A DNA stretch of 64,000 nt from Cupriavidus pauculus (GTDB lineage Bacteria > Pseudomonadota > Gammaproteobacteria > Burkholderiales > Burkholderiaceae), in contig NZ_CP033970.1 of the NCBI RefSeq assembly GCF_003854935.1, forward strand, positions 558,001 to 622,000, written 5' to 3'. This document shows, piece after piece, positions 1 through 64,000 of this stretch (positions within the stretch are counted from its first letter, which is position 1; every line of letters begins with the position of its first letter). The position numbers were made by a program, and so were the translations under genes. The notes below the pieces were generated by a model. The model saw nothing but the letters and a program-made list of their open reading frames with translations. It did no database searches and was not told the DNA's origin.

Positions 1-1097
1 GCGGCATCCAGTTGCGCGCGCAGCCGGCCGATGTCGTTCTGGGCTTCGAGCAGGATGCGGTTGCGGTCGTCCAGCGCGGCGTAGTAGTCCACCTCGGCGC
101 GGCGCGCCTCGCCGCCGTAGCTGTGGCGCACAAACAGCGGGATCGACACGAACGCGCCGTAGCTGTTGCCGCTGCCGGTGGTGTTGGTCTCGGAGATCGG
201 GTAGTGCTCGTACTGCACGCCGACGGTCACATCGGGCACGCGGCCGGCGCGGGCCAGGTCGCGCTGCGACGCCGCCGCCGCCAGCCGGGCCTCGGCCGCG
301 GTCACGTCGGGCCGGCGCTGCAGCACGTCGGGGTCGAAGGCCGGTACGGGGGCGTCGGGCGCCGGCCAGTCGGCCACCAGCCGGTTGTCGGCCAGCGTGC
401 TCGGCACGCCCATGGCGGCGGCCAGTGCGGCCTTGTCGCTGGTGTGGTCGGCAATTGCGTTGCGCAGGTCGCTCTGGGCGCGCAGGGTTTCCAGCTGGAG
501 CTTGGTCACATCGGCGCGCGACACGTCGCCCGCCTTGAGCCGCACCTCATTGGCCTGCTGCGTACGGCCGTACAGGCCCACCATCTCGGTGAGCACTTCC
601 ACGCGGGTCTGGCTGACCACGGCCTCGTACCACGCCTGATCCACCGCGCCAAGCTGCTGGGCCACCACGGCCTGCGTCTGCTCGCCGGCCGCGGCGCTGG
701 CCTTGCGGGCGGCCTCGGTGCGCAGGTTGCCCTTGTTGGCGGTCTCGATGACCTGGTCCACGCGGACCGTCGAATCCACGGTCTTGCTGCGCAGGTTGCC
801 GGTGCCCACGCCCAGGTGCGGGTTGATGTTGGCCACGCCCAGGCTCAGCACCGGGTTGGGCCGCTGGGAGGCAATCTGGATATCGGCCTGGCTGGCTTCC
901 TCGCTGCGGCGCGCCGCGATGATGTCGCGGTTGCAGCGCAGCGCGTCGAGCCGGGCCTGCGCCAAGGTCAGGGCCGCCCGGGCCGGCGGCGCCACGCAGG
1001 GGCCGTCGGGCGGCATGGGCGCGCTGGCCGCGCGGCCAACGCTGGCGGCCAGGGCAAGCAATGCTGCCACGGCCACGCGGGGTACGGGAAAATGCAC
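1..1097 (-). CDS. TolC/CzcC-type outer-membrane efflux factor (C-terminus cut by window edge)
   Basis: Outer-membrane channel component of a tripartite RND-type exporter, working with an inner-membrane pump and a periplasmic adaptor that lie outside the window. About 365 residues are visible, starting at a GTG (1095-1097) with a hydrophobic signal peptide (VAVAALLALAASVGRA). The mature part shows the alternating helical and strand pattern of outer-membrane efflux repeats: an N-terminal helix around ALTLAQARLDALRCN, a strand segment with NPVLSLGVANINPHLG, and a second repeat around FDPDVLQRRPDVTAAEARLA, a hallmark of the OEP family. The resemblance is closest to heavy-metal (Czc/Cus) type factors, but the substrate cannot be deduced. 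The gene reads out of the left edge, so the stop codon is missing. No ATG lies in frame just upstream, so the GTG start is the best choice but not certain. Confidence 0.85.
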   Translation of the reverse strand, partial: MHFPVPRVAVAALLALAASVGRAASAPMPPDGPCVAPPARAALTLAQARLDALRCNRDIIAARRSEEASQADIQIASQRPNPVLSLGVANINPHLGVGTGNLRSKTVDSTVRVDQVIETANKGNLRTEAARKASAAAGEQTQAVVAQQLGAVDQAWYEAVVSQTRVEVLTEMVGLYGRTQQANEVRLKAGDVSRADVTKLQLETLRAQSDLRNAIADHTSDKAALAAAMGVPSTLADNRLVADWPAPDAPVPAFDPDVLQRRPDVTAAEARLAAAASQRDLARAGRVPDVTVGVQYEHYPISETNTTGSGNSYGAFVSIPLFVRHSYGGEARRAEVDYYAALDDRNRILLEAQNDIGRLRAQLDA

Positions 1098-1351
1098 GAT
1101 CAGTCTGGCTCGATTCGACTTGCGGTCTGCAGTAAACGACCGTGCCAGCGGATTGGTGCACCGGGTAAGCGACTTTTATGGTTGTTTCATTTCCCGGGCG
1201 GCTTCCGTTGCCGCGATGCAATGGGCGTGGCACGACTCCACGCGCATTGGAACGCAAGCTGATTACAAACGGCTTTCATCCTGCTGCGTTTGTTCGACAT
1301 TTGCCGCGAACCCGCCGGTCAGGGAAAACACCGATTGGCGCCGCAGGGCCG

Positions 1352-2188
1352 CTATCGCCCCAACGCCGCGACAATGCGCTGCGCCCGTTCCAGCACCGGG
1401 CGGTCCACCATCTTGCCGTCCACGGCGATGGCCGCGCCCTGCGCCGCGGCGGCCTGCTCCACCACCCGGCGCGCCCATGCCGCCTCCTGCCCGGTCGGCG
1501 CCAGCGCGCGATGCACGCCTTCCACCTGGTTGGGATGAATCAGCAGCTTGGCGCCAAAGCCGAAGCGCCGGCCGCGCTGCGTGTCGGCGGCCAGTGCGTC
1601 GGCGTCGCCGATGGCGGTGCAGACGCCGTCCACCGGCGCGGGCAGCCCGGCCGCGCGCGAATGGAGCACGATCTGGCTGCGGAATGCATGCAGCGGCAGG
1701 TCGTCGTCGGCCACGTCGAGGTCGAACATCAGGTCGATGCTGCCGAACAGCAGCCGCGTGACGCCCGGTGCCTGCGCCACGTCGCGCAGGCTGGCAAACC
1801 CGGCGGCGGTCTCCAGCAGCGCATGGCACGGCGTGTCGGGCAGCCCGGCCCGCAAGGCCGTCAGCGCGCCGGGGTCGGCCTTGGGCAGCACGATCTCGCG
1901 CACCGACTGCGCGCGGCAAAACGCCAGATCGTCGGCAAAGTAGACGGTATCGGCGCCATTCACGCGCAGCAGCAGCGCCACGCCGGCCGCGTCGGCCTGG
2001 TCCTGCAGCATGCGCCATGGGTCGCGCAGGCCGTCCCGCGCCGCCTGCTTGGCGTCGGGCGCGACGGCGTCTTCGAGGTCGACGATCACGGCATCGGCGC
2101 CGGCCGCGATGGCCTTGCCGATGCGCTCCGGGCGCGACCCCGGCACGAACAGGTAGCTGCGCGGCAGGCGGGCGGTGGATGTGGTCAT
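1352..2188 (-). CDS. CitE-like HpcH/HpaI family lyase
   Basis: A 278-residue member of the citrate-lyase beta/malyl-CoA lyase family (HpcH/HpaI TIM barrel), which cleaves beta-hydroxy acyl-CoA thioesters with Mg2+. Visible signatures are RSYLFVPGSRPERIGKA at the N-terminus, the metal-site motif DLEDAV near residue 40, KADPGAL, and KLLIHPNQVEGVHRAL near residue 215, all typical of CitE and L-malyl/citramalyl-CoA lyases. The ATG at 2188 is chosen because LPRSYLFVPGSRPER is the normal family N-terminus. Upstream codons run into the CoA-transferase gene, whose stop lies 10 nt away, so the two are almost certainly cotranscribed. The pairing suggests that an organic acid is first activated by CoA transfer and the thioester is then cleaved. 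There are no alpha or gamma citrate-lyase subunits, so this is not the citrate lyase complex. Confidence 0.88.
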   Translation of the reverse strand: MTTSTARLPRSYLFVPGSRPERIGKAIAAGADAVIVDLEDAVAPDAKQAARDGLRDPWRMLQDQADAAGVALLLRVNGADTVYFADDLAFCRAQSVREIVLPKADPGALTALRAGLPDTPCHALLETAAGFASLRDVAQAPGVTRLLFGSIDLMFDLDVADDDLPLHAFRSQIVLHSRAAGLPAPVDGVCTAIGDADALAADTQRGRRFGFGAKLLIHPNQVEGVHRALAPTGQEAAWARRVVEQAAAAQGAAIAVDGKMVDRPVLERAQRIVAALGR

Positions 2189-2198
2189 GCCGGCTCCC

Positions 2199-3371
2199 TC
2201 AGACCACGCCATCGGCATGCAGGCTGGCGATCTGCGCGGGCGTGCAGCCGGCCTCGGCCAGAATGGCGTCGGTGTGCTGGCCCACGGCCGGCACGGGGTC
2301 CATCCGCGCATCGGTCATGCCCGGCGGCAGCAGCGCCGGCACCGGGCCGGCGGCGGTATCCACCTGGCGCCAGCGCTGGCGCGCGGCCAGTTGCGGGTGG
2401 TGCCAGACGTCGGCCATGGTATTGACGTTGGCGTTGGCGATATTGGCCGCTTCCAGCCGCGCCACCACCTCGGCGGCGGTCAGGCGCGCGAAGGTCTCGA
2501 CGATCCGCGCGCGCAACTGGGCGCGGTTGGCGCTGCGCAGGCTGTTGGTGGCAAACGCCGCCTGCGTGGCCAGTTCCGGCTCCTGCAGCACCACCTTGCA
2601 GAACACGGCCCACTCGCGCTCGTTCTGCAGGCCCAGCATCACGGTCTTGCCGTCACCGGTGGGGAATGGCCCGTACGGGTAGATCGTGGCGTGGGCGGCA
2701 CCGGCGCGCGGCGGCGGTTCGGCGCCTTCGAACGCGTAGTACATCGGGAAACTCATCCACTCGACCATCGATTCCAGCATCGACACGTCGATGCGCTTGC
2801 CGCGCCCGGTCTGGCCCCGCTCGATCAGCGCGGCCAGCACGTTGCTGTAGGCGTACATCCCGGCGGCGATGTCGGCCACCGACGCCCCCGCCTTGACGCC
2901 TTCGTCCGGCGTGCCGGTCACCGACACAAAGCCCGATTCGCTCTGCACCAGCAGGTCGTACGCCTTCTTGTCCCGGTAGGGGCCGTCGCCGCCGTAGCCC
3001 GAGATATCGCAGACGATCAGGCGCGGATAGCGGGCCGAAAGCGTGTCGTAGTCCAGCCCCAGCCGCGCCGACGCGCCCGGCGCCAGGTTCTGCACCAGCA
3101 CGTCGGTCTTCTCCAGCAGCGCCGCCAGCACCGGGGCCGCGCCGGGCGCCTTGACGTCCAGCGTCAGGCTTTCCTTCGAGCGGTTGGTCCAGACGAAGTG
3201 CGACGACAGCCCGCGCACCCGGCTGTCATACGCGCGTGCGAAATCGCCCGGGCCCGGCCGTTCGATCTTGATCACGCGCGCGCCCAGGTCTGCAAGCTGG
3301 CGCGTGCAGAACGGCGCGGCAATGGCCTGTTCGAGGGAGAGGACGGTGATGCCTTCAAGCGGTCTGGACAT
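2199..3371 (-). CDS. CaiB/BaiF (class III) CoA-transferase
   Basis: A 390-residue class III CoA-transferase, the family of formyl-CoA, succinyl-CoA:mesaconate and related transferases. It moves CoA between carboxylic acids through an enzyme-aspartyl intermediate. It starts MSRPLEGITVLSLEQAIAAP and contains DLGARVIKIERPGPGDFAR, a very conserved N-terminal block. The segment around residues 165-190 (PDEGVKAGASVADIAAGMYA) carries the usual catalytic-Asp region. The length matches the family. Start ATG 3371 gives the canonical N-terminus. It is the first gene of a two-gene operon with the CitE-like lyase and is divergent from a LysR regulator 155 bp away, which probably controls it. The acid substrate is not identifiable; itaconate, citramalate or another C4-C6 dicarboxylate is possible. 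Confidence 0.9.
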   Translation of the reverse strand: MSRPLEGITVLSLEQAIAAPFCTRQLADLGARVIKIERPGPGDFARAYDSRVRGLSSHFVWTNRSKESLTLDVKAPGAAPVLAALLEKTDVLVQNLAPGASARLGLDYDTLSARYPRLIVCDISGYGGDGPYRDKKAYDLLVQSESGFVSVTGTPDEGVKAGASVADIAAGMYAYSNVLAALIERGQTGRGKRIDVSMLESMVEWMSFPMYYAFEGAEPPPRAGAAHATIYPYGPFPTGDGKTVMLGLQNEREWAVFCKVVLQEPELATQAAFATNSLRSANRAQLRARIVETFARLTAAEVVARLEAANIANANVNTMADVWHHPQLAARQRWRQVDTAAGPVPALLPPGMTDARMDPVPAVGQHTDAILAEAGCTPAQIASLHADGVV

Positions 3372-3526
3372 GGCAGTGTCTGGGGCGGATGGTGCGCATG
3401 GCACGATGGCGCCCAATCTACCCGCCCGCGCCGCCGCTGTGAAATAGCAATTGCGGAAGGCACCATAAGTAGAATCAATACCCTGGCGTTTTGCAATCTG
3501 ATAGATCGACCAAGGGGAGAACCGGG
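3372..3526. promoter_or_regulatory. divergent promoter region, CoA-transferase / LysR
   Basis: This 155-bp divergent spacer is clearly richer in A+T than its surroundings, mainly between about 3440 and 3510. It contains the palindrome GCAATTGC and the run ATAAGTAGAATCAATA, compatible with a LysR T-N11-A operator and back-to-back promoters. No single box can be fixed with certainty. The assignment rests on position and base composition. Confidence 0.4.
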
Positions 3527-4456
3527 ATGGACATCCGCGCCATGCGCTATTTCGTGGCCATCGTCGACCACGGCAGCCTGACCCGCGCCGCCGAGGTGGT
3601 CTGCGTGGCACAGCCGGCGCTGTCCCAGCAGCTTGCCGCGCTGGAGGACGAATTCGGCGTGCCACTGGTGCACCGGGGCGCCAAGGGCGTGCGGCCCACC
3701 GAGGCCGGGCGCACGCTCTACCGCCATGTGCGCAACATCCTGCGCCAGATCGAGATTGCCGGCGCCGACGTGCGCGTGGCCGGCAGCGAGGTGTCCGGCA
3801 CCGTGGCGGTGGGCCTGCCCACCACGGCGGCGGCGGCCTTCGGCATGGCGCTGGTGCGCACGGTGCGCCAGCGCTACCCGCAGGTGCGGCTGCAGCTCTT
3901 CGAGAGCATGAGCGGCTATATCTCCGAACTGCTGAACCAGAACCGGCTGGACTTTGCCATCCTGTTCCGCGACACGCCGTCGCGCGCCGTGGAGCCCGAG
4001 CCGCTGGCCACCGAACCGCTTTACCTGATCGGCACGCCACCCGGCCCCGCGCCGCGCGGCCGGGGCGACACGGTGCCGCTCAAGGCGCTGGACGGCCTGC
4101 CGCTGGTACTGCCCAGCGGATCGCAGGGCCTGCGCGAGGTGGTGGAGCGCAGCTTTGCCAAGGCCGGCATCGCGCTGAACGTGGTGGCGGACCTGGATTC
4201 GCTGCCGATCCTGCTGGCCGCAGCGCGCGAGGGGCTGGCCTGCACGGTGCTGCCCGCGTCGTCGCTGGACGAATCCGACGCCGCCATGCCGCGCCGCCGC
4301 ATCACGCCCGAACTGCGCCGCACGCTGTCGCTGTGCTGGCCCCGCGCGCTGCCCCGGTCCCACGCCGCCGAAGCCGTGGCCGACATCCTGCGCGAGATCG
4401 TGGCGGAGAAAATTGCCTCGGGCGGGTCGCTGGCGGCGGTCTCCCGCTCTACGTGA
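3527..4456 (+). CDS. LysR-family transcriptional regulator
   Basis: A 309-residue LysR-type activator/repressor. Residues 1-60 form the winged helix-turn-helix (MDIRAMRYFVAIVDHGSLTR, then VAQPALSQQLAALEDEFGVP), followed by the linker helix and a two-lobed effector-binding domain. The ATG at 3527 is preceded by a good Shine-Dalgarno (GGGGAGA) and gives the standard LysR N-terminus; an ATG 36 nt upstream is in frame but not needed. The gene is divergent from the CoA-transferase/CitE-like operon, the classic arrangement for a LysR protein controlling its neighbour in response to a pathway intermediate. The N-terminus resembles the Nac/CysB-like subgroup, whose members often control organic-acid catabolism. 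Confidence 0.92.
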   Translation: MDIRAMRYFVAIVDHGSLTRAAEVVCVAQPALSQQLAALEDEFGVPLVHRGAKGVRPTEAGRTLYRHVRNILRQIEIAGADVRVAGSEVSGTVAVGLPTTAAAAFGMALVRTVRQRYPQVRLQLFESMSGYISELLNQNRLDFAILFRDTPSRAVEPEPLATEPLYLIGTPPGPAPRGRGDTVPLKALDGLPLVLPSGSQGLREVVERSFAKAGIALNVVADLDSLPILLAAAREGLACTVLPASSLDESDAAMPRRRITPELRRTLSLCWPRALPRSHAAEAVADILREIVAEKIASGGSLAAVSRST

Positions 4457-4530
4457 CTCCCCTCTGCCTATGGGGGGTTGGGGGTGGGGGCTGGCGGTGC
4501 ATGCGCCGACCTGTCTGGCCGCCACCGCTG

Positions 4531-4579
4531 GCCCTCACCCCCGGCCCCTCTCCCGCGGGCGGGAGAGGGGAGCAATCAA
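4531..4579. repeat. isolated copy of the CCCCTCTCCCGC palindromic repeat
   Basis: A perfect 12-bp inverted repeat (CCCCTCTCCCGC / GCGGGAGAGGGG, 4545-4570) with a two-base loop, followed by AGCAATCAATC. It is the same element that forms the long tandem array at 24.5-25.4 kb, including the flanking CCCTCACCCCCGGC and the trailing AGCA. It lies between the LysR gene and the next Bug receptor and could terminate transcription from the LysR gene. It is best read as a member of a dispersed intergenic REP-like family. Confidence 0.75.
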
Positions 4580-4714
4580 TCGGCATGTGATATCCAACGC
4601 AGCGCCCCGCCGTGGAGACCGCCCGATAAGAAAACCTTATGGCGCCAGTCGCCGATTGAATTTCTCCTGCGGCGGGCGCTCGGCTAGAGTGGGCGGCACA
4701 TAACAGGAGACAGC

Positions 4715-5683
4715 ATGATCCGCACCCTTCGCGCCGTGGCCTGCCTGGCGCTGGCGGCCACCGCCATCGGCCACGCCCACGCCGACACGTACCCGTCGAA
4801 GCCGATCCAGATGATCGTGCCGCAGGCCCCGGGCGGCACCAACGACATCGTGGCGCGGCTCGTGGCCGCGGACCTCTCGCAGCGGCTGGGCCAGCAGGTG
4901 GTGGTGGAAAACCGCCCCGGCGCCGGCGGCAACATCGGCACCCAGGCCGCGGCCCGCGCCACGCCTGACGGCTACACGCTGCTGATGACCATCAGCAGCA
5001 CGCAGGCCATCAACCCGTCGCTCTACCGCAGCGTGCCGTTCGACCCGGTCAAAGATTTCGAGCCGATTGCCACCGTGGCCACCGTGCCCAACGTGCTGGT
5101 CGTCAACCCGGCGTTTCCGGCCCGGACGATGGCGGAGCTGATCGCGCTGGCCAAGGCCAAGCCCGATTTCTATCGCTACGCATCGGCCGGCAACGGCACG
5201 CTGAACCACCTGCTCGGCGAGATGCTGAACACCACGGCCGGCATCAAGCTCGAACACGTGCCCTACAAGGGCGTGGCGCCCGCGCTGAACGACGTGCTCG
5301 GCAACCAGGTGCCGATGGCATTTGCCAGCCTGCCGTCGGTGCTGTCGCACATCAAGGCCGGCAAGGTTCGCGCGCTGGGGGTCAGTTCGGCCAAGCGGTC
5401 GCCGTTCGCGCCGGACATCCCGGCCATCGGCGAGACGGTGCCCGGCTACAGCGGCGACCTGTGGGTGGCGCTGTTCGCGGTGCGCGGCACGCCCAGGGAC
5501 GTCACGCAGAAGCTGTCCACCACGCTGCAGGCCGCGCTGGCCGACAAGCCGCTGCGCGACAAGCTGGCCGCGCAGGGCGCCGAGGTGCTGCCCGGCACGC
5601 CGCAGCAACTGGCCACGCTGCTGCGCGCCGACATGGACAAGTGGGCGAAGATCGTCAGGCAGTCGGGCGCGCAGGTGGACTGA
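4715..5683 (+). CDS. Bug-type tripartite tricarboxylate (TctC) receptor
   Basis: A 322-residue periplasmic solute receptor of the Bug/TctC family, which captures small carboxylates or amides for uptake. A Sec signal peptide ends near AHA|DTYPSKP, followed by the family hallmarks IVPQAPGGTNDIVAR, VVVENRPGAGGNIGTQAAAR and ATPDGYTLL, and the later HVPYKGVAPALNDVLG ligand-loop region. Start ATG 4715 has a strong AGGAGA Shine-Dalgarno. No TctA/TctB membrane partners are nearby, which is normal for the greatly expanded Bug family of Cupriavidus and Bordetella. It may serve the neighbouring CoA-transferase/CitE-like pathway or the TauE/SafE permease gene downstream; the ligand is unknown. Confidence 0.93.
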   Translation: MIRTLRAVACLALAATAIGHAHADTYPSKPIQMIVPQAPGGTNDIVARLVAADLSQRLGQQVVVENRPGAGGNIGTQAAARATPDGYTLLMTISSTQAINPSLYRSVPFDPVKDFEPIATVATVPNVLVVNPAFPARTMAELIALAKAKPDFYRYASAGNGTLNHLLGEMLNTTAGIKLEHVPYKGVAPALNDVLGNQVPMAFASLPSVLSHIKAGKVRALGVSSAKRSPFAPDIPAIGETVPGYSGDLWVALFAVRGTPRDVTQKLSTTLQAALADKPLRDKLAAQGAEVLPGTPQQLATLLRADMDKWAKIVRQSGAQVD

Positions 5684-5822
5684 GCGCTGCACGGCCCCTC
5701 GACCCGGGCCGCCGATCCGGTCGCCGGACGACCGACTGTCGGTCCGGCATTTCGCGCCATGTCTGCGCCATGTCCGCGTATCATCTGCCGCTCGCCTGAA
5801 CCGAACGCCCCCTTCGATCGCC

Positions 5823-6587
5823 ATGCCTGACCATTCGCTGCTGTCCGCCCTGCTGATTTTCGGACTTGGAGGGCTGCTCGGCGGCGTGGGCGGGTTATTC
5901 GGCATCGGCGGCGGCCTGATCGCCATCCCGGCGCTGGGCCTGCTCTACGGCATGGACCAGCAGCTCGCGCAGGGCACCTCGCTGGTCATGATCGCGCCGA
6001 ACGTGGTGATCGGCTTCTGGCAGTACCGCAAGCGCGCCGACATCGACCTGCGCACGGCCATCGTGCTGGGCCTGTCGGCCGTGCTGGCCACGTGGGCGTC
6101 CGCCCGGCTGGCCACGTCGATCGACGCCGCGCTGCTGCGGCGCATCTTCGCGCTCTTCATGATCGGGCTGGCCGTCTACTTCCTCTGGCGCCTGATGCCC
6201 GGCCGCGCCGCGCCCCAGCAGCAGGCGCGCGTGTCGTCGTCATGGATACCGGCCGTCGGCGTGGTCGGCGGCGCATTCTCCGGATTCTTCAGCGTGGGCG
6301 GCGGCGTGGTGGCCGCCCCGGCACTGGTCGGCCTGTTCGGCATGCGCCAGGCCGCGGCGCAGGGGCTGGCGCTGGCGCTGGTCACGCCTGGCGCCGTGGT
6401 CGCGCTGGCCACCTATGCGCATGCCGGCCATGTCGACTGGTACAGCGGCATTCCGCTGTCGCTCGGCGGCATGCTGACGATCTCGTGGGGCGTGGCGCTG
6501 GCGCACCGCATGCCCGAGCGGCGGCTGCGCGCCGCGTTTGCCGTGTGCCTGATCGCCACCGCGCTGGTGATGCTTATCAAGGGCTGA
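5823..6587 (+). CDS. TauE/SafE family membrane permease
   Basis: A 254-residue polytopic inner-membrane protein of the TauE/SafE (DUF81) family, linked to export or uptake of sulfite, sulfoacetate and other small anions. It shows the internal duplication typical of the family: a glycine-rich segment LGGLLGGVGGLFGIGGGLIA near residue 15 is echoed by GGAFSGFFSVGGGVVAAPAL near residue 150, and about eight hydrophobic helices can be drawn. The ATG at 5823 directly precedes the first membrane helix. It follows the Bug receptor gene by 139 bp in the same direction. Substrate unknown. It converges on the methyltransferase gene across a short inverted repeat (6588-6614). Confidence 0.9.
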   Translation: MPDHSLLSALLIFGLGGLLGGVGGLFGIGGGLIAIPALGLLYGMDQQLAQGTSLVMIAPNVVIGFWQYRKRADIDLRTAIVLGLSAVLATWASARLATSIDAALLRRIFALFMIGLAVYFLWRLMPGRAAPQQQARVSSSWIPAVGVVGGAFSGFFSVGGGVVAAPALVGLFGMRQAAAQGLALALVTPGAVVALATYAHAGHVDWYSGIPLSLGGMLTISWGVALAHRMPERRLRAAFAVCLIATALVMLIKG

Positions 6588-6604
6588 GGCGGGCTTATCC
6601 CTGC

Positions 6605-7228
6605 TTATCCCGCCTTGCGGAACACCAGGCTGAAGTTGTTGGCCGGCATCGGCAACGGCGCATCACACACCAGCCCCTGGGCCGCGCCCAGCGCCATCAC
6701 GTCCGCCATGTCGCGCACGCCCCAGGCGGCATCGGCCGCCCTGAGCTGCCGGTCGAATGCCTCGTTGCTGGGCGCCGTGTGCGCGCCATCGCGCCGGTAG
6801 GGCCCGTACAGGTAGAGAATGCCGCCCGCGCCCAGCCGCATGCCGGCGCCCGCGAACAGCGCCTCGGCGGCGGCCCACGGGGCGATATGGATCATGTTGA
6901 TGCAGACGATGGCGTCCACGCGGTCGATGCCCCACGGCTCCTGCCGCACGTCCAGCGCCAGCGGCGGCAGCACGTTGGCAGCCTGCGCGTGGGCCGTCCA
7001 GGCGGCAATCGACTCGCGGTGGGTGGCATCGGGATCGCTGGGCTGCCAGGTCAGGCCCGGCAACGCGGTGGCAAAGTGCACCGCGTGCTGGCCCGTGCCG
7101 CTGGCAATCTCCAGCACCGTGCCGCGCGGCGGCAGCACGTCGCGCAGCACGGCCAGGATCGGTTCTCGATTGCGCTCGGTGGCCGGCGCCATGCGGCGCG
7201 CGGTGGGGTCTGCGGCGGGCTGGGTCAT
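6605..7228 (-). CDS. DUF938 SAM-dependent methyltransferase
   Basis: A 207-residue soluble class I methyltransferase of the DUF938 family. The SAM-binding motif I is visible as VLEIASGTGQHAVHFA (about residues 38-53), followed by the acidic residue pair of motif II in WQPSDPDATHRES. The family-specific segment INMIHIAPWAAAEALFAGAG and the C-terminal PMPANNFSLVFRK match DUF938 proteins. The length equals the family norm. The methyl acceptor is not known. The gene stands alone, convergent with the TauE/SafE gene and 102 bp downstream of the PhoX gene on the same strand. Confidence 0.9.
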   Translation of the reverse strand: MTQPAADPTARRMAPATERNREPILAVLRDVLPPRGTVLEIASGTGQHAVHFATALPGLTWQPSDPDATHRESIAAWTAHAQAANVLPPLALDVRQEPWGIDRVDAIVCINMIHIAPWAAAEALFAGAGMRLGAGGILYLYGPYRRDGAHTAPSNEAFDRQLRAADAAWGVRDMADVMALGAAQGLVCDAPLPMPANNFSLVFRKAG

Positions 7229-7330
7229 GGGGTCTCCAGTGGGTGCGCCGGGCGGACGCCGGCGCCGAACGCACAGGGTAGCAAACCCGCCACGCCCGCG
7301 CGGTCAGAAACCGCGCGGAGGACAAACCGG

Positions 7331-9325
7331 TCAGCCGCGCCGGTTCAGCCGGTTCAGCCGGATCGCGGCCGGCGTGGCGGTCAGGTAGCCCACGGCCGCC
7401 CCGAAGCCGCCGTGGTAGTTGGCCTGCACCAGCGGCTCCAGCCGGGCCTTGACCTTGTCGTGCAGGCCCTTTTCCCAGTCGCCGGCGTGCTGGAAGTTGC
7501 TCATGATGTAGGTCCAGCCGTGGATCTCGTCCACCGCGTGCAGCCCCGTGGATTCGGCGCCGGCCGGGCACGACATCAGGCGCGATAGCTGCTTCGTGTC
7601 GACGTTGTAGGCCCACAGGTAGTTGTTCACGTGCGTGTTGCTGTCTTCGCCGATGAACAGCGTGCGCAGCGATTCCGAGAACTTCAGGTTGTCCGGCGTG
7701 GCCACCTTGTCCGGGTTGGCATAGTTGCCGAGCGCGTCCTGCGCCTTCTTCGGCCCGCCGCCCAGGTCCTCGGACACCAGCGCCGGCACCGGCGCCATGT
7801 CCACGGGCACCCATTCGCTGTCGATGCGGTTGCCGGCCTGGTCCGACTGCCCGCCGCGCAGGTTCAGCTCGTACACGGCGCCCGAATACGGCCCTTCCAC
7901 GCGGATGTCGCCGGCATTGGCGGCGTGGCCGGCCAGCATGCTCGTCTCGATGCGCGAGATGGCCGAGTACGCCTTGCGGTCGGCGATGTTGACCGTCGTG
8001 CCTTCCATCTTGGTAAAGCCCAGGCTGCCGCCGGCCAGCGCCGCGTAGCGGTGCGTTTCCAGGAAGGCCGCGGCCTTTTCCTGGCCAGGCTTGACCTTCA
8101 CCCAGTTCGGCTTGCCGTCGAACATGATGCGGGTATAGCCGGCGTCCTCGGGGTCCTTGAACTGCACGTCCATGATGTCGGCGATGCGGATGCCGCCATC
8201 GACAAGCCGGCGGATCTCGTCGCTGCTGGCGCTGCCCAGCGGGATCCACGTCAGCGTGGCCGCGCCCGGGCCGGTGCCCGACGTCTGGTGCCACTTGGCC
8301 ACGTAGAGCCGGCCGGCCGACAGGTCGCGCGGACGGTCGGCGATGAACAGGAACAGGCCGCCGTTGGTGGCGTCGTCGCCCATGAGTACGGTGCGCTCGT
8401 CGGGCATCACCTGCACCAGTTCGTGCGAGATGCGGCCCAGGCAGTAATGCTTGCGGATGGACCCGGTGCCGTCCGGGTGGACCGTCACCTCGGGCAGGTG
8501 GCCGTAGTGGTACGGATTGGCGCGCGCCGGATCGCCGTACAGGTGCTGGCTGAAGCCGCGCAGCTTCTTGTCGGTGGCGGCCCTGGCCGCGTCGGGCTCG
8601 TATTCCTCGCTAGACAGGTGGGTGTTCCACGGCGACAGGCTGGCGCCGCAGGTGATCCACAGCCCGTTGACGCCCGACGTATCGACGTTGTGATAGCGCA
8701 CCAGGCGCAGGCTGCCGGTCCGGGGGTCCTGGTCCAGCGTCAGCACGGCAATCGGCGACGGCAGCATGCCGTGCATCTCGGCGTTGGCCTGGTTGCGCGA
8801 CGTGTACTCGAACTGCACCACCGCAAAGACCGCGTTGCCGCGCACGCCGGGCACGCGGGCGTTGCGCAGCGTCAGCAGCGAACTGCCGTCGGGCGCATCG
8901 GAATAGAACTGGCGCGACTTGCCGGGCACCGAATCGTCGACGATCGGCCGGTTCTGGATGTCGTAGTAGCCGCCCGCCAGCACCTTGCCGCCGCGGCCGT
9001 CGGGCACCATGTCGCCGGTGACGAAGAACGGCTGGTAGGCCAGCGTGTACGACTGCGAGGTGCCGTCGCGGTACGACACGGTCAGCGACGACCCCACCGT
9101 GGTGGTCGCCATGGCCGCCGGATTGTCCAGCGACGGCGCCGCCATGCCCGTGAACGTGGCCGATGCGAACGCGGCCGGCTTGCGGCGCGCCGGGGCGGCC
9201 AGCGCGGCCTCCATCGCCGTCATGCCGCCCGCCAGGGTCGCGGCGGCGGCGCCGAGCGGCAGCATCGGGGCGCCGCCCAGGATCTTCAGGGCACGGCGAC
9301 GGGTGGTAACGGTCTGGTCGGTCAT
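7331..9325 (-). CDS. PhoX-family secreted phosphatase (DUF839), Tat-exported
   Basis: A 664-residue protein of the PhoX family, Ca2+/Fe-dependent alkaline phosphatases that release phosphate from organic esters in the periplasm or outside the cell. The N-terminus has a twin-arginine motif (TTRRRALKILGG) and a long hydrophobic segment. The core holds the family motifs ITCGASLSPWNTHLSSEEYE around residue 240 and VNNYLWAYNVDTKQLSRL and FQHAGDWEKG near the C-terminus, where metal ligands of the beta-propeller lie. Start ATG 9325 is chosen because it puts the Tat motif about 12 residues in; an upstream in-frame ATG adds a non-signal stretch. A second phosphatase of a different class (PhoD type, 34-36 kb) lies in the same window. 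Confidence 0.9.
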   Translation of the reverse strand: MTDQTVTTRRRALKILGGAPMLPLGAAAATLAGGMTAMEAALAAPARRKPAAFASATFTGMAAPSLDNPAAMATTTVGSSLTVSYRDGTSQSYTLAYQPFFVTGDMVPDGRGGKVLAGGYYDIQNRPIVDDSVPGKSRQFYSDAPDGSSLLTLRNARVPGVRGNAVFAVVQFEYTSRNQANAEMHGMLPSPIAVLTLDQDPRTGSLRLVRYHNVDTSGVNGLWITCGASLSPWNTHLSSEEYEPDAARAATDKKLRGFSQHLYGDPARANPYHYGHLPEVTVHPDGTGSIRKHYCLGRISHELVQVMPDERTVLMGDDATNGGLFLFIADRPRDLSAGRLYVAKWHQTSGTGPGAATLTWIPLGSASSDEIRRLVDGGIRIADIMDVQFKDPEDAGYTRIMFDGKPNWVKVKPGQEKAAAFLETHRYAALAGGSLGFTKMEGTTVNIADRKAYSAISRIETSMLAGHAANAGDIRVEGPYSGAVYELNLRGGQSDQAGNRIDSEWVPVDMAPVPALVSEDLGGGPKKAQDALGNYANPDKVATPDNLKFSESLRTLFIGEDSNTHVNNYLWAYNVDTKQLSRLMSCPAGAESTGLHAVDEIHGWTYIMSNFQHAGDWEKGLHDKVKARLEPLVQANYHGGFGAAVGYLTATPAAIRLNRLNRRG

Positions 9326-9549
9326 GGCGGTCAGTGGCGCTCGGTGGCGCTCGGTGGCGGCAAGGGGGAATCGGGGAAGAAGGCGGGCGCGCTGCACCGG
9401 GATCGGACGGATGCGGGCCCGTCCGGATGGTAAGGCGTTTTCGTGACCGCCATTTGACCGTCAGCAAGCTGTCACACAAATGGCCCCGGCGCGCGCTGCG
9501 CTACACTCGCCTCCTGCATCCCGTCCCGACTTGCCGCTCCGACCCCGTC

Positions 9550-10164
9550 TTGCCCACCTTCACGCTTGCCCACCCCGTCCACGCCGACATCGAGATACGC
9601 AAGAGCCGCTTTATCGCGCTGGCGGTGCCCGTGCCCGACCGCGACGCGGCCATGGCCGTCATTGCCGGCCTGCGCGCGGAGCATCCGGCGGCCACGCACG
9701 TCTGCTGGGCGCTGCTGGCCGGCGGGCAGTCGGGCATGTCCGACGACGGCGAGCCGTCCGGCACGGCGGGCCGGCCGATCCTGGAAGTGCTGCGCCACCA
9801 CGACCTCGACGGCGTGCTGGCGGCCGTGGTGCGCTACTACGGCGGGGTCAAGCTGGGCGCCGGCGGGCTGGTACGGGCCTACACCGACGCCATCGCCGGG
9901 GCGCTCAAGGACGCGGCGCGGATCGAGCGCATCGCCTATGCCACGCTGACGGTGCAGGTCGACTACGCCGACGAGCCGCGCGTGCGGCGCTGGATCGAGC
10001 AGATGGCCGATGCCGGCTGCACGCTGGCCGATACCGCGTACGGCGCGCTGGCGACGCTGGTGATCCGCCTGCCCGCCGCGATGCGGGATACGGCCGAGGC
10101 CGCGCTGCGCGACGCCACGCACGGCCGCGCCGCGTATCCGGCCCAGCAGGACGACGCGCCATGA
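9550..10164 (+). CDS. YigZ/IMPACT family protein
   Basis: A roughly 204-residue member of the YigZ/IMPACT family, conserved cytosolic proteins with two ferredoxin-like subdomains and no firmly established bacterial activity. The diagnostic block is VVRYYGGVKLGAGGLVRAYT (about residues 96-115), preceded by SDDGEPSGTAGRPIL, both near-invariant in the family. No ATG fits the expected N-terminus; the TTG at 9550 gives MPTFTLAHPVHADIEIRKSR, which aligns with how family members begin, so it is preferred over ATGs further upstream. The stop overlaps the ATG of the ferredoxin gene by 4 nt, so the two are translationally coupled. Confidence 0.85.
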   Translation: MPTFTLAHPVHADIEIRKSRFIALAVPVPDRDAAMAVIAGLRAEHPAATHVCWALLAGGQSGMSDDGEPSGTAGRPILEVLRHHDLDGVLAAVVRYYGGVKLGAGGLVRAYTDAIAGALKDAARIERIAYATLTVQVDYADEPRVRRWIEQMADAGCTLADTAYGALATLVIRLPAAMRDTAEAALRDATHGRAAYPAQQDDAP

Positions 10165-10454
10165 CCGACGACGATCGCACCTTCACGGCCCGCGTGCTGC
10201 CGGGCGGGGCCGGCTTTGCCGCGCCGGCGTCGCTGAGCCTGCTGGAGGCCGCGCTGCTGGAGGGCCTGCCGCTGCCGAGTTCGTGCCGCAACGGCGCGTG
10301 CCGCGCGTGCATGAGCCGGCTGCACGCCGGCAGCGTGCGCTACCGGATCGACTGGCCCGGCCTGAGCCTGGACGAGAAGGAAGACGGCTTCATCCTGCCC
10401 TGCGTGGCCTGCCCGACCAGCGACGTCGTGTTCGAACCGGTCGGCGCGGGCTGA
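10161..10454 (+). CDS. plant-type [2Fe-2S] ferredoxin
   Basis: A 97-residue small electron carrier. The cluster-binding pattern C-x4-C-x2-C is visible as SSCRNGACRACM around residues 40-51, with the fourth cysteine in ILPCVACP near residue 80. This spacing is that of plant-type 2Fe-2S ferredoxins, also found as the C-terminal domain of oxygenase reductases. The start ATG overlaps the stop of the YigZ gene (ATGA). No reductase or oxygenase partner is cotranscribed. A P450 gene lies 2 kb downstream on the other strand, but there is no evidence that they interact. Confidence 0.88.
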   Translation: MTDDDRTFTARVLPGGAGFAAPASLSLLEAALLEGLPLPSSCRNGACRACMSRLHAGSVRYRIDWPGLSLDEKEDGFILPCVACPTSDVVFEPVGAG

Positions 10455-10459
10455 GCGGG

Positions 10460-11587
10460 TCACGCGGGCAGCCGCCCGTTCACCGAGAAAAACCGCAGCG
10501 CGATCTTGAGCGCGTCGGGTCCGCCCGGGTCGGAGAACGCCTGCCCCGGTGCGCCGCCGCTCCACGCGTGGCGCAGCCCTTCCACCTTCACCACGCGCAG
10601 GTACGGCCGGGGGCCGGCCTGCCAGTCGAATACGTCGACAGCCCGGCGCGTGCCCCGGCGCACGCGGCGCGCCGGCAGCGCCGTGGGCGGTGGCGATCCC
10701 GGCGGCAGCAGTTCGAGCCACATCGCCGCCGTGGACGTGGCGTTGTCATAGGACACCACGCCGTCCTCGTCGCCGTGCAGCAGCAGCAACGGCGGCGCGC
10801 GGCGGCCCGCCAGCGCCAGCCGGGCGGCCACGGCGTCCGGGCCGCGCTCGCCGCGCATGGCCTTGTGGGCCTGGGTGGCGTTGATGGCGCTGAACGGGGC
10901 CGCGCCCGAGTGCGAGCCGATGGCGGCAAAGCGGTCGGGGTAGCGCAGGCCCAGCATCATCGCCATGGCCCCGCCGGCCGACAGGCCGAACGCGCAGACG
11001 CGATGCGCCACGATGGCGTAGCGCTGGCAGACATGGTCGATCAGGGACATCAGCAGCGCGCTTTCCGATGCGCCGCGCGCGGCGGGCCGGAACCAGTTCC
11101 AGCAGCGCTGGGCGTTGGCCTGCACCGACTGCTCGGGCATCAGCACCACCCAGCGCGCGTCGCGCGCCACGGTGGCCACGCGGGCGCAGGCGGCAAAGCT
11201 GGCCGAATCCTGCCCGCAGCCATGCAGCAGCACCAGCAGCGGGGCCGGCCGCGCCGCGCTCACGCCGGGCGGCACGAACACGCGGTACTTGCGCGGGCCG
11301 ATGCGGCCCAGGCCGACGCTGAAACCCCACAGGCCCTCTTCCCACGTGCCGCCGCTGCGGCTGACCGGGGCGCGCGCCGGCGTGACCACGCCGGTCATGG
11401 CCTGGCGCGTGACCTTGCCGACGGCCTCGCCCACGGCCTTGCTGACGGCGTGGCTCTGCTTGCGGGCCGCGCGCATCATCGGATCGGTCACGGTCTGGGT
11501 GACCGTGCGGCTGAACTGGCGTGCGCTGCGCGCCGCCTGCTTGCTCAACGTTGTCCACAGCTTCGTGCCGCCCGTGCGCCGTCTCAT
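10460..11587 (-). CDS. PHB-depolymerase family esterase with amphipathic N-terminal extension
   Basis: A 375-residue alpha/beta-hydrolase of the extracellular PHB depolymerase/LpqC family, hydrolysing polyhydroxybutyrate or other esters. The hydrolase domain starts near residue 90 (GPRKYRVFVPPGV). The oxyanion segment LLVLLHGCGQDSASFA is at about 115-130, the nucleophile elbow GLSAGGAMA near 195, the acid in LLHGDEDGVVSYDN near 270, and the histidine in LRHAWSGG near 345. The first 80 residues are unusual: Ala/Thr/Lys-rich amphipathic helices without a signal peptide, recalling phasin-like sequence. That suggests an intracellular, possibly granule-associated esterase; this part is inference. 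It converges on the ferredoxin gene with a 5-nt gap. Confidence 0.85.
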   Translation of the reverse strand: MRRRTGGTKLWTTLSKQAARSARQFSRTVTQTVTDPMMRAARKQSHAVSKAVGEAVGKVTRQAMTGVVTPARAPVSRSGGTWEEGLWGFSVGLGRIGPRKYRVFVPPGVSAARPAPLLVLLHGCGQDSASFAACARVATVARDARWVVLMPEQSVQANAQRCWNWFRPAARGASESALLMSLIDHVCQRYAIVAHRVCAFGLSAGGAMAMMLGLRYPDRFAAIGSHSGAAPFSAINATQAHKAMRGERGPDAVAARLALAGRRAPPLLLLHGDEDGVVSYDNATSTAAMWLELLPPGSPPPTALPARRVRRGTRRAVDVFDWQAGPRPYLRVVKVEGLRHAWSGGAPGQAFSDPGGPDALKIALRFFSVNGRLPA

Positions 11588-11705
11588 GCCGCCTCGCCCC
11601 TCGTGTCCCGGTGCCGCGTGGTAGACCCCCGATGATGCACGAGTGTAACGGCCGAATATGTCAGCTTGTCAGGAAGGCCGGGGTCGGCGCCCGGCCCGCC
11701 GTGCG

Positions 11706-12062
11706 CTACCGGGTGGCGGCGTCGTGCGCGGCGCGGCTGTCGGCGGGCGCCTCGTCGCGCTCGTGCAGGCCGTAGTCGCGCAGCACCTGGGCCACGCGCA
11801 GCCGGTAGTTGGCAAACACGCCGCCGCGCCCGGCCGCCTGCGCGCGGCGGTGATCGAGCGTATTGCGCCACGCCAGCACCGCCGCCTCGTCGCGGAAGAA
11901 CGACAGCGACAGCAGCTTGCCCGGCGTGGTCAGGCTCTGGAAGCGCTCCACCGAGATGAAGCCGTCGATGCCTTCCAGCGTCGGCTTCAGGTGGGCGGCG
12001 ATGTCCAGATAGGTGTCCTGGCGGCCCGGCGCGGGCTCGACTTCGAAGATCACGGCGATCAT
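11706..12062 (-). CDS. ABM-domain (antibiotic biosynthesis monooxygenase) protein
   Basis: A 118-residue ABM-superfamily protein, a small ferredoxin-like fold that can oxidise quinols or aromatic substrates without cofactor or act as a heme-degrading or binding module. It begins MIAVIFEVEPAPGRQDTYLD and contains GFISVERFQS and LLSLSFFRDEAAVLAWRNTL, the typical strand-helix pattern of the fold. The ATG at 12062 is chosen; the reading frame extends upstream only into the P450 gene. It lies 13 nt downstream of the P450 gene in the same direction and is likely cotranscribed, so the two may act on a common substrate. Confidence 0.88.
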   Translation of the reverse strand: MIAVIFEVEPAPGRQDTYLDIAAHLKPTLEGIDGFISVERFQSLTTPGKLLSLSFFRDEAAVLAWRNTLDHRRAQAAGRGGVFANYRLRVAQVLRDYGLHERDEAPADSRAAHDAATR

Positions 12063-12075
12063 GGGGGCTCCTGTG

Positions 12076-13224
12076 TCAGGGTTGGGATGTGAACTGCGGA
12101 ATGCGCGCGTTGACCGATGGCCGATAGCGTACGCCAGCGGCCAGCCGCGCGGGCTGCACGCCGCGCGCCAGCAGCGCCTGGACCGTGCAGGCGGCCAGCA
12201 CCCGCGCCAGTGCGTCGCCGGGGCAGCCGTGGCGGCCGGCGCCGAAGGTCCACGGCCGGCCGCCCGACGGCGCCGACGGATCGTGCGCGGCGGCGGCCAG
12301 CAGCACCAGCACCGCGTCGCCGGCCCGCAGCGGCTGGCCGCAGACGACGGCATCGGCGGCCAGAAAGCGCCGCGTGTTCTGCACCGGCGGGTCGAGGTCG
12401 GCCACGCGCCCCACGGTCGCGTCGATGGCGTCGAAGTCCTCCACCGGGCGCCCGGCCGCGTCGCGGCCCAGGTGGACCAGCGTATTGCCGATCAGCCCGG
12501 CCGTTGCCTCGCAGGCCTGGATCATCAGGCCGACGGCGTTGGCCACGCGCGCCGCCGGCTCGACGTGCGCGGCATCGCGCCACAGCGTCGGCAGCAGGCC
12601 GTCGGGCGGCGCGGGGTCGGCATGGTCGGCTTGGTCCGCCACACAGCGGGTCAGCCATTGCGCGGCGGCGGCGCCGGCGGCCACATCGGCAGGCGATGCC
12701 AGCGGCGACATGGCGGCGGCGAACGTCGTGACAAAGCCGGCGATCCGCGTCAGGACATGGCCATCGGCGTCGCGCGCCAGCGGCAGGCCCAGCAGGTCGG
12801 CCACGGTCAGCACCGGCAGCGTGAACATCCACTGCATGGCCTCGTGGGCGTCGTCGGTGCCCAGCCGTGGCAGCGCGGCGGCCAGCGCATGCGCGCGCAC
12901 GCGCACCAGCCCGAGGTCCAGCCCGGCCAGCCCGCGCAGGATGGCCGGCTTCAGCGCCGCGTGCGCCGGCCCGTCGTTCATCCGCACCAGCCGGCCGAAC
13001 AGGTCGCCCGCCGGCCCGCCAGCCAGCGCCGGCGGCACGGGCTGGCCGGGCGGCCGCACGCGGGCATCGGGGTGCGCCAGCACGGCAGCCACGGCCTCGG
13101 CGCCAGCGGCCACCCAGAGCTTCAGGCCCTGGTCGAAGTGGAACGGCCGCGTGCGGGCCAGCGCGCGGTAGTAGGGATACGGGTCCGGATGCGTGACGGC
13201 GGCGACGGGATCGGCGGGCTGCAT
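12076..13224 (-). CDS. cytochrome P450
   Basis: A 382-residue soluble bacterial cytochrome P450. The heme-thiolate loop is clear as WTFGAGRHGCPGDALAR, with the axial Cys near residue 335. The I-helix region reads MIQACEATAGLIGNTLVHLG, where the usual acid/Thr pair is represented by E-A-T, and an RxF-type segment TRRFLAADAVVCG precedes the heme loop. It has no membrane anchor. No dedicated reductase lies alongside; the 2Fe-2S ferredoxin gene 1.6 kb away could in principle donate electrons, but this is only inference. It forms an operon with the downstream ABM gene. The substrate is unknown. Confidence 0.93.
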   Translation of the reverse strand: MQPADPVAAVTHPDPYPYYRALARTRPFHFDQGLKLWVAAGAEAVAAVLAHPDARVRPPGQPVPPALAGGPAGDLFGRLVRMNDGPAHAALKPAILRGLAGLDLGLVRVRAHALAAALPRLGTDDAHEAMQWMFTLPVLTVADLLGLPLARDADGHVLTRIAGFVTTFAAAMSPLASPADVAAGAAAAQWLTRCVADQADHADPAPPDGLLPTLWRDAAHVEPAARVANAVGLMIQACEATAGLIGNTLVHLGRDAAGRPVEDFDAIDATVGRVADLDPPVQNTRRFLAADAVVCGQPLRAGDAVLVLLAAAAHDPSAPSGGRPWTFGAGRHGCPGDALARVLAACTVQALLARGVQPARLAAGVRYRPSVNARIPQFTSQP

Positions 13225-13419
13225 GGGCGTGGAACGTTGCTGACGGGATGGTCATGATCGCCGCGGGCGGCAGCACGATGCTTCGGCGCGTCGTGAAATG
13301 TCGAATACGTCGCCTGCGCCATGGGCGCTGTACGAATCGGTAACTATCGTGGACGAACGGCCGTCCGGGGCACCAGGGGCCGCCGCATACTTTCCGCCAT
13401 GCCAACGGAGTTTCCCGCC

Positions 13420-13983
13420 ATGACCGATTCCCTGCTCCAGCCCGCGCCCGCCTGGGCCATCCAGCAATGGTTCAACACCGACCAACCCCTGTCGCTCGAA
13501 GCGCTGCGCGGCAAGGTGGTGGTCCTCGAAGCCTTCCAGATGCTCTGCCCCGGCTGCGTGTCGCACGGGCTGCCGCAGGCGCTGCGCGTCCACCAGACGT
13601 TCGCGGCGTCCGAGGTGGCCGTGATCGGCCTGCACACGGTGTTCGAGCATCACGACGCGATGACGCCGACGGCGCTGGCCGCATTCCTGCACGAGTACCG
13701 CATTCCGTTTCCGGTGGGCGTGGACCAGCCCGACGGCCACGGCGGCATTCCGCACACGATGCGCGCCTACGCCATGCGCGGCACGCCGACGCTGGTGCTG
13801 ATCGACGCGGCCGGCAACCTGCGGCACCAGCATTTCGGGTCGGTGGCCGACCTGACGCTCGGCGCGCAGATCGCCGCGCTGGTGCTGGAAGCCCGCGAGG
13901 CCGCATCGGTGGCCGCCACGGCCGGGCCCGCGCAGGCCGCGCAAGGGTGCGCATCAGGCGCGTGCCCGGTCGACACGAAATAG
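13420..13983 (+). CDS. TlpA/AhpC-like thiol-disulfide redoxin
   Basis: A 187-residue thioredoxin-fold protein. The redox-active motif is C-P-G-C in LEAFQMLCPGCVSHGLP (about residues 40-56), followed by GLHTVFEHHDAMTP and the cis-proline segment MRGTPTLVLIDAAG, as in redoxins of the AhpC/TSA-TlpA class. No signal peptide is visible, so it is probably cytosolic. The C-terminus ends with CASGACPVDTK, two extra cysteines that might serve as a resolving pair. Two start codons are possible: ATG 13399 and ATG 13420. The latter is preferred because a GGAG precedes it and it leads straight into the fold. Confidence 0.85.
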   Translation: MTDSLLQPAPAWAIQQWFNTDQPLSLEALRGKVVVLEAFQMLCPGCVSHGLPQALRVHQTFAASEVAVIGLHTVFEHHDAMTPTALAAFLHEYRIPFPVGVDQPDGHGGIPHTMRAYAMRGTPTLVLIDAAGNLRHQHFGSVADLTLGAQIAALVLEAREAASVAATAGPAQAAQGCASGACPVDTK

Positions 13984-14086
13984 CCAGCCCGGCCGGCCGC
14001 GCCGGCGTCTGGTTGCCCTGGCAGTATCGGATCTGGCAGCGATATCGTTCTGCTATCCTGCGTCGCACTGTTCACGGCTCTTCTCC

Positions 14087-15664
14087 ATGACGCGGCGCCT
14101 CTGGCTCTTCATGTTCTGTGTGGTGGCGCTGGGCGTCTGCGGCCCGGTGGCACTGACCACGTGGCTGTCGCGGGAATTCGCCGAGCAGCTTTTCCGCCAG
14201 CGCGTGGACCGCTTCACCGAGCGCGCGCTCCAGCGCGTGGAAGTGGTGGCGCGCGACGCCATCCTGGCCGCCCGGCAGGCCGACCGCTTTGCCGGCGCCC
14301 CCTGCAGCCCCGCGCACCTGGAAGCCATGCGCGAGGCCGATCTCCAGCACCGCTACGCCCGCCAGATCACCTATCTCGACGACGAACAGCTACTGTGCGC
14401 GTCGTCGTCGTTTCCGGGCGCCCTGCGCAGCATCGAGGGCCAGCGCCGCCCCTGGGTGGCGCTGCCGCAATTGGCGGCCGCCTACCGCGTGGATGCCGCC
14501 GGCCAGCCGCCGCGCATGGTCCAGTTCCGCGTGGGCCGCCACGTGGCCGTGGTCGACGCCCAGTTCTTCATCGACATCGTGCCGCTCGACACCCAGATCC
14601 GGCTGGGCCTGATCGACGCGCACACGGGCCACGTGCTGGCGTCGTGGAACGGTACCGATCCGGGCACGCTGGCGCACGCCTGGGCCAGCCAGCTCGACGG
14701 CCAGGTGCGGCAGGGCCACTACCTCGACGTCAAGGCGTCGCGCGGGCTGCCGTTCGCGGTGGTGGCCTACGAGCCCGTCAACGAGGTAGCCGGCACCTGG
14801 CGGCGGCTGCTCTACGTAGGGCTGCCGCTGGGCCTGGCGGTCAGCGCCATCGCCACCTGGCTGATGCTGCGCTGGGGCCGCGGGCTGCGCAGCCCGCGCT
14901 ACGTGCTGCAGGACGCCATCCGCCGCAAGGAATTCTTCGCGGTCTACCAGCCCGTGATGGCGCTGGAGGACGGCCGCTGCGTGGGCGCCGAGGCGCTGGT
15001 GCGCTGGCGGCTGCCGGACGGGTCCATCGTGCTGCCCGACCGCTTTATCCCGATGGCCGAGGAAGTGGGCGCCATCCACGCCATCACGCGCTGCATGATC
15101 GACGCCGTGGTGGCTGACCTGGGCGAGCAGATGGCGGCCAACCCGGCGCTGCACGTGTCGATCAACCTGTCGCCCGACGATTTCCGCGCGCCGGACACGC
15201 TGCCCGCCATCGACGCCGCGCTGCGCCGCGCCGGCATCCGCCCGGCGCAGCTCTGGATCGAGGTCACCGAGCGCGGCTTTGCCAACGACGCGGCCTGCCG
15301 CGAGACCATCGCCGCGTTCCGGCGCGCCGGGCACCCGATCTACATCGACGACTTCGGCACCGGCTATTCGAGCCTGGCCTACCTGGAAGACCTGGACGTG
15401 GACGGGCTCAAGATCGACAAGGCGTTCGTCGGCGCGATCACCACCGACGGGCCGTCGCGGTCGGTGGGGCCGCACATCATCGGCATGGCGCGCGCGCTGG
15501 ACATCCGCATGGTGGCCGAGGGCATCGAGACCGACGCCCAGCGCCTGGCGCTGCGCCAGCGCGGCGTGCAGTACGGCCAGGGGTGGCTGTTCGGCAAAGC
15601 CATGCCGGTGGCCGATTTCCTGGCCTTCTGGCAGGCGCACGCGCGCGCGGCGGTGCCCGCCTGA
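14087..15664 (+). CDS. CSS-motif sensor EAL-domain c-di-GMP phosphodiesterase
   Basis: A 525-residue inner-membrane phosphodiesterase. Residues 1-30 form a membrane helix and about 35-235 a periplasmic CSS-type sensor, with the hallmark CASSSFP near residue 105. A second helix at about 245-262 leads to the cytosolic EAL domain (about 280-515). The catalytic set appears intact: EALVRW, INLSPDDF, IEVTERGF, DDFGTGYSSLAYL, KIDKAF and AEGIETDAQR. In CSS-type PDEs the periplasmic cysteines respond to redox through Dsb proteins, linking envelope thiol state to c-di-GMP; that link is family knowledge. The start ATG 14087 directly precedes the first helix. A GGDEF-EAL gene follows in the same direction. 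Confidence 0.93.
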   Translation: MTRRLWLFMFCVVALGVCGPVALTTWLSREFAEQLFRQRVDRFTERALQRVEVVARDAILAARQADRFAGAPCSPAHLEAMREADLQHRYARQITYLDDEQLLCASSSFPGALRSIEGQRRPWVALPQLAAAYRVDAAGQPPRMVQFRVGRHVAVVDAQFFIDIVPLDTQIRLGLIDAHTGHVLASWNGTDPGTLAHAWASQLDGQVRQGHYLDVKASRGLPFAVVAYEPVNEVAGTWRRLLYVGLPLGLAVSAIATWLMLRWGRGLRSPRYVLQDAIRRKEFFAVYQPVMALEDGRCVGAEALVRWRLPDGSIVLPDRFIPMAEEVGAIHAITRCMIDAVVADLGEQMAANPALHVSINLSPDDFRAPDTLPAIDAALRRAGIRPAQLWIEVTERGFANDAACRETIAAFRRAGHPIYIDDFGTGYSSLAYLEDLDVDGLKIDKAFVGAITTDGPSRSVGPHIIGMARALDIRMVAEGIETDAQRLALRQRGVQYGQGWLFGKAMPVADFLAFWQAHARAAVPA

Positions 15665-15974
15665 CGCTTGCACGCCACGCGGGCTCGCGCGGTTTGGTCC
15701 TATACTCGCCGTTTCCATGCCCCTGCGCCCCGCGCGAAAGAAGCGAACGACCATGCGTTAAGCCATCAACCTGACGGAACGACGGTTCCGCCCTGCCGGC
15801 CTTCGGGGACATGCCGGCCCGGCGGACTTGCACCACGGTTCCCGATCCTGGCGCCGCCGGCACCGATCGCGCGGCACAGCGAACACATCAGAACAAGCAG
15901 CGGGAACCGGACTATTCAGGACGCGGAAGACCGCCCGCCGGCGTGGCCGGACGGGTGGCGGTGAGCATGAACCG
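15665..15974. other. 310-bp intergenic region between the two c-di-GMP genes
   Basis: No convincing gene is visible here. The stretch has several short dyads (GGAAC/GTTCC near 15776-15790, and GCCGGC repeats around 15797-15820) and probably holds the promoter and 5' leader of the GGDEF-EAL gene. I looked for a c-di-GMP riboswitch and found no recognisable GEMM-type core. Confidence 0.5.
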
Positions 15975-18029
15975 ATGAAAACAACGCATAGCGCGCGGGG
16001 GAAGGCGTTCCACGCCATGCGCGCCGAGGCGGGCACCGTGGCGGCCCTGGACGCCACGCAGGCCCGGCTGACCCGGCACGACCAGTTGCTGGCGGTGCGC
16101 CGCACCGTGCGGCTGTCGATCCCGATCAACATCATCCTGGGCCTGTGCGTGCTGGCCGTGTCGTGGCACGCGGGGCGCGGCGCCATCGCGCTGGGCTGGT
16201 TCCTGGTGTCGCTGGTCTGGAACACGCTGCGCATCCGGCTGTGCGGGTTGCCGGTGTCGCGCGTGCCCGCCGGGCTGGGCCACGACGACGCGCGGCTGCC
16301 CCGCACCGTCGACCGCCACCTGCGCCTGCACTGCACGCTGGCGCTGCTGTCCGGCCTGACCTGGGCCGCCATTCCGCTGCTCTGCGACGGCTACACGTCG
16401 GCCCAGTCGCTGTTCTATCTCACCGTGGTCTGCGGCATCACGGCCGGCGCGGTCACGCACGGCTTTGCCTACGCGCGGATTCCGCTCTGCTTCATCACGC
16501 CGCCGCTGCTGTCGGCCGCCGCGTGCCTGGTCTGGTTCGGCAACTTCGACAAGTACTGGCTGGCCGGCACGACCGTGCTGTACCTGGCCGCGCTGGTGCG
16601 CTGCACGCTGGAGAGCGAACGGCAGATCCGGCAGTCGATCCAGCTCAAGAACGAGGCCACGGCACTGCAGGACGCGCTGCGCATTGCCCACGACGACGCC
16701 GTGAACCGCGCCGACGAGATGTGGACGCTGGCCAGCCTGGACCCGCTCACCGGCCTGCTCAGCCGCAGCGGCTTCTTCGACCGCGCCAACAAGCGCTTTG
16801 CCAACGGCCTGTCTGGCCGCCACTGCCTGCTGCTGCTGGACCTGGACGGCTTCAAGCTGATCAACGACGCCTTTGGCCACAAGGCCGGCGACGGCGTGCT
16901 GCGCGAGGTGGCGCGGCGGCTGGAGGCCGTGGGCGGGCCGAACATGCTGGTCGGGCGCATGGGCGGCGACGAGTTCATGATGCTCTACGACCCGTTCGAC
17001 GCCAGCGACTGCCCGTCGGCGCTGGCCGCGCGGCTGATTGCGGCGGTGCGCCGCCCGCTGGAGGGCTACGAGTTCTGCCAGGTCGGCGTCAGCGTGGGCA
17101 TCTGCCGGGGCCCCGATATCAGCCTGGACGACATGCTGCTGTTTGCCGATGCCGCGCTCTACGCGGCCAAGCGTATCGGCCGCAACAGCCATTACGTGTT
17201 CGACGACGAGCTGCACCGCCACCTGCAGATGCAGCGCGACATCGAGCGCGACCTGCCCCGGGCCCTGGCCGACGACACGCTCGAAGTCTGGTTCCAGCCG
17301 ATCTTTGGCGATGGCGGCACGCAGGTGCGCAGCCTGGAGGCGCTGATCCGCTGGAAGCACGCGCGGCACGGCTGGGTGCCGCCGCCCGAACTGGTGTCGG
17401 TGGCGGCGGCGTCGGGCCTGTCCGAGGCGCTGCTGCGCGCGACGCTGTCCAAGATCTGCCGGCTCTCCACGGCGCTGCACGCCGGGGGCGGCCGGCGCAT
17501 TCCAATCGCGATCAATCTCTCGCCGCGCGAGATGGCGCAGGTGGACGTCGACCGTCTGCTGCTGTCCACGCTGGAGTCATGCAAGCTCGAACCGGGCCTG
17601 CTGACCGTGGAAATCACCGAGGAAGTGGCGCTGGACGTGGTGGCCGTGCAGGGCAAGCTCGCCAACATGGCGCGCGCCGGCGTGGCCATCGCGCTGGACG
17701 ACTTTGGCGTGGGCTATTCGGGGCTGGGCGCGCTGCGCAAGCTTGGCGCGGCCTGCGTGAAGGTGGATCGCAGCTTCATCACCGGCATCGCGGGCTCCGC
17801 GCGCAGCCAGGACCTGATGCGCGCGGTGCTGAACCTGGGCCGCTCGTTCGGCTTCGAGGTGGTGGCCGAGGGCGTGGAGCACGAGGCCGACCGCCAGGCG
17901 CTGATCGACATCGGCTGCCACACGATGCAGGGCTACCTGCTGGCGCGGCCGATGCCCGAGGCAGACCTGCTGGCGTGGCTGCGCACGCGCGATGCGCCCA
18001 CGCCCGTGCCGCCGGCCGCGCTGGCATGA
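15975..18029 (+). CDS. membrane GGDEF-EAL dual-domain c-di-GMP enzyme
   Basis: A 684-residue protein that may both make and break c-di-GMP. Residues about 40-220 contain five or six hydrophobic helices (for example SIPINIILGLCVLAVSW and LYLAALVRC), forming a membrane input module. The GGDEF domain (about 250-410) has LDPLTGLLSRSGFF, LLDLDGFKLIND and an intact GRMGGDEFMM. The EAL domain (about 425-675) has EALIRWKHA, INLSPREM, VEITEEVAL, DDFGVGYSGL and AEGVEHEADR, so both active sites look complete. Start ATG 15975 is chosen; an upstream in-frame ATG would add an Arg-rich, non-conserved leader. Same direction as the CSS-EAL gene, 310 bp apart. Confidence 0.92.
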   Translation: MKTTHSARGKAFHAMRAEAGTVAALDATQARLTRHDQLLAVRRTVRLSIPINIILGLCVLAVSWHAGRGAIALGWFLVSLVWNTLRIRLCGLPVSRVPAGLGHDDARLPRTVDRHLRLHCTLALLSGLTWAAIPLLCDGYTSAQSLFYLTVVCGITAGAVTHGFAYARIPLCFITPPLLSAAACLVWFGNFDKYWLAGTTVLYLAALVRCTLESERQIRQSIQLKNEATALQDALRIAHDDAVNRADEMWTLASLDPLTGLLSRSGFFDRANKRFANGLSGRHCLLLLDLDGFKLINDAFGHKAGDGVLREVARRLEAVGGPNMLVGRMGGDEFMMLYDPFDASDCPSALAARLIAAVRRPLEGYEFCQVGVSVGICRGPDISLDDMLLFADAALYAAKRIGRNSHYVFDDELHRHLQMQRDIERDLPRALADDTLEVWFQPIFGDGGTQVRSLEALIRWKHARHGWVPPPELVSVAAASGLSEALLRATLSKICRLSTALHAGGGRRIPIAINLSPREMAQVDVDRLLLSTLESCKLEPGLLTVEITEEVALDVVAVQGKLANMARAGVAIALDDFGVGYSGLGALRKLGAACVKVDRSFITGIAGSARSQDLMRAVLNLGRSFGFEVVAEGVEHEADRQALIDIGCHTMQGYLLARPMPEADLLAWLRTRDAPTPVPPAALA

Positions 18030-18051
18030 GCGGTGAGCCGCCGACGGGCAT

Positions 18052-18079
18052 GCAAAAGGGGCCGTCGTGGCGGCCCCTT
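18052..18079 (-). terminator. rho-independent terminator of the small membrane-protein gene
   Basis: Inverted repeat AAGGGGCC/GGCCCCTT (18056-18079) followed, on the minus strand, by TTTTGC. It sits 14 nt past the stop of the 42-residue gene on that strand and in the tail-to-tail gap with the GGDEF-EAL gene. Confidence 0.75.
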
Positions 18080-18092
18080 GGCGTGCGTGGCG

Positions 18093-18221
18093 TCAGCGGA
18101 GCAGGTTGAACGTCAGCACGTTGAATGCCAGCCCCAGCGCGATGGCGCCGCCGAGTGTCTCCAGCGCGGCCAGCGCCACCAGTTCGCGGAAAATGCGTGT
18201 CTCGTCCTGCTTGGTCACCAT
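18093..18221 (-). CDS. 42-residue single-helix membrane protein, unknown function
   Basis: A small ORF supported by a good Shine-Dalgarno (GGAGACA, 6 nt before ATG 18221) and its own terminator. The product begins MVTKQDETRIFRELVALAAL and has one hydrophobic segment, ALGLAFNVLTFNLL, at its C-terminus. The frame extends further upstream, but that part has no ribosome-binding site. I do not recognise the family. Its size and architecture resemble small membrane proteins that modulate larger complexes, but no function is assigned. Confidence 0.6.
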   Translation of the reverse strand: MVTKQDETRIFRELVALAALETLGGAIALGLAFNVLTFNLLR

Positions 18222-18459
18222 GGTATTGTCTCCAGTCGGTTTTCCAAACGGCCAGCCGGTGGTGTCGCATCGGCCGGTCACACTGCAACCTGCACCTTCA
18301 GTAGACTGCAACCCCGGGGTGGCGAACAGTTGGCACAAACCCGCATGGGGTGATCCCCGATGACCGACGCCCCGCGGGGAAAACCCCTACAATAGCCACC
18401 CGCGCACGGCCACCCGACACCCGCGCCGCGCGCGTCTCCGCTGCCCCCTGAATCCCTGT

Positions 18460-19719
18460 ATGTCCATGATCTCCAACGCTTGCGGCGTCGACTTCGGCAC
18501 GTCCAATTCCACCGTCGGCTGGTTGCGCCCCGGCGCGCCCACGCTGCTGCCGCTGGAAGACGGCAAGGCCACGCTGCCCTCCGTGCTCTTCTTCCACGCC
18601 GAAGACCCGCTGGTCAGCTACGGCCGCGCCGCGCTTGCCGACTACCTGGCCGGCTACGAGGGCCGCATGATGCGGTCCATCAAGAGCCTGCTCGGCACGT
18701 CGATGATGGACGACAGCACCGAGGTGATGGGCCAGGCCATGCCGTTCCGCAAGCTGCTGGCGCATTTCATCGGCGAGCTGAAGGGCCGCGCCGAGCGCGC
18801 CGCCGGCCGCGAATTCCATGCGGCGGTGCTGGGCCGCCCGGTGCATTTCATCGACGAGGACGCCCAGGCCGACCAGCTGGCCGAGGACACGCTGGCCGAG
18901 ATCGCGCGCGACGCGGGCTTTCGGGACATCGCGTTCCAGTACGAGCCGATTGCCGCGGCGTTCGACTACGAGGCCGGCATCGGTGACGAGGAATTGGTGC
19001 TGGTGGCCGATATCGGCGGCGGCACGTCGGACTTCTCGCTGGTGCGGCTGTCGCCCGAGCGCGCGAAGAAGCTGGACCGCCGCGAGGACATCCTGGCCAA
19101 TGGCGGCGTGCACATCGGCGGCACCGATTTCGACCGCGCGCTGAGCCTGGCGAGCGTGATGCCGCTGCTGGGGCTGAACAGCCAGCTGCGCAACGGCAAG
19201 GCGATGCCGTCGGGCCAGTACTTCGACCTGGCCAGCTGGCACACGATCAACCTGGTCTACACGCGCAAGGCGTGGGCCATCGTGATGGACAACTACCGCG
19301 ACGCGGCCGAGACCGAGAAGCTCGACCGCCTGATCCGGCTGATCAAGGAGCGCGCCGGCCACTGGCTGGCCATCCAGGTGGAGGCGGCCAAGATCGCGCT
19401 GTCGGCCGACCCGCGCACCACGCTGGACCTGGGCCGCATCGCGCCGGACACCACGCTGGACATCACGCGCGACGACTTCGACCGGTCGATCGACAAGCTC
19501 GTGGCCAGGACGGCCAGCACCGTGCAGGGCATGCTGAAGACGGCCGGCGTGGCCGCCGACAGCGTCGACACGATCCTGTTCACGGGCGGCTCCAGCAGCG
19601 TGCCGATGCTGCGCGAGCAGCTGGCGCGGCTGCTGCCGGCCGCGCGGCGCGTGGAAGGCGACCTGTTCGGCGGCATCGGCTCGGGCCTGGCGCTGGACGC
19701 CGCCCGCAAGTTCGGCTGA
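18460..19719 (+). CDS. yegD: YegD-type Hsp70-family protein
   Basis: A 419-residue protein with the actin/Hsp70 ATPase fold. Phosphate-1 is at GVDFGTSNSTVGW (residues 9-21), phosphate-2 at VADIGGGTSDFSLVRL near residue 185, and the adenosine motif at ILFTGGSSSVPMLREQ near residue 370. It lacks the substrate-binding and lid domains of DnaK and matches the short YegD class, a probable chaperone-like ATPase of undefined role. Start ATG 18460 is followed by SMISNACGVDFGTS as in homologues. It is monocistronic, with no DnaJ or GrpE gene nearby. Confidence 0.9.
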   Translation: MSMISNACGVDFGTSNSTVGWLRPGAPTLLPLEDGKATLPSVLFFHAEDPLVSYGRAALADYLAGYEGRMMRSIKSLLGTSMMDDSTEVMGQAMPFRKLLAHFIGELKGRAERAAGREFHAAVLGRPVHFIDEDAQADQLAEDTLAEIARDAGFRDIAFQYEPIAAAFDYEAGIGDEELVLVADIGGGTSDFSLVRLSPERAKKLDRREDILANGGVHIGGTDFDRALSLASVMPLLGLNSQLRNGKAMPSGQYFDLASWHTINLVYTRKAWAIVMDNYRDAAETEKLDRLIRLIKERAGHWLAIQVEAAKIALSADPRTTLDLGRIAPDTTLDITRDDFDRSIDKLVARTASTVQGMLKTAGVAADSVDTILFTGGSSSVPMLREQLARLLPAARRVEGDLFGGIGSGLALDAARKFG

Positions 19720-19740
19720 GGCGCGCGGCGCCCCGGCCCG

Positions 19741-20142
19741 TTACTTCTTCAGCACCACCAGCGGCGCCCCGGTCTTGACGATGTAGGTGGCCAGCTCCGA
19801 CGCCTTGCCGGAGCCCACGTTGCGCGCCGAATGCGCGACGCCATCGGGAATGAACAGCGACTCGCCAGCCTTCAGCGTGACCGGCGGGCGGCCTTCGAGC
19901 CGGTATTCCAGCGAGCCTTCGACCACGTAGGCAATCTCCTCGCCCGGGTGCGTGTGCGCCGGGGCAAACGCGCCCGGGTCGAAATCCACGCGCACCTGCA
20001 CGGTCTGGTGGCCGGGCACCGAAATCGACTGCTGAACAAGATCGGTGCGATGGATGCCGGGCGCCTGGGCATGCGCGGCGGACAGTTGCAGCCCCGCGCC
20101 CAGCATCAGCAGCGCGGCGGTCATCAGGCGAATCGGTTTCAT
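19741..20142 (-). CDS. secreted cupin-domain protein
   Basis: A 133-residue protein with a Sec signal peptide (AALLMLGAGLQLSAAHA) and a single small-barrel cupin. The metal-site motif 1 reads FAPAHTHPGEEIAYVVEGSL (residues about 59-78), and motif 2 is seen as ESLFIPDGVAHSARN, with the His/Glu ligands in place. Periplasmic cupins of this size often act on or bind small oxidised compounds, but the activity is unknown. It ends 22 nt from the Hsp70 gene (convergent). Upstream it faces a 140-bp spacer with ATAC/GTAT motifs shared with other parts of the 20-33 kb region. Confidence 0.87.
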   Translation of the reverse strand: MKPIRLMTAALLMLGAGLQLSAAHAQAPGIHRTDLVQQSISVPGHQTVQVRVDFDPGAFAPAHTHPGEEIAYVVEGSLEYRLEGRPPVTLKAGESLFIPDGVAHSARNVGSGKASELATYIVKTGAPLVVLKK

Positions 20143-20254
20143 GGCGGGCTCCTTGGTACGGTATGTGGTGGAGCCCCCATTTCAGGGCCGCCGTGTATCG
20201 GCGGGATATCCGGCGCGCGGCGGTCTTGTCAGCCACTGTGGCCTGGCGGCCTGC

Positions 20255-20274
20255 GGATACATTGGGATACGAAG
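20255..20274. promoter_or_regulatory. ATACATTGNGATAC box upstream of the cupin gene
   Basis: GGATACATTGGGATACGAAG lies about 115 nt upstream of the cupin start. The same core with one change recurs at 32641-32659. A GTATCGGCG lies 60 nt away at this copy and 30 nt away at the other. The sharing between two distant spacers in one gene neighbourhood suggests a regulator site, possibly for the FixJ-type regulators. This is inference from sequence. Confidence 0.4.
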
Positions 20275-20282
20275 CGGGCGGG

Positions 20283-20942
20283 CTACTGGTCTGCCTGGCA
20301 CAGCCCGATCTGCTGCGCCATCAGCACCAGGTCGGCAAACGTGCGCGCGTGCATCTTGCGCATGGCCTGGCCGCGATGGATCTTCACGGTGACCTCGCTG
20401 ATGCCGATCTCGCTGGCAATCTGCTTGTTCAGCAGCCCCGAGACGGCCTTGCCCATGACCTCGGCCTCGCGCGGCGTCAGCGTGGCGTAGTGCGCGCGGA
20501 TGTCCTGCAGCCGGCGCAGCCCGCGGCGGCGGTGCCGGTCCTTCTGCAGCGCGGCGGACACCGCATCGAGCAGGTCCTGCTCGCGCAACGGCTTGGCCAT
20601 GAAGTCCTCGGCCCCGGCCTTCATCGCCGTGACCGTCATCGCGATGTCGCCGTGGCCCGTCATGAAGATGATGGGGATGCGCACGCCCATCTGCGCCAGC
20701 CGGCCCTGCAGGTCCAGCCCGCTCGGGCCGCGCAGCCGCACGTCCAGCACCAGGCAGCACGGCGTGTCCGGCAGCGGAAAGTCCAGCAGCTCGGCCGCCG
20801 AGCCAAACAGCGCCACGCGCATGCCCACGGAGCGGAACAGGTTGCCCAGCGCGGCCCGCAGCATGGCGTCGTCGTCCACCACCAGCACCAGCGCGTCGGC
20901 GTTGTCGCCGGGGCCGGCCGGGTCTGCGTTCTGCGATGTCAC
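20283..20942 (-). CDS. FixJ/NarL-type response regulator (first paralogue)
   Basis: A 219-residue two-component response regulator. The receiver domain (about 15-130) has the acidic pocket LVLVVDDDAML, the phospho-acceptor Asp in CLVLDVRLRG, a Thr in IIFMTGHGD and the Lys in DFMAKPLREQ. The LuxR-type DNA-binding domain (about 150-215) reads ATLTPREAEVMGKAVSGLLN and ISEVTVKIHRGQAMRKM. A GTG at 20942, preceded by GGAGAG, gives a normal FixJ N-terminus; the frame continues upstream but with composition unlike coding sequence. No histidine kinase is adjacent. It is closely similar to the regulator at 31.3-32.0 kb. Divergent from the hydrolase-amidohydrolase genes. Confidence 0.9.
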   Translation of the reverse strand: MTSQNADPAGPGDNADALVLVVDDDAMLRAALGNLFRSVGMRVALFGSAAELLDFPLPDTPCCLVLDVRLRGPSGLDLQGRLAQMGVRIPIIFMTGHGDIAMTVTAMKAGAEDFMAKPLREQDLLDAVSAALQKDRHRRRGLRRLQDIRAHYATLTPREAEVMGKAVSGLLNKQIASEIGISEVTVKIHRGQAMRKMHARTFADLVLMAQQIGLCQADQ

Positions 20943-21482
20943 GACGGGACTCTCCAAGGTGCCCTGTGGGCGGATTGAGGATGGATGGCGGGATGCGCGG
21001 CGGGCAGGCCGGCGATGGCCGCCCCGGTCCGCCCCGCATTTCAGCACAGCCCCCGCGGCTGCGCCACCCATACCAATTGATGAGTGGACAACGCGCATCG
21101 CGCCGCCCGCCCGCACCGCATCCGCCCGACTAATACCAAGTGCGTAGGGCCGCCGCGCGGCCGTTGCGCGCCATGGACAGCGCCGTGCCGCCACCCGCCG
21201 GCCACGGCCACCCCCGGCTAATACGATCAGCCAATGGTTGCCCGCGCACGCCGCGTCTAGTCTTGCGGCGGGTTGCGCCGTGCGCGCGCACGGCCCCCCG
21301 CCGATCCCCCGCCCAATGGCGCTTCAATTTTTTTGATGAACTCGTGCAGGACGGGTGCCGCGAACAGCGCATCCACCCCGCTAAAGTTCCATCCATCGCA
21401 GCGCCAGACGGCAAACCCGGCCAGCGCGGGCGGGATCACCAAATCAAACAAACTGAATACACCTTTAGCCAGGAGAAGTCTC
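20943..21482. promoter_or_regulatory. 540-bp divergent regulatory region with ATACCAA motifs
   Basis: No gene is visible. The spacer separates the first FixJ-type regulator from the Tat-exported hydrolase gene. It contains ATACCAATTGATGAG (21070), ATACCAAGTGCGTAG (21133) and ATACGATCAGCCAATG (21221), and an A/T-rich segment near 21325-21340 and 21440-21470. The ATACCAA half-sites resemble those at 28.9 and 32.5 kb and fit the NarL/FixJ habit of binding heptamers. A promoter for the hydrolase probably lies in the A/T-rich part close to its start. Confidence 0.45.
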
Positions 21483-22472
21483 ATGTCGAACCTCGCCCCC
21501 CAGCCTTCCGCCGAACAACCGGACGCCTCGCGCCGCAAGCTGCTGGTTGGCAGCACCGTGGGTGCCGCCGCCGCGTCGGTGGCATCGATGGCCGCGCTGA
21601 CCCCCGCCGCCGCCGAAGCCGCGCCTGCCGCCGGCCGCCCGGGCAAGCAGGGCAGCTACGTGACGACCCGGGACGGCACGCGCATCTTCTACAAGGACTG
21701 GGGCTCGGGCCGCCCGGTGGTGTTCTCGCACGGCTGGCCGCTCGATGCCGACGCCTGGGACGCCCAGATGCTGTTCCTGGTGCAGAAGGGCTTCCGCGTG
21801 ATCGCCCATGACCGTCGCGGCCATGGCCGCTCGGACCAGCCGGCGCAGGGCAACGACATGAACACCTACGCCGACGACCTGGCCGCCGTGCTGGACGCGC
21901 TGGACATCAAGGGCGCCACGCTGGTGGGCCATTCCACCGGCGGCGGCGAAGTGGCGCGCTACATCGGCCGCCACGGCACGAAGCGCGTTGCCAAGGCCGT
22001 GCTGATCGGCGCCGTGCCGCCGACGATGGCCAAGAGCGCCGCCTACCCGAACGGCCTGCCGCTCGAAGTGTTCGACAACATCCGCAAGGGCGTGGCCGAG
22101 AACCGCTCGCAGTTCTACAAGGACCTGGCCACGCCGTTCTTCGGCTTCAACCGTCCGAACGCCAAGGTCTCGCAGGGCACCATCGACGCCTTCTGGGCGC
22201 AGGGCATGGCCGGCGGCATCCTGGGCCAGTACCTCTGCATCAAGGAGTTCTCGGAAGTGGACTACACGGCCGACCTGAAGAAGATCGACGTGCCCACGCT
22301 GATCCTGCACGGTGACGACGACCAGATCGTGCCGATCGACAATGCGGGCAAGCTGTCGGCCAAGATCGTCAAGAACGCCACGCTGAAGGTGTACCCGGGT
22401 GCGTCGCACGGCATGTGCGTGATCAACGCCGACCAGGTCAACGCCGACCTGCTGGCCTTCCTGAACGCCTGA
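21483..22472 (+). CDS. Tat-exported alpha/beta hydrolase, non-heme haloperoxidase type
   Basis: A 329-residue protein. The N-terminal twin-arginine signal ([17 protein letters not shown]) is followed by an alpha/beta hydrolase domain starting about residue 57. The catalytic Ser lies in [18 protein letters not shown] (about 160), the Asp in [11 protein letters not shown] and the His in PGASHGMCV. The haloperoxidase-like family signatures [14 protein letters not shown] and [15 protein letters not shown] are present; these enzymes are mostly esterases or perhydrolases in practice. Start ATG 21483 has an AGGAGA Shine-Dalgarno. The amidohydrolase gene follows 11 nt downstream, so the two form an operon of periplasmic hydrolases. 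Confidence 0.92.
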
Positions 22473-22483
22473 GCGCCGCAGCC

Positions 22484-24430
22484 ATGTCAGTGACCCGCCG
22501 GCAATTCATCGCCTCGGCCGCCGCCCTCGGCGCGGCCGCCTCTTCGGAGCTTTTCGCCATGTCGCCAAATCCGACACCCGACCTCATCCTCGTCAACGGC
22601 AAGTTTGCCACCCTGGACCGGGCCAACCCCCAGGCCGACGCCGTGGCCATCCAGGACGGCCGCTTCCTCGCCGTGGGCACCCGCGACGAGGTCATGAAGC
22701 TGGCCGCGGCCGGCACCCGGGTCATCGACCTGAACGGCCGGCGGGCCATTCCCGGGCTGATCGACAGCCACATGCACATCATCCGCGGCGGCCTGAACTA
22801 CAACATGGAGCTGCGCTGGGACGGCGTGCGCTCGCTGGCCGACGCCATGCGCATGCTCAAGGACCAGGTAGCCCGCACGCCGGCCCCGCAGTGGGTGCGC
22901 GTGGTGGGCGGCTTCACCGAGCACCAGTTCGTCGAGAAGCGCCTGCCGACCATCGAGGAACTGAACGCCGTGGCGCCGGACACGCCCGTGTTCATCCTGC
23001 ACCTGTACGACCGCGCCATCCTGAACGGCGCCGCGCTGCGCGCCGTGGGCTACAACAAGGACACGCCGAATCCGCCGGGCGGCGAGATCATCCGCGACGC
23101 CCGCGGCAACCCCACCGGGCTGCTGCTGGCCAAGCCCAACGCCACCATCCTCTACGCCACGCTGGCCAAGGGCCCGAAGCTGCCGCCCGAGTACCAGAAG
23201 AACTCCACGCGCCATTTCATGCGCGAGGTGAACCGGCTGGGCGTGACCGGCGTGATCGACGCCGGCGGCGGCTACCAGAACTACCCCGAGGACTACAACA
23301 TCATCGAGGAGCTGCACAAGGACGGCCAGCTCACGGTGCGCCTGGCGTACAACCTGTTCACGCAGAAGCCCAAGGAGGAACTGGCCGACTTCAAGACCTG
23401 GACGTCCACGGTCAAGCCGGGCCAGGGCGACGACCTGTACCGCCACAACGGCGCCGGCGAGATGCTGGTCTACACGGCCGCCGACTTCGAGGACTTCCGC
23501 GTCGAGCGCCCGGACATGCCGCCGTCGATGGAGGCCGACCTGGAGCCCGTGATCCGCCTGCTGGCCGAAAAGCGCTGGCCGTGGCGCCTGCACGCAACCT
23601 ACGACGAGACCATCACCCGCGCGCTGAACGTCTACGAGAAGGTGGCCAAGGACGTGCCGTTCAACGGCCTGAACTGGTTCTTCGACCACGCCGAGACGAT
23701 CTCCGACCGCAACATCGACCGCATCGCGGCACTGGGCGGCGGCATCGCCGTGCAGCACCGCATGGCCTACCAGGGCGAATACTTCGTCGAGCGCTACGGC
23801 GCCAAGGCGGCCGAAGCCACGCCGCCGATCAAGAAGATGCTGGAAAAGGGCGTGAAGGTAGGCGCCGGCACCGACGCGACGCGCGTGGCGTCGTACAACC
23901 CGTGGGTGTCGCTGTACTGGCTGACCACCGGCAAGACCGTCGGCGGCATGTCGATGTATCCGCAAGCCAACCTGCTGGACCGCGAGACCGCGCTGCGGCT
24001 GTGGACCGAGGCCAACACGTGGTTCTCGTCCGAGGAAGGCAAGAAGGGCCAGATCAAGGCCGGCCAGCTGGCCGACCTGGCCGTGCTGTCCGCCGACTAC
24101 TTCAGCGTGCCCGGCGACGACATCCAGGACATCACGTCGGTCATGACCGTGCTGGGCGGCAAGGTGGTCTACGGCGACAACGAGTTCGGCAAGCACTCGC
24201 CCGACATCCCGCCGGCCATGCCCGACTGGTCTCCCGCCCGCCACGGCAGCCAGTACCAGCCGCGCCCGACCGCCCAGGCCAGGCAGCTCGCGATGAACAC
24301 CGCTTGCGGCTGCGCCAGCTCGTGCGGCGTCCACGGCCACGCGCACGCCAAGGCGTGGACGTCGAGCGTGCCGACATCGGACGAAAGCAGCTTCTGGGGT
24401 GCGCTCGGGTGTTCTTGCTGGGCGTTCTGA
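22484..24430 (+). CDS. Tat-exported amidohydrolase (YtcJ-like) with Cys/His-rich tail
   Basis: A 648-residue metal-dependent hydrolase of the amidohydrolase-3 family. The N-terminus carries a Tat motif (VTRRQFIASAAALGAA). The domain begins PDLILVNGKFATLD. The metal-binding HxH is in IPGLIDSHMHIIRGG, with later ligands in WRLHATYDE and FFDHAE, and AGTDAT near residue 460. After the fold ends (about 600) there is an unusual tail with C-G-C-A-S-S-C-G-V-H-G-H-A-H and a final GCSCWAF, seven residues able to bind metal in fewer than 40. The family acts on amides, lactones or related esters; the substrate is unknown. It is the second gene of an operon with the hydrolase and is followed by the repeat array. 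Confidence 0.9.
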   Translation: MSVTRRQFIASAAALGAAASSELFAMSPNPTPDLILVNGKFATLDRANPQADAVAIQDGRFLAVGTRDEVMKLAAAGTRVIDLNGRRAIPGLIDSHMHIIRGGLNYNMELRWDGVRSLADAMRMLKDQVARTPAPQWVRVVGGFTEHQFVEKRLPTIEELNAVAPDTPVFILHLYDRAILNGAALRAVGYNKDTPNPPGGEIIRDARGNPTGLLLAKPNATILYATLAKGPKLPPEYQKNSTRHFMREVNRLGVTGVIDAGGGYQNYPEDYNIIEELHKDGQLTVRLAYNLFTQKPKEELADFKTWTSTVKPGQGDDLYRHNGAGEMLVYTAADFEDFRVERPDMPPSMEADLEPVIRLLAEKRWPWRLHATYDETITRALNVYEKVAKDVPFNGLNWFFDHAETISDRNIDRIAALGGGIAVQHRMAYQGEYFVERYGAKAAEATPPIKKMLEKGVKVGAGTDATRVASYNPWVSLYWLTTGKTVGGMSMYPQANLLDRETALRLWTEANTWFSSEEGKKGQIKAGQLADLAVLSADYFSVPGDDIQDITSVMTVLGGKVVYGDNEFGKHSPDIPPAMPDWSPARHGSQYQPRPTAQARQLAMNTACGCASSCGVHGHAHAKAWTSSVPTSDESSFWGALGCSCWAF

Positions 24431-24470
24431 GGCTGGCTGATGGTTTGACAAGCGCTGAGCTTGGCCGACT

Positions 24471-25380
24471 GATTGTTGTTTCCCCTCTCCCGCATGGCGG
24501 GAGAGGGCTGGCGGCTCGCGGTGCTGGTATCGGCAATTTGCACCGCTTGCCCTCTCCCCCAGCCCCTCTCCCGCTTGCGGGAGAGGGGAGCAGACCCAGC
24601 GTGTTTGACAACACCTGAGCTTGACCGACCGATTGTTGTCTCCCCTCTCCCGCATGGCGGGAGAGGGGTCGGGGGAGAGGGCCGGCGGCTCGCGGTGCTG
24701 GTATCGGCAATTTGCACCGCTTGCCCTCTCCCCCAGCCCCTCTCCCGCGCGCGGGAGAGGGGAGCAGGCCCAGCGTGATTGATACACCTGAGCTTGACCG
24801 GCCGATTGTTGTCTCCCCTCTCCCGCACGGCGGGAGAGGGGTCGGGGGAGAGGGCCGGTGGCTCGCGGTGCTGGTATCGGCAATTTGCACCGCTTGCCCT
24901 CTCCCCCAGCCCCTCTCCCGCGCGCGGGAGAGGGGAGCAAACCCGGCGGTGTATTGAAACCGCCAAGTTGCGATTACCCATTGTTGTCTCCCCTCTCCCG
25001 CACGGCGGGAGAGGGGTCGGGGGAGAGGGCCGGCGGCTCGCGGTGCTGGTATCGGCAATTTGCACCGCTTGCCCTCACCCCCAGCCCCTCTCCCGCTTGC
25101 GGGAGAGGGGAGCAGGCCCAGCGTGTTTGACAACACCTGAGCTTGACCAACCGATTGTTGTCTCCCCTCTCCCGCATGGCGGGAGAGGGGTCGGGGGAGA
25201 GGGCCGGCGGTTCGCGGTGCTGGTATCGGCAATTTGCACTGCTTGCCCTCTCCCCCAGCCCCTCTCCCGCTTGCGGGAGAGGGGAGCAGGCCCGGCGGTG
25301 TATTGAAACCGCCAAGCTGCGATCACCCATTGTTGTCTCCCCTCTCCCGCACAGCGGGAGAGGGGCCGGGGGTGAGGGCC
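24471..25380. repeat. tandem array of about 174-bp units, each with two GC-rich palindromes
   Basis: Five full units plus a half unit, recognised by TTGTCTCCCCTCTCCCGC near 24476, 24636, 24809, 24984, 25158 and 25333 (periods 160, 173, 175, 174 and 175). Each unit has two strong inverted repeats, CCCCTCTCCCGC-N2-4-GCGGGAGAGGGG, separated by a constant segment with GCTCGCGGTGCTGGTATCGG. The first unit lacks about 14 bp. Between units two linker types are used: one with GTGTTTGACAACACCTGAGC (three times, one variant) and one with GGCGGTGTATTGAAACCGCC (twice), each itself a small hairpin. The array lies between the amidohydrolase and doxX genes and may act as a multiple terminator or REP-like element. 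An isolated copy of the palindrome is at 4.5 kb. Confidence 0.95.
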
Positions 25381-25449
25381 AGCGTCTCACATGCTGACCC
25401 CCGCAACCCGCCCCACCCCCAACCCGTTTTTCTTTTCCGGAGACCCGCC

Positions 25450-25866
25450 ATGCAAGTTTCTTCCTCATCGCCGACGGCAGCCGGTGCCAGCACGGGCTGG
25501 TTGCGCTGGATTGCCCTGCTGCTGCTTTGCGCGGCCTATCTGCAGGGCGGGCTCGTCAAGCTGTTCGATTTCCCCGGTGCCGTGGCCGAGATGCAGCACT
25601 TCGGGCTGGCGCCTGCCGTGCCGCTGGCGGCGGCGACCATTGCGCTGGAGCTGGCCGCGCCGGCCATGATCCTGCTGGGCGTGTATCGCTGGCTTGGCGC
25701 GCTGGCGCTGGCGGCCTTCACGCTGGCGGCCACGTTCATGGCCAACCGGTTCTGGAGCGCGCCGCCCGAGGCGCAGTTCATGCTGATGAATGCGTTCTTC
25801 GAGCACCTGGGCCTCGTCGGCGGCTTCCTGCTGGTGGCCTGGCACGACCTGCGGAGCCGGCCATGA
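25450..25866 (+). CDS. DoxX-family membrane protein
   Basis: A 138-residue inner-membrane protein with four hydrophobic helices (for example WIALLLLCAAYLQGGLVKLF and AMILLGVYRWLGALALAAFT). The segment LQGGLVKLFDFPGAVAEMQH is characteristic of DoxX proteins, associated with thiosulfate:quinone oxidoreductase-like or redox-stress functions. Start ATG 25450 follows a CCGGAGA ribosome-binding site. The stop overlaps the ATG of the following MFS gene by 4 nt, so they are translationally coupled. It is the first gene of a four-gene operon (DoxX, MFS, XapX, porin). Confidence 0.88.
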   Translation: MQVSSSSPTAAGASTGWLRWIALLLLCAAYLQGGLVKLFDFPGAVAEMQHFGLAPAVPLAAATIALELAAPAMILLGVYRWLGALALAAFTLAATFMANRFWSAPPEAQFMLMNAFFEHLGLVGGFLLVAWHDLRSRP

Positions 25867-27473
25867 CGCAGGCCGCTACCTCCGCCAAACCCGCCGGCTC
25901 GTTCGCGCCGCTGGCGCAGCCGACCTTCGCCGTGCTCTGGGCGGCCACCATCCTGGGCAACATCGGCAGCTTCATGCGCGACGTGGCCAGCGCGTGGCTG
26001 GCTACCGACCTGTCGACGTCGCCCGCCGCCGTGGCAACCATCCAGGCCGCGGCCACGCTGCCGGTCTTTCTGCTGGCGATTCCGGCCGGCGTGCTGTCCG
26101 ACATCCTGGACCGCCGCCGCTTCCTGATCGTGATCCAGGTGGCGCTGGCCGCCGTCAGCGGTACGCTGGCGTTCCTGGCATGGCAGGACGGCCTGACCAT
26201 CGAGATCCTGATCGCGCTGGCCTTTGCCGGCGGCATCGGCGCGGCGATGATGGGCCCGACATGGCAGTCGATCGTTCCCGAACTGGTGCCGCCCAGCACG
26301 CTGCGGCAGGCCGTGGCGCTGAACGCGCTGGGCGTGAACATCGCCCGTGCCATCGGGCCGGCCACGGGCGGCCTGCTGCTGGCCGCGTTCGGCGCGGCGG
26401 CCACCTATGGCGTGGACCTGCTTAGCTACGTGTTCGTGATTGCCGCGCTGATCTGGTGGAAGCGGCCGGCGCAGCCGACCGACCCGCTGCGCGAGCATTT
26501 CTTCAGCGCCTTCCGTGCCGGCCTGCGCTTCACGCGGGCGCACGGCAAGCTCCATATCGTGCTGCTGCGCGCGGCCGTGCATTTCGCGTTCGGCAGCAGC
26601 GTCTGGGCGCTGCTGCCCCTGGTGGCCAAGCAACTGCTGCACGGCGGCGCGGGCCTGTACGGGGTGCTGCTGGGCGCCGTGGGCGCCGGGGCCATCCTTG
26701 GCGCGCTGACGATGCCGATGCTGCAGAAGCGGCTCGATGGCGACGGCGTGGTGCTGGCATCGGCCATCGCCACGGCGGCGGTCATGGCCGGGCTGTCGTT
26801 CGCCCCGCCGGTCTGGCTGGCGCTGCCGCTGCTGCTGGTGCTGGGTGCGGCGTGGATTCTGGCGCTGACCACGCTGGGCGGCGCCGCGCAGGCCATCCTG
26901 CCGAACTGGGTGCGGGGCCGTGCGCTGGCCGTCTACCAGATGGTCTTCAACGGCGCGCTGGCCGGCGGCAGCCTGCTGTGGGGCTTTGTCGCGCAGGCCA
27001 TGGGCACGCCGCACGCGCTGCTGATCGCGGCGGGCGGGCTGGTGGTGGCCGCGCTGCTGCTGCACCGCATCCGCCTGCCGCGTGGCGAGGAAGACCTGGG
27101 TCCGGCCCGCCACTGGCCCGAGCCCGAGATGGCCGACGCCATCGGCCACGACCGCGGCCCGGTGATGATCCTGATCGAGTACTGCATTCCGGCCGCCAAC
27201 CGCGACGCCTTCCTGCGCGCCGTGCACCGGCTGTCCGAAGAACGGCTGCGCGATGGCGCGTTCAGCTGGGGCGTGATGGAGGACCCGGCCAACCCCGAGC
27301 TGCTGACCGAGTGGTTCCTGGTGGAGTCGTGGGCCGAACACCTGCGCCAGCACCGCCGCGTGCCCAACGCCGACGCCGACCTGCAGCGCGACGTGGCCGG
27401 CTTCCACGTCGCCAGCGAGCCGCCACGCGTGCGCCACCTGCTGGGCGTGGGGCTGCCGCCGGCATCGCGCTGA
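25863..27473 (+). CDS. MFS exporter (EntS-like) fused to C-terminal ABM-like domain
   Basis: A 536-residue major-facilitator transporter of the EntS-like MFS_3 family. Twelve helices occupy about residues 15-410. MFS motif A is visible as GVLSDILDRRRFLI near residue 80, and the second-half cytosolic loops as MLQKRLDGD. After the last helix (about 415) there is a soluble module of roughly 110 residues that starts with GPVMILIEYCIPAANRDAFL and continues with LLTEWFLVESWAEHLRQHR, resembling ABM ferredoxin-like domains. Such fusions suggest that the exported compound is bound or modified at the cytosolic face. The start overlaps the doxX stop. Confidence 0.9.
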   Translation: MTQAATSAKPAGSFAPLAQPTFAVLWAATILGNIGSFMRDVASAWLATDLSTSPAAVATIQAAATLPVFLLAIPAGVLSDILDRRRFLIVIQVALAAVSGTLAFLAWQDGLTIEILIALAFAGGIGAAMMGPTWQSIVPELVPPSTLRQAVALNALGVNIARAIGPATGGLLLAAFGAAATYGVDLLSYVFVIAALIWWKRPAQPTDPLREHFFSAFRAGLRFTRAHGKLHIVLLRAAVHFAFGSSVWALLPLVAKQLLHGGAGLYGVLLGAVGAGAILGALTMPMLQKRLDGDGVVLASAIATAAVMAGLSFAPPVWLALPLLLVLGAAWILALTTLGGAAQAILPNWVRGRALAVYQMVFNGALAGGSLLWGFVAQAMGTPHALLIAAGGLVVAALLLHRIRLPRGEEDLGPARHWPEPEMADAIGHDRGPVMILIEYCIPAANRDAFLRAVHRLSEERLRDGAFSWGVMEDPANPELLTEWFLVESWAEHLRQHRRVPNADADLQRDVAGFHVASEPPRVRHLLGVGLPPASR

Positions 27474-27501
27474 CCCTTTTCCGACATAGCGAGAACCAAC
27501 C

Positions 27502-27780
27502 ATGAAGATCTACCTTGTTTCCCTGGCCGCCGGCGTGCTGGTCGGCGTCATCTACGCCCTGCTGCAGGTGCGCTCGCCCGCGCCGCCCGCCGTGGCGCTG
27601 CTGGGCCTGCTGGGCATGCTGATCGGCGAGCAGGTCGTGCCGCCCATCAAGCGCATGATCGCCGGCGAGCCGGTCAGCGTGGCATGGTTCCATGCCGAGT
27701 GCGTGCCGAAGATCACCGGCACGCCGGGTCCGCTGGTGGCAGCCAACGACAAGAAGGCGGGCGATGCGTCGACGCACTGA
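27502..27780 (+). CDS. XapX-domain small membrane protein
   Basis: A 92-residue protein of the XapX (DUF1427) family, small two-helix inner-membrane proteins of unknown role. Helix 1 is LVSLAAGVLVGVIYALLQV and helix 2 is AVALLGLLGMLIGEQVVPPI, joined by the family motif RSPAPPA. After the helices comes a soluble tail with AWFHAECVPKITGTPG. Start ATG 27502 has a GAGAACC leader. Its 3' end overlaps the porin gene by 17 nt. XapX genes are often found in Burkholderiaceae next to hydrolases and MFS genes, as here. Confidence 0.85.
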   Translation: MKIYLVSLAAGVLVGVIYALLQVRSPAPPAVALLGLLGMLIGEQVVPPIKRMIAGEPVSVAWFHAECVPKITGTPGPLVAANDKKAGDASTH

Positions 27781-28885
27781 AGCATCCACGCGCGGGCGCG
27801 TCGGCGTACCCCTCGCGCTGGCCGCGGCCAGCCTGGCCTCGACGCCCGCGCTGGCCGGCACCGTCACCGTCTACGGCCGCCTGAACACCGCCATCGAATA
27901 CTCGCGGGCCAGCGCGGCCACCGACGGCACGTCGCTGGGCAGCGTGGTGCGGCAGACCAACAACCGCTCGGTATGGGGCCTGCGCGGCGAGGAGGAACTG
28001 GGCGGCTCGCTGAAGGCGCTCTGGCAGATCGAGAGCAACCTGTCGGTCGACAACGGCCAGGGCGGCATTGCCACGCGCAATTCCCGGATCGGGCTGCAGG
28101 GCGACTACGGGCTGCTGTTCATGGGCCACTGGCACACGCCGTACACCGAGTCGACCATGGCGTACGACCCGTACTACCCGACGACGGCCGGCTACATGGC
28201 GCTGATCGGCAACGGGTCCACGTCGACCTCCGACAACGTGCAGGACACCAGTTCGTTCGACCGGCGCCAGAAGAACATCGTGCAGTACCGCTCGCCGCAG
28301 CTTGCCGGCGTCAGCGTGTGGCTGGGCTGGGGGCTGCCCGAGGAAAAGACCACGGTGGCGCGCAACCCCGCGCTGTACTCGGCCGCGGTGGTCTACGACA
28401 AGGGCCCGCTAAACGCGACCGTGGCGTACGAGATCCACCAGCACTACCAGGCGGCCGGCCGCAACGACGACGCGCTGAAGGTGGGCGTGGCGTACCAGCT
28501 CTTCAAGGGCACGCGGATCTCGGCGCTGTACGAGCACCTGCACTACCGCACCGACAGCGGCGACCTGCAGCGCAACGGCTACTACGCGTCGCTGGTGCAG
28601 CAGCTTGGGCCGGGCAGCCTGCGGGTGGGCTTTGCGCTGGCGGCCAACGGCACGGGGTCGTCGACCGATACGGTCGGCTTCTTCCGCAGCGGCGCGGAAA
28701 CCGGCGCCACGCAGTTCACGGTGGGCTACGACTACCCGCTGTCCCGGCGCACGGCGCTGTTTGCGTACTACAGCCGCATCCAGAACCGGCGCAACGCGGT
28801 CTACGACTTCGCCATCAACGAGCTGGGGGTGAACGCCGGGGCCGACCCGCAGACCTTCGCGCTGGGCATGCGGCACAACTTCTGA
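27764..28885 (+). CDS. Gram-negative porin (Omp32/PhoE-like)
   Basis: A 373-residue general porin. After a signal peptide (VPLALAAASLASTPALA) it starts with TVTVYGRLNTAIEYSRA, a standard first beta-strand of betaproteobacterial porins. It includes the family blocks SVWGLRGEEELGGSLKALWQ, FDRRQKNIVQYRSPQLAGV and the C-terminal strand FALGMRHNF ending in Phe as needed for Bam recognition. Sixteen amphipathic strands are plausible. The chosen ATG at 27764 lies inside the end of the XapX gene (17-nt overlap), so it is the last gene of the DoxX-MFS-XapX-porin operon. The porin could supply the outer-membrane pathway for the exporter's substrate, but this is inference. Confidence 0.92.
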   Translation: MRRRTEASTRGRVGVPLALAAASLASTPALAGTVTVYGRLNTAIEYSRASAATDGTSLGSVVRQTNNRSVWGLRGEEELGGSLKALWQIESNLSVDNGQGGIATRNSRIGLQGDYGLLFMGHWHTPYTESTMAYDPYYPTTAGYMALIGNGSTSTSDNVQDTSSFDRRQKNIVQYRSPQLAGVSVWLGWGLPEEKTTVARNPALYSAAVVYDKGPLNATVAYEIHQHYQAAGRNDDALKVGVAYQLFKGTRISALYEHLHYRTDSGDLQRNGYYASLVQQLGPGSLRVGFALAANGTGSSTDTVGFFRSGAETGATQFTVGYDYPLSRRTALFAYYSRIQNRRNAVYDFAINELGVNAGADPQTFALGMRHNF

Positions 28886-28911
28886 TCCCGGTGCACGCTC
28901 GGCGCGTCACT

Positions 28912-28968
28912 GATACGTTGGTATCGGCGGCGCGCCGTGTCGGCGGGGCGCTGACAATACCACCGTAT
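28912..28968. promoter_or_regulatory. two ATAC-N4-GTAT inverted repeats upstream of the receiver gene
   Basis: GATAC-GTTG-GTATC (28912-28925) and ATAC-CACC-GTAT (28957-28968) are perfect inverted repeats whose centres are 44 bp apart, about four helical turns. They lie 80-135 nt upstream of the TTG start of the receiver-only regulator. This geometry is what a dimeric NarL/FixJ-type regulator would need. The binding protein is inferred, not shown. Confidence 0.5.
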
Positions 28969-29045
28969 GATATGGGCCGCGTCCGGGCGCGATTATGCTG
29001 CGGGGCTGGCGGTGCCGCGCGTCGCCCCACTACAGAGGAACCTGA

Positions 29046-29420
29046 TTGACTGCCACCCCCGTGATCGCCATCGTCGACGACGACGCTTCCGTCCGGCAAG
29101 CCATGGGGCGGCTGGTGCGCTCGCTGGACATGGCCGCCGAGCTGTACGACGGCGGGCCCGGGCTGCTGGCGTCCCCGTCGCTGGCCGGCATCGACTGCGT
29201 GATCACCGACGTTCAGATGCCCGCGATGAACGGCTTTGCGCTCTGCAACGCACTGCGGGCTGGCGACCACCGCATGCCCGTGATCTTCATGACCGCGTTC
29301 GTGTGGGACGGCTACGCCCAGCGCGCCCGCGACGCCGGCGCCACCTGCTTCCTGACCAAGCCGTTCCACGACACCGAGATCATTGCCTGCATCGAGCACG
29401 CGCTGCGCGGGCCCGGCTAG
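29046..29420 (+). CDS. receiver-only response regulator
   Basis: A 124-residue single-domain response regulator (CheY-like length). The acidic pair is in IAIVDDDASV, the phospho-acceptor Asp in CVITDVQMPAMNGF, the Thr in VIFMTAFVWDG and the Lys in FLTKPFHDTE. No output domain follows; the stop comes directly after the fold. The start is a TTG at 29046 with GAGGAA seven bases upstream; there is no ATG at the expected place. It sits between the porin gene and poxB and may be a phosphate sink or connector for the two full-length FixJ-type regulators flanking this region; that role is inference. Confidence 0.87.
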   Translation: MTATPVIAIVDDDASVRQAMGRLVRSLDMAAELYDGGPGLLASPSLAGIDCVITDVQMPAMNGFALCNALRAGDHRMPVIFMTAFVWDGYAQRARDAGATCFLTKPFHDTEIIACIEHALRGPG

Positions 29421-29484
29421 CCACGCCGTGCGAATCCGGAACGCCGCGCGCCGGGGCGGAACCCGTGCCCGCCGGCGCGGCGTA

Positions 29485-29523
29485 GCCTGTGGAATCTTTC
29501 GCCGCCGCGCGAATCCCACAGGC
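29485..29523. promoter_or_regulatory. dyad GCCTGTGG...CCACAGGC in the poxB leader
   Basis: Perfect 8-bp inverted repeat with a 23-bp spacer, 27 nt before the poxB ATG and just ahead of the AAGGAG Shine-Dalgarno. The inner flanks (AATC / GAAT) are also partly symmetrical. It could be an operator or an mRNA hairpin controlling poxB translation. Confidence 0.4.
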
Positions 29524-29549
29524 ATCCCCAACCGGACAAGGAGCACAGC

Positions 29550-31280
29550 ATGGCCACGGAGAACGCAGCCGACCTGATTACCTCGGTGCTACATGGCGTG
29601 GGCGTCCGCCGCATCTACGGCGTCGTCGGCGACAGCCTCAACGGGCTGACCGAATCGCTGCGCCGGCGCGGCGACATCGACTGGATCCACACGCGGCACG
29701 AGGAAACGGCAGCGTTCGCGGCCGGCGCCGAGGCGCACCTGACCGGCGAACTGGCGGTCTGCGCCGGCAGCTGCGGGCCAGGCAACCTGCACTTGATCAA
29801 CGGGCTGTTCGACTGCCACCGCTCGCGCGTGCCGGTGCTGGCCATCGCCGCCCACATCCCCAGCGCCGAGATCGGCCGCAACTACTTCCAGGAAACCCAC
29901 CCCGAGCAACTGTTCCGCGAATGCAGCCACTACTGCGAACTGGTGAGCAGCGTGGAGCAGTTGCCGGGCGTGCTGGAAACGGCCATCCGCACCGCCGTGG
30001 GCCGCCGCGGCGTGGCCGTGATCGTGATTCCGGGCGACGTGGCGCTGCGCGCGGCCACGGCCGCGCTGTCGGCACCGGCGTCGATGGCGCTGCCGGCGCC
30101 CGTGGTGGTGCCCCACGCCGCGTCGCTCGACGCGCTGGCGCACCTGCTGCGCGACAGCCGCCGCACGACGCTGCTGTGCGGGCGCGGCTGCGCCGGCGCG
30201 CACGACCAGGTGGTGCGGCTGGCCGAGACGCTGAAGGCGCCGGTCGTCCACGCGCTGGGCGGCAAGGAGTACATCGAGTACGACAACCCGTACGACGTCG
30301 GCATGACCGGCCTGATCGGCTTCAGCTCCGGCTACCACGCGATGCAGAACTGCGACACGCTGGTCATGCTCGGCACCGACTTTCCCTACCGGCAGTTCTA
30401 TCCCACCGACGCCCGCGTGGTGCAGGTGGACGTGCGGCCCGAGAACCTGGGCCGCCGCACGCGGCTGGACCTGGGCCTGGTGGGTGACGTGGCCGCCACG
30501 CTCGACGCGCTGCAGCCGCGCCTGGCGCCGCAGGCCGACACCGCCCACCTGGACGCCAGCGTGCGCCACTACCGCGAGGCCCGCCAGCAGCTTGACGACC
30601 TGGCCACCGGCGACAGCGGCCGCAAGCCCATCCATCCGCAATACCTGGCGCGGCTGCTCAGCGAGCAGGCCGACGAGGATGCCGTCTTCACGTTCGACGT
30701 GGGCACGCCGACGATCTGGGCCGCGCGCTACCTGCGCATGAACGGCCGGCGGCGGCTGATCGGGTCGCTGGCCCATGGCTCGATGGCCAACGCGCTGCCG
30801 CAGGCCATCGGCGCGCAGGCCGCGTTTCCGGACCGGCAGGTGATAAGCCTGTCTGGCGACGGCGGCTTTGCGATGCTGATGGGCGATTTCCTGACGCTGG
30901 TGCAGCAGGGGCTGCCGGTAAAGGTGGTGATCTTCAACAACAGCGTGCTGGGCTTCGTGGCGCTGGAGATGAAGGCGTCCGGCCTGCTGGAGACCGGCAC
31001 GTCGCTGCAGAACCCCGATTTCGCGGCCATGGCGCGCGCCGTCGGCGTGCACGCCCAGCGCGTGGAAGACCCGCTGCTGCTGCCCGAGGCCGTGGCGATG
31101 ATGCTGGCGCACGACGGCCCCGCGCTGCTCGACGTGGTGACCAACACGCAGGAACTGGCGATGCCGCCCGCGCTGAAGGCCGAGCAGGTCAAGGGTTTCA
31201 GCCTGTGGGCGCTGAAGGCGGTCATGAACGGCCGCGCGGACGAACTGGTGGAACTGGCGAAGACCAACCTGCTGCGATAG
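29550..31280 (+). CDS. poxB: PoxB-type pyruvate:quinone oxidoreductase (ThDP/FAD)
   Basis: A 576-residue thiamine-diphosphate enzyme matching the length of E. coli PoxB, which oxidatively decarboxylates pyruvate to acetate and CO2 and passes electrons to membrane quinone. The catalytic Glu lies in [15 protein letters not shown] (near residue 50). The FAD/middle domain is at about 185-340. The ThDP motif is [20 protein letters not shown] near 430. The PoxB-specific C-terminus reads [20 protein letters not shown] and ends AKTNLLR, the region that acts in membrane activation. Start ATG 29550 has AAGGAGC. In other bacteria poxB is induced by stationary phase and stress. Here it is flanked by response-regulator genes. 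Confidence 0.92.
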
Positions 31281-31295
31281 GCGGGAGCCGCCGGG

Positions 31296-31988
31296 TCAGT
31301 CGCCGGCGGCGGTCGCGCCGGCGCGCCGGGCGCGGGGCGTCACCAGCCCCAGCGCCTGGGCCATCAGGATCAGGTCGGCAAACGTGCGCGCGGCCATCTT
31401 GCGCATGGCCTGCCCCCGGTAGATCTTGACCGTGGCCTGGCTGATGCCGAGTTCATCGGCCACTTCCTTGTTCATCAGGCCGTGCACCAGCAGCTTCATG
31501 ACCTCCTGCTCGCGGCCGGTCAGCGCGCCAAAGCGCTCGCGGAGCTGCTGGGTCTGGGAACGCGCCTGGCGGCGCAGGCGGTCGCGCTGCAGCGCCTCGT
31601 TCACGGCGTCCAGCAGGTCCTGCTCGCGGAAGGGCTTGGCGATGAAGTTGACGGCGCCGGCCTTCATGGCCGCCACGGTCATCGCCACGTCGCCGTAGCC
31701 GGTGATGAACACGATGGAAGCGGTGCGGCCGGCCAGGTTCAGGTGGCTCTGCAGGTCCAGCCCGCTGGCGCCACGCAGCCGCACATCCAGCACGATGCAG
31801 GTGGGCTGGTCCGGAAAGCCGTGGGCCAGCAGTTCCTCGCCCGAGGCGAACGCCAGGCTGGCCAGCCCCACCGAGCGGAACAGGCCCGACAGCGCACGCC
31901 GCACGTCGTCGTCATCGTCCACGACGAGCACGAGCCCGTCGGCGGCGTCTTCGGCCGGTTCGCGCAACATGGCGGCACTGCTGGTCAT
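31296..31988 (-). CDS. FixJ/NarL-type response regulator (second paralogue)
   Basis: A 230-residue response regulator. The receiver (about 10-130) has LVLVVDDDDDVRRAL, the phospho-acceptor in CIVLDVRLRG, IVFITGYGDVAMT and FIAKPFREQDLLD. The LuxR-type output domain (about 150-215) has FGALTGREQEVMKLLVHGLM and ISQATVKIYRGQAMRKMAAR. It is strongly similar along its length to the regulator at 20.3-20.9 kb. Start ATG 31988 follows GAGAG; an in-frame ATG at 32006 is the alternative. It converges on poxB with a 15-nt gap, and no sensor kinase is visible. The kinase must be encoded elsewhere, or the regulator is activated by an orphan route. Confidence 0.9.
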   Translation of the reverse strand: MTSSAAMLREPAEDAADGLVLVVDDDDDVRRALSGLFRSVGLASLAFASGEELLAHGFPDQPTCIVLDVRLRGASGLDLQSHLNLAGRTASIVFITGYGDVAMTVAAMKAGAVNFIAKPFREQDLLDAVNEALQRDRLRRQARSQTQQLRERFGALTGREQEVMKLLVHGLMNKEVADELGISQATVKIYRGQAMRKMAARTFADLILMAQALGLVTPRARRAGATAAGD

Positions 31989-32189
31989 CTGGCTCTCACT
32001 CTGCATTCAGGGGCACCGCGCCGGGGCGCGGTCGGGACGGACCATGCACGACCCGATGGCCGACATTGCACGAGGATGCGCTGGATTTGCCGGCAACGGC
32101 CGCAAACCGGCATCGTTCCGCCCGATGCGAAGCGGGATTATCGGCGCTTTCCGCGAGATTGCCAACGACGGCGGGCCGGTCAGGCCGCC

Positions 32190-32429
32190 CTAGACGGCCT
32201 CCAGCGCCCGGCTCAGCGTGTAGGCGGTGCGCACCGCCACGTCGAACGACCGGTCGCAGGCCAGCTCGCGCCCGGCCACGGTGATGTGCCACCAGTCTCG
32301 GGTGCGCTCGCAGCTCAGGCGGTGCTCCTCCATCTGGTCCGAAAACCAGCGCCACAACCGCGCGTCCTGGCTCGACGCGGACGCCGCCGCGCGCAGCCGG
32401 ACCATTTCGAGGCCATTCGATTGGTTCAT
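32190..32429 (-). CDS. 79-residue protein of unknown function
   Basis: A short ORF with a strong Shine-Dalgarno (GGGGAGAA, 6 nt before ATG 32429). The product begins MNQSNGLEMVRLRAAASASS and has a Trp-rich middle (ARLWRWFSDQMEEHRL and TRDWWHITVAG), with mixed charge and no signal peptide or membrane helix. I do not recognise the family. It lies on the minus strand upstream of the second FixJ-type regulator gene (201 bp away) and may be cotranscribed with it. The long upstream spacer on its other side carries ATAC/GTAT motifs. Confidence 0.6.
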   Translation of the reverse strand: MNQSNGLEMVRLRAAASASSQDARLWRWFSDQMEEHRLSCERTRDWWHITVAGRELACDRSFDVAVRTAYTLSRALEAV

Positions 32430-32926
32430 GTGCTTTCTCCCCGGAGCCAACGCCCGCGTGCCCCGTGAGCACATGGTAGGCAGGCGGGGCGCATGTGTGC
32501 ATCGCCCGTTGGTTCGACCGCCGTAGCGCGTCGGCGTGGCAGTGTCATACCAAAGTCGTATCGCGGCGGCGGCGCCGGGGCCCGCCCGCCACCCCGCCCG
32601 GGCCGCCCTTTTTGTATCGGCGTGCCCCAGCGGGGCGGCCAAATACATTGCGATACAAAACCGGGCCAGTCCGACACATGCCGCCTGCGGGGGGCCCCTA
32701 GACTCACTGCCAACAAGCCGCCCGCTGCCGGGCGCGCCGCCCGGATCGGCGCCCTGGCGTGCCATTCGGAAAGCAGTGGTCCCGGGTCTATATCGCCGTG
32801 GCCGCCGGGGCGCTACACAGCATAGGTCGGTCTTGCATCGGCCGTGACCCGAATGTTTCACGTACCCGGCGCCGTGGCGCCGCATCGCAGTACAACGCCT
32901 GCGTCTGGACGCAAAAAGGAGAAATC
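32430..32926. promoter_or_regulatory. 497-bp divergent spacer with ATAC/GTAT motifs
   Basis: No gene is visible between the 79-residue ORF and the Tat-exported hydrolase. The spacer holds ATACCAAAGTCGTAT (32547-32561) and a perfect 9-bp inverted repeat TTTGTATCG / CGATACAAA (32611-32619 and 32651-32659) enclosing a GC-rich hairpin. The right arm is part of ATACATTGCGATAC, which also occurs at 20.26 kb. These motifs probably form a shared operator system. A further A/T-poor stretch up to 32926 contains the hydrolase leader with AAAAGGAGAAATC as its ribosome-binding site. Confidence 0.5.
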
Positions 32927-33979
32927 ATGAAGAAGAACATCGACCTGCCCCGCCGTAACTTCCTGGGCACCGCCGGCCTGGCCCTGGCCGCCGCCCAGCT
33001 TGGCATGATCGGCTCGGCCAACGCCCAGTCGGCCGTGTCCAAGGCCGCGCCGCTGACGCCGGTCACGCCCGGCACGCACACCTCGTTCGGCACGATCAAG
33101 CAGATCAACGCCGGCGTGCTGAACATCGGCTACGCCGAAGTGGGCCCGGCCGACGGCCCGGTGGCGCTGCTGCTGCACGGCTGGCCGTACGACATCCACG
33201 CGTTCGTCGACGTGGCGCCGCTGCTGGCCCAGCGCGGCTACCGCGTGATCATTCCGCACCTGCGCGGCTACGGCACCACGCGGTTCCTGTCGGCCGACAC
33301 GATGCGCAACGGCCAGCCGTCAGCCATGGCCGTGGACATGATGGCGCTGCTGGACGCGCTGAAGATCCGCAGCGCCGTGGTGGCCGGCTTCGACTGGGGC
33401 GCGCGCACCGCCGACATCATGGCCGCGCTGTGGCCGGACCGCTTCCGCGGGCTGGTGTCGGTCAGCGGCTACCTGATCGGCAGCCAGGCCGCGGGCAAGC
33501 AGCCGCTGCCGCCCGAGGCCGAGCTGCAGTGGTGGTACCAGTTCTACTTCGCCACCGACCGCGGCGTGGCGGGCTACCAGAAGTACACGCACGAATTCTC
33601 GAAGCTGATCTGGAAGCTGGCGTCGCCGCAGTGGAAGTTCGACGACGCCACGTTCGCGCGCAGCGCCGCGTCGCTGGACAACCCCGACCACGTGGCCATC
33701 ACGATCCACAACTACCGCTGGCGCCTGGGCCTGGTCGAGGGCGAGGCGAAGTTCGACGACATCGAGAAGAAGCTGGCCACGGCGCCGACGATCAGCGTGC
33801 CGACCATCACGATGGAAGGCGACGCCAACGGCGCGCCGCACCCGTCGCCCAGCGCCTACAAGAGCAAGTTCACGGGCCGCTACGAGCACCGCGACATCAC
33901 GGGCGGCATCGGCCACAACCTGCCGCAGGAGGCGCCCACCGCCTTCGCGCAGGCCGTGCTCGACATCGACCGCAAGTAA
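32927..33979 (+). CDS. Tat-exported alpha/beta hydrolase, epoxide-hydrolase-like
   Basis: A 350-residue protein. The N-terminus has a twin-arginine signal (PRRNFLGTAGLALAAAQ) cleaved near ANAQS. The hydrolase domain has the oxyanion motif LLLHGWPYDIHAF. The nucleophile elbow is AGFDWGARTAD, where Asp replaces Ser as in epoxide hydrolases and haloalkane dehalogenases. The His is in GGIGHNLPQEAP near the C-terminus. Start ATG 32927 follows AAAGGAG; the reading frame upstream lacks coding character. It is the second Tat-exported alpha/beta hydrolase of the 20-34 kb region and has its own long regulatory spacer. The substrate is unknown. Confidence 0.9.
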   Translation: MKKNIDLPRRNFLGTAGLALAAAQLGMIGSANAQSAVSKAAPLTPVTPGTHTSFGTIKQINAGVLNIGYAEVGPADGPVALLLHGWPYDIHAFVDVAPLLAQRGYRVIIPHLRGYGTTRFLSADTMRNGQPSAMAVDMMALLDALKIRSAVVAGFDWGARTADIMAALWPDRFRGLVSVSGYLIGSQAAGKQPLPPEAELQWWYQFYFATDRGVAGYQKYTHEFSKLIWKLASPQWKFDDATFARSAASLDNPDHVAITIHNYRWRLGLVEGEAKFDDIEKKLATAPTISVPTITMEGDANGAPHPSPSAYKSKFTGRYEHRDITGGIGHNLPQEAPTAFAQAVLDIDRK

Positions 33980-33988
33980 GGCGCCGCC

Positions 33989-34135
33989 ATGCTGCACCGG
34001 CTGCTGATCCTGGCGACGATGGCGCTGTCCGCGCTGGCCTGCGAGATAGGCGGCGGCGCCGACCGCTGCGCGTGGAAGGGCACGCCGGGCCAGTACCGCG
34101 TGGACCCGCCACCGGGCCGGCGCCGCAAGCCGTAG
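33989..34135 (+). CDS. possible 48-residue exported peptide
   Basis: A short ORF 9 nt after the hydrolase stop. It starts MLHRLLILATMALSALACEI, a signal-peptide-like segment, followed by two cysteines within a Gly-rich stretch (CEIGGGADRCAWKG) and a basic end (PPGRRRKP). It could be a small secreted or lipid-anchored peptide cotranscribed with the hydrolase. The lipobox is poor. Coding status is uncertain; only position and the signal-like N-terminus support it. Confidence 0.4.
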   Translation: MLHRLLILATMALSALACEIGGGADRCAWKGTPGQYRVDPPPGRRRKP

Positions 34136-34192
34136 GCGGCCCGCCCCGGCGCGGCAGGCGTCCTCCCCCCGCCTGCCGCGCGCCCTGGGCCG

Positions 34193-36205
34193 CTACGACA
34201 CGCTGACGTCGGCCGTGTTGGCCGCCACCTCCAGCAGCCGCGTGCTGGCCGTGGCCGGCGATGGCGCCGTGCCGCCGTTGAGCCGCTGCATCGTGTGGAA
34301 CGTGCAGCTGAGCTTGCCCGGCGTCAGCGTGACCAGCGCGTAGCCCTCGGCGTTGGTGTCGACATGGCGCAGCCACGGGTTGAACGTGCGCAGCGTGGCG
34401 TCGAACGTGTTGACCAGCGTGCCGCCCACGTCGCTGTAGATCAGGTCCCGCAGCGCGGCAAACGCCGCGTCGCTGTCCACCACGGTACGGAACGAACTGA
34501 GCAGCGTGTTGCTCGATAGCCCCGCCGTGACCAGATCCACCATCACCGGGACCGGGCTGGCGGCATCGTAGTCGTCCATGACCTGCCCGCCGAAGAACGC
34601 GTGGATGTCCCCGCTCAGCGCCACCACGTTCTTGACGCCGTTGTCCTTCAGGAAGGCCATCAGGTTCTTGCGCTCGGCGTTGAAGCCGTCCCATTGGTCC
34701 GCATTGAGGATGAACTTGCCCAGCAGCGACGCCGGCGGCAGCCGCGCCTCGACGAACGGGCGGACATTGGCGTCGAAGCTGGCCGCGTCGATGCCGGCCT
34801 GCGACAGCACGTTGCGCAGCGCCGTATAGGCCAGGTTGGCGTAGCTGCCAGCCGCCCGCGCCGCGGCAAGGTCGCTGGCCAGCGCCGTGGCAATCGCGTC
34901 CTCCACGGCCGCCAGCGCGCTGTTCGCCAGCACCAGCGCCCGCGCCACCAGCCGCGAGACGGCCTGCGTGATGTCCACCTGCATGCGCAGCGCGGCAAGC
35001 TGGTTGCCCCAGAGCTTCCACGTCGTTCCCGCCCCGCCCACGCGGTCCTGCCACCACGCGCGCTGCGCATCGCCCAGCATCGACACCGGCGTCAACGCGC
35101 CGCCTGCCGTGGCGATCTTGGCCGCCTCGGCCGTCGCCAGCGTGTCGAACGGCACCAGGTACAGGCTGCCCACCGAGCCGCCGGCCGTCGGTTCCGGAAT
35201 CACGTGGTCGGCCCGGTACAGCCGCTCGTCGGTCATCAGCAGCGTGGCCAGGTTGCCGAACGTGAACGCGCGATAGATCTGGATGTTCTGGAACGACGGA
35301 TTGGCGGCGTCGAAGCTGACATCGGCCGGCATGTATTCGAACCACGCCTGGCTGGCCGCGCGCCGGCGGGCCGTGCGGGGTGTCAGGTCGTCGTCGGCGT
35401 CGTAGGTCTGGCGGTCCTGCCAGCAGTTGTCGGAGAACTCGTGGTCGTCCCAGATCGCGATCATCGGCGCGGACGCATGCAGCGCCTGCAGCCGCGCGTC
35501 GGCGCGATAGCTGCGGTACAGGTAGCGGTAGTCGTCGATCGTGGTCGCATAGACGCTGCCGTCGGGCAGCGCGGTGCCGTTGGGCAGGGTCAGCGCGCCG
35601 TGGCGGTCTTCCACATTGCCCGCGCGCGAGCCGCCCGGCACGGCCTCGTAGATGTAGTCGCCCACGTGGACGATGAAGTCCAGGTCCTGCTGCGCCAGTT
35701 CCTCCATGCCGCCCCAGTGGTTGGCGTTCCAGTCCTGGCAGCTCACGAACGCGAAGCGAAGCTGCGACAGCGCGGTGCCGGCCGCCGCGGCGGTGCGGGT
35801 GCGGCCAACCGTGCTGGCCCGGTTGCCCAGCAGGAAGCGGTAGTAGTAGCGTGTGCCGGCCGTGAGCCCGGTGACCTTGTTGCGCAGCGTGTAGTCCCAT
35901 TCGGGCCGCGCCATCAGCGGTTCGTTGACGATCAGCCCCTGCGGCGGGAAGTCTGCCTGCGTGGAGACCTGCAGCCGCACCACCACGGGCCGCTTGCCGT
36001 TGCTGCCCTCGACGCGCGTCCAGACCACCACGCTGTCGGCGCGCGGGTCGCCGGAGGCCACGCCATGGACGAAGTTGAAGTTTTCGGGATTGCCGGTGTC
36101 GGGGGGTGGATCGTCGCCGCCCCCTCCGCCGCACGCGGCAAGGCCGCCTGCGGCAACGGTGACGGTGAGAAATCCTCCGAGCCTGAGAAAGTGACGACGG
36201 TCCAT
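34193..36205 (-). CDS. PhoD-like alkaline phosphatase/phosphodiesterase, Tat lipoprotein
   Basis: A 670-residue secreted metallophosphoesterase of the PhoD family, which hydrolyses phosphate mono- and diesters. The N-terminus has a Tat motif (MDRRHFLRLGGFLTV) and a lipobox LAAC followed by a glycine run and acidic linker, so it is probably anchored to a membrane. The PhoD N-terminal Ig-like domain comes next, then metal-site motifs FVSCQDWNANHWG, DFIVHVGDYIYEA, IAIWDDHEFSDNCW and LSGDIHAFFGG. A C-terminal helical insertion at about 390-450 is longer than in Bacillus PhoD. Start ATG 36205 fits the Tat signal. It is divergent from the GspC-like gene. Confidence 0.9.
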   Translation of the reverse strand: MDRRHFLRLGGFLTVTVAAGGLAACGGGGGDDPPPDTGNPENFNFVHGVASGDPRADSVVVWTRVEGSNGKRPVVVRLQVSTQADFPPQGLIVNEPLMARPEWDYTLRNKVTGLTAGTRYYYRFLLGNRASTVGRTRTAAAAGTALSQLRFAFVSCQDWNANHWGGMEELAQQDLDFIVHVGDYIYEAVPGGSRAGNVEDRHGALTLPNGTALPDGSVYATTIDDYRYLYRSYRADARLQALHASAPMIAIWDDHEFSDNCWQDRQTYDADDDLTPRTARRRAASQAWFEYMPADVSFDAANPSFQNIQIYRAFTFGNLATLLMTDERLYRADHVIPEPTAGGSVGSLYLVPFDTLATAEAAKIATAGGALTPVSMLGDAQRAWWQDRVGGAGTTWKLWGNQLAALRMQVDITQAVSRLVARALVLANSALAAVEDAIATALASDLAAARAAGSYANLAYTALRNVLSQAGIDAASFDANVRPFVEARLPPASLLGKFILNADQWDGFNAERKNLMAFLKDNGVKNVVALSGDIHAFFGGQVMDDYDAASPVPVMVDLVTAGLSSNTLLSSFRTVVDSDAAFAALRDLIYSDVGGTLVNTFDATLRTFNPWLRHVDTNAEGYALVTLTPGKLSCTFHTMQRLNGGTAPSPATASTRLLEVAANTADVSVS

Positions 36206-36459
36206 GGCTGTTCTTCCTTGATGTGGGGAAACAAACAGCCGGAGACGGGATGCCGGGCAAGCATCGGGCTGTCTCGCCGGCAGGTCGCATCTGGATACTA
36301 GTGTCGGGCGCGCGCGCCTGCCGTCAGTGAAGCGCCGACATCGGCATCGGAATAACGCTGACAAGCGCCGCCATGTCCCGCCTGCGCCACACCAAAACGC
36401 CGCGGCGATCTGCTACGCTAGCCGCACCTCAAAGAACCCGCCCCCAAGGCGCATGCCCC

Positions 36460-37182
36460 GTGCCCCTGTCATCCCGGCTTCCGCTCCGCTTCGATCCCAC
36501 CGCCGCCTGGCTGCCCCGGGCCGTGGCGCTGCTGCTGTTCGTCGCCCTGTGCGCGCTGGTCACGCACTGGGTGCTGGCGTTCAGCGCGATGCGGACCATC
36601 CCGGTGCCCAAGTCGGCCCGGATCGCCCAGACTGAGGCCGTGGAAACCGGCGCCGTGGCCACGCTGTTCGGCGGCAGCGCGCAGTCGGGCGTGCGTGACG
36701 TGCAGTTGATCGGCGTGGTGGCGGACCTCGACGGCGTGGGGCCGGCGGCGGCCATCGTGTCGCTCGACGGCGGTCCGCCCAAGGCGGTGCGCGCGGGGGC
36801 GACGCTGTCGTCGCAGATCCGGCTGGTGGAGATTCACGGCCGCAACGTGGTGATCGAGCGCAACGGCGTGCGCCAGGAGATTGCGCTGCCGCTGCAGAAC
36901 ACCGTGGCGGCCGGCGGCCGGGCCAACGTGCCCGCCGCGCCGCCTGCCGGCGCCGCCGCGCCGCTGTCCACGCCGATGCCGGCGCCGGTGCAGTCCACCG
37001 CGCCAGCCGTGTCCAGCGCACCGGTACGGCCCGCGCCGCAGTACCAGCCCGCACAGCAGGCGCAGCAGGCCCAGCCGGCGCAGATGCCGCAGCCGACGCC
37101 CGATCCCAACCAGCAGATTCCCGGCCAGCCGTTCCAGGCGGTGCAGCCGCCCGGCGAGCCCAACCAGATGCCCAAGCCCTGA
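36460..37182 (+). CDS. orphan GspC/PulC-like type II secretion protein
   Basis: A protein of about 240 residues with one N-terminal membrane helix (AVALLLFVALCALVTHWVLA). A homology-region-type domain follows: TGAVATLFGG near 67, DVQLIGVVADLDG near 83, AAIVSLDGGPPKAVRAGATL, and VVIERNGVRQEIALPL near 145. This pattern is that of the GspC/PulC HR domain, which links the inner-membrane platform to the secretin. The last 75 residues are a Pro/Gln/Ala-rich linker. There is no PDZ domain and no other gsp gene in the window, so it is an orphan here. A GTG at 36460 is chosen; an in-frame ATG at 36373 would add a non-conserved basic leader. Confidence 0.65.
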   Translation: MPLSSRLPLRFDPTAAWLPRAVALLLFVALCALVTHWVLAFSAMRTIPVPKSARIAQTEAVETGAVATLFGGSAQSGVRDVQLIGVVADLDGVGPAAAIVSLDGGPPKAVRAGATLSSQIRLVEIHGRNVVIERNGVRQEIALPLQNTVAAGGRANVPAAPPAGAAAPLSTPMPAPVQSTAPAVSSAPVRPAPQYQPAQQAQQAQPAQMPQPTPDPNQQIPGQPFQAVQPPGEPNQMPKP

Positions 37183-37191
37183 CGGGCGGGG

Positions 37192-37749
37192 CTACAGCGG
37201 CAGGCAGCAGAGCAGCACGGTGGCCGTGGTACGGCCAAGCGCGCCCAGGCGCCGCAGCGTCATCGACAGCCGCTGGCCGATGCGGGCCAACAGCCCGTGC
37301 CGCGTGCCGGGCTTGCGTGCCAGCCGGCGGGCAATGCGCACCGGCAGCCGCAGGCCGCGCGGCACCGGGCTATGGCAGAACGCCACCTTGCGCACGTAGC
37401 GGTCCACTTCCCAGAGCCACGACGACCCATAGGGAAAAAACGCCACGTCGCCTTCGGCCAGCACGCGGGACTGGCCCTGGCTGTCCGTGACGCGCACGCT
37501 GCCTTCCAGGATCACCACGACTTCGTCGAACTGGTAATGCCATTCGAACGTGCTGCGCGTGCAATCCCACATCGTCGTCCATGCCGAGCCGTCCTGCGTG
37601 GACGAATGGTCGCGGCAGCGGGTGACAGGCGCACCGGTGCGGATCCAGTCCGGTTCGATCGGACAGGGCTGGTCCGGCAGGTTGCCGATGTTGCCGAAGA
37701 CGCCTGCCTGGGGATGCTGCCGGGGCGGGGCTGCGGGGGTATCGAGCAT
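37192..37749 (-). CDS. cupin-domain protein (cytosolic, DUF861-like)
   Basis: A 185-residue cupin. The double-stranded beta-helix core spans about residues 55-130, with WHYQFDEVVVILEGSVRVTD as the first motif and GDVAFFPYGSSWLWEVDRYV as the second, in the style of (S)-ureidoglycine aminohydrolase-like cupins. The C-terminal 40 residues are basic and end with a hydrophobic stretch (ATVLLCCLPL). Start ATG 37749 gives MLDTPAAPPRQHPQAGVFGN. No signal peptide. It converges on the GspC-like gene with a 9-nt gap. Activity unknown. Confidence 0.78.
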   Translation of the reverse strand: MLDTPAAPPRQHPQAGVFGNIGNLPDQPCPIEPDWIRTGAPVTRCRDHSSTQDGSAWTTMWDCTRSTFEWHYQFDEVVVILEGSVRVTDSQGQSRVLAEGDVAFFPYGSSWLWEVDRYVRKVAFCHSPVPRGLRLPVRIARRLARKPGTRHGLLARIGQRLSMTLRRLGALGRTTATVLLCCLPL

Positions 37750-37965
37750 TGAGGTTCCTCGTGTCGGATTCTGTCGGCTCAGGGCCATCGCCATGGTCCC
37801 TGCTCGAAATCGGCCGCAATATGCGCCAACGCACATAACACCCGCATTGCCAGCATTGCCGAACACGTCACGCGCCGCCCGCGCGCCACGTACGATCCTT
37901 GCTTGCCCGGTGGTCTTTCCCGTGGCGCACCATCGCGGCGCCGCACGCACCAGACGGAGGTCCCC

Positions 37966-38190
37966 ATGAAGAACCCGTGGCTGAAGAAGAACCCGATGCT
38001 GAGCCTGTGGCTCAGCGGCGCCAACGCCGTGGCGGGCGCCGCACGTGGCCGGGCAACCAGCGAGGCCCGGCGGCAGACGGCGCTGGCCAGCACGGCGTTC
38101 ACCAACGCCGCCATCGACGCCTGGACGGCGGCCCTGACGCCGCCAAAGCCACGCAAGAAGCGCAAGGCGTCGCGGCGCGCCAAGCGCTAG
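37966..38190 (+). CDS. 74-residue basic protein of unknown function
   Basis: A small ORF with an excellent Shine-Dalgarno (GGAGG) 6 nt before ATG 37966. The N-terminus MKNPWLKKNPMLSLWLSGAN is amphipathic, the middle (AARGRATSEARRQTALASTA) is Ala/Arg-rich, and the C-terminus PPKPRKKRKASRRAKR is strongly basic. The composition recalls nucleoid-binding or PHA-granule-associated proteins with histone-like tails, but I cannot assign a family. It lies upstream of the sugar-dehydrogenase gene with a 170-bp gap. Confidence 0.65.
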   Translation: MKNPWLKKNPMLSLWLSGANAVAGAARGRATSEARRQTALASTAFTNAAIDAWTAALTPPKPRKKRKASRRAKR

Positions 38191-38360
38191 CCGCGCTGGC
38201 AGGTTCCTTGCTGTGTCGCGTCAGCACGACGGCGGCAACGCGCGCATCGCCATCGTGCAGCGGCCCGGCTCCCACGTTCCCGATGCGGTTTCAGCAGGAA
38301 CGTGTAGGCACTGCTACCCGGCATTACAAGCGTGCGGACAGCAGGTTCCAGGAGCCAGCC

Positions 38361-39842
38361 ATGACCAGCAGTTTTCGGTGGGTCGCCAGCGTTCTGCTCG
38401 GCGGATGCATATGCGTACTGGCCGCCTGCGGCGGCGACGGGTCGGGCAGCGGCACCACGGCCGACGCCGGGGCGGGCTCGGGATCGGCGCCCGGCTCGGG
38501 CACGGCCGCCGGCCCGGTCACGCTGTCGCTGGCTGTCGCCGGCCTGCCCGCCGGCACCGACGCCAACGTGTCGGTTGCAGGTCCGGGCAACTTCCAGCAA
38601 ACCGTGACGCGCTCGGCCACGCTGCCGAACCTGGCGGCCGGCACCTACACCATCACGGCCGGCAACGTCCTCAACGGCACCTCGCTCTACAACGCCGCGC
38701 AGGCCACGCAGTCGGTCACGGTCGATGCCGGCAATCTCTCGCCGACCGTCACCGTGGCCTATAACGCGCCCGAGACGATGCGGCTGAGCCTGGCTGCGGT
38801 GGCGGGTGGGCTGGACGCGCCGATCTACCTGACCGCGCCGGCCAATGACCCGCGGCTGTTCGTGGTCGAGCGGCCCGGCCGCATCCGCGTGATCCGCAAT
38901 GGGGCGCTGCTTGGCACGCCGTTCCTGGACATCTCGTCGCTGACCACCACCGACGGCGAGCGCGGCCTGCTGTCGATGGCGTTCGACCCGGACTTCGCCA
39001 CCAACGGGCGCTTCTTCGTCTACTACACCGATACCGGCGGCGCCATCACCGTGGCCCGCTACCGGGTGACCACGCCGGGCGCCGACGTGGCCGACGCCAA
39101 TGGCACGGTGCTGCTGTCGATCCCCCACCCAGGGCAGTCGAACCACAACGGCGGCCAGCTTGCGTTCGGGCCGGACGGCATGCTCTACCTGGGCACCGGC
39201 GACGGCGGGGGCGCCAACGACCCGCCCGGCAACGCGCAGAACAACGGCTCGCTGCTGGGCAAGATGCTGCGCATCGACGTGCGCGGCAACGGCTACGCGG
39301 TGCCGCCGGACAACCCGTTCGCCAGCGGCGGCGGCGGCCGGGGCGAAGTCTGGGCGCGCGGCCTGCGCAACCCGTGGCGCTTCTCGTTCGACAGCGCCGG
39401 GCTTGTCTACATTGCCGACGTGGGCCAGGACGCGCGCGAGGAGGTCAACATCGTCCCCGCCTCGGCCCCGGGCCTGAACTACGGCTGGGTGCGGCTGGAA
39501 GGCACCGTCTGCGTCAACGGCACCAACTGCGACACCACCGGGCTCACGCCGCCCGCATTCGAGTACAGCCACGACGACGGCAGCTGCGCGATCCTGGGGG
39601 GCTTTGTCTACGCCGGCAGCGCCGTGCCGGAGCTCAAGGGCCGCTACTTCTACACCGACCTCTGCAAGGGCGCGCTGAAGAGCTTTGCCTACCGCGGCGG
39701 CACGGTCAGCGAGTCGATCGACTGGTCGCTGCCGCTGCCGGGCACGGTGTACTCGTTTGGCAAGGACGCCGCCGGCGAGCTGTACGTGCTGGCCGAGACC
39801 AGCGCGGGCGGCCAGGTGCTGCGCCTGCAACGCGCGCCGTGA
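38361..39842 (+). CDS. PQQ-type glucose/sorbosone dehydrogenase-like lipoprotein
   Basis: A 493-residue secreted protein of the soluble glucose/sorbosone dehydrogenase (PQQ, six-bladed propeller) family, which oxidises sugars or aldoses. The signal peptide ends in a lipobox (VLAACGG). Residues 30-130 form an Ig-like or linker domain rich in Thr/Gly. The catalytic propeller starts near RLSLAAVAGGLDAPIYL and contains RLFVVERPGRIRVI, the active-site His in PHPGQSNHNGGQLAFGPDG, and LYLGTGDGGGANDPPG. Later come EVWARGLRNPWRFSF and DVGQDAREEV. The conserved residues for PQQ and Ca2+ seem intact. Start ATG 38361 has CAGGAG. Monocistronic. Confidence 0.9.
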   Translation: MTSSFRWVASVLLGGCICVLAACGGDGSGSGTTADAGAGSGSAPGSGTAAGPVTLSLAVAGLPAGTDANVSVAGPGNFQQTVTRSATLPNLAAGTYTITAGNVLNGTSLYNAAQATQSVTVDAGNLSPTVTVAYNAPETMRLSLAAVAGGLDAPIYLTAPANDPRLFVVERPGRIRVIRNGALLGTPFLDISSLTTTDGERGLLSMAFDPDFATNGRFFVYYTDTGGAITVARYRVTTPGADVADANGTVLLSIPHPGQSNHNGGQLAFGPDGMLYLGTGDGGGANDPPGNAQNNGSLLGKMLRIDVRGNGYAVPPDNPFASGGGGRGEVWARGLRNPWRFSFDSAGLVYIADVGQDAREEVNIVPASAPGLNYGWVRLEGTVCVNGTNCDTTGLTPPAFEYSHDDGSCAILGGFVYAGSAVPELKGRYFYTDLCKGALKSFAYRGGTVSESIDWSLPLPGTVYSFGKDAAGELYVLAETSAGGQVLRLQRAP

Positions 39843-39864
39843 GCGCCGCCATGCGCGCCATCGC

Positions 39865-40755
39865 TCAGGCCACGCGCGCGGCCAGCAGGTCGATCATCCG
39901 CTGCGCCAGCGGCGACAGGTAGGCGCCCGCGCGCGACATCACGCCGACGCGCCGGCCCAGGTCCAGCGCGTCGGCGCGCAGCGCGATGGGCCGCAGGCTG
40001 GCGCGCTCGCTGTTGCCGGTAGCGCCGGCGATGCACAGCAGTTCGGTGCCGCGCACCAGATCGAACAGCGTGGCGCTGCCGAAATCCGTTTCCACGCGCA
40101 GGATCGGCGCGGGCAGCCCCAGGTCGGCGAATGCCACTTCGAGCTGCTGGCGCACCAGCACGTGGGCGCTGGGCAGCAGCCAGTGCTGGTCGACCAGATC
40201 GGCCAGCCCGAGGTTGCGCCGCCGGTGCAGCGGATGGTCCTCGTCGGCCACCACGGCCAGCCGGTCGGTGAACAGCTCCTGCGACGCCAGGCCCGGATTG
40301 GGCTGGCGCGGCAGCGGCGCCACGGCCAGGTCCAGGTCGCCGGCCTGCACCAGATCCATCAGCTCGCGCGCCACGCGCATCGTCAGCCGCAGCCGCGCCA
40401 CGGGCCGCTCGCGGATCAGTTGCCGGCAGGCGCCCAGCACCAGCCCGGCCGGCATCGACGGCGAATAGCCCAGCCGCAGCAGCCCTTGCTCGCCGGTCTG
40501 GATGCCACGCATCTCCTTGATCGCGTCCTCGTATTCCAGCCGGATCCGCCGCGCGCGCTCCAGGAACACGGCGCCGGCCTGCGTGACGCGCATGCCCAGC
40601 GTGGTCCGCTCGAACAGCGGCACGCCCAGTTGTGCCTCCACGCGCTGGATGGCCTTGGTGACGGCCGGCTGCGTCATGCCCAGCGCCTCCGCCGCGCGCC
40701 CGATGCCGCCATGGGTGCCCACCGCCAGCACGTACTCCAGATCCCGCGTCTCCAT
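39865..40755 (-). CDS. LysR-family transcriptional regulator
   Basis: A 296-residue LysR-type regulator. The DNA-binding domain (1-60) reads METRDLEYVLAVGTHGGIGR then MTQPAVTKAIQRVEAQLGVP. The effector domain follows with GLLRLGYSPSMPAG. Start ATG 40755 is preferred over in-frame ATGs upstream since it gives the standard N-terminus. It is divergent from the acyl-CoA ligase gene, with a dyad (ATGACT/AGTCAT) between them, so it probably regulates the ligase-dehydrogenase-Bug operon. It converges on the sugar dehydrogenase gene. Confidence 0.92.
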   Translation of the reverse strand: METRDLEYVLAVGTHGGIGRAAEALGMTQPAVTKAIQRVEAQLGVPLFERTTLGMRVTQAGAVFLERARRIRLEYEDAIKEMRGIQTGEQGLLRLGYSPSMPAGLVLGACRQLIRERPVARLRLTMRVARELMDLVQAGDLDLAVAPLPRQPNPGLASQELFTDRLAVVADEDHPLHRRRNLGLADLVDQHWLLPSAHVLVRQQLEVAFADLGLPAPILRVETDFGSATLFDLVRGTELLCIAGATGNSERASLRPIALRADALDLGRRVGVMSRAGAYLSPLAQRMIDLLAARVA

Positions 40756-40773
40756 CGTCCATTCCCGTTGGTT

Positions 40774-40806
40774 ATGACTTGATTCCCGACGCAGCATTGT
40801 AGTCAT
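40774..40806. promoter_or_regulatory. ATGACT/AGTCAT dyad between LysR and acyl-CoA ligase
   Basis: A 6-bp inverted repeat ATGACT (40774-40779) and AGTCAT (40801-40806) separated by 21 bp in the 105-bp divergent spacer. Spacing and position suit a LysR recognition/activation region. Inference from position only. Confidence 0.4.
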
Positions 40807-40860
40807 GTCCGGCATGGCCGAGACTGGTCGCACACAAGATCAGAAATGCAAGGAGACACG

Positions 40861-42414
40861 ATGACGTTCGCCTATTTCCTGCGGCGCGCGGCGCGCTACT
40901 GGGGCGACAACCCAGCCGTGCTGTACCGCGACCGGGTGCTGACGTTCCGCCAGCTCGACGATCGCTCCACGCGGCTGGCCAACGCGCTGCTGGCGCTGGG
41001 CCTGCGCAAGGGCGACCGCGTGGCGATCCAGTCACGCAACTGCCCGGAAGTGGTCGAGATCGAATGTGCGCTGTACAAGGCCGGGCTGGTCAAGGCGGCG
41101 CTGAACCCGCGCTTCACGGCCGCCGAGGCGTCCGACGTGGCCGAGAACTGCAGCCCGCGCGTGCTGATCGCCGGCCCCGGCTACACGGGCTATTCCCGCG
41201 CCACGCCCGGCTTTGGCAGCGTCGAGCATTTCTTTGCCATCGCGGGCGCCACCGACGGCTACGGCGCCTACGAGAACCTGATCGCCCACGGCGCCACCAC
41301 CGCCATCGACTACGTGCCGCAGCCCGACGACCTCGCCGTGCTGCACTTCTCGTCCGGCTCCACGGGCAAGATCAAGGCCGCGATGCAGAGCTACGGCAAC
41401 CGGCTGGCGTCGATGCGCAAGCTGATCCTGACGATGGACCGCCCGGCCCGCCCCGGCGACCGCCTGGCGCTGATCGGCCCGATCACGCATGCGTCCGGCA
41501 TGCTGATGCAGCCCTACCTCTTCCTGGGCGCCACGCTGGTGCTGTTCGAGAAATTCGACACCGCGCAGTTCCTGGCCGACGTGCCGCGCCTGCAGCTCAC
41601 GCACGTGTTCATGGTGCCGGCGATGATCAACATGCTGCTGGCCGAGCCCACGCTGGCCACGGCGGACCTGCGCAGCCTCAAGACGCTGGCCTACGGCGCC
41701 GCGCCAATGGCACCGGCCCGCATCCGCGAGGCATGGGAGCGCATCGGCCCGATCCTGTCGCAGGGGTACGGGGCCAGCGAATCGACGTCGGGCGTCACGC
41801 GGCTGTCCACCGCCGACCACGCCAAGGCACTGGCCGACCACCCCGAGCGGCTGGCGTCGTGCGGGCGCGCGATGAGCGAGACCGAGGTACGTGTGGTGGA
41901 CGAACGCGGCCAGGAGGTCAGCGGCGACGCGATCGGCGAACTGGTGATCCGTGGCGCCGATGTGTTCCAGGGCTACTGGGGCGAGCCCGATCTGACGCGC
42001 GAGGTGCTGGTCGACGGCTGGCTGCACACCGGCGACCTGGCGCGCGTGGACGCCGAGGGCTACATCTACCTGGTGGACCGCAAGAAGGACATGATCATCT
42101 CGGGCGGCTTCAACGTGTACCCGACCGAGGTGGAGGCCACGCTGTACCAGCACCCGGACGTGATGGAAGCGTGCGTGATCAGCGTGCCGGACGACACCTG
42201 GGGCGAATCCGTGAAGGCCGTGGTGGCGCTGTGGCCGGGCCGGCAGGCCAGCGCGGCCGAGCTGATCGGCCATTGCCGCGCGCGCATTGCCGACTACAAG
42301 TCGCCGCGCTCGGTCGACTTCGTGGCCGAGCTGCCCAAGAACGCCAGCGGCAAGCTGGCCCGCAAGCTCGTGCGCGAGCAATACTGGGTGGGCGCCGCCC
42401 GCCGCGTCAACTGA
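40861..42414 (+). CDS. AMP-forming acyl-CoA synthetase
   Basis: A 517-residue adenylate-forming acyl-CoA ligase. The P-loop is LHFSSGSTGKIKAAM (near residue 162), a variant of the usual TSGTTGxPK. The A5-type motif is QGYGASEST near 301. A8 is GWLHTGDLARVDAEGYIYLV and DRKKDMIISGGFNVYPTEVE. The A10 lysine is in PKNASGKLARKL. It would activate a carboxylic acid (fatty, branched or aromatic) to its CoA thioester in the cytosol. Start ATG 40861 has AGGAGA; an in-frame ATG 15 nt upstream is unlikely. It forms an operon with acyl-CoA dehydrogenase (9-nt gap) and the Bug receptor, and is divergent from LysR. Confidence 0.93.
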   Translation: MTFAYFLRRAARYWGDNPAVLYRDRVLTFRQLDDRSTRLANALLALGLRKGDRVAIQSRNCPEVVEIECALYKAGLVKAALNPRFTAAEASDVAENCSPRVLIAGPGYTGYSRATPGFGSVEHFFAIAGATDGYGAYENLIAHGATTAIDYVPQPDDLAVLHFSSGSTGKIKAAMQSYGNRLASMRKLILTMDRPARPGDRLALIGPITHASGMLMQPYLFLGATLVLFEKFDTAQFLADVPRLQLTHVFMVPAMINMLLAEPTLATADLRSLKTLAYGAAPMAPARIREAWERIGPILSQGYGASESTSGVTRLSTADHAKALADHPERLASCGRAMSETEVRVVDERGQEVSGDAIGELVIRGADVFQGYWGEPDLTREVLVDGWLHTGDLARVDAEGYIYLVDRKKDMIISGGFNVYPTEVEATLYQHPDVMEACVISVPDDTWGESVKAVVALWPGRQASAAELIGHCRARIADYKSPRSVDFVAELPKNASGKLARKLVREQYWVGAARRVN

Positions 42415-42423
42415 GGGGCCGCC

Positions 42424-43596
42424 ATGTTCGACCATCTGACCAACCCGGTGCTGATCGAGACGCGCGCCGCCGTGCGCCGCTACATCGACGAGGAACTGCG
42501 CCCGCTCGAACGCGAGCTGGGCCTGGGCACCGAGGACCCCTGGCCGCGCGACGTGCTGCGCGGCGTCTGGCGCCGTTCCAGCGAACTGGGCCTGTACGCG
42601 GCCTGCCTGCCCGTGGAACTGGGCGGCCGCGGGCTCAATATCGCCGAGCAATGCGCGCTGAAGGCCGACCTGGCCGCCAGCGGCGCGGCGCTGGCATCGC
42701 ATGTGCTGGGCGACCTGGGCGGCCCGCCGCGCGTGGGCAACATGCTCAAGTACGCCACGCCGGACCAGCTTGCGCGCTACTTCGAGCCGGTGATCCGGGG
42801 CCGCAAGTCCACCTGCTTCGCGCTGACCGAGCCGCATTCGGGCTCCGACGCGCAGAGCATCCGCACCAGCGCCGTGGCCGATGGCGACGACCTGCTCATC
42901 AACGGCACCAAGCACTACATCAGCGGCGCCCCGTTCGCGGACTTTGCCATCGTGATGTGCGTGACGGACCCCGCCACCACGCCGCCGGCCATCACCGCCG
43001 TGCTGGTGGACCTGGACCTGCCGGGCGTGACGGTCAGCACCGAGTACGTGCCGATGTCGGGCCAGCACATCGACGCCGACATCCACTTCGACAACGTGCG
43101 CGTGCCGCGCGCCAACATCTTCGGCGGCGAGGGCCAGGGCTTCCGGCTGGGCATGTCGCGCATCAACGTGAACCGGCTGCTGCACTGCCCGTCGATGCTT
43201 GGGCTGGCCACGCACGCCTACGCGGCGTCGGTGGCGTATGCCGGGCAGCGCCGCCAGTTCGGCGGGCCGATCGCGCGCTTCCAGGCCATCCAGCATATGC
43301 TGGCCGACATGGCCGCCGCGCTGTGGGCCTGCGAGAGCATGATCGCGCAGACCGCGCTGCTGGCCGATGCCGGCGCGGACCTGCGCATGAAGGCGGCCGC
43401 GTGCAAGCTGTTCGTGTCAGAGCGCTGCTTCGAAGTGGCGGACAAGGCTGTGCAGATCCACGGCAACCTTGGCGTGACGCGCGGGCACCCGGTGGAGCAG
43501 ATCTGGCGCAAGCTGCGCATGTTCCGCATTTTCACGGGCACCAGCGAGATCCAGCGCAATACCATCGCCAAGGCCATCCTCGACCCGGCAGCCTGA
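42424..43596 (+). CDS. acyl-CoA dehydrogenase family flavoenzyme
   Basis: A 390-residue FAD-dependent acyl-CoA dehydrogenase. Signature 1 is CFALTEPHSGSDAQSIRT (near 132) and signature 2 is IHGNLGVTRGHPVEQIWRKL near 350, followed by MFRIFTGTSEIQRNTIAKAI. In most short- and medium-chain enzymes the last block reads YEGTSEIQ, with Glu as the catalytic base. Here the position is Thr (FTGTSEIQ), so the base must be elsewhere, as in isovaleryl- and long-chain-type enzymes, or activity is altered. The N-terminus has a normal FAD helical domain. It is second in the ligase-ACAD-Bug operon, presumably oxidising the acyl-CoA produced by the ligase. Confidence 0.92.
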   Translation: MFDHLTNPVLIETRAAVRRYIDEELRPLERELGLGTEDPWPRDVLRGVWRRSSELGLYAACLPVELGGRGLNIAEQCALKADLAASGAALASHVLGDLGGPPRVGNMLKYATPDQLARYFEPVIRGRKSTCFALTEPHSGSDAQSIRTSAVADGDDLLINGTKHYISGAPFADFAIVMCVTDPATTPPAITAVLVDLDLPGVTVSTEYVPMSGQHIDADIHFDNVRVPRANIFGGEGQGFRLGMSRINVNRLLHCPSMLGLATHAYAASVAYAGQRRQFGGPIARFQAIQHMLADMAAALWACESMIAQTALLADAGADLRMKAAACKLFVSERCFEVADKAVQIHGNLGVTRGHPVEQIWRKLRMFRIFTGTSEIQRNTIAKAILDPAA

Positions 43597-43654
43597 ATGC
43601 CGACCCACGGCGACGCGGCTGCAGACCGCGCGCCGGCCAGAACAGGAGACAAGC

Positions 43655-44644
43655 ATGAACCGTCGTCAGTGGCTTGCCACGGCGGGCGCCGCCGCACTGG
43701 GCGGCATGGCCTGCCGCACCGGCCTGGCTGCCGCCCCCGCCTACCCCTCGCGGCCGATCCGCCTGATCGTGCCGTTCATTGCCGGCACCGCGCCCGATGC
43801 GTCCGCGCGCAGCCTGGCGGCCGAACTCGGGCCGCTGCTGGGCCAGTCGGTGGTCGTCGAGAACATCGGCGGCGCCGGCGGCATCATCGGCGCCCGGGCG
43901 CTCAAGCGCGCCGAGCCGGACGGCTACACGCTGGGCGTGCTGGCCAACCAGCACGTCATCAACGTGCACCTGTACCGCGATCCGCCGTACGACGCGACGC
44001 GGGACTTCACGCCCATCACCACGGTGTCCGGCGGCCCGGTGGTACTGGCCGTGCCGGCCACGTCGCCGTACCGGACCGCGCGCGAGCTGGTGGACGCGAT
44101 GAAGCGCCAGCCCGGCGCGCTGAACTACGGCTCGGGCGGCAAGGGTTCGGTGGCGCACCTGGCCGTGGAAAGCCTGCTGCACCAGACGCGCACCGAGGCC
44201 GTGCACATCCCGTACAAGGGGGCCAGCGAGATCGTCACGGCGATGGTCAGCGGCCAGACCCAGTTCGGCATGCCCGTGCTGTCGACGGCCGCGCCGTTCC
44301 TGCGCAACGGGCAGATCCGGCCGCTAGCCGTGTCGTCGGCGGCGCGCTCGGTCTACTTCCCGGACGTGCCGACGCTGGCCGAGGCGCTGCCACCGGGCTT
44401 CGTGCTCGACAACTGGAGCGGCGTCTTTGCGCCGGCCGGCCTGCCGCCGGCGCTCACCAGGCGGCTGTTCGACGCCATCGCCACGCTGCAGGCCAGCGGC
44501 AAGCTCGACGCATCGACCAAGGCCAACTCGGGCGAGCTGCGCAAGAGCGCGTCGCCGGCCCAGTTCGCGCAGATGGTGGCGGCCGAGAACGCGCGGTACG
44601 GCAAGCTGATTGCCGAGATCGGCATGCGCGGCGAGGCGGGCTGA
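43655..44644 (+). CDS. Bug-type tripartite tricarboxylate (TctC) receptor
   Basis: A 329-residue periplasmic receptor. The N-terminus MNRRQWLATAGAAALGG carries an RR motif reminiscent of Tat signals, unlike the plain Sec signals of the other Bug proteins here. Family motifs follow: IRLIVPFIAGTAPDASAR, VVVENIGGAGGIIGARALK, EPDGYTLGVL and HIPYKGASEIVTAMVSG. Start ATG 43655 has AGGAGAC. Its place after acyl-CoA ligase and acyl-CoA dehydrogenase suggests it captures the acid substrate of that pathway. No TctAB pair is nearby. Confidence 0.93.
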   Translation: MNRRQWLATAGAAALGGMACRTGLAAAPAYPSRPIRLIVPFIAGTAPDASARSLAAELGPLLGQSVVVENIGGAGGIIGARALKRAEPDGYTLGVLANQHVINVHLYRDPPYDATRDFTPITTVSGGPVVLAVPATSPYRTARELVDAMKRQPGALNYGSGGKGSVAHLAVESLLHQTRTEAVHIPYKGASEIVTAMVSGQTQFGMPVLSTAAPFLRNGQIRPLAVSSAARSVYFPDVPTLAEALPPGFVLDNWSGVFAPAGLPPALTRRLFDAIATLQASGKLDASTKANSGELRKSASPAQFAQMVAAENARYGKLIAEIGMRGEAG

Positions 44645-44768
44645 GCGGCGCGGCCGGGATCAGAACGACCCGACCAGCGTGCCCAGCACGATGACGGCCA
44701 CCAGCGCCAGCAGCGGGCCGACGGCGCCGCGCAAGCGCAGGCTGCGCTTTCACGCCGGCTGGGATACG

Positions 44769-45710
44769 ATGTCGACCGATCCCGCAGCCGCCCTCGCAAG
44801 GAACCGCCGCTTGTCAGAAGTCCTCCGCCCCGCTCCCGCCGACGCGTTTCCCACGTTCGAGACGTCCGATTTCGCGGTGGAAGGGACGTTCTACTTCGAT
44901 ATCGTCCGGCTCGAAGACCGCGACGACATTCCGCGCGGCTTCCTGCATCGGCACAACTACTACCACCTGCTGTGGATGACCCGCGCCAGCGGCACTCACA
45001 TGCTCGACTTTGCGCATTTCGACGTGCGCGACCATTCGGTGTTCTTCCTCTCGCCGGGGCAGGTGCATGCGTGGACGTCCACGGTCAAGCCCTACGGCTA
45101 TGTGCTGAACTTCAGCACCGACTTCTTTGCCCGGATGTTCCCGCGCGCCGACGACGCGGCCAGGTTTCCGTTCTACCAGCCCACGCGCGGCCACAGCGCG
45201 CTCTACCTGACATCCGGCCAGCACGACGCCATGCTGCCGCTGCTGGCCGAGATGGAGCGCGAGGCACGCGACCGGCAAGCCGGCTTTGCCGACGTGGTGC
45301 AGGCGTGCCTGCTGGTGCTGCTGACGCGGCTGCGCCGGCTGTGCCCCGAGGGCGAGCAGGCCGGCGAGGCGGGCCCGCGCCAGGCGCTGGCGCGGCGCTT
45401 CACGATGCTGGTGGAAACCCACTACCTGCGCTTTGGCGCGGTGGGCCAGTACGCCGAGGCGCTCTGCGTGAGCGAGCGGCAGCTCAACGACGCGGTGAAG
45501 CAGACCATCGGCCGCACGGCCAATCAGGTGATTCAGGAGCGGGTGGTGCTGGAGGCCAAGCGGTGGCTGTCGAACACCGAGACCGGCATCGCCGAGATCG
45601 CTTTCCGGCTCAATATCGAGGATCCGGCCTACTTCGCGCGCTTTTTCAAAAAGCAGACCGGCCTGACGCCGGGCGACTTCCGGCGCAAGCACTGCCGCCC
45701 GCTCACCTGA
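44769..45710 (+). CDS. AraC-family transcriptional regulator
   Basis: A 313-residue AraC/XylS regulator. Residues about 50-180 form a cupin-like ligand pocket (FLHRHNYYHLLWMTRASGTH and SVFFLSPGQVHAW). The C-terminal HTH pair (about 225-305) has LCVSERQLNDAVKQTIGRTA and IAEIAFRLNIEDPAYFARFF, then KKQTGLTPGDFRR, the standard AraC signature. Start ATG 44769 is taken; a TTG at 44812 is the alternative. It sits between two Bug receptor genes on the same strand and may control either or both. Confidence 0.9.
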   Translation: MSTDPAAALARNRRLSEVLRPAPADAFPTFETSDFAVEGTFYFDIVRLEDRDDIPRGFLHRHNYYHLLWMTRASGTHMLDFAHFDVRDHSVFFLSPGQVHAWTSTVKPYGYVLNFSTDFFARMFPRADDAARFPFYQPTRGHSALYLTSGQHDAMLPLLAEMEREARDRQAGFADVVQACLLVLLTRLRRLCPEGEQAGEAGPRQALARRFTMLVETHYLRFGAVGQYAEALCVSERQLNDAVKQTIGRTANQVIQERVVLEAKRWLSNTETGIAEIAFRLNIEDPAYFARFFKKQTGLTPGDFRRKHCRPLT

Positions 45711-45808
45711 GCGGCGCGAAAAAGTGCAATACAACGTCTGAACTGTCCTAACGCCGCTGGCGCGGGCCTGCCTAAAGTGTCCCGACAAGAAAACCAGAGG
45801 AGACAACG

Positions 45809-46783
45809 ATGTTCAGCGCAGCCGCCCGGCTGCGGCGCCTTGTCGTGGCCGCCGCACTTGCCTTCACCACCTTCCATGCCATGGCCGAGTATCCCGACCG
45901 TCCGCTGCGCGTGATCGTGCCGTTCGCCCCGGGCGGCGCCACGGACGTGATTGCCCGCACGGTGGCCCAGGCCATGTCGGCCCGGCTCGGCCAGTCGGTC
46001 GTGGTCGAGAACAAGGCCGGCGCCAACGGCAATATCGGCGCCGTCACCGCCGCACGCTCGGACCCCGACGGCTACACGCTGCTGATGGCCACGTCGAGCC
46101 ATGCCATCAACGCGTCGCTGTACCAGAAGCTCAACTACAGCCTGACGCGCGATTTCGTCGCGCTGTCGAACCTGGCGTCGGTGCCGCTGCTGCTGGTGGT
46201 CAATCCATCGGTGCCGGCCAAGTCGGCCAGCGAGCTGGCGACCTATGCCAAGGCCAATCCGGGCAAGGTCAACTACGGCTCGGGCGGCACGGGCACCGCA
46301 TCGCACCTGGCCGGCGAGCAGTTCAGCACGCTGACCGGCGCAAAGATGCAGCACGTGGCCTACAAGGGCGGCTCGCAGGCGCTGAACGACCTGATGGGCG
46401 GCCAGGTGCAGGCCATGTTCGCCAACCTGCCCGAAGTGCTGGCGCAGGTGCAGAGCGGCAAGCTGCGCGCGCTGGCCGTGACCGGCACCCGGCGCCACGC
46501 CGCGCTGCCCGACGTGCCCGCGTTTGGCGAGACGGCCTACCCGTCGATGACCATGCGGTCGTGGTTCGGCCTGTTCGTGCCGGCCGGCACGCCGCCCGCC
46601 GTCGTGGAAAAGCTGTCGCACACCATCGTCCAGAGCGTGGCCGATGCGGCCGTCAAGGAACGCCTGAAGGGCCTGGGCGCCGATCCCGTGGGCGACGAGC
46701 AGCCCGCGTTCCAGAAGTACGTGAACCAGGAAGTGGCGCGCTGGGCCGTCCTGGTCAAGCAGTCCGGCGCCAGCGTCGACTGA
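45809..46783 (+). CDS. Bug-type tripartite tricarboxylate (TctC) receptor
   Basis: A 324-residue periplasmic receptor with a Sec signal peptide (LVVAAALAFTTFHAMA) and motifs PLRVIVPFAPGGATDVIAR, VVVENKAGANGNIGAVTAA, DPDGYTLLM and HVAYKGGSQALNDLMGGQ. Start ATG 45809 has GAGGAGAC. The NIPSNAP gene follows 37 nt downstream and is likely cotranscribed. The AraC gene lies 98 bp upstream on the same strand and is the probable regulator. Ligand unknown. Confidence 0.93.
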   Translation: MFSAAARLRRLVVAAALAFTTFHAMAEYPDRPLRVIVPFAPGGATDVIARTVAQAMSARLGQSVVVENKAGANGNIGAVTAARSDPDGYTLLMATSSHAINASLYQKLNYSLTRDFVALSNLASVPLLLVVNPSVPAKSASELATYAKANPGKVNYGSGGTGTASHLAGEQFSTLTGAKMQHVAYKGGSQALNDLMGGQVQAMFANLPEVLAQVQSGKLRALAVTGTRRHAALPDVPAFGETAYPSMTMRSWFGLFVPAGTPPAVVEKLSHTIVQSVADAAVKERLKGLGADPVGDEQPAFQKYVNQEVARWAVLVKQSGASVD

Positions 46784-46820
46784 TCCAACCCTCCGCCATT
46801 CGAGACCGAAAGGAAACCTC

Positions 46821-47138
46821 ATGCTGTACGACGTCCGCACCTACACCTGCCGCCCGGGCACCATCAAGAAGCATCTGGCGCTCTACGCCGAGCACGGCTT
46901 CGACACGCAGAGCCGCCACCTGGGCAAGCCGCTGGCCTACATGCAGACGGAGACCGGCGACGTGAACAGCTACATGCACATCTGGGTCTACGAGAACGCG
47001 GCCGACCGCGAGGCCCGCCGTCAGGCGCTGCAGAAGGACCCGGCCTGGTCCGACTACCTCAAGCGCAGCGCCGACGCGGGCTACCTGATCCGCCAGGAGA
47101 ACCGGCTGATGACGCCGGTAGCGTTCTTCCAGCCGTAA
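46821..47138 (+). CDS. NIPSNAP-family protein
   Basis: A 105-residue NIPSNAP-domain protein, a small dimeric ferredoxin-like fold related to the ABM group, with no known enzymatic role. It starts MLYDVRTYTCRPGTIKKHL, the classic family beginning, and contains HIWVYENAADREARRQAL and DPAWSDYLKRS, which match the second half of the domain. Start ATG 46821 has a GAAAGGAAA leader. In many betaproteobacteria such genes accompany Bug receptors in aromatic or carboxylate cassettes. It ends 37 nt before a strong terminator. Confidence 0.9.
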   Translation: MLYDVRTYTCRPGTIKKHLALYAEHGFDTQSRHLGKPLAYMQTETGDVNSYMHIWVYENAADREARRQALQKDPAWSDYLKRSADAGYLIRQENRLMTPVAFFQP

Positions 47139-47174
47139 AGCAGTGAGCGGCCACGCGGCCGCCAGATGGACTGA

Positions 47175-47208
47175 GGGAAGCAGGGCGCGCGCCTTGCTTC
47201 CCTTTTTT
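47175..47208 (+). terminator. rho-independent terminator after NIPSNAP gene
   Basis: A 14-bp stem GGGAAGCAGGGCGC / GCGCCTTGCTTCCC (47175-47202, one G-T wobble) followed by TTTTTT. It lies 37 nt after the NIPSNAP stop and closes the Bug-NIPSNAP transcript. Confidence 0.9.
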
Positions 47209-47302
47209 ATTTTTGGCCTCGCACCCGCAGCGCTGTGCGGCCCGAAGCGGCGTCAGGCATCCACCCGTCTCCATCGCCAGCCATTTTGTAATCGCGATAT
47301 GG

Positions 47303-47318
47303 CGCGCTGTTCAGCGCG
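47303..47318. promoter_or_regulatory. CGCGCTG-TT-CAGCGCG palindrome upstream of DUF6351 gene
   Basis: A perfect 7-bp palindrome about 138 nt upstream of the DUF6351 start, in the 317-bp spacer after the terminator. The rest of the spacer holds nothing I can identify beyond a likely promoter and a GGAGA ribosome-binding site. It could be an operator. Confidence 0.3.
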
Positions 47319-47455
47319 GGCAATTTCTACCGTTACGCCGTTGCAACCGTTTTCGTTCAGGGTCCGGGAGCCTTGGACAATGCAGAACGGCGGCCTAAGC
47401 TCGCCTCAGGCGCCCATGTTGACGGGAGCCTCAAGACAACGATTGGAGACTCCCC

Positions 47456-49672
47456 ATGAAATCGCTGAAGAGATGGCTCGGCGTCACGCTCGCCGGGCTG
47501 ATGGCCCTTGGCCTTGCCGCGTGCGGCGGAGGCGGTGACGACGACCCCGGCATCGCGCCAACGGTCCAGTTGCTTTCGTCGCAACCCGAATACGTCACCG
47601 GCGGCACCGCGCTGATCGACATCGGCGTGCCCACGTCGGTCAACAACGACCGTCCGCTCAGGGTGCTGCTGAACGGCAACGACGTCACCGCGCAGTTCCG
47701 GCCCAGCCCCACCGACCCGTCGCACCGCCAGGCCGTGCTGAGCGGGCTGGCCAACGGTGCCAATGCCGTGGTGGCCAGCGTCGGCAAGGCATCGAACACG
47801 CTGACGATGACCAACTATCCGATCACCGGCCCGGTGATCTCCGGCCCGTGGCAGACGCCGTTCGTATGCCAGACCAGTTCGTTCCAGCTGCCCGACGGCA
47901 GCACGCTCGGCGCCCCGCTGGACGAAAACTGCAGCGTCGCCACGCGCGTGAATTACCTGTACATGCCCACGCAGGGCGGCGCGCTGAAGGTGATGAGCGA
48001 TACGTCGGCACGCCCGGCGGACGTGGCCACGGTCACCACGCTAGGCGGCGCGCAGGTGCCGTTCATCGTGCGCGTGGAAACGGGCACCGTCGACCGCGGC
48101 ATCTACCAGAACGCCGTGATCCACGACCCGACCAGCGAACCGGCGCCCACGCCCACGTCGCCGCCCAAGGCATGGAACCGGCGGATGATCGCGATCGAGG
48201 GCTTTGGCTGCCCCGGCGGCTGGTACATCCAGGGCAGCGCGCAGGGCAACATCCAGTCGGCCGGCTTTGACTTCAGCCTGCTCAACACGCAGCGGCTGGC
48301 CGAAGGCTATGCGATGTTCGCCAACACGCTGCAGCATGCGTCGAACAACTGCAATGCAGTGCTGGCCAGCGAGGCCGCGATGATGTCGAAGGAGGCTACC
48401 ATCGAACGCTTTGGCGTGCCGCTTTTTACCGTGAGCGCGGGCTGCTCGGGCGGCTCGTACGGCAGCGCCCAGCCGGCCGACCGCATTCCCGGCCTGTTCG
48501 ATGGCGTGCTGATCTCGTGCACGTTCCCCGACCCGCTGTCGATTGCATTCTCGGGGTCCGACGGCCACCTCATCACGCACTACATCACGCTCAATCCATC
48601 GGCGCTGACCGACACGCAGATCGCGGCCGTGACCGGGTACAAGAGCCGCAAGGCGTTCGAGGATGCCGCCAACCAGGCCCAGCGGACCGACCCCGTGCCG
48701 GGACGCGTGGACTACGCGGGCTACAACTCGGGCGTGTTCAACGCGGCGGTGCCGGCATCGCTGCGGTATCACCCGGTGAACAACCCCACCGGGGTCCGGC
48801 CGACGGTCTATGACGCCGCGCGGAACATCTACGGCGTGGACAAGGCCACCGGCTTCGCGCTGCGGCCGTTCGACAACGTCGGCGTGCAGTACGGCCTGGC
48901 CGCGCTGAACAGCGGCGCGATCACGACCACGCAGTTCCTGGACCTCAACGAGAAGGTGGGCGGCTACGACCAGGATGCCAACTACGTGCCGAACCGCGTG
49001 GCCGGCGACCCCGGCGCCATCCTGCGCGCGTACCAGAGCGGCCTGCAGCTCGGCACCAATGGCGGGCTGGCCAGCATCCCCGTGTTCGACGTCACCGGCA
49101 TCTACAACGAGGACACCGCCTACCACTACCAGTGGTTCCACTTTGCGCTGCGCGAGCGGATGGTGCGGGCCAACGGCGACAGCAACAACCACGTCATGTG
49201 GCGCGGCAACCCGGTGCCCGCCGACACGGCCTGGAACACGTTCATCACCTGGGTGGCCGCGTACAAGGCCGACGTCACGACCACGGCGCAGAAGGACAAG
49301 GTGGTGACGTACAAGCCTGCCAACGCGGTGGACGGCTGCTGGAGCAACACGACGACGTTCACGCAGGAGGTGCAGACGCTGAGCCAGATCGCCAACACCA
49401 CGTGCAACGGCCTGTTCCCGTCGTGGACGGCGCCGCGCATCGTGGCGGGCGGCCCGGTGGCGGCCGACGTCATCAAGTGCGCGCTCAAGCCGATTGCCGC
49501 CACCGACTACGCGGTGATGTTCACGGGCGCCGAAATGACGCGGCTGCAGGCCATCTTCCCGAACGGTGTCTGCGACTGGTCGCGCCCCGGCATCAACCAG
49601 TCTGGCGTGGTGCCGAACGGATCGTTCGGGCCGTCGCCGGTGAACCTGGTGTTCGACATCACGAAGTCATAG
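47456..49672 (+). CDS. DUF6351-family secreted lipoprotein, probable hydrolase
   Basis: A 738-residue protein with a lipoprotein signal peptide (LMALGLAACGGGG) followed by an acidic linker. It begins with an Ig-like region (about 35-120) with TVQLLSSQPEYVTGG and then a catalytic-looking domain. The block VSAGCSGGSYGSAQPADRIP has a G-C-S-G-G-S nucleophile-elbow pattern, and IEGFGCPGGWYIQGSAQGN and VFDVTGIYNEDTAYHY are further conserved-looking blocks. This corresponds to the DUF6351 family, thought to be alpha/beta-hydrolase related; the substrate is unknown. Start ATG 47456 has GGAGA. It is followed by its own terminator and a second large lipoprotein hydrolase. Confidence 0.8.
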   Translation: MKSLKRWLGVTLAGLMALGLAACGGGGDDDPGIAPTVQLLSSQPEYVTGGTALIDIGVPTSVNNDRPLRVLLNGNDVTAQFRPSPTDPSHRQAVLSGLANGANAVVASVGKASNTLTMTNYPITGPVISGPWQTPFVCQTSSFQLPDGSTLGAPLDENCSVATRVNYLYMPTQGGALKVMSDTSARPADVATVTTLGGAQVPFIVRVETGTVDRGIYQNAVIHDPTSEPAPTPTSPPKAWNRRMIAIEGFGCPGGWYIQGSAQGNIQSAGFDFSLLNTQRLAEGYAMFANTLQHASNNCNAVLASEAAMMSKEATIERFGVPLFTVSAGCSGGSYGSAQPADRIPGLFDGVLISCTFPDPLSIAFSGSDGHLITHYITLNPSALTDTQIAAVTGYKSRKAFEDAANQAQRTDPVPGRVDYAGYNSGVFNAAVPASLRYHPVNNPTGVRPTVYDAARNIYGVDKATGFALRPFDNVGVQYGLAALNSGAITTTQFLDLNEKVGGYDQDANYVPNRVAGDPGAILRAYQSGLQLGTNGGLASIPVFDVTGIYNEDTAYHYQWFHFALRERMVRANGDSNNHVMWRGNPVPADTAWNTFITWVAAYKADVTTTAQKDKVVTYKPANAVDGCWSNTTTFTQEVQTLSQIANTTCNGLFPSWTAPRIVAGGPVAADVIKCALKPIAATDYAVMFTGAEMTRLQAIFPNGVCDWSRPGINQSGVVPNGSFGPSPVNLVFDITKS

Positions 49673-49695
49673 CCGCCGCAAAAGCTGGCGCATGC

Positions 49696-49723
49696 AGGCC
49701 GGGCACCCGCCCGGCCTTTTTTC
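49696..49723 (+). terminator. rho-independent terminator after DUF6351 gene
   Basis: Stem AGGCCGGGC / GCCCGGCCT with an ACCC loop and a TTTTTT tail, about 25 nt after the stop codon of the DUF6351 gene. Confidence 0.92.
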
Positions 49724-49732
49724 TGGGCAGCC

Positions 49733-49761
49733 GATAAATCGATCCAAACAATCAATTTATC
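49733..49761. promoter_or_regulatory. GATAAAT/ATTTATC operator-like dyad
   Basis: An A/T-rich 7-bp perfect inverted repeat (GATAAAT, ATTTATC) with a 15-bp spacer in the 175-bp leader of the second lipoprotein hydrolase gene, about 85 nt before its ATG. It stands out in an otherwise GC-rich region and is a plausible operator. Confidence 0.45.
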
Positions 49762-49847
49762 AGCACAATGCCCAGCACCTATAGTCGAGGCGCCCTCCGT
49801 CGCATGAACGGACGGCTTCGACAGATAAAAGACTGAGGAGACACCCG

Positions 49848-52019
49848 ATGGATGGACGTGCACAGGGCCGGCACGCGGCGGCGCTCGCGCTGGCGGCAAT
49901 GCTGGCGGTGGCGGGCTGCGGCGGCAGCGACGACGACAATGGCGGCGGCAACACCGGTGGCACCGGCGGGGGCACGGGCGGCACGCCGCAGGTGCGCACC
50001 CCGGCGCAGACGCTGACGATCACGGGCCGGCAGGACTTTGCCGGCACCTACGGCGACGTGGGCCAGTACGAGCAGGTGACCGGCACGCTGCGCGGCGAGG
50101 TGGACCCGAAGGACCCGAAGAACGCGATCATCCAGGACCTGGCGCTGGCGCCGGTCAATGCCAACGGCATGGTCGAGTACACCGCCGACTTCACGATGCT
50201 CAAGCCCAAGGACATGAGCAAGGCCAGCGGCGTGCTGCGCTACGACGCGCCGAACCGCGGCAACATCCTGACGATGCCCAACCCGGCCGCGACGCCCAGC
50301 GACGCCGTGTACTTCGAACGCGGCTACGTGATGCTCTACTCGGCGTGGCAGGGCGATGTGCCGAAGTCCAGCCCGGCCCGCCTGACTGTGTCGGTGCCGG
50401 TGGCCAAGAACGCCGACGGCACGTCGATCACGGGCACCTATCGCACCGAACTGGTCCCCAGCACGGCCACGCCCGCGATGTCGCTGCCGGGCGGCGTGTT
50501 CAACGGCACGATGATCCCGTACGCGCCGGCCAGCCTGGATAACACCCAGCCCGGTTATTCGCTGACGCGCCGCCAGAACGAGACCGACGCGCGCGTGGCC
50601 ATCCCGGCCGCCGACTGGAAGTTTGCCAAGTGCGACGCCAGCGCGCCATTCCCCGGCACGGCCGATCCGGCCAGCATCTGCCTGCGCGGCGGCTTTGACC
50701 CGCAGTACCTCTACGAACTCGTCTACGTGGCCAAGGACCCGAAGGTGATGGGCGTGGGCCTGGCCGCGCTGCGCGACACGGTGACGTTCTTCCGCGCCAA
50801 GGCCGCCGACAGCGCCGGCACGCCGAATCCGCTGGCCGGCCGCATCCGCTACACCATCGGCCAGGGCACGTCGCAGTCGGGCAATGCGATGAAGACGTTC
50901 CTGCACCTGGGCTTCAACCAGGCGCTGGACGGGTCGAAGGTGTTCGATGGCATGTACGCCCACGTGGCCGCGCGCCAGACCAACATCAACACGCGCTTTG
51001 CGGTGCCGGGCGGCGGCGGCGGGCTGCGCACCGACCACACCGCATTCGGGCAGACCGCGCCGCGCGGGCTAGACAAGGACTATGTGGACGACGTGGCCGG
51101 CAAGGCCGGCGGCGTGATGACCCGCTGCGCGGCCACCAGCACGTGCCCGAAGTTCTTCCTGGGCCTGTCCGGCACCGAGTTCTGGCAGTTGCAGGGCTCG
51201 CCGGTGCTGACCGACGCCAACGGCTTCGCCGACCTCAAGCAACCGGACAACGCGCGCATCTACTACTACACCGGCACGCAGCACGGCGGCGCCGGCGGCA
51301 CGGCCAGCATCAACTACGCGCCCACGCGCAACGTCTATCCGGCCGGTACCGTGATCCACTTCAACGACACGTTCCGCGCGCTGTTCCTGGACCTGGAGGA
51401 CTGGGTGGTCAAGGGCACCGCGCCGCCGCCGAGCCAGGTGCCGACGCTGGCCGACGGCACGCTGGTGCGGCCGGCCAGCCTGGTCTTCCCGGCGATGAAG
51501 GGGCTGTCCTGGCCCGTGGGCGGTGTCTCGACGCCGATCCCGGACTTCCAGTACCTGGCGCGCTACAACGGCTACGCGCTGCTCGATTTCGGGCCGCAGT
51601 ACCGGCGCGAGGACGAGTCGGGCATCGCGACCATCCTGCCGCCCGCGAACCTGAACCGCGACTACGCGATCCTGGTGCCGCAGGTGGACGCCACCACGGG
51701 CATTCCGCGCGCCGGCATCCGCTCGGTGGAGGCACGGGCGCCGCTCGGCACCAGCATCGAGTTCAACTACGTCGCCACGCCGGGCATCGTGGACCTGTCG
51801 AACCTGACCGGCGCGTTCATCCCGTTCCACAAGACCGAGGCGGCCCGCATTGCCGCCGGCGACGGACGCCCCTCGCTGGAATCGCTCTACACCAACCAGG
51901 CCGGCTACGTGGCGGCGGTGACCGCCGCGGCCAACGACCTCGTCGCGCAGCGGATGCTGCTGCAACGCGACGCCGACGCCATCGTGGCGCGGGCCGTGGC
52001 AAACCCGGTGCTGCCGTGA
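49848..52019 (+). CDS. alpha/beta-hydrolase (domain 10 type) secreted lipoprotein
   Basis: A 723-residue secreted protein. The signal peptide ends in a lipobox (LAVAGCGG) and is followed by a Gly/Asp-rich linker. The core includes GQGTSQSGNAMKTFLHLGFN near residue 345, with the nucleophile elbow Q-S-G, and MYAHVAARQTNINTRFAVPG, a distinctive block of the alpha/beta hydrolase domain 10 family. ARIYYYTGTQHGGAG later provides the likely His. The family includes large secreted esterases of unknown substrate. Start ATG 49848 has GAGGAG. It lies directly downstream of the DUF6351 gene but has its own promoter region, so the two may be co-regulated rather than cotranscribed. Confidence 0.8.
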   Translation: MDGRAQGRHAAALALAAMLAVAGCGGSDDDNGGGNTGGTGGGTGGTPQVRTPAQTLTITGRQDFAGTYGDVGQYEQVTGTLRGEVDPKDPKNAIIQDLALAPVNANGMVEYTADFTMLKPKDMSKASGVLRYDAPNRGNILTMPNPAATPSDAVYFERGYVMLYSAWQGDVPKSSPARLTVSVPVAKNADGTSITGTYRTELVPSTATPAMSLPGGVFNGTMIPYAPASLDNTQPGYSLTRRQNETDARVAIPAADWKFAKCDASAPFPGTADPASICLRGGFDPQYLYELVYVAKDPKVMGVGLAALRDTVTFFRAKAADSAGTPNPLAGRIRYTIGQGTSQSGNAMKTFLHLGFNQALDGSKVFDGMYAHVAARQTNINTRFAVPGGGGGLRTDHTAFGQTAPRGLDKDYVDDVAGKAGGVMTRCAATSTCPKFFLGLSGTEFWQLQGSPVLTDANGFADLKQPDNARIYYYTGTQHGGAGGTASINYAPTRNVYPAGTVIHFNDTFRALFLDLEDWVVKGTAPPPSQVPTLADGTLVRPASLVFPAMKGLSWPVGGVSTPIPDFQYLARYNGYALLDFGPQYRREDESGIATILPPANLNRDYAILVPQVDATTGIPRAGIRSVEARAPLGTSIEFNYVATPGIVDLSNLTGAFIPFHKTEAARIAAGDGRPSLESLYTNQAGYVAAVTAAANDLVAQRMLLQRDADAIVARAVANPVLP

Positions 52020-52029
52020 TCGGGTGAAA

Positions 52030-52052
52030 GGGGGGCCGGCTTGCCGGCTCCC
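52030..52052. terminator. weak hairpin in the convergent gap before leuD-like gene
   Basis: Inverted repeat GGGGGCCGGC / GCCGGCTCCC with a TT loop and one mismatch, between the hydrolase gene and the convergent leuD-like gene. On the minus strand it is followed by only three T residues, so it would be a weak terminator. Confidence 0.4.
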
Positions 52053-52073
52053 GCTGGATAACGAATTGCTGGC

Positions 52074-52718
52074 TCAGGTCGTGCCCAGCCGTTCGCGCGT
52101 GCGGCGGGCAACGTCGCGGGTCCACGGCGAAGCGGCCCAGTACCGCGCGGCGAACTGCTCGATCTCGGCGCGGTACTTCAGTGACAGGCCGATCATGTCG
52201 AGCCCCTCAATGAACATGCGGCGGTGCCGCTCGGACAGCGCGAAACCGTGCGTGCCGACCGGCGTGGTGACCTGCATCGTCTCGACGTCGACCGACACCG
52301 TGTTGCCCGCGTCCGCATCGACGGCGTCCATCAGCGCCTCGATGACCTCGCGCGGCAGCATGACCAGCAGCAGCCGGTTGTTCATCGCGTTCGAGTAGAA
52401 GATCTCGCCGAAGCTCGGGGCGATGACGGCCCGGATGCCGAATTGCTGCAAGCCCCAGACCGCGTGCTCGCGGCTGGATCCACAGCCGAAGTTGGCCCCG
52501 CCGACAAGAATGCGCGTGTCGGCATACGCGGGGCGGTTCAGCACGAAGTCCGGGCGCGGCTTGCCCTGGCCGTCGAAGCGCTGGTCGTACAGCACGCCCT
52601 TGTCGAGCCCTGCCTTGTCGATGCCGCGCAAGAACTGCTTGGGCATGATCTGGTCGGTATCAAGGTTCTCGAAGCGGATGGCGGCCGCCTTGCCGGTGAT
52701 GCGGGCCTGTTCAGACAT
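52074..52718 (-). CDS. leuD: LeuD-type 3-isopropylmalate dehydratase small subunit (paralogue)
   Basis: A 214-residue small subunit of the isopropylmalate isomerase/homoaconitase family. The signatures ENLDTDQIMPKQFLRGI, GGANFGCGSSREHAVWGLQQ and APSFGEIFYSNAMNNRLL mark the substrate-recognition swivel domain; the Y-S-N-A-M-N block is typical of LeuD. It pairs with the LeuC-type gene, whose end it overlaps by 8 nt. No leuA or leuB is nearby, and a Bug receptor and LysR accompany the pair. Therefore it may be a second, catabolic hydro-lyase acting on a leucine-pathway-like dicarboxylate instead of the main leucine enzyme. That last step is inference. Confidence 0.88.
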   Translation of the reverse strand: MSEQARITGKAAAIRFENLDTDQIMPKQFLRGIDKAGLDKGVLYDQRFDGQGKPRPDFVLNRPAYADTRILVGGANFGCGSSREHAVWGLQQFGIRAVIAPSFGEIFYSNAMNNRLLLVMLPREVIEALMDAVDADAGNTVSVDVETMQVTTPVGTHGFALSERHRRMFIEGLDMIGLSLKYRAEIEQFAARYWAASPWTRDVARRTRERLGTT

Positions 52719-54129
52719 GTGCGGTCTCCAGTTTGCGGACGTCGGTGATCTTGCCGGTGATGGCCGCCGCGGCCGCCATGGCCGGGCTCATCAGGTGGGT
52801 AATCGCGCCGCGTCCCTGCCGGCCCTCGAAGTTGCGGTTGGTGGTCGACGCGCAGCGCACGCCATCGGCCAGCACGTCGTCATTCATCGCCAGGCACATC
52901 GAGCAGCCGGGCTGCCGCCATTCGAAGCCGGCGGCCGTCAGGATGTCGGCAATGCCTTCGCGCTCGGCCTGCGCCTTGACCGCGCCAGACCCCGGCACCA
53001 CCATCGCGCGCACGCCGTCGGCCACGCGCCGGCCACGCACCACGCCGGCCACGGCGCGCAGGTCCTCGATGCGCCCATTGGTACAGGAGCCGATGAACAC
53101 GTGCTGGATGGCCGTGCCTTCGAGCGCTGTGCCCGGCCGCAGGTGCGTGTACGACAGCGCCCGTTCCACCGAGCGCTGGCCCGCCTCGTCGATCTGGTCC
53201 TCGGGGAACGGAATCTGGCCGGACACCGGCACCACCTGGTCGGGGCTGGTGCCCCAGGTCACGTGGGGCTCCACGTCGCGCGCATCGAACGTGAAGTCGA
53301 GGTCGAACACCGCGCCGGCATCGGTCTGGAGCGAAGCCCAATGCGCCTGCGCGGCGGTGCGCTGGTGCGCATCCATGTCGGCGGCGCGGCGCAGCACGTA
53401 GTCGATCGACACGGCATCCGGCGCGATCAGCGCGCCGCGCGCGGCGGCTTCCACCGTCATGTTGCACAGCGTGAAGCGCGCTTCGACGCTGAGCGCCTGG
53501 ATGGCCGAGCCGCAATATTCGACCACGTAGCCGCGCGCGCCCTGCGCGCCGATCCGGCCGATGATCATCAGGATCAGGTCCTTCGCGGTGGTGCCGGCCG
53601 ACAGCGTGCCGTCCACGCGGATGCGCATCGTCCGGGCCATGCGGTAGACCAGCGTCTGCGTGGCCAGCACATGCTCCACCTCCGACGTGCCGATGCCGAA
53701 GCCCAGCGCGCCCAGCGCGCCATAGGTGGTCGTATGGCTGTCGCCACACATGACGACCATGCCGGGGCGGATCATGCCGTGCTCGGGCGCCACCACGTGC
53801 TCGATACCCTGCAGCGTGTCATTGGTATCGAACAGCGGGATCTGGTGCTTTTCGCAGTTCGCGCGCAGGTTTGTCGCCTGCAGCGACGATGCCGGGTCGG
53901 CAATCACGCGGATCTTCGTCGGGTGCGTGGGGATGATGTGGCTGACCACCGAGACGTTCTGTCCCGGCATCAGCACGTCGCGCCCCTGCTCGTGCAGCCC
54001 GGCGAATGCCTGCGGGCTGGTGTACTCGTTCATCAGGTGCAGGTCGCAGAACAACAGCACGTTGTCGTCGTCGATCCTGGCGACCGTGTGGGAATCGACC
54101 AGCTTGTTATATAGGGTACGTGGAGACAT
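52711..54129 (-). CDS. leuC: LeuC-type 3-isopropylmalate dehydratase large subunit (paralogue)
   Basis: A 472-residue aconitase-superfamily large subunit holding the 4Fe-4S cluster. The cluster cysteines are visible in FIGSCTNGRIEDL and QPGCSMCLAMNDD, and the substrate loop in VVMCGDSHTTTYGALGALGF. The start MSPRTLYNKLVDSHTVARID is the normal LeuC N-terminus (ATG 54129). It is cotranscribed with the Bug gene upstream (18-nt gap) and leuD-like downstream (8-nt overlap). The reaction is a reversible dehydration/hydration of a 2- or 3-hydroxy-alkylmalate type substrate. A function in leucine biosynthesis is possible but not favoured by context. Confidence 0.9.
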   Translation of the reverse strand: MSPRTLYNKLVDSHTVARIDDDNVLLFCDLHLMNEYTSPQAFAGLHEQGRDVLMPGQNVSVVSHIIPTHPTKIRVIADPASSLQATNLRANCEKHQIPLFDTNDTLQGIEHVVAPEHGMIRPGMVVMCGDSHTTTYGALGALGFGIGTSEVEHVLATQTLVYRMARTMRIRVDGTLSAGTTAKDLILMIIGRIGAQGARGYVVEYCGSAIQALSVEARFTLCNMTVEAAARGALIAPDAVSIDYVLRRAADMDAHQRTAAQAHWASLQTDAGAVFDLDFTFDARDVEPHVTWGTSPDQVVPVSGQIPFPEDQIDEAGQRSVERALSYTHLRPGTALEGTAIQHVFIGSCTNGRIEDLRAVAGVVRGRRVADGVRAMVVPGSGAVKAQAEREGIADILTAAGFEWRQPGCSMCLAMNDDVLADGVRCASTTNRNFEGRQGRGAITHLMSPAMAAAAAITGKITDVRKLETAHV

Positions 54130-54147
54130 ATTTGGCCTGTTTCACAA

Positions 54148-55110
54148 TCATTCGGCGGTAATGCCGCGTTGCCGGATCAGCTGGGCCCATACCGGCAGTT
54201 CCTGCTCCAGCCGCTTGCGTGCCGCTTCCGGCGTGGTGGGCATCGGATCGAAGCCCTCCTTGGTCATGCGGTCGCGGGTGGCGTCGGCCGTCAGGGCGGC
54301 GTTGAGGGTGGCGTTCAGCTTGTCGATGACCGGCTTGGGCGTGCCCGCCGGCGCGAACACCATGAACCACGTCTCGAAGTTGTAGCCCGGCAGGCCGGCC
54401 TCGGCGGCCGTCGGCACATTGGGCAGCAGCGGCGAGCGCCGGGACCCGGTCACCGCCAGCGCGGTCAGCTTGCCGGCCTGCACATGCTGCTGGGCGGCCG
54501 AGATGACCGGGAAGCTCATGTCGACCTGCCCGGCGATGGTGTCGACGAGGGCCGGGCCGCCGCCGCGATACGGCACGTGGACGATCGACACATTGGCCAC
54601 CGACTTGAACAGCTCGGCCGACATATGGAACGTGCTGCCGTTGCCGGCCGAGCCATAGGTCAGCTTGTCCGGCCTGGCTTTGGCCAGCGCGATCAGCTCC
54701 TGCAGGTTCTTGGCCGGGATCTTGTTGTTGACCACCAGCACGTGCTGCGACCCGGCCACCATGCCGATGGGCGCCAGATCCTTGAGCGTGTCGTACGGCA
54801 TGCGCGGGAACAGGCCCGGGTTGATTGCCAGCGACACGGTTTGCAGCCCGATGGTGTAGCCATCGGCCGGCGACTTGGCCACGGCGTCCACGCCGATGTT
54901 GCCGCCCGCGCCCGCGCGGTTGTCGACGACGATCGTGCCGCCCAGGTTCTTGGCCCATGCATCCGAGATCAGGCGGGCGGCGATATCGGCGCTGCCGCCC
55001 GGGGCGTAGGGCACCACGAGGCGCACCGGGCGCTGGGGAAAGGACTGCGCAAACGCGCTGCTCATGGCGGCGGCACACGCGATGCCAGCCGCAAGTCGAT
55101 GGAATGTCAT
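54148..55110 (-). CDS. Bug-type tripartite tricarboxylate (TctC) receptor
   Basis: A 320-residue periplasmic receptor with a Sec signal peptide (LAAGIACAAAMSSAFA) and motifs PVRLVVPYAPGGSADIAAR, IVVDNRAGAGGNIGVDAVA, SPADGYTIGLQ and HVPYRGGGPALVDTIAGQ. Start ATG 55110 was chosen because it places the signal peptide correctly. It is the first gene of a three-gene operon with the leuC- and leuD-like genes and is divergent from a LysR gene 101 bp away. The association suggests that it binds a dicarboxylate or alkylmalate handled by the hydro-lyase. Confidence 0.93.
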   Translation of the reverse strand: MTFHRLAAGIACAAAMSSAFAQSFPQRPVRLVVPYAPGGSADIAARLISDAWAKNLGGTIVVDNRAGAGGNIGVDAVAKSPADGYTIGLQTVSLAINPGLFPRMPYDTLKDLAPIGMVAGSQHVLVVNNKIPAKNLQELIALAKARPDKLTYGSAGNGSTFHMSAELFKSVANVSIVHVPYRGGGPALVDTIAGQVDMSFPVISAAQQHVQAGKLTALAVTGSRRSPLLPNVPTAAEAGLPGYNFETWFMVFAPAGTPKPVIDKLNATLNAALTADATRDRMTKEGFDPMPTTPEAARKRLEQELPVWAQLIRQRGITAE

Positions 55111-55211
55111 GGGGGTCTCCGTCCGGGTCGTTGTTGTGGAAAGCATCGTAGCACTTGCCCCCAGAAACATAATTTAGGCAGAATCACATCTTTCTTGCCT
55201 GCAATTCACCA

Positions 55212-56135
55212 ATGGACGCGTTCTCGGACGTCGCCTTTTTCATGGCGATCAACAGGTTCGGCAGCATGGCTGCCGCCGCGCAGGAACTGGGCGTGACGCC
55301 GTCCGCCGTCAGCAAGCGGCTGCTGGCGCTGGAGTCGCGGCTGGGCGTGCGGCTGCTCAATCGCACCACGCGGCGCATCAGCCTGACGCCCGAAGGCGAG
55401 TCGTACCTGGTGGAAGGCGGCCGCATCCTGGCCGAACTGGAAACGCTGGAACGGGCGGTGGCCGGCAACAGCAGCACGCCGCACGGCCTGCTCAAGATCG
55501 GCGCGACGCTGGGCTTTGGCCGGCGGCACATCGCCCCGGCGCTGGCCGCGTTCGCGCAGGCGTTCCCCAAGATCGAAATCCAGCTCTACCTGAGCGAACG
55601 GCCGCTGAACCTGACCGAACTGGGGCTCGACGCCGTGATCCACTTTGGCGACCTGCCCGACGTGCGGCTCACGGCCCGGCTGCTGGCCAACAACCGGCGC
55701 CTGCTGGTGGCCGCGCCGTCGTACCTGGCACGCGCCGGCCTGCCGGCCACGCCGCGCGACCTGAGCCGGCATAGCTGCATCTTCATCCGCGAGGCGGACG
55801 AGACCTTCGGCACCTGGCACCTGCGCAACGGCACCCAGCAGGAGACCGTCAAGGTGCGCGGCACGATGAGTACCAACGACGGCGAATCGGCCGTGATCTG
55901 GGCGCTGGAAGGCCAGGGGCTGGTGGTGCGTTCGGAATGGGACATCGCCGACCATCTGCGCAACGGCAGCCTGTGCCGCGTGCTGCCGCAATGGCACTTC
56001 GCGCCGGCCGACATCCACCTGGTCTACAGCGGCAGCAGCTCCCGGTCCGACAGGATCCGGGTACTGGTCGACTTTCTGCTGGAACGGTTCGAGGCCCACC
56101 GCCAGGGCAGGCCGGGGGGTGAGGGGCGGTGGTGA
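55212..56135 (+). CDS. LysR-family transcriptional regulator
   Basis: A 307-residue LysR regulator. The HTH (1-60) reads MDAFSDVAFFMAINRFGSMA and VTPSAVSKRLLALESRLGVR, followed by LLNRTTRRISLTPEGESYL. The effector domain has the subgroup block DAVIHFGDLPDVRLTARLLA, similar to DsdC/GcvA-like regulators. Start ATG 55212. The 101-bp divergent spacer to the Bug gene is A/T-rich near 55165-55200 (CATAATTTAGGCAGAATCAC) and probably holds the operator. It converges on the beta-lactamase-family gene. Confidence 0.92.
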   Translation: MDAFSDVAFFMAINRFGSMAAAAQELGVTPSAVSKRLLALESRLGVRLLNRTTRRISLTPEGESYLVEGGRILAELETLERAVAGNSSTPHGLLKIGATLGFGRRHIAPALAAFAQAFPKIEIQLYLSERPLNLTELGLDAVIHFGDLPDVRLTARLLANNRRLLVAAPSYLARAGLPATPRDLSRHSCIFIREADETFGTWHLRNGTQQETVKVRGTMSTNDGESAVIWALEGQGLVVRSEWDIADHLRNGSLCRVLPQWHFAPADIHLVYSGSSSRSDRIRVLVDFLLERFEAHRQGRPGGEGRW

Positions 56136-56193
56136 GGATCGGGACGTTCGCAGCCGCAACCGGCCAGTGCCTGTCCCCCGGCAAGCGTCCCGC

Positions 56194-57738
56194 CTACCGC
56201 ACAAACACCCCCAGTCCCTCGTGATCGTAGTACTCCAGCCAGACCTGGTCGCTGGAGAACGTCGCGCGCGAGATCGTCCCCGGCGTGGCGTTCTCGTTGT
56301 GGAGCGTGAAGGTGAAAACGTCGCCGTCCCAGTGGGTCAGCGGCAGCACCAGCGGCCGGGCGCCCAGCGTCATGACCAGCGCGCCGCCCTGCTCGGCCAC
56401 GGTCAGCGGGCCGTAGTAGTCGTTGCGATAGGTGCCGGTGTACGTGGACAGCGCGCGCGCCGGCAGCGGGTTGGCCGGCGGCGACTGGCCCACCAGCCGG
56501 CCCTCGGGGACGAGCAGCGGCGCGAAGGCTTCAGTGAAGATCGCGTTCCAGTCGCGGCGGAAAGCGCCGTACTGGACCAGGTCGAGGAACTGGGCGTTGA
56601 GCGTTTCCGGGATACCGATCGGATAGCCGTTGGTCAGCGTGACGATGGCCAGGTTCAGCGACGGCACCGCGGTGAAACTGGTGGCCGCCCCCACCGCGAA
56701 GGCGCCCGAGTGGTTGTAGGCGGTAAGGCCCAGCTCGGTCGTGCCGACGTTGAAGCCGTAGCCGTAGTAGCCGGCGGGCCGACCATCGACGGGCGGGCTG
56801 CTTTGCATCTGCTGCGTCAGCGCGGGCGCCAGCGCAGCGGCATCGACGATGCGCTGGCCGCCGTACTCGCCGCGTGCCAGCAGCATGATCAGCCATTTCG
56901 CCATGTCGTTGACCGACGAGCTGACGCCGCCCGCGGGCGATTGCGCGTCCGGCATCGTGCCCATGCCCTGCACCCAGGCGCCATTGACCTTCACGTGGCC
57001 GAGCGCGCGGTTGTCGCGCGCGGCGAAATCCGCGTAGCGCGAACTGGTGCGGGTCATGCCCAGCGGCTGGTAGATTGCCTGCGCGGACAGCGTGGCCCAG
57101 TCGATGCCGGCCGCCGTGGCCACGGCCTCGGCCGCCGCGGTCATGCCGAAGTTCGTGTACTCGTAGACCGCGCGCAGCGGATGCACCGGCAGGTAGCGCA
57201 GGCGCGTGAGCACTTCGCGCCGGTCATAGCCCATGTCTTCGAGCCGGTCTCCGGCGTGGTCGGGCAGGCCGGAGCGATGCGCATAGAGGTCGCCGACAGT
57301 GACCGCGGCGGTGGAATCGGGGTCCGATAGCTGGAACCATGGCAGTTGCCGGACCACCGGCGTGTCCCACTGGATGCTGCCCCGGCCCACCTGCCGCGCC
57401 ACCACGGTAGCCCCGATGGGCTTGGAGACCGAGGCAAGCTGGAAAACCGTGTCGGCATCGACGGGCGCGGGATCGCTGACCAGCCGGCGGCCAAACCCCT
57501 TCGCATAGACGGTCTGGCCGTTGCGCACCACGGCCACGGCCATGCCGGGCACGCCGGAGCGGGTCATCAGGTTGCTGGCCAGCGTATCGAGCTGGGCGAT
57601 GGCCTGCGAGACCTGCGCGTCCGGCACCGGTGCCGGACCCGGCGCGGGCGCGGGATCGTCATCGCCGCCACAGGCCGGCAGGGTGGGAATCAGCAGGCCG
57701 CCCAGTGCGGCACCCAGGAAGCGGCGGCGATCATGCAT
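56194..57738 (-). CDS. beta-lactamase-family (class C/serine hydrolase) lipoprotein
   Basis: A 514-residue penicillin-binding/beta-lactamase-fold serine hydrolase. The N-terminus combines a Tat-like RRR motif (MHDRRRFLGAALGG) and a lipobox LPACG. The catalytic S-x-x-K is in FQLASVSKPIGAT (near 103), the Y-x-N in YEYTNFGMT near 195 and the H-x-G in YNHSGAFAVG near 338. The last 100 residues form a separate C-terminal beta-domain as in DUF3471-type proteins. This is the class of peptidases/esterases (EstB, PbpE-like), so resistance to beta-lactams cannot be assumed. Start ATG 57738 fits the Tat signal; the frame runs further upstream. Confidence 0.88.
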   Translation of the reverse strand: MHDRRRFLGAALGGLLIPTLPACGGDDDPAPAPGPAPVPDAQVSQAIAQLDTLASNLMTRSGVPGMAVAVVRNGQTVYAKGFGRRLVSDPAPVDADTVFQLASVSKPIGATVVARQVGRGSIQWDTPVVRQLPWFQLSDPDSTAAVTVGDLYAHRSGLPDHAGDRLEDMGYDRREVLTRLRYLPVHPLRAVYEYTNFGMTAAAEAVATAAGIDWATLSAQAIYQPLGMTRTSSRYADFAARDNRALGHVKVNGAWVQGMGTMPDAQSPAGGVSSSVNDMAKWLIMLLARGEYGGQRIVDAAALAPALTQQMQSSPPVDGRPAGYYGYGFNVGTTELGLTAYNHSGAFAVGAATSFTAVPSLNLAIVTLTNGYPIGIPETLNAQFLDLVQYGAFRRDWNAIFTEAFAPLLVPEGRLVGQSPPANPLPARALSTYTGTYRNDYYGPLTVAEQGGALVMTLGARPLVLPLTHWDGDVFTFTLHNENATPGTISRATFSSDQVWLEYYDHEGLGVFVR

Positions 57739-57938
57739 GTTGCCCACGGTGGTCTCCCGGCAAGGCGCGGCAAGCGCGGATGCTTGGAATTTACTGTAAG
57801 CGCTGGCCGATGGCTTCCACGCCGTGCGGCGCACCGGCCCGTCAGCGTGGGGCAGCGCACAGACAGGGCAACCGCGACGGCCCAGGCCAACCGGCGTATG
57901 ATCGGCCACGTAGCGCCCTCGCCCGCCGGATCGCCGCG

Positions 57939-58709
57939 ATGACTCCTCGCCCCCATCTGTCTCCCAAGCTTCACCTGACCGCGACGCATGGTTTTGCGCT
58001 GCACGACAGCCGGCAGCCGTCGTTCCGGCGCGAATGGCATACGCATGACTGCGGCATGCTGCTCTGGCCGCGCATGGGCCGGCTCAAGGCCGTGTGGGAC
58101 GCGGCGCCGGACGATCCCGATACGCGGCACGCCGCCGCGCTGGTGCGTGGCACGGCTGTGCTGCTGCCGGCATCGACGTCCCATCTCACCGCCTCCGAAC
58201 ACGCGCGCCAGCATCACGGCGAGCTCTACCTGCCGCCAGACCGCATGCCGGGCGGCCACCGGATGGGCGCCATGCACCTTGACGCGCCGACCATTGCGAT
58301 GCTCGAAGCGTTGCTGGCGCCGACGGTGACGCCGTCGAGCGCCGCGTGGCTGGTGCGTGCCATCGTCGAGCAGCTGGTGACAAGCCGCCCGCTGGCGATG
58401 CCCGGCGAGCCGGCATCGCTGGCCCGCCGCATGCTGCGGCGCTTCAGCCAGGCGCTGGAGCGCGACCTGCCGCTGCCCACCATCGACGCGGTGGCCGCCG
58501 AACTGGGCGTTTCGATCCGCCAGTTGCAGCGTGCGTGCCAGACCGAATGCGGCGCCAGCCCCGTGGCCCTGCGCCGCCGTGTGCTGGCCGCGCATGCGCG
58601 GGCGATGATGGCTGCCGGCCGGTCTGCGGCCAGCGTCAGCGTGCAGCTTGGTTTTGCATCGAGCGGCCACCTGCACCGGCTGCTGCGCGACACGGCGGGG
58701 CCGGGCTAG
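57939..58709 (+). CDS. AraC-family transcriptional regulator
   Basis: A 256-residue AraC-type regulator. The N-terminus (about 10-100) is a compact cupin with SRQPSFRREWHTHDCGMLLW and GTAVLLPASTSHLTAS. The C-terminal HTH domain (about 165-250) has VAAELGVSIRQLQRACQTEC and VSVQLGFASSGHLHRLLRD. This short build resembles regulators of the HTH_18/cupin-containing group. Start ATG 57939 follows a GCCGCG leader without a strong Shine-Dalgarno. It is divergent from the beta-lactamase-family gene (200-bp spacer) and converges on the RidA-like gene. Confidence 0.87.
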   Translation: MTPRPHLSPKLHLTATHGFALHDSRQPSFRREWHTHDCGMLLWPRMGRLKAVWDAAPDDPDTRHAAALVRGTAVLLPASTSHLTASEHARQHHGELYLPPDRMPGGHRMGAMHLDAPTIAMLEALLAPTVTPSSAAWLVRAIVEQLVTSRPLAMPGEPASLARRMLRRFSQALERDLPLPTIDAVAAELGVSIRQLQRACQTECGASPVALRRRVLAAHARAMMAAGRSAASVSVQLGFASSGHLHRLLRDTAGPG

Positions 58710-58727
58710 CCAACCCGTTGCAATCGA

Positions 58728-59234
58728 TCAGGCGCGCGCGACCAGCGCGTCGATCTCGATCTCGGTCCACGCGCAGTCGGGCAGGCTGGCCACGCCCAGC
58801 GCGCTGCGCGCCGGCAAGGGCTGGTGCGGAAACGCCACGCGCAGCACCGCCGATGCGGCGTCCAGCACCGCCGGATGCCGCGTGAAACTTGGCGCCGCGC
58901 GGATGAAGCCGCGCAGCCGCACCACCTGGATCACGCGCGACAGATCGCCGTCGCACGCCTGCCGCAACGCGGCCAGCGCATTCAGCACCGCGACTTCCAC
59001 GGCCTGGCGGGCTGCAGGCACGTCATCATCGGTCCGGCACTCGCCCGCCATGGCCACGCCATCGCGGCGGCAGACCTGACCCGAGATCGACACCCATTGC
59101 GCGTCGGCGCCGGCCGGTATCGCGCAGAACGGCGCATAGTGACCCCGGGGCGCCGACACCGGCGGCAAGGCCAAACCCACTGCCGCCAGGCGGGATTCGG
59201 GCGATTCTGGTCGAACCGATGCGGGCCCGCTCAT
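58728..59234 (-). CDS. RidA/YjgF-family protein
   Basis: A 168-residue member of the RidA/YER057c/UK114 family, which hydrolyses reactive enamines and imines released by pyridoxal-phosphate and other enzymes. It has WVSISGQVCRRDG, the central helix AARQAVEVAVLNALAALRQA and, near the C-terminus, PARSALGVASLPDCAWTEIE, where the conserved Arg of the family active site lies. Start ATG 59234 overlaps the stop codon of the PhzF gene by 4 nt. It is the third gene of the operon Bug-PhzF-RidA. Confidence 0.88.
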   Translation of the reverse strand: MSGPASVRPESPESRLAAVGLALPPVSAPRGHYAPFCAIPAGADAQWVSISGQVCRRDGVAMAGECRTDDDVPAARQAVEVAVLNALAALRQACDGDLSRVIQVVRLRGFIRAAPSFTRHPAVLDAASAVLRVAFPHQPLPARSALGVASLPDCAWTEIEIDALVARA

Positions 59235-60091
59235 TGCCCGCCCCACGTCGACGCACCGCTGAGCCAGCAGCCCACCGTGTTGCCCTGTGCATCGAGCCGG
59301 GGTGCCACCAGAATCTCCGACGGGCTGCCCATCGCGTCGCCCTGCCATACCGCAATCGACGCGATGGCGGCGCTGCCCAGCAGGCCCTGGCCGGCCAGAT
59401 AGCCCCAGAGCGCGGCGGCCGCGATGCCGGTGGCCGCATCCTCGGGATAGCCCGACGACTTCGGGAACTGGCGGGCATGCACCACGCGCCGGCCGTCCGG
59501 CAGCGTGTCGCCCCAGGCATAGGGATAGAGGCCCGTGGAACCGATCGATGCGCACAGCGTTTCCATGGTGGCGAAGTCGGGACGCAAGGCATCGAGCGCG
59601 GCAACCGATGGCAGCTCCACCAGCGTCTTCACCCGGCTGGTGGCCGCGTTGGTGGCGGGCCACGATCCGGCGGGCAGGCCCATCTGCGCCGCCACGCGAT
59701 CGCACTGGTCCGGTGCCAGCGCTTGCGTCCGCACCGCGGGCTGCGAGACCCATGCGCGCTGCCCCGCCTCGTCCCAGCGCGCCTCGACCACCCCGCTCAG
59801 GGTGTCGATGCGCGCGGTCGGCGTGGTCCAGTCGCCCCACTGCCGCAACGCCCAGAGCGTGCCGACGGTGGCGTGGCCGCACATTTCCATTTCGTGCTGC
59901 GGCACGAAGAAGCGAAAGCGCCAGTCGCAACCGTTGGCGCCGGGCAGCACAAACGCCGACTCGTGCCCGTGCCGGGCCGCCACGGCCTGCATGGCGTCCG
60001 CGCTCATGCCTTGCGCGTCAGCCACCAGCGGCACCGGGTTGCCGCCCTGTCCGTCGCGCACGAACACGCGCACCATGTCCACCTTATTCAC
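59231..60091 (-). CDS. PhzF-family isomerase/epimerase-like protein
   Basis: A 286-residue PhzF-type enzyme with two diaminopimelate-epimerase-like halves. Motifs: VFVRDGQGGNPVPLVADAQG at the start, GHESAFVLPG (the catalytic Glu region near 51-54), and VPQHEMEMCGHATVGTLWAL. The C-terminal block is SSGYPEDAATGIAAAALWGY. The family catalyses proton transfers in phenazine and related pathways; no other phenazine genes are present, so a general isomerase role is more likely. A GTG at 60091 is chosen, giving an 8-nt overlap with the Bug gene; ATG 60076 is the alternative. Downstream, it overlaps the RidA-like gene. Confidence 0.87.
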   Translation of the reverse strand: MNKVDMVRVFVRDGQGGNPVPLVADAQGMSADAMQAVAARHGHESAFVLPGANGCDWRFRFFVPQHEMEMCGHATVGTLWALRQWGDWTTPTARIDTLSGVVEARWDEAGQRAWVSQPAVRTQALAPDQCDRVAAQMGLPAGSWPATNAATSRVKTLVELPSVAALDALRPDFATMETLCASIGSTGLYPYAWGDTLPDGRRVVHARQFPKSSGYPEDAATGIAAAALWGYLAGQGLLGSAAIASIAVWQGDAMGSPSEILVAPRLDAQGNTVGCWLSGASTWGGQ

Positions 60092-61073
60092 CCGTGGCTC
60101 CCACCGACTTCGCAATCGCGCCCCAGTACGGAATGTCCTTCTGGACCGCCGCCTGCAGCGCGGCCGGCGTACCGGGACGCGCCGTCACGCCCTTGCCGGC
60201 CAGGTCGTCGGCCACGGCCTTGTCGGCCAGCACCTTGTTCAGCGCCGCGTTGAAGCGCTCGACGATGGCCGCCGGGGTGCCCTTCGGGAACGCGATGCCG
60301 TACCAGAGCTGCTGCTCGAAGTCGCGCACGCCCTGGCTGGCGAACGTCGGCACATCGGCCAGCAGCGGCGTGGGCGCCGTCGTGGCAATCGCCGTGATCT
60401 TGCCGGCCTTGATGTACGGCGCCAGGCCCACGGGGTTGTCGAACATGATCTGCACCTGCCCGCCGATCAGGTCCGTATAGGCCGGCGCGGCACCGCGATA
60501 CGGCACGTGCACCAGCGGCACGCCCGCCAGCTTCTGGAACTGCTCGCCCATCAGGTGCGACACGGTGCCCACGCCCACCGAGCCAAAGCTGTGCTGCGAC
60601 TTGTCGGCCTTGAGCCGCGCGATCAGCGCCTTGGCATCGCGCGCCTGCAGCGTGTTGTTGACAGCCAGCACGTACGGCGACGTGCCGATGAAGCCCGCAT
60701 AGCTGAAATCCTTTGCGGGGTGGTAGGGCAGCTTGGGATAGAGCGCCACGCTGACCGCGTGCGTGCTGGTGGTCACCACGCCGGCCGTGTAGCCGTCGGC
60801 CGTGGCGCGCGCCACGTACCCCGAGCCCAGCGTGCCGCCCGCGCCGCTGCGGTTGTCGATGACCACGGGCTGGCCCAGTTCGCGTTGCAGTTGCGGCTGG
60901 ATCGACCGGACCACGAGATCGGTGCCGCCGCCCGCAGGAAACGGCACCACCATGACGACGGGCCGCGCCGGCCACGTTTCGGCGTGCGCGGCGCCGGTGC
61001 TGGCCGCAAGGGTCAGGCCGAGCGCCAGCGCGGCGTGGCGCACGGCGCTGGCGGGAAGGGACAGGATCGACAC
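60084..61073 (-). CDS. Bug-type tripartite tricarboxylate (TctC) receptor
   Basis: A 329-residue periplasmic receptor with a Sec signal peptide (LALGLTLAASTGAAHA), then the motifs RPVVMVVPFPAGGGTDLVVR, VVIDNRSGAGGTLGSGYVA, TADGYTAGV and HVPYRGAAPAYTDLIGGQ. The start is a GTG at 61073 with AAGGAG eight bases upstream. No ATG fits. It is the first gene of a tight operon with PhzF and RidA, with an 8-nt overlap to the former, which ties an uptake receptor to two small-molecule rearrangement/detoxifying enzymes. Ligand unknown. Confidence 0.92.
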   Translation of the reverse strand: MSILSLPASAVRHAALALGLTLAASTGAAHAETWPARPVVMVVPFPAGGGTDLVVRSIQPQLQRELGQPVVIDNRSGAGGTLGSGYVARATADGYTAGVVTTSTHAVSVALYPKLPYHPAKDFSYAGFIGTSPYVLAVNNTLQARDAKALIARLKADKSQHSFGSVGVGTVSHLMGEQFQKLAGVPLVHVPYRGAAPAYTDLIGGQVQIMFDNPVGLAPYIKAGKITAIATTAPTPLLADVPTFASQGVRDFEQQLWYGIAFPKGTPAAIVERFNAALNKVLADKAVADDLAGKGVTARPGTPAALQAAVQKDIPYWGAIAKSVGATGE

Positions 61074-61267
61074 GGGTTGGCTCCTTGTTTGACGTGCAAG
61101 CAGTCTAGGCACGGGGTGCGGGGCTATCGAACCGGAACACGACGGCGCGCGATCCGGAATGCGACAGGGGCGGCGGGATGCGCTGGGACTTTGGTCCAAT
61201 GGATGGACGGCGGCGAACGGCCTACCGTGTGCGGAGTCGATTCCCGAACCCTGGGGGAGGCACGAGC

Positions 61268-61945
61268 ATGCCGACTGTCCATCCGCCCCAAGTCGTCACC
61301 GCCGCCGCGCCCGCGCCGGGCCTGGATGTGGTGGACCGGGTGTCCGAAATGTGTTTCGGGCTCTACATGGCGCTGACGTTCGTGGGCGCCGTCGCCTCGG
61401 CCTCGGGCGGGTCTGACACGCCCGAGACCATGCTGCGCGCGGCGCTGGGCTGCAACCTCGCCTGGGGACTGGTCGACGCCATCATGTACCTGGTGCGCAC
61501 GCTCGCCGGGCGCGGCATGCTGCAGAAGCTGGCGGCCACCGTGCAGGACGGCAACCCGGCCACCGGCATCGCGGCGATCCGCGACGCGCTGCCTCCGGCC
61601 ATGAACCCGCACATCGCCGACGACGACCTGGAGCCAATGCGGGCGCGGCTGGCAGCGGGCGCCACCGTGGCGGCGCGGCCTTCGCTGAACCTTCGCGATG
61701 GCCTGGCGGCGATCCGCATCTTCTGCATCGTCGTGTTGTCGACGTTTCCTGTGGCCCTGCCGTTCGTGCTGTTGCACGACGTGGGTACGGCGCTCGTCGT
61801 GTCGAGGGTGCTGACGCTGATCATGCTGTTCGTCGGCGGCGCCGCGCTGGGCCACTACGGCGGCATGAACCCGTGGCGCGCCGGGTTCGGCATGATGGCG
61901 CTGGGCGTGGCGGTGACCGCGGCGGTCATCGCGCTGGGGGGCTGA
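61268..61945 (+). CDS. VIT/CCC1-like membrane protein
   Basis: A 225-residue polytopic membrane protein. The segment DRVSEMCFGLYMALTFVGAV followed by AALGCNLAWGLVDAIMYLV (residues about 23-80) resembles the first half of vacuolar-iron-transporter/CCC1 proteins, including the acidic DRxSE in the first helix. A soluble stretch of about 80 residues then leads to three further helices (for example IRIFCIVVLSTFPVALPF). The metal-binding hairpin of plant VIT is not recognisable, so iron or manganese transport is uncertain. Start ATG 61268 has GGGGGAGG. The next gene begins just after its stop, so they are probably cotranscribed. Confidence 0.65.
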   Translation: MPTVHPPQVVTAAAPAPGLDVVDRVSEMCFGLYMALTFVGAVASASGGSDTPETMLRAALGCNLAWGLVDAIMYLVRTLAGRGMLQKLAATVQDGNPATGIAAIRDALPPAMNPHIADDDLEPMRARLAAGATVAARPSLNLRDGLAAIRIFCIVVLSTFPVALPFVLLHDVGTALVVSRVLTLIMLFVGGAALGHYGGMNPWRAGFGMMALGVAVTAAVIALGG

Positions 61946-61946
61946 G

Positions 61947-62588
61947 ATGCGGGCGGGGTGGGCCTTGGTCGGCCTTGCACTGGCCTGCGGCGGGGTCCAG
62001 GCCCAGCAAGTGGCCGTCGACCCGCCCGACGCCAGCGGCGACGCGCCGGCGGCCTGGAGCTTCCTGGCGACCGGCTTCTGGAACATGCCCCGGCAGGAAG
62101 GCAACTACGGCTCGGGCATCTTCGCCGCCGACCGTGGCGCGCTTCACCTGGAAGCGCGCATCAACTACGAGGCGCTGGACGCCAAGTCCGGCTTTATCGG
62201 CTGGTCGTTCTCGGGCGGCGAGAAGATCCAGTACAAGGTGACGCCCATCGTCGGATTCGTGGCGGGCAGCGCCCACGGCCCCATTGCCGGCGTGGAGGCC
62301 AGCCTGGCGGTCGGCAAGTTCGACTACTACATCGAAGCCGAATACCTGCCGGGAACGGGGTCCACCACGCCCTATACCTATGCCTGGAGCGAACTGGGCT
62401 TCCGGCCGGTGCAATGGCTGCGGCTGGGGCTGGTCGCGCAGCGCACCCGCATCTACGGCGGCGACCGCGAGTTCCAGCGCGGCGGCATGCTGCAGCTCAC
62501 GTACGGCAAGGTCACCGGCAGCGTGTACTGGTTCAACCCGAAGTCGCAGGAGCAGGTGGTGATTGCCGCGGTGACCGTGGCGTTCTAG
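61947..62588 (+). CDS. exported protein of unknown function
   Basis: A 213-residue protein with a clear signal peptide (GWALVGLALACGGVQAQQ). The mature part has alternating aromatic and short-strand segments (LHLEARINYEALDAKSGFIG, FDYYIEAEYLPGTG, LRLGLVAQRTRIYG) and ends in VTVAF with a terminal Phe. This suggests a small outer-membrane beta-barrel. I do not recognise the family. The ATG at 61947 sits 2 nt past the stop of the VIT-like gene, so they form a two-gene operon, and it may support metal or ion handling there; that is inference. Confidence 0.7.
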   Translation: MRAGWALVGLALACGGVQAQQVAVDPPDASGDAPAAWSFLATGFWNMPRQEGNYGSGIFAADRGALHLEARINYEALDAKSGFIGWSFSGGEKIQYKVTPIVGFVAGSAHGPIAGVEASLAVGKFDYYIEAEYLPGTGSTTPYTYAWSELGFRPVQWLRLGLVAQRTRIYGGDREFQRGGMLQLTYGKVTGSVYWFNPKSQEQVVIAAVTVAF

Positions 62589-62627
62589 CGGATTCGGCAC
62601 GGTGCAAGGGACGTCCGCTTTTCGACC

Positions 62628-62657
62628 TTGCGGGACAAATGACGAATACTGTATATT
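62628..62657 (+). promoter_or_regulatory. promoter -35 TTGCGG / -10 TATATT over LexA box
   Basis: TTGCGG (62628-62633) and TATATT (62652-62657) are separated by 18 bp, a fair sigma-70 match. The -10 lies inside the LexA-type operator, so repressor binding would block it. It drives the small unknown gene starting at 62724. Confidence 0.55.
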
Positions 62658-62666
62658 TATACAGTA
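62647..62666. promoter_or_regulatory. near-perfect LexA (SOS) box
   Basis: TACTGTATATTTATACAGTA matches the E. coli consensus TACTGTATATATATACAGTA at 19 of 20 positions and fulfils the CTGT-N8-ACAG rule used by beta- and gammaproteobacterial LexA. Its A/T-rich sequence is highly unlikely by chance in this GC-rich window. It lies 58 nt upstream of the only downstream gene, an unknown ORF of 118 codons. Confidence 0.88.
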
Positions 62667-62723
62667 TCTCGTGGCTGCCGTTTCTGGCGCTGCGCGTCCT
62701 CACCCCACATCGAAAAGGCCATC

Positions 62724-63080
62724 ATGTTCGTGGATCGCACCGAAATCATCAACGCCGCCAAAGCCCTGCGCGCCAGCCAGGAAGAATCCCGGTACAGCCG
62801 CCTCGTCGCACTCGCGAACAAGCAGCTCAAGGCGATGCACAGCGCGATCCAGAAGGGCAAGGAAGAGTTCGAGACCACGCTGGTGCTGGAAATCAACGAA
62901 GACAACCCCCAATCGGCACTGGAACCCCGCGCTCAACGGCTCGCCGACGACCTTCGCGCACAGGGCTATGCCGCCACGGTGAGCACGTTTGCCGAAGTGA
63001 ACACGGACCGTTTGAACTGGACGCCGAATATCACGGTCGTCATTGGGCTGGGGGAGATTGCGGAGGGGGTTGCGGCGTAG
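62724..63080 (+). CDS. 118-residue protein of unknown function, probably SOS-controlled
   Basis: A small soluble protein (MFVDRTEIINAAKALRASQE at the start) with a long amphipathic helical N-terminal half (residues 5-50) and an alpha/beta-looking second half (ETTLVLEINEDNPQ, LADDLRAQGYAATVSTF, ITVVIGLGEIAEG). No family is recognised. There is no signal peptide or membrane segment. Start ATG 62724 follows AAAAGG. The LexA box and promoter directly upstream predict induction upon DNA damage, independent of what the protein does. The gene is alone; a convergent autotransporter gene follows. Confidence 0.75.
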   Translation: MFVDRTEIINAAKALRASQEESRYSRLVALANKQLKAMHSAIQKGKEEFETTLVLEINEDNPQSALEPRAQRLADDLRAQGYAATVSTFAEVNTDRLNWTPNITVVIGLGEIAEGVAA

Positions 63081-63158
63081 GGTTACCAGCGGGACAGGTC
63101 CGTTTTTCTCAGGCGGAGGGAGGGCGCCAGACGGGCCCGGCCCTCCCCCCATTCGCCG

Positions 63159-64000
63159 TTACCAGCGATAACGTACGCCGAGTTTGGCGCCGATTGCATT
63201 GCTGTCGCCGAAGTCCTGCACGCTGGTGCGCGCCAGCAGTTCGCCATAGACCGTGTAGCGGTCGTCATCCCAGTTCAGCGAAGCGCCGATGCCCAGGCCA
63301 GCCCACAGCGCCTGTTCCTTGCTGACGACGCTGAGGTCGGCCACGCGTGCCGACGTGCCGTGCAGGAAGTCGTAGTACAGGTTCGTGATGCCATAGACGT
63401 GCGAGCGGCTCGTCTTGCCGTTGCCGGCCGCCCACCTTGCCTCGTGGTTGAGCGACACGCCCAGGCGCGAGACCAGGCTGTTGCCGTTGTCGCGCGACAC
63501 GTTGGCGCCGTATTGGTCGGTGAAGGCGTCGAACCGCACCTGCGACCAGGCGAGCTGTGCCTGCGGCGTGATCGACCAGTTGCCGCCCAGCGCGAGCTGG
63601 TGGCCGGCTTCCAGGCTGGTGGCCACGCCGCTGCCCCGGTTGCCATTCGCCAGCTTGGTCGCCAGCGTCGACGAACGGATATCGGTGTCGTACCACGTCA
63701 CCGTTGCGCGGGCATCGACATAAGAACCATTGTTGCCGTACCACGTGGCCGTTCCGCCAAAGCCATAGCCAGTCGCATCGACCGAACCGTTGCCCAGCAT
63801 CGACGATACGTTGGAGTTGGCGATGCCGTAGTGGAAGGTGGGGCCTACCACCAGCGTGCCGGCGTCGTTCTGGATGACCGGGGCGTCAACACCGCCCTCG
63901 AACTTCCACATGCGGACGTTGTAGCTGGCGCTGGTGGTGCTGGTCGACGGGTCGACATGGGTGGTGGAGCCCTCCACACGCGCCCACGCGCCGCGGCCGA
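63159..64000 (-). CDS. autotransporter C-terminal beta-barrel (N-terminus outside window)
   Basis: About 280 residues of the translocator domain of a type V secreted autotransporter. The barrel begins near the window edge (R-G-A-W-A-R-V-E-G, the usual start of the domain) and has repeated amphipathic strands such as FEGGVDAPVIQ, GYGFGGTATWYGNNGSYVDA, WSITPQAQLAWSQVRFDAF and YTVYGELLARTSVQDFGDS. It ends with KLGVRYRW, a C-terminal aromatic residue as required for Bam. The passenger and signal peptide lie to the right of the window, so the coding sequence is incomplete. The frame continues past the apparent GTG at 63977 to the edge. Confidence 0.88.
   Translation of the reverse strand, partial: GRGAWARVEGSTTHVDPSTSTTSASYNVRMWKFEGGVDAPVIQNDAGTLVVGPTFHYGIANSNVSSMLGNGSVDATGYGFGGTATWYGNNGSYVDARATVTWYDTDIRSSTLATKLANGNRGSGVATSLEAGHQLALGGNWSITPQAQLAWSQVRFDAFTDQYGANVSRDNGNSLVSRLGVSLNHEARWAAGNGKTSRSHVYGITNLYYDFLHGTSARVADLSVVSKEQALWAGLGIGASLNWDDDRYTVYGELLARTSVQDFGDSNAIGAKLGVRYRW

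Follow-up and report, generated by a model that had tools for sequence, protein, structure and literature searches.

A patchily distributed orphan gene of Cupriavidus is a probable LexA target

Our analysis argues, with good though not complete confidence, that an orphan gene of 118 codons in Cupriavidus is a real gene under LexA control, and that DNA damage very probably switches it on. The gene lies at 62724..63080 (plus strand, stop codon included) of the 64-kb stretch of DNA analysed here, which we call the window, and is defined by its open reading frame (ORF), its homologues and its ratio of non-synonymous to synonymous change (dN/dS). In the genomes sampled it is limited to Cupriavidus and close kin, among which its distribution is patchy.

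Results

The putative LexA operator (SOS box), TACTGTATATTTATACAGTA at 62647..62666 on the plus strand, is recognised by its match to the consensus, its matrix score and the conservation of its core. It is identical to the LexA consensus TACTGTATATATATACAGTA at 19 of 20 positions, with one mismatch, and a scan of the 64-kb window found it to be the sole match to that consensus at three or fewer mismatches; in 100 shuffles the full 20-nt site did not arise once at this tolerance. The short form CTGT-N8-ACAG occurs once in the window, with 0.46 occurrences expected by chance per 64 kb, and the strength of the evidence therefore lies in the full 20 nt. Genome-wide, the short form is found at 36 places compared with 30 for its reversed control, so most of these places are probably chance. 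Scored with a matrix built from eight SOS sites of the same genome, the window box reaches 37.6 out of a maximum of 37.9 and exceeds all eight reference sites (24.9–36.3), and the second-best position within the window scores 6.9. The near-perfect SOS operator of the original prediction is thus borne out. Its distance from the gene had been put at 58 nt; the close upstream position holds, but the spacing measured from the box to the ATG (62724) is 57 nt.

The ORF behind the operator has the marks of a real gene. Over the 549 of 561 pairwise comparisons with pS > 0.05, the median dN/dS is 0.12, which indicates a protein under purifying selection and agrees with the gene of 118 codons that had been predicted. 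The window copy is 77–85% identical to the 33 other proteins and has 118 residues; 32 of the 33 others have 141–150 residues and a longer tail, and the remaining one (L002, 119 residues) ends at a contig edge. The tail varies and is probably acidic in most relatives; its charge is −10 to −3 in four relatives examined and −2 in the window copy. The elements predicted for the window copy are a long helix (residues 5–43), a strand (51–56), a second helix (63–79) and two further strands (83–89 and 102–108), in a model with a mean pLDDT of 59.8. The model of the full-length copy of C. metallidurans CH34, a laboratory strain in which the gene matches NC_007974.2, has a mean pLDDT of 48.1, and the poor quality of both models makes the fold, and any guess at function drawn from it, weak. 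Inspection by eye shows no membrane segment, and the protein is probably small and soluble.

The claim that the gene belongs to no recognisable family also stands, since neither Pfam nor NCBIfam gave a match near a curated cut-off and PHROGs and PADLOC gave weak matches only. One weak, long HMM match was to phrog_5321, a family of small phage proteins (residues 9–86; E 0.15 for the window copy and 0.03 at best; 26 of 34 members). Profile–profile comparison with hhalign gave this pairing a probability of 0.3%, and the two are not homologous by that test.

The original prediction also had the operator overlap a promoter, which we consider likely. A likely −35 element, TTGCGG, lies at 62628..62633, and a likely −10 element, TATATT, read by eye, lies inside the operator at 62652..62657, both on the plus strand and with a spacing of 18 nt. 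The −35 assignment draws on relatives that keep the position of TTGC: at 32 of 34 loci it lies 21 nt ahead of the CTGT core, one locus has TTGT, and in another it is shifted by one base. An overlap between the −10 element and the operator would explain the constant centre of the box. Against this, a sigma-70-like consensus scan of 62400-63400 reports no promoter at its thresholds. A ribosome-binding site, AAAAGG, lies at 62713..62718 (plus strand), and its motif is kept in relatives, with A(A/G)AGG present within 16 nt of the ATG at 33 of 34 loci; a scan of the locus found no terminator-like site.

The 16-nt core of the operator, CTGTATATTTATACAG, is identical at all 16 positions upstream of every one of the 37 copies of the gene, which are carried by 35 of the 61 genomes of the genus. 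This count compares the coordinates of gene copies with those of the 16-mer, and full sequences were read for 34 loci. At these 34 loci the flanks differ, and between 59 and 101 nt separate the end of the core from the ATG. Perfect arms around the box centre reach 15 nt at L002, L007 and L015 and 8 to 11 at the remainder (29 loci counted). In five matching records of a plasmid collection, DNA similarity to the window starts at 62686-62703, 3′ of the box; the region upstream has thus diverged, and the box is conspicuous within it. Loss of the box in relatives that keep the gene had been named in advance as a refutation, and the core is retained in 37 of 37 copies. The recA box served as a control: CTGTTTTTTTATACAG recurs unchanged at 28 of 30 loci, with one variant and one locus in which it was not found; operators in this genus thus appear constant gene by gene, and such invariance is ordinary for a true SOS gene. 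At L009 a second, nearly complete operator follows directly behind the first, in tandem with a 16-nt period, and the larger gaps between core and ATG at L058 and L062 (the latter on a contig of the same organism as L009) probably fit a tandem operator of the same kind.

Across the genus, the 16-mer occurs at 146 places in 57 of 61 genomes, and its reversed control at none. Nineteen of these places were read. Nine lie upstream of an ORF with an ImuA motif, and the four of these ORFs that were scanned all score above the ImuA cut-off (NF033429); one place (L122) belongs to a copy of the orphan gene; two adjoin PA0069-like radical SAM ORFs, named by their likeness to L036; and the other seven are without assignment. 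Because an identical 16-mer precedes imuA in the genus, the window site reads as a LexA operator, and its occurrence at the imuA-motif and the radical SAM ORFs ties it to SOS genes independently of E. coli. With the core present at 37 of 37 copies and an identical operator before imuA, the proposal that the orphan gene is a LexA target has strong sequence support. The frequency of the short form (0.46 expected per window; 36 genomic places against 30 in the control) is what might be pleaded for a chance palindrome, or a site of a different regulator, that happens to precede a spurious ORF. The absence of the full site from 100 shuffles, the conservation at 37 of 37 copies, the dN/dS of 0.12 and the 16-mer before imuA nearly refute such an account, which we judge extremely improbable.

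The genome that holds the window encodes one LexA above the TIGR00498 cut-off and has two boxes upstream of lexA. We scanned for gene families in 20 stretches of this genome, which cover 23 of its 36 short-form places. Besides lexA with its two boxes, the box-linked genes above curated cut-offs encode DNA polymerase IV, a PA0069 family radical SAM protein and a DNA-repair-linked radical SAM protein; a UvrD/PcrA-like helicase and UvrA matched as fragments below the cut-offs, and recA was recognised by its sequence. Other short-form places are clearly no operators; for example, the sequence CTGTATGCGAAAACAG occurs four times (L040, L042, L049 and L051) inside an ORF with the same flanks and is a repeated element, not an SOS operator. 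The same genome has five further small candidate ORFs close to good LexA boxes (L045, which has two boxes, L046, L047, L048 and L054). None has an NCBIfam match or a Pfam match over the cut-off, and L048 has a weak match to a Crp-like HTH. The ORFs near two LexA boxes at L043 and L047 have the peptide SKSFESETWEEAE in common, which suggests paralogues of another SOS-linked gene. At L034, in genome G222, the orphan gene stands directly behind a second small orphan gene, each with its own CTGTATATTTATACAG box; L075 resembles the same place, and L054 of the window's genome is a look-alike of that second gene.

The gene is present in 23 of 60 relatives. A sample of the family holds it in 24 of 300 genomes, all of one genus, and a sample of 399 from the order yields that genus only, bar one chance-like match. 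Within the genus, the 35 genomes that carry it (33 of the 55 of high quality) share the 37 copies, two genomes having two each. A scan of genome_contigs (84,980 species) with two peptide patterns, which reaches near relatives only, returned 26 loci, many of them overlapping the set of 60 relatives: 24 are titled Cupriavidus, one 'Ralstonia sp.', and one is a MAG titled Rudaea. The genome that contains the window has four contigs and a size of 6.18 Mb; the window sits in one of 1.9 Mb (C3) and recA on another (C2), so that the gene probably sits on a secondary replicon. In eight of the ten gene-holding genomes with five or fewer contigs, gene and recA are on different contigs (they share one in G304 and G340). 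Upstream of it, at 61178-62588, is a two-gene unit that stays together genus-wide at changing places and encodes a VIT1-like membrane protein (just below the Pfam cut-off) and a family-less protein of 213 aa; downstream, at 63159-64000 on the minus strand and convergent with the SOS gene, an autotransporter beta-domain is encoded (PF03797, E 1e-35).

By a crude clustering of ORFs, the neighbours of the gene are for the most part not the same across the window and 30 loci. Of 28 loci examined for DNA similarity to one another, 20 have a median start 21–30 nt ahead of the core, at the −35 region, and the other eight, the window included, a later one; the similarity stops near the end of the gene. 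Divergence of the gene follows neither that of recA (Mantel rho −0.15, n = 19, p 0.80) nor that of the neighbour gene (rho −0.22, n = 16), which itself leans towards agreement with recA (rho 0.28, n = 14, p 0.052). In 171 pairwise comparisons the gene and recA have median pS values of 0.259 and 0.271; the value of the gene is the lower one in 95 pairs, and large departures run both ways, with 0.039 against 0.275 for recA between G012 and G018, and 0.348 against 0.124 between G022 and G222. Four groupings of the recA tree, chosen after the trees had been seen, were compared with a gene stretch of only 327 nt. One clade (p-AU 0.018) and one pair (0.046) are rejected, a second pair is not (0.346), and a fourth recA clade (G002, G025, G250 and G278) is recovered in the gene tree. 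The patchiness of the gene and its failure to track recA make some horizontal spread likely, and the simplest reading of these sequences is probably one of some horizontal exchange, in which copies moved between Cupriavidus strains.

The same observations would suit a more specific alternative, in which the gene is horizontally circulating, self-contained, SOS-gated cargo (moron-like): a promoter–operator–gene unit of about 0.6 kb that moves mostly among secondary replicons and serves a mobile element or strain competition, not host repair. The bounds of similarity, the differing neighbours, the lack of agreement with recA, the near-identical copies in recA-distant genomes, the rejected recA clade and the two genomes with two copies all speak for it. 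However, changing flanks are ordinary in this setting. The neighbour upstream of the gene in the window occurs at 21 further loci (L090-L110), where similarity to the window ends at or before 62591 and the SOS gene is absent from the DNA (up to 1.5 kb) behind that neighbour; ten of the 21 share a downstream flank with no other locus and the others share one only in groups of two to four, so that the neighbour unit also changes place and the replicon is generally rearranged. Moreover, L057, L059 and L069 do have upstream neighbours in common, the clades were post hoc and rest on 327 nt, with a second recovered and a third not rejected, and no common transposase or integrase was established. The gene had no match in 50,697 phage records or, by two peptide patterns, in viral contigs, which gives no sign of carriage by known phages. 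We give cargo of this kind an appreciable chance, though clearly less than an even one.

Discussion

We return to the gene as a LexA target of the host. In the mechanism we propose, LexA dimers would occupy the near-ideal operator and, lying across the likely −10 region, obstruct RNA polymerase; RecA filaments would then provoke the self-cleavage of LexA, and the gene would be transcribed. An operator so near the optimum should give tight repression and late induction. Promoter, operator and gene appear to be kept together while their flanks change. The product would most likely act by binding a partner, as a lineage-specific damage checkpoint or as a modulator of RecA or repair. Among the small SOS proteins that other lineages have to themselves, division inhibitors and RecA modulators are common, and it is for this reason that we put a checkpoint or modulator first for the orphan gene; taken by itself, this suggestion about function is tentative and somewhat doubtful. 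The interpretation in the original prediction is partly supported: LexA control has strong sequence support, and the gene may be an SOS effector.

A DinI-like RecA modulator reached independently, that is, a small, SOS-controlled protein with a strand–helix–strand–strand core and an acidic C-terminus, would be one form that such a product could take. Like DinI (PF06183), the orphan protein is small and, by prediction, under SOS control, and the predicted order of its elements is similar to that of DinI; the tail is acidic in four relatives (−10 to −3). A search for DinI itself, in which E. coli served as the positive control, found it in none of 23 genomes of the genus and none of 14 others, which leaves room for an analogue. 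The orphan protein differs from DinI, however, in its long extra N-terminal helix and in showing no profile similarity. No homology to DinI was found, with an hhalign probability of 0.2% and with PF06183 not among the families listed in a Pfam scan of 34 members. The short tail of the window copy and the poor structure model weigh further against an analogue, which we regard as improbable. The most far-reaching reading combines several parts: the gene would be self-contained and SOS-gated, spread horizontally inside a single genus, encode an undescribed protein family and act as a damage checkpoint or RecA/LexA modulator in bacteria where DinI was not found; it is unlikely that all of these parts hold together.

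The beta-proteobacterial LexA regulon is built on CTGT-N8-ACAG operators and includes recA, lexA, uvrA, dinB, imuA and a splB-like radical SAM gene. The orphan gene resembles its members in the sequence of its operator, in the likely position of that operator over the promoter and in a 16-mer identical to that of imuA, and differs from them as a target without a family or known repair function. A survey of LexA regulons in multi-chromosome bacteria, among them Ralstonia eutropha, R. metallidurans and C. taiwanensis, reports two hypothetical beta-proteobacterial targets, hypA and hypB, and states that hypB is exclusive to Burkholderia (PMC3323433). Like the orphan gene, with which hypA could be identical, these two are uncharacterised LexA targets in the same bacterial group. 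Our samples of the family and order hold the orphan gene in its own genus only, bar the one chance-like match. The original prediction had treated a stand-alone, uncharacterised SOS target as an oddity. That the gene is without a family stands, but the five further small, family-less candidate ORFs near good boxes, together with the two published hypothetical targets, make this argument weaker than stated: small uncharacterised SOS targets are not rare.

The gene is ordinary in kind and useful as a target, and its history, patchy and in part probably horizontal, adds modestly to its interest. Cupriavidus is used in work on metal resistance and in biotechnology, and the gene adds to the SOS response of this genus a conserved, probably tightly controlled and unexplained member. 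Its patchiness means that strains with and without it can be compared directly. A strong operator is often the sign of a product that is costly if made too early, and on these grounds the orphan gene could reveal a new checkpoint or repair modulator.
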